Shown piece by piece: positions 1 to 16,589 of a stretch of DNA of 16,589 bases. Below the pieces are notes generated by a model. That model was not told the DNA's origin. It ran no database searches and saw only the letters and a list, made by a program, of their open reading frames with translations. Made by a program: the position numbers and the translations under genes. The number at the start of each line of letters is the position of its first letter. The first letter of the stretch is position 1. The DNA is from Paracoccus aerodenitrificans (GTDB lineage: Bacteria; Pseudomonadota; Alphaproteobacteria; Rhodobacterales; Rhodobacteraceae), in the NCBI RefSeq assembly GCF_027913215.1, contig NZ_CP115781.1:1-16589 (forward strand). Reading direction: 5' to 3'.

Positions 1-117
1 GTCTACTTTCTTGAGCAAGAATGGCGGATGTGGATGAACGATCCGCCACGCCATCCAGATGCCGCCTTCGTGGGCTTCTGCAGAAAGTGGTACGAGCGCA
101 AAGGCCGTGCTCCATAA
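1..117 (+). CDS. repA: RepA C-terminal 38 residues (continuation of the gene starting at 15654)
   Basis: Read from base 1 in frame 1, this gives 38 residues and a TAA at 115-117. It contains HPDAAFVGFCRKWYERKG, which matches the characteristic C-terminal signature of RepA/RPA initiators (DAAF-GFC-). There is no start codon and the first codon follows the last codon of the window without a gap, so it is the missing end of the repA gene at the right edge. parA follows 89 bp downstream in the same direction, giving the common rep-par order. Confidence 0.92.
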   Translation, partial: VYFLEQEWRMWMNDPPRHPDAAFVGFCRKWYERKGRAP

Positions 118-206
118 CAGGTAACACATAATAGATAACCGATATCAGTTATGTGTTGACAGTTACCAGTTATGAGTTAAGGGTTGAGAAAAACAAGGGG
201 CAGGCC
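118..206 (+). promoter_or_regulatory. Partition control region: nested inverted repeats and possible parA promoter
   Basis: The gap between repA and parA is dense in symmetry. An 18-bp palindrome with one mismatched pair lies at 135-152 (ATAACCGATATCAGTTAT). AACACATAA (123-131) pairs with TTATGTGTT (149-157), and GGTAAC (120-125) with GTTACC (162-167). TATCAGTTAT (143-152) recurs as TACCAGTTAT at 164-173. A perfect -35 hexamer TTGACA sits at 156-161 inside the repeats, but no convincing -10 follows at 17 bp, so the promoter is tentative. An AAGGGG-type ribosome site lies just before the ATG at 207. The repeats probably bind the RHH protein at 857-1150, as operator and/or centromere. Confidence 0.6.
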
Positions 207-869
207 ATGGCGCAGGTGATCAGCGTAGTACAGGAGAAAGGTGGAGCGGGTAAAACAACGCTCCTGACAGCGATTGCCAGCCTGATGGTCCAAGACGGTG
301 CCAGGATCGCTGTCATCGACACAGACCCTCAACGCCACTTGGAGGCATGGGCCAAAAAAGAAGAGACTGATCTCGATTGGCTCTATGAAGAGGATGACGA
401 AAAGCTAATCCCAACCGTTAAAGCGTTGAAGAAGGCTGATCCTCCCTACGACGCGATCTTTGTAGACACTGCGGGCTTCAAGTCGGCCATGGCAATGCAT
501 GCTATCGCGGCTGCAAACCTTATCCTGATCCCGTCAAAGGCAAACGAAGCCGACGCCAAAGGCGCCAAGCGCACGTTTTCGCACGTTCAGAGCGTTGCTG
601 AGACGATGGAGAAAGAAATTCCGGCGCTGGTAGTAATGATGGATGTGGACACACAGACAAACATCACGCAGGCCATCGTTGATGCGCTAGATGCTCAGAA
701 CGTGCCACGGCTTAATGCCATGTGCGCGCATCGCACAGGCTTCAAAGAGATGACTTCCACAGGACAGGCTCCACAGGGGTCGGCGCGGCGATCGGCTCAA
801 TCCGTGCTAGCAGACTTGCAGGGCAGGGGTCTCATCAGCTTCTACAGGAGCGGCTCATGGCCAAAGTAA
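207..869 (+). CDS. parA: ParA-family partition ATPase
   Basis: This is a 220-aa MinD/ParA-type ATPase that would move and position plasmid copies with its DNA-binding partner. The deviant Walker A box KGGAGKTT is at residues 11-18, the second conserved box AVIDTDPQ at 35-42, and the Walker B-like IFVDTAG at 84-90. Its length matches short (type Ib) ParA proteins, which lack an N-terminal HTH, and such proteins pair with a small ribbon-helix-helix protein, as found here. I chose the ATG at 207 because AAGGGGCAGG precedes it and the protein then begins right at the first strand of the fold. An upstream in-frame ATG at 153 lies inside the palindrome region and adds no conserved sequence. The 3' end overlaps the next gene by 13 bp. 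Confidence 0.9.
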   Translation: MAQVISVVQEKGGAGKTTLLTAIASLMVQDGARIAVIDTDPQRHLEAWAKKEETDLDWLYEEDDEKLIPTVKALKKADPPYDAIFVDTAGFKSAMAMHAIAAANLILIPSKANEADAKGAKRTFSHVQSVAETMEKEIPALVVMMDVDTQTNITQAIVDALDAQNVPRLNAMCAHRTGFKEMTSTGQAPQGSARRSAQSVLADLQGRGLISFYRSGSWPK

Positions 870-1150
870 GCGTAAACCTTGATGACGACTTGGATGCTGA
901 CGACAGCTCGAAAAAGCTGAAGGCGGTGACAGCACCTTTGCCGAGTGTGAGCAAAGCAAAATCTTCCGCCCTGAAGGACGCGCCTCGTGTGCAGTTTTCA
1001 TTCACCAACGTTCCGAAACCGATCAAAGAAGCTTTTTCCGCAGAGGCTCAAAGACGTGGCGTCACAAAAAAAGAGTTGCTTTATGAGTGCTTGAGGGCCG
1101 GAGGAATCGATATTCCAGATGCGTCTGAGATCGATGGCCGCAGAAGGTAA
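857..1150 (+). CDS. Ribbon-helix-helix centromere-binding partner of ParA
   Basis: This is a 97-aa protein starting at an ATG preceded by AGGAG (846-850), inside the end of parA, so the two genes are probably translationally coupled. The N-terminal ~40 residues are acidic and low in structure. Residues ~44-84 look like a ribbon-helix-helix unit: a short strand (VQFSFTNVP), a helix (KPIKEAFSAEAQRRG), a turn (VTKK) and a helix (ELLYECLRAGGI). A disordered tail plus RHH fits ParG/ParR-like proteins that bind the centromere and repress the par operon. No ParB (HTH/CTPase) motifs are visible. The RHH call is from pattern only; the partition role is inferred from the position behind parA and the repeats on both sides. 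Confidence 0.7.
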   Translation: MAKVSVNLDDDLDADDSSKKLKAVTAPLPSVSKAKSSALKDAPRVQFSFTNVPKPIKEAFSAEAQRRGVTKKELLYECLRAGGIDIPDASEIDGRRR

Positions 1151-1152
1151 TG

Positions 1153-1174
1153 GTTATCAGTTATCAGTTATTGG
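1153..1174 (+). repeat. Tandem TATCAGTTAT repeats behind the par genes
   Basis: TATCAGTTAT occurs at 1155-1164 and again, overlapping by 3 bases, at 1162-1171 (period 7, TTATCAG). The identical decamer lies in the palindrome in front of parA (143-152), with a one-base variant at 164-173. Copies on both sides of the parA-RHH pair suggest binding sites for the RHH protein, or a trace of how the cassette was inserted. Confidence 0.6.
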
Positions 1175-1264
1175 CAAAGTCAACGCCATGATAAGATTTA
1201 GAGAACATAAAGAGAAAATTCCGCCGGAACGATTGATCTACGCGGGGCAGAGCAGGGGGTTAAG

Positions 1265-2968
1265 ATGCTGATAGCGGGAGTCGTGGGACATGCTGAAACG
1301 AATGCGATAAACCTCCCGCAGGGTTTTGAGAAAGGCCAAGTATTCACTCCGACTTTTCTCGCGAGCTGGGTGGCGGAGTTGCTCAAGGAGCAGCTTGGAG
1401 AAGACTGGTCCGGCAAGGTTCTTGATCCGGCATGCGGTGATGGTGAGTTGCTAGACGCGGCTGTTGCCAAGCTCCCTAAATCGAAACTGTACGGCGTTGA
1501 CATCGATGATTCAGCCACACGGTCTGCGCGATCACGGCTTTGCCATTCGGCTACGATCAAGACTGCTGACATGCTTATGTGTCCACCTGCAGGCAAAACC
1601 GGAAAACCGCTCACGTTCGGTGCGTTGGTTTCTAACCCTCCTTGGGGAGCAGACCTACTTCACTCCCGCGAAGCGCTGAAAAAGCTGGGGTACTCCCTTG
1701 CCAATGGGCAGTTCGATAGCTGGTCCCTTTTCGTGGAGGCCTCACTAAGCGTCCTCGATCCAGGGGGTGTTGCTGCTTTCATCCTGCCCGACGCCATCTT
1801 TGCTCCAGAGCATACCGCGACCAGGGAACTTATCGCCCAGCATTTCTCCATAGAATTGATTGCTCGCCTCGGTGAAGGCATCTTCAGAGGTGTGTATCGA
1901 GGAACCACGGTCCTCGTTGTTCGAAACGCGAAACCTGAGCCAAACCACCTCGTTGAAGTTTTCAGGCTGGCCAAGTCTGAAAGGGCTGCCGTGATGACTG
2001 GGTGCCTCGATCTTCAAGAGGCGCGTATGCGTGACCGGCATTTTGCCCCTCAAGGTCGGTTCGTTTCGGACACGCGGGCACGTTGGGACATTGACGTTCG
2101 CTCTTCAGACCAGAAGGTTTTGGAGAGAATGGAATCTGAAGGGGGAAATTGGTCAGAGTTAGTCCTCTCTGGCCGAGGTGTAGAGCTATCGAAAAAGGGG
2201 CTTGTGAAAGCATGTCGCAGCTGTGGCCATGCAACCCCTGCACCGACACGTCCGCGCGATGTTACCTGTGCTGGTTGCGGCAGGACCGCTCATTCAGATG
2301 AGATGCTCACAGAACGGATCGTGGTAGGTGAACCTGACTGTATCCCAGGTTTCATGCCCCTTATCGTTGGCGAAGATATTGGTCGATACGATTTATCCTG
2401 CTCCCGGCAGATCAAGCTCGACGTACCGGGAATAAACTACAAAGACCAAAAGCTTTATGGGCAAGAACGACTGCTCGTGAGGAAAACAGGCATTGGCCTG
2501 AAAGCCACAGTGACGAAGAAGGTCGCGGCATCGAACCAAGTCGTGTTCCACTATGTCCCTCGCTCAAAGGATCTAGGCTTCTTTCTCTACTATGTGCTTG
2601 GAGTTCTCTCATCCCGCACGATGTTCGCATATCACCTTCGAAAGTCAGGCGAGAACGAATGGCGCTCACACCCCTATGTGACGCCGAAGTCGCTTGCTGC
2701 ATTGCCAATCCCAACGCCAGAGGTTGGCACCCAAACTTGGAGACAAGCTGTTGAAATTGCTAACCGAGTTAGAAAGCATCTCCGCTATCAGGGGCGGAGC
2801 AAGAGGCTTGACCTAGAGATCGAGGGCCTGGTCGCGGGTCTTTATGGCCTAGGTCAGTCCGATCTCGGTTGGGTCAAGAAAGTGATCTGTGAAGCACAGA
2901 ACCTAGAGCCGATGCGTGCTCTTAGTGAGTTCGACGCCAGCTCGATCTCTATCGAGGTGGTGTCGTAA
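1265..2968 (+). CDS. N6-adenine DNA methyltransferase (TaqI/Eco57I-like) with zinc ribbon in the recognition half
   Basis: This 567-aa class I SAM-dependent enzyme would methylate adenine at N6 in a defined site. Motif X-like KGQVFTP is at residues 23-29, motif I VLDPACGDGELL at 52-63, an acidic motif II/III (VDIDD) near 78-82, and catalytic motif IV NPPW at 124-127. Downstream is the target-recognition half, where Cys317, Cys320, Cys335 and Cys338 form a CxxC-14-CxxC zinc ribbon, followed by GFMPLIVGEDI, a typical start of a specificity region, and SHPYVTPKSLAALPIP near the end. No nuclease motif is visible before the methylase domain, so it is not an obvious fused type IIG enzyme. AGGGGG at 1254-1259 supports the ATG at 1265. 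The next gene starts 6 bp after its stop. Likely one of two methylases of the R-M module. Confidence 0.85.
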   Translation: MLIAGVVGHAETNAINLPQGFEKGQVFTPTFLASWVAELLKEQLGEDWSGKVLDPACGDGELLDAAVAKLPKSKLYGVDIDDSATRSARSRLCHSATIKTADMLMCPPAGKTGKPLTFGALVSNPPWGADLLHSREALKKLGYSLANGQFDSWSLFVEASLSVLDPGGVAAFILPDAIFAPEHTATRELIAQHFSIELIARLGEGIFRGVYRGTTVLVVRNAKPEPNHLVEVFRLAKSERAAVMTGCLDLQEARMRDRHFAPQGRFVSDTRARWDIDVRSSDQKVLERMESEGGNWSELVLSGRGVELSKKGLVKACRSCGHATPAPTRPRDVTCAGCGRTAHSDEMLTERIVVGEPDCIPGFMPLIVGEDIGRYDLSCSRQIKLDVPGINYKDQKLYGQERLLVRKTGIGLKATVTKKVAASNQVVFHYVPRSKDLGFFLYYVLGVLSSRTMFAYHLRKSGENEWRSHPYVTPKSLAALPIPTPEVGTQTWRQAVEIANRVRKHLRYQGRSKRLDLEIEGLVAGLYGLGQSDLGWVKKVICEAQNLEPMRALSEFDASSISIEVVS

Positions 2969-2974
2969 GTTCCC

Positions 2975-4003
2975 ATGTCATATCGCTATATTGGTAATAA
3001 AACACGGCTTCTGCCGGTGCTCATGGATTCCTTTAGAGAGGCCGTGAACGACGGTGCGACTGTGGCTGACATCATGTGTGGCACAGCCTCAGTTTCTGAA
3101 GCCCTAAGAGAGAACGAGTACCGCGTTATCGCGTCTGATATGATGACCTTTGCAGCTCATCATGCGCGTGTAAGGCTGCTGCTTTCTGAGCCACCGAAGT
3201 TCACCGAGACCGGGCTGAAAGGCTACTCGGATGTGCTAGAGCACCTAAACCGCCTCGACCCAGTCGAGGGGGTCTTCTTCAAAGAATACTCGCCTGATGG
3301 ATCACCTGCCAATGGTGGCGATCCCAGAAAGTATTTTAGCAGCGACAATGCAGGCATGATTGATTCGATCACAGCCAAGCTAAACCAATGGCACACGGAA
3401 GAAGTCATCTCTCCGCTAGAGAATTCGCTATTGCGACATGACTTGGTGCTTGCCGCCAATCGAGTGGCAAATATTGCGGGCACGTATGGCCATCATCGAT
3501 CCAAATGGGGAAAGTCAGCCCAATCGCCTTTGGAGATGCGCCCAACAGAGATACACAACGGGCATCGAACTGACCACATCGTGCACCAAGGAAGCGCCGA
3601 GACAGTCGCGCCATTGGTAAAGGCCGATCTGTGTTACATCGACCCGCCCTACATGAAGCGCCAGTATGCTGCGAACTATCATATCATCGAGACCATCGCT
3701 CGGGGCGATACCCCAGAAGCCGTTGGTGTTAGCGGCCTGCGTCCTTGGCGCGATCAGTACTCGGACTTCTGCTCAAAGGTGAAAATTCGTGATGCCTTCC
3801 GTGCGATCTTCAATGGCGCTGAGTGTGATCAGTTCATGATCAGCTACAGCGAAGATGGGCTACTGTCCGAAGAACAGCTTCTGGAACTTTTCTCCGAAGT
3901 CGGCAGTGTAACACTCAAGAAAATCCCATTCTCCCGCTTTAGGAGCAATGCAGGCGGGCAGGGGGGAACCGTTATCGAGTATCTCTTTCACATCAAGCGG
4001 TAG
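2975..4003 (+). CDS. D12-class (Dam-like) N6-adenine DNA methyltransferase
   Basis: This 342-aa enzyme has the alpha-class order of motifs: YIGNKTRLLP (motif X) at residues 5-14, a variant motif I DIMCGTASVSEAL at 32-44, and catalytic DPPY at 223-226 within LCYIDPPYMKRQY. The long spacer between motif I and DPPY would hold the target-recognition part. In the usual family motif I contains FxGxG, but here it is CGTAS, an uncommon form. The start at 2975 lies 6 bp after the preceding methylase, so the two are surely co-transcribed. Having two unlike m6A methylases suggests an asymmetric recognition site with one enzyme per strand, as in type IIS systems; this is inference. Its last 11 bases overlap the end of the opposing HNH gene. 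Confidence 0.86.
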   Translation: MSYRYIGNKTRLLPVLMDSFREAVNDGATVADIMCGTASVSEALRENEYRVIASDMMTFAAHHARVRLLLSEPPKFTETGLKGYSDVLEHLNRLDPVEGVFFKEYSPDGSPANGGDPRKYFSSDNAGMIDSITAKLNQWHTEEVISPLENSLLRHDLVLAANRVANIAGTYGHHRSKWGKSAQSPLEMRPTEIHNGHRTDHIVHQGSAETVAPLVKADLCYIDPPYMKRQYAANYHIIETIARGDTPEAVGVSGLRPWRDQYSDFCSKVKIRDAFRAIFNGAECDQFMISYSEDGLLSEEQLLELFSEVGSVTLKKIPFSRFRSNAGGQGGTVIEYLFHIKR

Positions 4004-5126
4004 CGACCGCACCGCCAGCATCAGAGATCACTTTGGCATGCTCAGGCCGCCAAGTAATCGTGAAGGTCTCTCCGTTGATCGTGAAGTCAAGTTTGTCGTC
4101 AGCGATCTTGGAAAGATCAATCCCTTCAACAACCGCATAATGCAACATCCGATGAATGTGGGCGCTAATGACAACAAGGTTCGCGGGGTCGTCTGAGCCG
4201 CCTTCGCCAAGTGGAACCAAGTGGTGAACTTCCAGGTACGGTTCACCGTTTACCTTTGAAAACACGAAGTCATCTCCGGTGACCTGGCAAGTCTTGTAGA
4301 GCCGCTTAAGGTCTCGGACGGCTTTACGGTTTCTCTCGAAGGTTTCTATGACTTTCTGGGTCTTCTTCACCTCTTCCGATGAGCTGTCGTCTTGGAACAA
4401 GTCCGCGGCGATGGCTTCCTCAGTGCGACCGGCCTTCGCATTGTAAGGTGCCTTCTTCGGCGGTTTCTCCTCGGCATCGACCCCGGCTTCAGCTTCCGTA
4501 GCAGCGTGTGGCTGCACGCCAAATGGGTCTTTTAGACTGGTGACATCAAGCTCTACAGCTGGGTCGAAAGACAGATGCCCGGCTGGTTCGACAAGCATCT
4601 CTTCAAATCGTGCGTCAACTGCGGCGAGGCGTTGGATTTGTTCTGTGCGGAGCCAACCGGCCCAGTATGCACCTTGTTCGGTCTTGAGAATGAATATTCT
4701 AACGCCAGCAGTAAGCTCAATCACCCTTGGGTCTTCCGCTGAAGACATATCTGCCGGGGCGCGTGGAAAATCACCGTGATCTGGGTGCCATGCAAGCACA
4801 CGGTTACTCGATCGGCTTAATAGCTTCTGGGACCGAATGTTGACGCTGGCGTCACGTCTCTGGCCAATCGCAACCTCTTGACGACCCAAGTTCCCCAGGC
4901 TGTTGATCTCAACATTCCAAAGCGGCCCGCTTCTCGTTTCTGCAGGTTCGACATTGGCAAAAAATGAGTGCCAAGTATCGAGATCAACGTTTCGGACGGG
5001 CACGTCGATGTAGGACTGCCCACCTCCTCGATCTTCAGTCCCAGGTGGTTTGTTGATGTTGAAAAAGTCGGCTGGCGTAATCTGCCGGAATACTAGTTCT
5101 TTCAATTCTGCCAATGTCTTGCCCAT
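3993..5126 (-). CDS. HNH endonuclease, probable restriction partner of the two methylases
   Basis: The 377-aa protein ends in an HNH nuclease module. Residues 280-329 hold Cys280, the paired histidines EVHHLVPL (299-306), Asn316 in GGSDDPANL and IHRMLHYA (324-331), matching the beta-beta-alpha-metal fold. A linker rich in Glu and Lys (about 210-265) separates this from an N-terminal ~200 residues containing WHSFF, RSQKLLSRSSNRVLAWHP and VRIFILKTEQGAYWAGWL; I do not recognise this part, and it may be the DNA-recognition domain. Gene position, head-on to two adenine methylases with an 11-bp overlap, points to the restriction enzyme of an R-M system. The start is the ATG at 5126; its ribosome site is weak. 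An alternative is a modification-dependent or homing-type nuclease, less likely beside methylases. Confidence 0.78.
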   Translation of the reverse strand: MGKTLAELKELVFRQITPADFFNINKPPGTEDRGGGQSYIDVPVRNVDLDTWHSFFANVEPAETRSGPLWNVEINSLGNLGRQEVAIGQRRDASVNIRSQKLLSRSSNRVLAWHPDHGDFPRAPADMSSAEDPRVIELTAGVRIFILKTEQGAYWAGWLRTEQIQRLAAVDARFEEMLVEPAGHLSFDPAVELDVTSLKDPFGVQPHAATEAEAGVDAEEKPPKKAPYNAKAGRTEEAIAADLFQDDSSSEEVKKTQKVIETFERNRKAVRDLKRLYKTCQVTGDDFVFSKVNGEPYLEVHHLVPLGEGGSDDPANLVVISAHIHRMLHYAVVEGIDLSKIADDKLDFTINGETFTITWRPEHAKVISDAGGAVATA

Positions 5127-5195
5127 GCTGCAATTTGACGAACTGAGTCGCCTTCATTGCTCGTGACACTACATCAGAAGATCATCTGCCGTCAT

Positions 5196-5735
5196 CTAAG
5201 CTCGTCTCACCGTCCGTTCGCTCACCTTAAACAGCCGCGCGATCTCTGGGATTGCGCGATGTTCCTCATCTCGCATGCGGCGCACTTCGACCTTCTGGGC
5301 TATCGAAAGGGCAGGGGGCCTACCGCCGATCCGGCCACGCTTACGAGCCGAAGCCAGGCCCTCCCTGGTCCTCTCTGAAATCCGCTCGCGCTCGAACTGA
5401 GCAATGGAAGCGAAGACATGGAAAACCAATCGGCCTGCCGGCGTTGTGGTATCGATGTCCTCGGCTAGGGACCGAAAGCCAGCACCACGTTCCCGGATCG
5501 CCTCTACGATCTCCAAGAGGTCCTTCAAAGACCGCGCCAGGCGGTCATACTTCGTGACTGTCACAACGTCGCCGTCGCGGAGCTGCTCCAGCATTCTGTC
5601 CAGTTCCGGGCGGGTGCGCCTCGATCCGCTGATCTTGTCTGCGAAAACCTTCTCGGCACCAGCTGCCGAAAGGACATCCGTTTGTGAATCCAGGCTCTGG
5701 TCGTCAGTGCTGACGCGGGCGTATCCAATGATCAT
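5196..5735 (-). CDS. Serine recombinase, resolvase/invertase family
   Basis: This 179-aa small serine recombinase has GYARVSTDDQ at residues 4-13 with nucleophile Ser9, VTKYDRLARSLKDLL around 58-72 containing the catalytic Arg pair, and the long E-helix region (AGRLVFHVFASIAQFERERI). Residues ~145-179 form the usual C-terminal HTH (IPEIARLFKVSERTVRRA). It would exchange strands between two short sites, either resolving plasmid dimers or cointegrates or inverting a segment. The length is standard and the gene is intact. The 128 bp in front of it contain six CCAAAA/TTTTGG-type half-sites, fitting a res site upstream of its own gene. No transposase or terminal inverted repeats are seen nearby, so it may be a plasmid-stability resolvase. 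Confidence 0.9.
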   Translation of the reverse strand: MIIGYARVSTDDQSLDSQTDVLSAAGAEKVFADKISGSRRTRPELDRMLEQLRDGDVVTVTKYDRLARSLKDLLEIVEAIRERGAGFRSLAEDIDTTTPAGRLVFHVFASIAQFERERISERTREGLASARKRGRIGGRPPALSIAQKVEVRRMRDEEHRAIPEIARLFKVSERTVRRA

Positions 5736-5745
5736 GCCTCACTGT

Positions 5746-5853
5746 GACAAAAACCTGCCAAAACCGCAAAGGTTTTGCCGGGGGTTTTTGTCCTAGCTAA
5801 GCGGTTGATCCTAGGTAGGGCAAGGCGTTTGGCCAAAAACGACCGTTTTTGGC
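5746..5853. promoter_or_regulatory. Res-like site: nested inverted repeats upstream of the resolvase
   Basis: The outer arms are GACAAAAACC (5746-5755) and GGTTTTTGTC (5783-5792). Inside them CAAAACC (5759-5765) pairs with GGTTTTG (5771-5777). A third symmetric element is the perfect palindrome GCCAAAAACG/CGTTTTTGGC (5832-5841 and 5844-5853, 2-bp spacer). The total of about 108 bp directly upstream of a small serine recombinase gene is the size and place of a three-subsite res. The last palindrome also lies 11 bp beyond the 3' end of the HEPN gene and could double as its terminator, although no T-run follows. Confidence 0.6.
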
Positions 5854-5863
5854 AATTCGCCGA

Positions 5864-6568
5864 TCAATGCACGATGCTTTCAGCCGCATCCTTCAGTAGA
5901 CGCCCCATGATCGTTGCGCGGGTATCTGGACTATTAGGGGGATGCTTTGCCTTCAGGTAATGTCCAGCTTGTTGAATGCGGTTGACGTTTCGCTGAAGGC
6001 CTGTGGGATAAAGCGCTCCTGCACTGAACGCTTCGTTCAGGCGGTCCAGCGATCCCTTGCTGCGATGCGCAAGGTTATTGCGAGTCGCTATTACAGCGTT
6101 GATCACCGCTTTTTGCTGGGCGTTCAATCCGGTGAATCTGTTGCGGTGGTGATCGGCAAGCCATTGCTGCGCACGATCCTCAATAGCCACGAAATTCGGA
6201 AAAGACGTGTTTCGGCCCTCTGGGTCGAGTATTGCCTTAAGCTCTGATTTAGTCAGGTGATCCCGGTGTTTGAAGTCCGCAAACTTGTTGAACGCGGCTT
6301 CCGCCTTGGGAATGGCTGCAAGCGTTTCGCGCACACTGTTTTCAAGGTGCTGCATCACGCGGGAGCAGTCGCGGTTCGCATAGGCAAAGATGAGGTCATT
6401 TATATAACCTTCGAACATGACGCCAATTGTCAGAGCGTAGTTTTCGGTTGCGATCTTCCGATCAGCTGCACCGGTAAGCGTGCTCCAAGAGCTTCGGTAG
6501 TATTGCGACTGTTCATCAAGCTGATCTTCAAAGTCTTCCCAAACTCCTTCGGGGTCAATCTTCCGCAT
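5864..6568 (-). CDS. HEPN-domain protein, putative RNase
   Basis: This 234-aa, mostly alpha-helical protein has no signal peptide or membrane segment. Residues 163-168 read RNNLAH, within VIATRNNLAHRS, the R-x4-H signature of catalytic HEPN ribonucleases. An earlier helix has TIGVMFEGYINDLIFAYANR (48-67), whose conserved acidic residue is where HEPN proteins often place one. The gene resembles stand-alone RiboL-PSP/MAE-type HEPN proteins found in defence and toxin loci; this family link is from memory. AAAGGA stands about 10 bases before the ATG at 6568. It diverges from the HTH-helicase gene across a 279-bp shared control region, so the two may form one abortive-infection type system. No antitoxin-like partner such as an MNT nucleotidyltransferase is present. 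Confidence 0.72.
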   Translation of the reverse strand: MRKIDPEGVWEDFEDQLDEQSQYYRSSWSTLTGAADRKIATENYALTIGVMFEGYINDLIFAYANRDCSRVMQHLENSVRETLAAIPKAEAAFNKFADFKHRDHLTKSELKAILDPEGRNTSFPNFVAIEDRAQQWLADHHRNRFTGLNAQQKAVINAVIATRNNLAHRSKGSLDRLNEAFSAGALYPTGLQRNVNRIQQAGHYLKAKHPPNSPDTRATIMGRLLKDAAESIVH

Positions 6569-6805
6569 CTGAGAATCCTTTGGCGAAGCCCTGAATGGTG
6601 AGAACCTTCCAGCCTGAGCTTATCATGTAAACAGATTGGCCCGGCATTTCTTGGGAATCCTCGTAGGACAACTGATCTGAGGTCTCGTGATGCTCACCCG
6701 ACACCAGCGTTAGTCGCGAGATGCCGAAGTCTACGCTTCTGTAACGGCGTCCCTAGGATCAGCGGGTTGACCCAAGTCGATACAATCAGGCCTTGCATGT
6801 TGCAT

Positions 6806-6824
6806 CATTTGACATCAAATGGCA
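6806..6824. promoter_or_regulatory. Palindromic operator candidate in front of the HTH-helicase gene
   Basis: CATTTGA (6806-6812), a 2-bp spacer, then TCAAATG (6815-6821) form a perfect palindrome. TGC at 6801-6803 and GCA at 6822-6824 extend it with a two-base bulge. TTGACA (6809-6814) lies inside it and TATACG follows at 6826, but only 11 bp separate them, so they are not a normal promoter pair. The palindrome ends 16 bp before the AGGAG ribosome site. It is a natural target for the HTH domain of the helicase itself, or for a dimeric host repressor. Confidence 0.45.
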
Positions 6825-6847
6825 GTATACGGCAAAAGGAGTCGAGC

Positions 6848-8848
6848 ATGACCGAAGAGTGGATGACAATCGAAGAGACTGCGCGCTACCTACAGATCGG
6901 GAAAACCGCACTGTACGATCTCGCGAGGGAGGGGACGCTCCCTTCCAACAAGATTGGCAGCAAATGGCTATTCAGCAAGAAAGACCTAGACGCTTGGGTA
7001 AGGTCGAATATCCCCCTTGAGCAGTTCTTCATGAGGACACCTGCTCATATCGAGGAAAATCTTCAGCTCAGGGAACCGCAAGTCGAAGCCTACAGGGCGC
7101 TCTACGAGTATTTTCGTTCAGGCCGCAAGTCCGCGATTATTCAAATTCCTGTTGGGTGTGGCAAATCCGGAATCGCTGCTATCGTTCCGTTTGGGATTGC
7201 CAAAGGTAGGGTGCTCATCGTCGCTCCAAACTTGACGATCAAAGAAGGTCTATTCGAGTCGATGGACGTGACCAACCGCCAAAAGTGTTTCTGGCGTAAG
7301 CGCGGAATCCTAAACGACGAAGCGATGATTGGCGGACCCTTTGCGACCACGCTGGACACCGGCAACATCTCTGTTTGCGAAAAGTCGCATATTGTCATCT
7401 CGAATGTGCAGCAGCTCTCTACCAACCCCGACAAGTGGCTGCATCGCTTTCCAAGAGATTTCTTTGATATGCTTATTGTGGACGAGGCTCATCACGCGCC
7501 AGCGGCCAGCTGGCAAAAAGTATGCGAACATTTTGGGGATGCGAAGATTGTCAACATGACGGCAACTCCGTTCCGGGGTGACGCACAGGAAATCGAGGGA
7601 GATCTCGTCTATCGTTATCCCTTCAAAAAGGCGACATTCAAAGGATACATCAAACGACTAACAGCATCGTATGCCGCACCAAATGAGTTAGAGTTCACAG
7701 CACACGGTGAGACCAAGACCTACTCGCTCGATGAAGTCTTGAAAATGAAAGAGAAAGACTGGTTTAGCCGCGGTATCGCTCTCTCGGAGCCGTGCAATCA
7801 AACAATTGTCGACAACAGTCTCCAGCGCCTCGAACAGTTACGCGAGACAGGGACCGCGCACCAACTCATCGCCGTTGCGTGTAGCGTCAATCACGCTCGG
7901 TCCATTGTGCGACTTTACGAGGCACGGGGTTTCAGTGCCGATCTCATCTATAGTGAAATGGACGAAGACAAGAAGGTGGAAGTCAAACGTCGTTTGAAGA
8001 GCGGCGAGCTAGACGTCATTGTTCAGGTTCAGATGCTCGGCGAGGGTTTTGATCATCCGAAACTGAGTGTTGCAGCCATATTCCGGCCCTTCCGCACACT
8101 AGCACCCTACGTTCAATTTGTCGGCAGGGTTCTCCGCGTCATTGTGCAAAACAGCCCCGGCCATCCTGACAACTACGGGCATATTGTAACCCATGCGGGA
8201 ATGAACCTCGATGAGAGGCTTCGGGAGTTCAAGCTCTTTGAAAGCGATGATCAGAAATTCTGGGAAGACGTCATAGGCGGAAAAGAGCCAGAGCCGTCTG
8301 ATGAAGTCAAAAGCGGGCAAGCCCGAATGAAACTAGGCGAGCAAGCAGTCGTGAATTACGAGATAGTTGACGAACTGATCGAAGAGCAATTCACGTCAGC
8401 GGAACAAGAAGACATCATCAACGAACTAAGGGAAAAGCTAGATCAACTCGGCCTCGATCCAGAACAGGCCGAAGCGATAGTACTAGCTAAGTCCAGCGGT
8501 CGTACGATGACCAAAGCGGCGCAACCGTTTCAGATTCTACCTCAACGTGAATGGGAAGCCCAACGAAAGGGCCTGAATGACCAGGTCAACCGAGCCGCAA
8601 ACCTGCTTATGAACAGGCTTGAGATAAATCGCGCTGGCCGCGATCTCATAAATTTGGGGGTCGCAGCGACGAACAACTTCGTCGCGGGCGTGACTCTCAT
8701 CAATAAGGAATTGAAGGCCAGCTTTCCCAAGCAGAGAAAAGAATGGTCAGTCGAGGAGTTCAAGGCGGCTGAAGCTGAACTTGAGAACATCCTCAATTCA
8801 CTTACGCGCCGCTACAAGGGGCTAATGAATGGCAAAGCCAAAGGGTAA
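6848..8848 (+). CDS. Excisionase-type HTH fused to a superfamily 2 DEAH helicase
   Basis: The 666-aa protein starts with an AlpA/excisionase-like winged HTH (residues ~6-51: MTIEETARYLQIGKTALYDL, then IGSKWLFSKKDLDAWV). A complete SF2 helicase follows: Walker A PVGCGKSG at 101-108, DEAH at 212-215, motif III MTATP at 237-241, motif V LGEGFD at 397-402 and motif VI QFVGRVLR at 423-430. The C-terminal ~200 residues are charged and helical, and I do not recognise them. I chose the ATG at 6848 because AGGAG at 6837-6841 precedes it; an in-frame TTG at 6767 would add 27 unconserved residues. It overlaps the zinc-ribbon gene and diverges from the HEPN gene. An HTH of this kind on a helicase suggests site-specific loading or autoregulation. 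A defence role is inferred from context. Confidence 0.85.
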   Translation: MTEEWMTIEETARYLQIGKTALYDLAREGTLPSNKIGSKWLFSKKDLDAWVRSNIPLEQFFMRTPAHIEENLQLREPQVEAYRALYEYFRSGRKSAIIQIPVGCGKSGIAAIVPFGIAKGRVLIVAPNLTIKEGLFESMDVTNRQKCFWRKRGILNDEAMIGGPFATTLDTGNISVCEKSHIVISNVQQLSTNPDKWLHRFPRDFFDMLIVDEAHHAPAASWQKVCEHFGDAKIVNMTATPFRGDAQEIEGDLVYRYPFKKATFKGYIKRLTASYAAPNELEFTAHGETKTYSLDEVLKMKEKDWFSRGIALSEPCNQTIVDNSLQRLEQLRETGTAHQLIAVACSVNHARSIVRLYEARGFSADLIYSEMDEDKKVEVKRRLKSGELDVIVQVQMLGEGFDHPKLSVAAIFRPFRTLAPYVQFVGRVLRVIVQNSPGHPDNYGHIVTHAGMNLDERLREFKLFESDDQKFWEDVIGGKEPEPSDEVKSGQARMKLGEQAVVNYEIVDELIEEQFTSAEQEDIINELREKLDQLGLDPEQAEAIVLAKSSGRTMTKAAQPFQILPQREWEAQRKGLNDQVNRAANLLMNRLEINRAGRDLINLGVAATNNFVAGVTLINKELKASFPKQRKEWSVEEFKAAEAELENILNSLTRRYKGLMNGKAKG

Positions 8849-9089
8849 GACACCTTCACTTTTGTCCCAATCGACGGGCAAACCTGTCAGCCACATTTGT
8901 GGCAAGGCAACGAAATGTAGCAGATGCTCAACGCTTGTCGGGGCTGGGCGTAAATGCTTCAAAATTCCGAAGGTTAAGAACGGATTTACAACCAGGCCCA
9001 TCTTCTGCGTAGGCTGCACAGCTGACATTATCTCACAAACGAATTCAGAGTTAACCGCGATCCAGGCTGAACTGGACGCCGCCAGCTGA
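8829..9089 (+). CDS. Small zinc-ribbon-like protein coupled to the helicase
   Basis: This 86-aa basic protein has Cys24, Cys30, Cys33, Cys43, Cys60 and Cys63. The pairs CSRC (30-33) and CVGC (60-63) look like the two knuckles of a zinc ribbon. The start ATG at 8829 has AAGGGG (8816-8821) before it and sits inside the last 20 bases of the helicase gene in another frame, so translation is probably coupled and the proteins are likely made in fixed ratio. The N-terminus is Lys/Pro-rich and the C-terminus is a short helix. I recognise no named family. As the partner of a helicase it may bind nucleic acid. It is followed at once by terminator hairpins, which closes the operon. Confidence 0.7.
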   Translation: MAKPKGKTPSLLSQSTGKPVSHICGKATKCSRCSTLVGAGRKCFKIPKVKNGFTTRPIFCVGCTADIISQTNSELTAIQAELDAAS

Positions 9090-9091
9090 CC

Positions 9092-9107
9092 CGCCCCCTT
9101 AGGGGCG
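9092..9107 (+). terminator. Terminator-like hairpin after the helicase operon
   Basis: CGCCCC (9092-9097) pairs with GGGGCG (9102-9107) around CTTA, beginning 3 bases after the stop of the zinc-ribbon gene. No T-run follows, so it may act as a pause or an mRNA 3' stabiliser. Confidence 0.45.
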
Positions 9108-9125
9108 TCCGCGCGAAGCGCCGGG

Positions 9126-9163
9126 CCTGTCGGCGGGTAGCCTTCAGGTTACCCGCCGACAGG
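9126..9163. terminator. Long perfect hairpin, probable bidirectional terminator
   Basis: CCTGTCGGCGGGTA (9126-9139) is an exact inverted copy of TACCCGCCGACAGG (9150-9163), and the loop itself can pair CCT with AGG. It stands between two convergent transcription units (helicase operon and ardC). There is no T-run on either strand. It could instead be a structural or protein-binding site. Confidence 0.5.
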
Positions 9164-9207
9164 TCACCCGGAAACCGCCACCACCTCGATCACGCCACAA
9201 CGCGAAG

Positions 9208-9230
9208 GGCCCCGCCTGCTGACGGGGGCC
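9208..9230 (-). terminator. Terminator of the ardC gene
   Basis: GGCCCCG (9208-9214) and CGGGGGCC (9223-9230) form a GC-rich stem with one bulged base, about 26 bp past the ardC stop. On the minus strand the stem is followed by CTTCGCGTT, a short T-containing tail. Confidence 0.5.
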
Positions 9231-9255
9231 TCGATCGTTGCGGTGATGCGGGCAG

Positions 9256-10140
9256 CTACTCAGCGGCCATCCGGTCGGCCTGCGCAGTGCGGTCCATGAT
9301 GTAATCCACGGCCTTCTGCGCCTCGGACGCGGCGCGGAAAATCGCGCGGCTGTCTTCCTTCATCGCCTCCAGCCATCCTTCGACATAGGCCGCGCTCTGA
9401 TCGAACTCAGGCTCAACACCGATCTGCGCGCAAAGCATGCAGTTGCCAATCTCTGCGACCAGCTCCTCGAAGGCATAGGCCTTGCGGTCATTGAACCGGC
9501 CCAAACGGTCCAGCCGCTTTGCCGCGCCTGTCCAGTGGATTGTCTCATGGGCCAGAGTGCCAAAATACCCAGCCGCCCGATAGAACGTGCCAATCGGCGG
9601 CATGTGGATGCGGTCGGTCTTGATGTTGTAATAGGCGCGCGGCTCCTCGGTCACGTCGATCTGTGCGCCGGTCGCGGCAAAGAAGGCCTCCAGCGCGGGG
9701 TCGGCCACGGTGCCTAGATCGCGGGGCGGATCGGGCAGGATGTAGAATTCAGCGGGCAAACCCTCGATCTGGTCGGCATTGAACACGCGGTAAGCCTTGG
9801 CATAGGGGATCTGACGTTCCTCGCCGTTCTCGTCCTCGCGCTCGACGGTGCCGTATTTCACCACGGTTGCGGATTTCTCGCCCTTGCGAACATGGCCCCC
9901 AAGCTGCTTGGCCTGATTGAACGTCATCCAGCGGGCTGAGCTGTAATCCTTGGCCATAGCAGTCGCCCAAAGCATCAGGATGTTGATACCCCGATAAGCC
10001 TCGCCGTTGAACCGTTCCGGCAAACTGACCCCTGCCCCTCCGCCAGTCCACGGCTTGCGCCAGGGCGGCGCCCCCGCCTCGATCTGCGCAATGATCTGAT
10101 TGGTGACATGGGTGTAAACGTCAAACTTCTCTGCGGTCAT
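9256..10140 (-). CDS. ardC: ArdC-type antirestriction protein with zincin-like C-terminal domain
   Basis: This 294-aa protein has the two-part layout of ArdC. The N-terminal ssDNA-binding domain (about 1-130) has VTNQIIAQIEAGAPPWRKPW at residues 12-31, then FNGEAYRGINILMLW and GGHVRKGEKS. The C-terminal metallopeptidase-like domain has HETIH at 198-202 (the HExxH motif) and FEELVAEIG after 224, which can supply the third metal ligand. Such proteins protect incoming plasmid DNA from host restriction. AAGGAGGG 8 bases before the ATG at 10140 fixes the start; an in-frame ATG at 10296 would add 52 residues without conservation. The gene looks complete and belongs to the high-GC backbone. It may help transfer into hosts with restriction systems, although the plasmid itself carries an R-M module. 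Confidence 0.88.
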   Translation of the reverse strand: MTAEKFDVYTHVTNQIIAQIEAGAPPWRKPWTGGGAGVSLPERFNGEAYRGINILMLWATAMAKDYSSARWMTFNQAKQLGGHVRKGEKSATVVKYGTVEREDENGEERQIPYAKAYRVFNADQIEGLPAEFYILPDPPRDLGTVADPALEAFFAATGAQIDVTEEPRAYYNIKTDRIHMPPIGTFYRAAGYFGTLAHETIHWTGAAKRLDRLGRFNDRKAYAFEELVAEIGNCMLCAQIGVEPEFDQSAAYVEGWLEAMKEDSRAIFRAASEAQKAVDYIMDRTAQADRMAAE

Positions 10141-10571
10141 TTGTGACCCTCCTTCGAGTGACGCGGGCCGGGTCTCTTCACCTTTCCGCCGATGGGCGGG
10201 CCTTCCTGTTCTGATCTTTGGAATGCCCATGCATTCCGAAGGGCAGAGCAGGTAAGGGCAAAGCCCGTCCTGCGGCCCGGGCAGGGGCCGTGACAACCGG
10301 GTGGAGGGCGTGAATTTGGGAGGGAACCGCGCGCCTGCGCGTGGGAGGAACCGGAATTCTCGACCGGAACCGACGCCTTAGGGCGGCGCTTGCCGGTTTT
10401 CTCGGACCTGCCGGGATGGCAGGCGGATCAAGAGGATTTTGAACCTGTCAGGGCCGGGGTGAGCGGGTGTCGGCCCGTCGAACCCCTGCCCTGTCTATCG
10501 CTCAAAGCGAGACCGGCGTGCGCCGGGATCACTGAACTCTATCGAGCCACATCTAGCTCGATAATATACGA
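10141..10571. promoter_or_regulatory. Gene-free stretch rich in hairpins upstream of ardC
   Basis: No coding region with family features is seen in this ~430 bp. It contains GGAATGC-CCAT-GCATTCC (10220-10237), a large hairpin CAGGGCCGGGGT (10449-10460) with ACCCCTGCCCTG (10482-10493; one mismatch) and an inner CGGG/CCCG stem, and TATCGAGC (10540-10547) with GCTCGATA (10556-10563). The ardC promoter must lie here. The last repeat abuts an AT-rich stretch (ATAATATACG) that may be the promoter of the gene to the right. Folded single-strand promoters drive antirestriction genes on some conjugative plasmids; whether that applies here is only a possibility. Confidence 0.5.
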
Positions 10572-10631
10572 TTGATGCCTTCGTTAGATTCAGGCACAAG
10601 ACGACCATCATTGTTTCTGTTGGTATGCGCG

Positions 10632-10970
10632 ATGAAGCAGACGATTGACCTCGAACTAAACGTGACCACCGAACAAGGCCTTCGGGCGCTTGCCGAGGAG
10701 GGACATACGGTCGAAGTGCTGTGTAAAGCCGATCCTGAACGCAAAGGACCAAGCTGGTACGGTCTATGGATCATGCGGACAGTCGGAAACGATGGGCAGG
10801 AGAAAATCCTTGTCACAGCCAGGACGCGCGTGACGCAGAACGCAATCAGAGTGCGCGAGTTCAAGACTGCAACTGGCGTTATTTCGTTCCTTGTCGGTAT
10901 TGGGTTCGCACAGGCGAGCATTCCTATGAAGAACGGGGAAACGGCCTCGCATCGCCTCGTCAGTGACTGA
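10632..10970 (+). CDS. Conserved-looking hypothetical protein convergent with the relaxase
   Basis: This is a 112-aa reading from the ATG at 10632; an in-frame ATG at 10575 (or TTG at 10572) would add about 20 residues. Neither has a clear ribosome site. I prefer 10632 because MKQTIDLELNVTTEQGLRAL begins an ordered-looking sequence, while the upstream residues are low in structure. The protein is mixed alpha/beta and soluble, with GPSWYGLWIMRT (residues about 39-50) and a hydrophobic stretch FLVGIGFAQA near 84-93. I recognise no domain. It ends 11 bp inside the opposing relaxase gene. Its place beside the mob genes suggests a plasmid-backbone role, but no function can be stated. Confidence 0.5.
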   Translation: MKQTIDLELNVTTEQGLRALAEEGHTVEVLCKADPERKGPSWYGLWIMRTVGNDGQEKILVTARTRVTQNAIRVREFKTATGVISFLVGIGFAQASIPMKNGETASHRLVSD

Positions 10971-12243
10971 GGCCTGAATCGCGGTCGATATCTCGATCCT
11001 TCTCGACTTCCTGCTCCTTTTCCTTATCGCGCTCGTCCTCAATCTCCAGCTTTTCGCGCGGCGTGTTCAACACATCTTTCAGCCGCTCGTTGACAGACGG
11101 CTTGCGCGCCTCGCGGCCTGTGTCCTCGCCCAGATCATACTCGCTGTGACCGTCCAGCTTGTGAACCGCCGCCTGGCCATCGCGGCCCGCGTCCTTCTCC
11201 ATGATCTCCTTCAGCCGCTCCCGCGCATAATTGCGGCCTTCCGGCTTCGGTGCGTCGTCCTGGTCCCGTGACCTGTCCACAACCCGCGCCAGACGCTCCC
11301 GGAAATCCTCCGGGGTGCGGTCGCGGTCTTTCGCAGTTGCGGCCCTGAGTGCTGCCAGACCGGCAGAGACGCGACCCTGCCCGGCCTCGCGCTCGATGCC
11401 ATAGGTCTCCCTCGCAATATCCAGCCGTTCGCGCATTTCGCGGAAAGCGGCGCGGGCCTGCCGGGCGGCATGGACCACGGCCCCGCGCTCGGTGACGGGC
11501 ACATATTCCCGGCCCTGGCGTTCGGCCATCGCTTTCGCCCGACGCTCCATGGAATTGGCCGCCGGTCCCAGCTTCAGCTCCGGGTCGCGGTCCAGTTCCT
11601 CAGCTGAAAGTTCATCGCCCCGATCCAGCGCGGCCTCCCGCTGCGCTTCGAGCGACCGGTGATCGACGCGCTCCGCCTCCCCTGCCCGCTCCAGAGCACG
11701 GTTTTGCAACTCGGCCCAGAGGCCGCGCATCTGCTCGATCTCGACACCGCCGGTCTTGGCGGAATCAAGCACGCGCGTCTTGGTTGTAAAGCCTTCCGCT
11801 TCCAGCTTGCGGGTGGAAGTCAGGACGTGGGCGTGATGGTTCCTCTGATCGCCCTCACGGTGCGGCGCATGGATCGCCACATCAACGGCCACGCCGTAGC
11901 GGCTGACCAGCTCCTGGGCGAAGTCGCGGGTGATCTGGGACCGGTCTTCGGCGCTGATTTCGGACGGCAGGGCCAGCTCCCATTCACGGGCGGTGACGGA
12001 GTTTCGGCGGGTCTCTCTGGCCTCGACCTCGTTCCAGAGGCGGGACCGGTCCGAGGCCCAGTCCGGGGCATATTCGGGGGTGACGATGAAGGTCTCCTCG
12101 ATGCCCTGCTTGCGGGTGTAGTCGTGGACGCGGCCCTCGCGCTGGCACTCGATGCGCTCGCCGACACGATAGGCCGCCGCCGCCGTGGCAGAGCGCCCGG
12201 CGCTGCGTTTGATCGTCTTCACGGAGAGGTGGTAGCTGGCCAT
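10960..12243 (-). CDS. mobA: MobA/MobL-family relaxase (MobQ type)
   Basis: This 427-aa relaxase would nick oriT, stay bound to the 5' end and guide the strand to the recipient. The start MASYHLSVKTIKRS aligns without gaps with the RSF1010 MobA N-terminus, which places the catalytic tyrosine at Tyr25 (AAAAYRVGER). The metal-binding motif appears as HREGDQRNHHAHVLTSTRKL around residue 140. The C-terminal half is long, charged and coiled-coil-like, and no primase domain follows, unlike RSF1010 MobA. I chose the ATG at 12243 because homologues begin MA-YHL; an in-frame ATG at 12267 adds only 8 residues. The matching oriT core is found at 12788. The gene reads away from traD and traG. Confidence 0.9.
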   Translation of the reverse strand: MASYHLSVKTIKRSAGRSATAAAAYRVGERIECQREGRVHDYTRKQGIEETFIVTPEYAPDWASDRSRLWNEVEARETRRNSVTAREWELALPSEISAEDRSQITRDFAQELVSRYGVAVDVAIHAPHREGDQRNHHAHVLTSTRKLEAEGFTTKTRVLDSAKTGGVEIEQMRGLWAELQNRALERAGEAERVDHRSLEAQREAALDRGDELSAEELDRDPELKLGPAANSMERRAKAMAERQGREYVPVTERGAVVHAARQARAAFREMRERLDIARETYGIEREAGQGRVSAGLAALRAATAKDRDRTPEDFRERLARVVDRSRDQDDAPKPEGRNYARERLKEIMEKDAGRDGQAAVHKLDGHSEYDLGEDTGREARKPSVNERLKDVLNTPREKLEIEDERDKEKEQEVEKDRDIDRDSGLSH

Positions 12244-12430
12244 GCCGACTACCCCGTCCCGTGACAAAGACGATGCGGCCGCGCGCCGTTACTGACCCCG
12301 GCCCATGCCTCGACATGGGCCACCGGGTCAGCCGTCTTTTTCCCGAAGGCCCGCGCCCCGCCCCGGCGCGGTAAGAGTGGAAAAGACAGCCCGGCTGAAG
12401 GGGTGCAACGCACGGCTGAGGCGCGGGCTT

Positions 12431-12494
12431 GCCAGTGAACTGTCCCCATATCCCCAGCCTCATGGGGGGCGGGATATGGGGACAGTTCACTGGC
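12431..12494. repeat. Perfect inverted repeat with 24-bp arms
   Basis: The left arm 12431-12454 begins GCCAGTGAACTGTCCCC and the right arm 12471-12494 is its exact reverse complement. The 16-base loop is CAGCCTCATGGGGGGC. This is far longer than a normal terminator and has no T-run. It lies some 190 bp from the relaxase start, between the relaxase gene and oriT. Confidence 0.85.
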
Positions 12495-12513
12495 GGTTTG
12501 CCGGGGGCAAACC
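12495..12513. repeat. Hairpin GGTTTGCC-GGG-GGCAAACC
   Basis: Perfect 8-bp arms around a GGG loop begin at the very next base after the 24-bp inverted repeat. The two together form a tandem cruciform-prone block. Confidence 0.75.
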
Positions 12514-12754
12514 CGGTATCGCGAAGGGGCGTCAGCACCCGGGCGCGATACCTCCCGCAAGGGAGACGCCAGCGGCAGACCGGCCCCCATCGTGGGGCAC
12601 CGGGCGAGGCACTGGCGCGACATTGCGGGATGCGATCCAACTGCCAAAGTTGGCCCTGGAGAGTTTGAGAGGCCGGGAGGGTCTTTCATTCCGGCGCGCA
12701 TCGCGTCGGACGGAGTTCGCCATCGGCTGAGGCCTTGCCTCAAGGAGATCGCAC

Positions 12755-12800
12755 GCAAATCTCGGAACCGCAGGTGAAGAGTTTGCATAAGTGCGCCCTT
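12755..12800 (+). other. oriT: Origin of transfer, RSF1010/R1162 type
   Basis: TAAGTGCGCCCT at 12788-12799 matches the conserved nic core of MobQ plasmids such as RSF1010 and R1162. Directly 5' to it is an imperfect inverted repeat, GCAAA(T)CTC at 12755-12763 and GAGTTTGC at 12779-12786, in the same place and order as the recognition hairpin in those plasmids. The relaxase encoded next to it is of the same class. By analogy the top strand is nicked within the GCGCCCT part and traD-traG would enter the recipient first. The exact cleaved bond is not shown by the sequence. Confidence 0.85.
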
Positions 12801-12869
12801 GTCCTTTACAGGCCTACGGGTAAGCGCTATCGCTGGTTGTGGCAAGCCTAACCCTTACACCTGCCTTCT

Positions 12870-13175
12870 TTGAAGTGGATTCCCGAATTGGCCGAGACTG
12901 AGCTTGAACGCGCCGAGAAACGATACGCCCAGGCCAAGGCCCGTCTTCAGGCACTGAAGAACCGGGAAGCCACCAGACAGCGCAAACTCGACACGCGGCG
13001 CAAGGTGATCCTGGGCGGGGCGCTCTTGGACCTGGCGGAGCGGGATTCCGGGGCCGCCGCGATGCTCGACCGGCTGATCCGCAACCTGCCCCGCGAACAG
13101 GATCGCAAGGCCTTCGCTGACTGGGGGACGCCCTCCCCTGCCTCGTCCAGCTCTGATCCGGAAACGCCGTCCTGA
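12870..13175 (+). CDS. traD: TraD-family mobilisation accessory protein
   Basis: This 101-aa protein has a coiled-coil N-terminus (ELERAEKRYAQAKARLQAL) followed by RQRKLDTRRKVILGGALLDL and LPREQDRKAF, the signature of the small TraD/MobC-like proteins found between relaxase and TraG genes of alphaproteobacterial plasmids. It is cytoplasmic and basic in the middle, and probably helps relaxosome assembly at oriT. No ATG is available: the start is TTG at 12870, or possibly CTG at 12861 or TTG at 12888; a stop lies upstream at 12849. The ribosome site is weak. Its TGA overlaps the traG ATG in TGATG, so the two are translationally coupled. Confidence 0.8.
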   Translation: MKWIPELAETELERAEKRYAQAKARLQALKNREATRQRKLDTRRKVILGGALLDLAERDSGAAAMLDRLIRNLPREQDRKAFADWGTPSPASSSSDPETPS

Positions 13176-14830
13176 TGCGGGGCGTGATGCTCGTCTTCGG
13201 AGGGCTGTTCCGGTTCTCCGGTCGATTGATCTTCACGCCCATCCTGTTGGGCTGGATGATCGGCGCTGTCCTGTTCGGCGCGATGATCGGGGCGCTCGTG
13301 GCCACACCGTTCATCTTTGCCTTCTTTGAACAGCCGCCCGGCGAAAGCGCGTGGCAGTGGCTGGTCTTCGGCCCGTTCATTTTTGTCGGTGCTGTCTTCG
13401 GGTTCCAGTATTGGCGCATGGCCTCTGGCGCGGACGCCTTCTTCGGGCTGACCGGCGACAGCCACGGCTCCGCCCGCTTCGCCAACCGCAAGGAGCTGAA
13501 GAAACTCCAGCGGGAAGACGGCCTTCTGATCGGGCGCAACCCGCACACCGGACGGCTGCTGCGCTATGACGGTCCGGCCCATCTGATCACCCTCGCCCCG
13601 ACACGGGCCGGGAAAGGCGTCGGCACCGTCATCCCGAACCTGCTGGCGGCGGAACGCTCGTTCCTGGTCATCGACCCCAAGGGCGAGAATGCCCGGATCG
13701 CCGGGGAAGCCCGGCGGCGGTTCGGAACGGTCCATGTCCTCGATCCGTTTGAGGTCTCGGGTATGCCCTCTGCCGCTTACAACCCGCTCGACCGGCTGGC
13801 ACCGGACAGCCTCGATCTGGGCGAGGATGCGGCCTCCCTGACAGAAGCGCTGGTCATGGACCCGCCGGGACAGGTCACGGAAGCGCACTGGAACGAGGAG
13901 GCCAAGGCCATCCTCGGCGGCCTGATCATGTTCTGCGTCTGCCACGAGGATCGTGACCGCCGGTCCCTCGCCACCGTCCGGGAATATCTCACCCTGCCCC
14001 CGGAAAAGCTGCGCGCGCTGCTGGAACTGATGCAGGACAGCGATGCGGCGGGCGGGCTGATTGCCCGTGCCGCCAACCGCTTCCTCGGCAAGGCGGATCG
14101 GGAAGCCGCCTCTGTCCTGTCGAACGCACAGCGGCACACGCATTTTCTGGACAGTCCACGGATCGCCCGGTGCCTGGCGCGCTCGGACTTCGCCTTCTCT
14201 GATCTGCGCCACCGGATCACCTCGGTGTTCTTGGTGCTGCCACCGAACCGAATGGATGCTTACAGCCGCTGGCTGCGCCTTCTGGTCTCTCAGGCCCTTC
14301 AGGACATCGCACGGGACGCTGAGCGACCTCAGAGCGCGTCAGAGGGCCGTTCTGAGCGCCTCAAGGCCCCTGCCCTCTTCATGCTCGATGAATTCGCCGC
14401 CCTGGGCCGTCTGGAAGCCGTAGAACGCGCCATGGGGCTGATGGCGGGCTACGGGCTTCAGCTCTGGCCGATTCTGCAGGACATGAGCCAGCTCAGAGAC
14501 CTCTACGGCGAACGCGCAGGCACATTCATTGCCAATGCCGGGGTGCAGCAGGTCTTCGGGGTGAACGATTTCGAGACGGCCAAGTGGCTGAGCCAGATGA
14601 TCGGCCAGGAAACTGCCGGGTTCCAGACCGACAGCTTCAAGCCCGGCGACGGCCCCAGCTTCTCGAACAACCTAACAGGCCGCGATCTGCTGACCCCCGA
14701 TGAAATCATGCAGCTTCCCCAGGACCGTCAGCTCCTGCGCATCCAGGGGCAGGCCACCGCCGTCGCGCAAAAGCTGCGTTACTATACTGATCCTGAATTT
14801 GCCGGGCTGTTCACACCTGAAGCCCGATAA
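13175..14830 (+). CDS. traG: TraG/VirD4-type coupling ATPase
   Basis: This 551-aa inner-membrane protein links the relaxosome to a secretion channel. Two membrane segments lie at about residues 17-50 and 62-82, followed by a soluble ATPase domain. Walker A reads APTRAGKGVG at 141-150, then FLVIDPKGENARIAGE as in all VirD4/TraG proteins, and Walker B LFMLDEFAALG at 401-411. The length is somewhat below the 600-700 aa common in the family, with the shortfall at the C-terminus. The start is the ATG of TGATG at 13175; an ATG at 13187 is also possible. No VirB genes are present, so the coupling protein must serve a secretion system encoded elsewhere. Confidence 0.92.
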   Translation: MRGVMLVFGGLFRFSGRLIFTPILLGWMIGAVLFGAMIGALVATPFIFAFFEQPPGESAWQWLVFGPFIFVGAVFGFQYWRMASGADAFFGLTGDSHGSARFANRKELKKLQREDGLLIGRNPHTGRLLRYDGPAHLITLAPTRAGKGVGTVIPNLLAAERSFLVIDPKGENARIAGEARRRFGTVHVLDPFEVSGMPSAAYNPLDRLAPDSLDLGEDAASLTEALVMDPPGQVTEAHWNEEAKAILGGLIMFCVCHEDRDRRSLATVREYLTLPPEKLRALLELMQDSDAAGGLIARAANRFLGKADREAASVLSNAQRHTHFLDSPRIARCLARSDFAFSDLRHRITSVFLVLPPNRMDAYSRWLRLLVSQALQDIARDAERPQSASEGRSERLKAPALFMLDEFAALGRLEAVERAMGLMAGYGLQLWPILQDMSQLRDLYGERAGTFIANAGVQQVFGVNDFETAKWLSQMIGQETAGFQTDSFKPGDGPSFSNNLTGRDLLTPDEIMQLPQDRQLLRIQGQATAVAQKLRYYTDPEFAGLFTPEAR

Positions 14831-14847
14831 CCTGAAAGCAATCCGCC

Positions 14848-15399
14848 ATGTCTGACACGCCCGCCTCCCCTGCCCCGCTTTCGGACGATGATCTGCGCGA
14901 AACCCTCGATCTTCTCGCCACGGCGGTCGCCAGCATCTCGGATCGGGTGGATGATCAGACACGGGTGCTCGACCGCGTGAACAAGACGGCGACGGAAGCT
15001 CGCTCTGCCGCCTTCGCCGCTCAAAAACAGACTGACCCGGAACGCTATGGCGAGGTTGTCGGCGCGACTATCGACGGCAGGATCAGCGACACCCTGACCC
15101 GTGTTGGCCAGATGGCTGGTGATCTGCTTCGGGCGTCCAACCATACCCAGGAAGTTCTGAGGAAAGCTGAGGATGCCAGGTCAGACACGATGCGCCAGCT
15201 CTGGGAACGGGAGCAAAAGCTGGATCGCTTCAACAGCCGTCTCCCGTGGTTCGGTCTGGGTGCTGTCCTTCTGGCTCTTGTCCTGACGGTGACGCTTCCT
15301 CGTTTCTTAGCCAGCAACGCTTCCATGTGCGCTGTCCTTGGGGCGTCCTGGACAACGACAACCACCGGTGTTGATGCCTGCGTGTTCTACCAACGGTGA
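14848..15399 (+). CDS. Membrane-anchored coiled-coil protein behind traG
   Basis: This 183-aa protein is of no family I can name. Residues 1-130 are soluble, acidic to mixed and predicted helical with heptad-like runs (DDLRETLDLLATAVASISDR; DLLRASNHTQEVLRKAEDAR). One membrane helix lies at about 133-155 (PWFGLGAVLLALVLTVTLPR). A short tail beyond the membrane holds Cys161 and Cys178, which could form a disulfide if periplasmic. It starts 17 bp after traG in the same direction and is probably co-transcribed. The single-helix layout recalls MobB of RSF1010, which ties the relaxosome to the coupling protein; this comparison is inference, not sequence similarity. Confidence 0.65.
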   Translation: MSDTPASPAPLSDDDLRETLDLLATAVASISDRVDDQTRVLDRVNKTATEARSAAFAAQKQTDPERYGEVVGATIDGRISDTLTRVGQMAGDLLRASNHTQEVLRKAEDARSDTMRQLWEREQKLDRFNSRLPWFGLGAVLLALVLTVTLPRFLASNASMCAVLGASWTTTTTGVDACVFYQR

Positions 15400-15534
15400 G
15401 CGGTGAAGTGCTGATGGTGGTTGGTTTAGGTTGAGAAGTCGGGTGTTATATTTGTGTTATAGAGAGTGTTACGAGAATCGGCGCGCGCTCAAAGCACTGA
15501 TATTATTCGGTAATATGTGCCCATTTCTCGGCGC
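15400..15534. promoter_or_regulatory. AT-rich part of the replication origin
   Basis: The stretch is AT-richer than the flanking mob genes. GTGTTATA occurs at 15443-15450 and 15454-15461 with a variant GTGTTACG at 15467-15474. A hairpin GCAC-TG-ATATTA / TAATAT-GTGC spans 15494-15520 around TTCGG. These may be the melting region and the repA promoter or terminator boundary. No exact DnaA box (TTATNCACA) was seen. Confidence 0.5.
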
Positions 15535-15654
15535 TGGTGTGTAGGGTATCGAAAATTGGTGGGTAGACTAGCGAAGAACGGTGTGTAGAGTATCGAAGAA
15601 CGCGCCTACTTGGTGGGCAGACTGTCGAATAATGGTGGGTAGAGTATCGAATAA
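15535..15654 (+). repeat. oriV: Five iterons of the vegetative origin (oriV)
   Basis: Five 22-bp direct repeats lie at 15535-15556, 15557-15578, 15579-15600, 15611-15632 and 15633-15654. The consensus begins TGGTGKGTAGAGTATCGAA and ends in three A/T-rich bases. The first three are head-to-tail without gaps; a 10-bp spacer (CGCGCCTACT, one helical turn less than half a repeat) precedes the last two. The final base of the fifth copy is the A of the repA ATG. This is the layout of an iteron-controlled origin in which RepA binding both starts replication and can shut off its own gene. Confidence 0.9.
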
Positions 15655-16589
15655 TGGCGAGGCCTCGTAAACGCACTGCATTGCTTCCACAGCGGCACAC
15701 AGAGCCGGACCTATTCGTGTGCGATATCCTTGATGCGACTCCGAAAAGTGACCGTGCCTCAATGGAGCATCCTCTCTTTTCGCTGTCGGTTAAAAAGGAC
15801 ATGGCTGCATTCGAGTATGAACTGGGCAATGTGAAGGTGAAGATCACACCCGCTGCCGAAGAAGGCCGTGCCAATGTCTTTGACAGAGACATTCTGATCT
15901 ACGTTCTTAGTCAGCTTATGGCTGCAAAAAATGAAGGCCAGAAAATTGGTCGCCGGGTCCAGATTTCAGCCCATGACCTTCTCAAAGCCACGAACCGTCA
16001 CACCACGGGCCAGGCCTATGCCACGCTCCGCCGCGCCCTCACTCGTCTTCAGTTCACCCAGATAGAAACAAACATCCATGACCATGGTGTTGGGGATTGG
16101 CGCTCAATCTCGTTCATTACAGATGCCCGGATTGTCAAAGAAGACTCCACGGGCCGCTTGCTTAGTGTAGAGCTTGAAATGGGCGACTGGCTTGTAAAAG
16201 CTATTGAAAACAAGAATGTGCTTACCTTGCACAAGGCTTATTTCCAACTAAGGAAGCCCCTAGAACGGCGGCTCTATGAGCTGGCCCGGAAGCATTGCGG
16301 CAAGCAGGATGTTTGGCGGATCGGCCTCGACAAGCTGCAACACAAGACCGGCTCGACCTCAACAGCAAAGGAATTCAAGCGCCTCGTTAAGTCGATTTGC
16401 AAAGCAGACGAAGACCAATCACACATGCCTGACTACTGCTTTAGGCTTCTGCACGATGTTCTAGAGGTTACGCCAAAACCCGAGTTTCTGGACGTTTATG
16501 GCGACAGTCCTGCTATTACTTCAGAGGCTACTGTCCGCTTGTCAGCCGATGCTTATGAACAAGCCCGCGCGGCTGCTCCAACCTGGGAC
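15654..16589 (+). CDS. repA: Plasmid replication initiator RepA, N-terminal 312 residues (continues at base 1)
   Basis: This reads as the initiator that binds the iterons directly upstream and opens the origin. The protein begins MARPRKRTALLPQRH and carries MEHPLFSLS near residues 37-45, both typical of the RepA/RPA family of alphaproteobacterial plasmids. The start is the ATG at 15654, whose A is also the last base of the fifth iteron, so bound RepA would cover its own start; autoregulation is inferred from this. No clear Shine-Dalgarno sequence is visible because the iterons occupy that space. The frame is open to the last base, exactly 312 codons, and resumes in frame at base 1 with the conserved C-terminus. 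The total of 350 aa is a usual length for the family. The family call is strong from motif memory; no search was run. Confidence 0.93.
   Translation, partial: MARPRKRTALLPQRHTEPDLFVCDILDATPKSDRASMEHPLFSLSVKKDMAAFEYELGNVKVKITPAAEEGRANVFDRDILIYVLSQLMAAKNEGQKIGRRVQISAHDLLKATNRHTTGQAYATLRRALTRLQFTQIETNIHDHGVGDWRSISFITDARIVKEDSTGRLLSVELEMGDWLVKAIENKNVLTLHKAYFQLRKPLERRLYELARKHCGKQDVWRIGLDKLQHKTGSTSTAKEFKRLVKSICKADEDQSHMPDYCFRLLHDVLEVTPKPEFLDVYGDSPAITSEATVRLSADAYEQARAAAPTWD

Follow-up and report, generated by a model that had tools for sequence, protein, structure and literature searches.

A helicase-zinc-ribbon gene pair and a stand-alone HEPN gene as adjacent candidate defence cargo on a mobilizable Paracoccus plasmid

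On a plasmid of Paracoccus aerodenitrificans, a gene for an HEPN-domain protein is divergent from a helicase gene that runs into the gene of a small zinc-ribbon-like protein, which raises the question whether the three genes form one defence system or independent cargo. The window analysed here is the entire 16,589-bp contig (C2) of a genome totalling 3.56 Mb. Domain searches identify RepA, ParA and ArdC on the plasmid; a TraG-like coupling protein and a MobQ relaxase are recognised by their matches in annotated relatives. The plasmid backbone has its matches among plasmids from the Roseobacter group. Since the two ends of the window are contiguous when aligned to pROLI18, the plasmid is probably a complete circle. 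A single unit of restriction-modification (R-M), HEPN and helicase genes is ruled out by pROLI18, which carries the R-M block and the resolvase (window 1-5851, 71% DNA identity) without HEPN or helicase. The inverted repeats upstream of the resolvase (Table 1) are probably a res-like resolvase site, putatively marking the left edge of the cargo block, and probably also the recombination site through which cargo would be loaded. The left edge of the conserved block discussed below falls at these repeats.

Table 1. Features of the segment (positions in the window)
Feature	Position	Strand	Remarks
Inverted GCCAAAAA/TTTTTGGC-type repeat cluster	5746..5861		between resolvase and HEPN stop
HEPN-domain protein, 234 aa	5864..6568	-	R163-N-N-L-A-H168; predicted metal-independent RNase
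Intergenic gap of the divergent HEPN and helicase genes, 279 bp	6569..6847		one weak sigma-70-like match
HTH_17-SF2 (ResIII/Helicase_C) helicase, 666 aa	6848..8848	+	ATG 6848; Walker K106; DEAH 212-215
HTH_17 (excisionase/MerR-like) domain	6860..7009	+	helicase residues 5-54; PF12728, E 2.6e-15
Small zinc-ribbon-like partner, 86 aa	8829..9089	+	gene starts 20 nt before helicase gene ends
Presumed pair of zinc knuckles (C30-x2-C33, C60-x2-C63)	8916..9017	+	invariant in 15 rows

The first-pass annotation of this DNA had described an HEPN protein with an intact R-x4-H motif, a divergent SF2 DEAH helicase with an N-terminal HTH, and a helicase gene ending within the zinc-ribbon gene; all three descriptions hold (Table 1). 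It had also taken the helicase and the zinc-ribbon protein to be coupled, and the comparison of relatives confirms this. A genome scan yielded 109 helicase relatives, from which 80 loci were kept. The HMM of the window's zinc family matches directly at the helicase end in all kept loci with at least 49% identity except L050, where the contig terminates inside the helicase. In the helicase clades at about 40% and about 34% identity, matches start at query residue 32-73, and these clades apparently lack the HTH; reading of the downstream frames reveals a shorter relative of the partner in the equivalent place, with the core R-x-C...G-x-x-C-L-V...Y-C-x-x-C/A. Comparison of partner profiles supports homology of clades II and III (probability 98%, E 1e-13) and of clades I and II (87.5%, E 3.6e-6), and the similarity between clades I and III is weak (21.5%). 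With three HMMs, one for each partner family (I, II and III), a partner is found at the helicase stop, between -31 and +40 nt, in 104 of the 110 loci whose sequence extends 250 bp or more beyond the helicase. The window, G259 and G334 are counted among these loci in more than one view; some of the tested loci also contributed to the HMMs for clades II and III, and that for clade I was derived from the window together with database proteins. The six misses are L025, in which the helicase frame is broken and the window zinc-family HMM does match the partner; L076, in which a long ORF, transposase-like by eye, starts 10 bp downstream; and four distant forms (L095, L096, L128 and L130). Helicase and partner distances are correlated (r 0.935, 78 pairs), also within clade I alone (r 0.884, 47 pairs), and no value this high arose in 2000 permutations for either set. 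The partner at the stop in so many loci rules out a chance overlap of the two genes: the helicase and the small protein are a true conserved unit, and the gene pairing suggests that the two proteins may form a complex.

The motor core of the helicase is RadD-like: RadD is the closest fold, with an SF2 RecA1-RecA2 motor of the same type, and the alignment stops at helicase model residue 481-485, the C-terminal part being mostly alpha-helical. RadD is also the best NCBIfam match (86 bits, against a cutoff of 720), followed by the repair families UvrB (36 bits) and XPB (22 bits); in a sequence search of PDB, archaeal XPBII chains score slightly higher (56.7 bits) than RadD (50.6 bits). No nuclease family is matched by the helicase. 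A longer, TTG-started helicase frame is open from position 6767. In contrast to RadD (YejH), a DNA repair ATPase of E. coli, the window helicase has an N-terminal HTH. In the published account of RadD (PMC9049331), the zinc fingers ZF1 and ZF2 lie in the same chain, behind the motor, whereas the window helicase chain contains none (residues 432-666, which follow the second RecA lobe, include no cysteine) and the zinc-like module is encoded by the separate overlapping gene.

The partner itself gives few further clues. It matches no PADLOC family at E<=0.1 and no NCBIfam model, and comparison of the zinc-family profile with PDB detects nothing useful. Binding of nicked DNA by analogy with zf-PARP is a lead that was set aside: 2 of 23 partner rows match at E<=1 (best 0.0079), and DZR_2 and other families score alike. 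Because clade II partners have lost several knuckle cysteines, zinc binding is not essential throughout the family. The separation of the zinc-binding part from the helicase resembles the arrangement in DISARM; however, the helicase scores only 13.1-14.5 bits against DrmA models, the partner is just about 73-100 aa long across the relatives, and a Pfam search identifies no DUF1998, the zinc-binding domain that marks YprA/DISARM helicases in cis or from a neighbouring gene, and no other YprA-type domain in either protein, nor does one appear among the best 25 of 28 families for the 23 partner rows.

Hachiman (HamA-HamB), PsyrTA and Gabija are small defence modules that contain a helicase. They are neighbours of the pair rather than its relatives: in PADLOC, the helicase has no match to HamB, GajA or GajB, and it matches PsyrT at just 20.2 bits. 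Membership in MADS was considered in view of the mad1 and mad2 PADLOC matches of the helicase HTH and a methyltransferase of the window, and was ruled out because these are below cutoff and, for the helicase, limited to the HTH (NCBIfam MAD1, 56.7 bits, HTH only, cutoff 80). Altogether the helicase has 19 PADLOC matches, and none in PADLOC 2.0.0 or NCBIfam 20.0 is near any cutoff. The earlier claim that an HTH-helicase with a small zinc protein fits no named system is thus borne out by both model collections, and a search of the open-licence literature, by title and start of abstract, found no published description of the pair.

Analysis of the genomic neighbourhoods points to defence. For 49 loci, 134 neighbour proteins (at most two per side, not counting helicase and partner; 179 were listed, of which 45 were dropped beforehand) match 44 PADLOC models at E<=1e-60, a count of models rather than proteins because several models match one protein. 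No PADLOC model is matched among 134 control genes (of 172, from 18 stretches of large contigs in six genomes of the window's class, scanned at E<=1e-60 only), a control unmatched for mobility or phylum. The pair therefore lies beside known defence genes more often than control genes do, and part of this enrichment may reflect only its location in islands. For example, GajA and GajB directly follow the pair in Sinorhizobium meliloti 4H41 (L026), as does PsyrT in L037; scans of single proteins identify HamB in L030, LmuB in L022 and a type I methyltransferase in L044, and L052 has a weaker helicase match among its neighbours. Thirteen of the 20 neighbours scanned singly have no PADLOC match at E<=1e-20. 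The 25 of the 44 models listed in the pooled scan also include AbiEi, AbiEii, HamA, a type II methyltransferase and restriction endonuclease, and a DruM-type methylase, and in Rhizobium a Shedu gene lies about 2.6 kb downstream of the pair. No Pfam family recurs in more than 3 of the 134 neighbour proteins, so that no third gene recurs above this level. These neighbourhoods suggest a defence role for the pair, which appears to be a variant of the two-gene helicase module of defence islands, undescribed as far as the searches reached.

The same motor and the same mobility would, however, also suit a RadD-like accessory of repair, recombination or replication that serves the upkeep of mobile elements and comes to lie near defence genes through islands, an explanation that we regard as possible but rather doubtful. 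RadD is reported to accelerate RecA strand exchange (PMC8887467). Helicase relatives with at least 80% coverage occur on 29 plasmid records, and relatives are also present in viral contigs, with no match in phage records at E<=1e-30; the clade III pair, for which megablast against E. coli genomes gives no match, sits behind a piece of a rep gene on a 5.9-kb plasmid; and the control of the neighbourhood analysis leaves mobility unmatched. Against such an accessory role speak the missing in-cis zinc fingers, the PsyrT, Gabija, Hachiman, Lamassu and AbiE neighbours compared with none in the controls, the lack of a recurring third gene, and a patchy spread that is the pattern of defence modules. 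The pair spans 22 phyla among the 73 labelled of 79 tree rows, many of which are metagenome-assembled genomes (MAGs) with possible binning errors (e.g., L009, a 98%-identical copy in a 'Cytophagaceae' MAG), and the FastTree topology requires at least 30 changes of phylum versus a minimum of 21. At E<=1e-60, the helicase is nevertheless found in only 5 of 385 genomes in a class-level sample and 4 of 390 in an order-level sample.

The HEPN gene shows a different distribution. The first-pass annotation had proposed abortive infection by a single system, with the helicase-zinc pair as sensor and the divergently encoded HEPN RNase as effector, the two linked through a shared 279-bp control region; this now appears unlikely. 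What favours it is a conserved block, from about 5751 to 10,447-10,517, in which HEPN, helicase, zinc and ArdC genes are collinear in the window, in L009 (window 5195-10,212 at 91% DNA identity, resolvase included) and in L010/L122 and G259 (93% DNA identity), that is, in three contexts counting the window, given that flanking genes are common to the genome of L010 and G259. The four genes have dS 0.14-0.39 and dN/dS 0.02-0.08. The high identity in three contexts and the low dN/dS show that the block moved as a unit, with each of the four genes under purifying selection. Collinearity does not single HEPN out, though, because ArdC is retained in the block too. Sequence conservation in the gap (69.5% identity in L009, 86.7% in L010 and L122) falls below that of the HEPN, helicase and zinc genes, which argues against the proposed link through a shared control region. 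The co-occurrence check that had been suggested also went against a common system: HEPN is present in 2 of the 80 helicase loci (L009 and L010; 8 of the 80 have less than 1.5 kb upstream and could conceal an HEPN gene), both with helicases 98% identical to that of the window. In the order-level sample, where HEPN occurs in 5 of 390 genomes, HEPN and helicase are found together in three, that of the window and two that belong to a single genus, and the only HEPN gene among the 385 genomes of the class-level sample is the window's own. This census rules out a three-gene HEPN-helicase-zinc system as a general rule, and HEPN as the effector of the helicase is further disfavoured by its occurrence elsewhere without the helicase.

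The HEPN protein carries the motif published for HEPN RNases, Rx4-6H with a polar residue following the arginine (PMC3710099), as read from its sequence: R163-N164-x3-H168 is invariant in 46 aligned rows. The window protein itself has no Pfam match; PF18735 is matched by 29 of the 46 family rows at E<=0.1 (best 7.7e-8) and is carried by the full-length relative P0169, which is 56% identical to the window protein, so that membership in a Pfam HEPN family is supported through relatives only. Profile comparison with PDB yields nothing useful, and in a PDB sequence search 15 of 16 matches are 'Pizza' designed repeat proteins, with no stretch passing alone, a result treated as an artefact. Phage records contain no HEPN match at E<=1e-5, and three Cupriavidus plasmid records carry HEPN relatives. 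L108-L111, four viral contigs that are 94-99% identical and belong to one lineage, encode an HEPN protein 78% identical to that of the window, on the strand opposite to its neighbours, between a DUF6441 gene and a 379-aa gene without a family that is followed by a tape-measure gene (Pfam search on L109 only). The HEPN gene adjoins an integrase in L112 and lies near a head-tail attachment gene in L113. On pDY25-G, which has its backbone in common with the window, a 33% relative adjoins a Shedu gene upstream of the resolvase, and Sulfitobacter p5 has the same gene order with one small ORF interposed. Another 33% relative is located about 1 kb from a DruA-domain gene (G318), and no defence neighbour is recognised for a 58% relative (G137). 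The helicase family is absent from the HEPN loci of these viral contigs, of pDY25-G and Sulfitobacter p5, and of G318 and G137, two genomes from the order (3-19 kb per locus). This pattern suggests a stand-alone, single-gene cargo comparable to Tha, an HEPN defence of Staphylococcus prophages in which Tha-1 has R265NSIMH270 (PMC11087260). As described there, Tha likewise consists of one protein, phage-borne, whose R-x4-H HEPN domain forms the C-terminal part of 301 aa; the window protein has 234 aa. The HEPN gene would thus be a further member of the stand-alone HEPN cargo, and adjacent divergent cargo genes should not be taken for one system.

The segment is therefore best read, with some reservation, as two adjacent modules that a mobilizable plasmid carries and that would act independently of each other against phages or plasmids, their defence role being suggested by gene neighbourhoods. 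Of the undescribed defence locus proposed earlier, the pair enriched beside defence genes stands, and HEPN falls outside the unit. Module 1 would be the two-gene unit of an RadD-like motor with an HTH, present at the N-terminus in the window's clade, and the small zinc-ribbon-like protein. The HTH and the zinc protein could place the motor on invading or replicating plasmid or phage DNA, at branched, nicked or single-stranded intermediates, where ATP-driven remodelling would block replication or recombination of the invader; because no nuclease family was matched in the helicase, any damage would presumably arise through remodelling or recruited host enzymes. Module 2 would be a single-gene HEPN RNase of the phage- and plasmid-borne type that, by analogy with Tha, probably acts by abortive infection. 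Several observations run counter to the two-module defence reading: XPBII exceeds RadD in PDB bits, the I-III partner similarity is weak, six loci lack the partner, clade II has lost cysteines and most singly scanned neighbours have no PADLOC match. The retention of HEPN, helicase, partner and ArdC together at the dS given above would suit a functional link, and the clade III position behind a rep-gene piece would fit a replication helper.

A bolder version of the two-module reading, which we offer as tentative, is that the pair represents an unnamed, phylum-spanning two-gene immunity in which a nuclease-free RadD-like HTH-helicase is paired with a separate zinc-ribbon protein sensing broken or branched DNA, and replication or recombination intermediates of an invading plasmid or phage are taken apart through remodelling instead of cleavage. 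Should the pair prove to be a defence system, it would be widespread yet missing from the catalogues searched (PADLOC 2.0.0, NCBIfam 20.0). Even as a mobile repair helper, its near-constant small partner would offer a handle on the zinc modules of RadD-type motors, whose use by RadD itself is described as still unclear (PMC9049331). The records from Rhizobium and Aminobacter lack an annotation for the partner gene, so that the pair is easily missed.

The exchange of cargo probably takes place at a resolvase site, for which a cluster of inverted repeats in the window is the candidate (see the table below). In DNA alignments, the homology of two plasmids with distant HEPN relatives (L005 and L006) and of locus L008 to the window ends at 5851-5853, and that of L010 and L122, which carry a similar HEPN-helicase-zinc-ArdC block, starts at 5751; these breakpoints are the basis of the prediction. 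The distant HEPN relatives are located upstream of a resolvase (L005 7553-8908 and L006 9001-10887), in the same order and on the same strand as in the window. Roseobacter litoralis pROLI18 retains the same R-M block and, past the resolvase, contains different cargo. Within this block, the N6-type MTase includes an internal CxxC region, and the HNH protein gene overlaps the D12 MTase gene by 11 bp.

Features of the window between 1265 and 5861
Feature	Position	Description
R-M block	1265-5126	N6-type MTase, D12 MTase and convergent HNH protein
Inverted repeats, GCCAAAAA/TTTTTGGC type	5746-5861	between resolvase start and HEPN stop

Elsewhere, GajA-GajB (L026 10276-14213) and PsyrT (L037 7622-9778) start about 30 bp or less from the end of the zinc partner gene, spaced as if they belonged to a common operon with it.

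Among the distant helicase relatives, the one on a Leptospira plasmid (L128 5158-8232) has a caspase-family gene on one side and, on the other, a 110-aa gene that is not matched as a partner by the three partner-family HMMs. On a 5.9-kb Klebsiella plasmid (L126 1-2304), a primase-C-terminal (rep-gene) piece precedes a helicase-partner pair of clade III, which may have a replication role there. For two distant helicases in viral contigs (L095 3941, L096 9865), a different overlapping gene of about 105 aa occupies the partner position.
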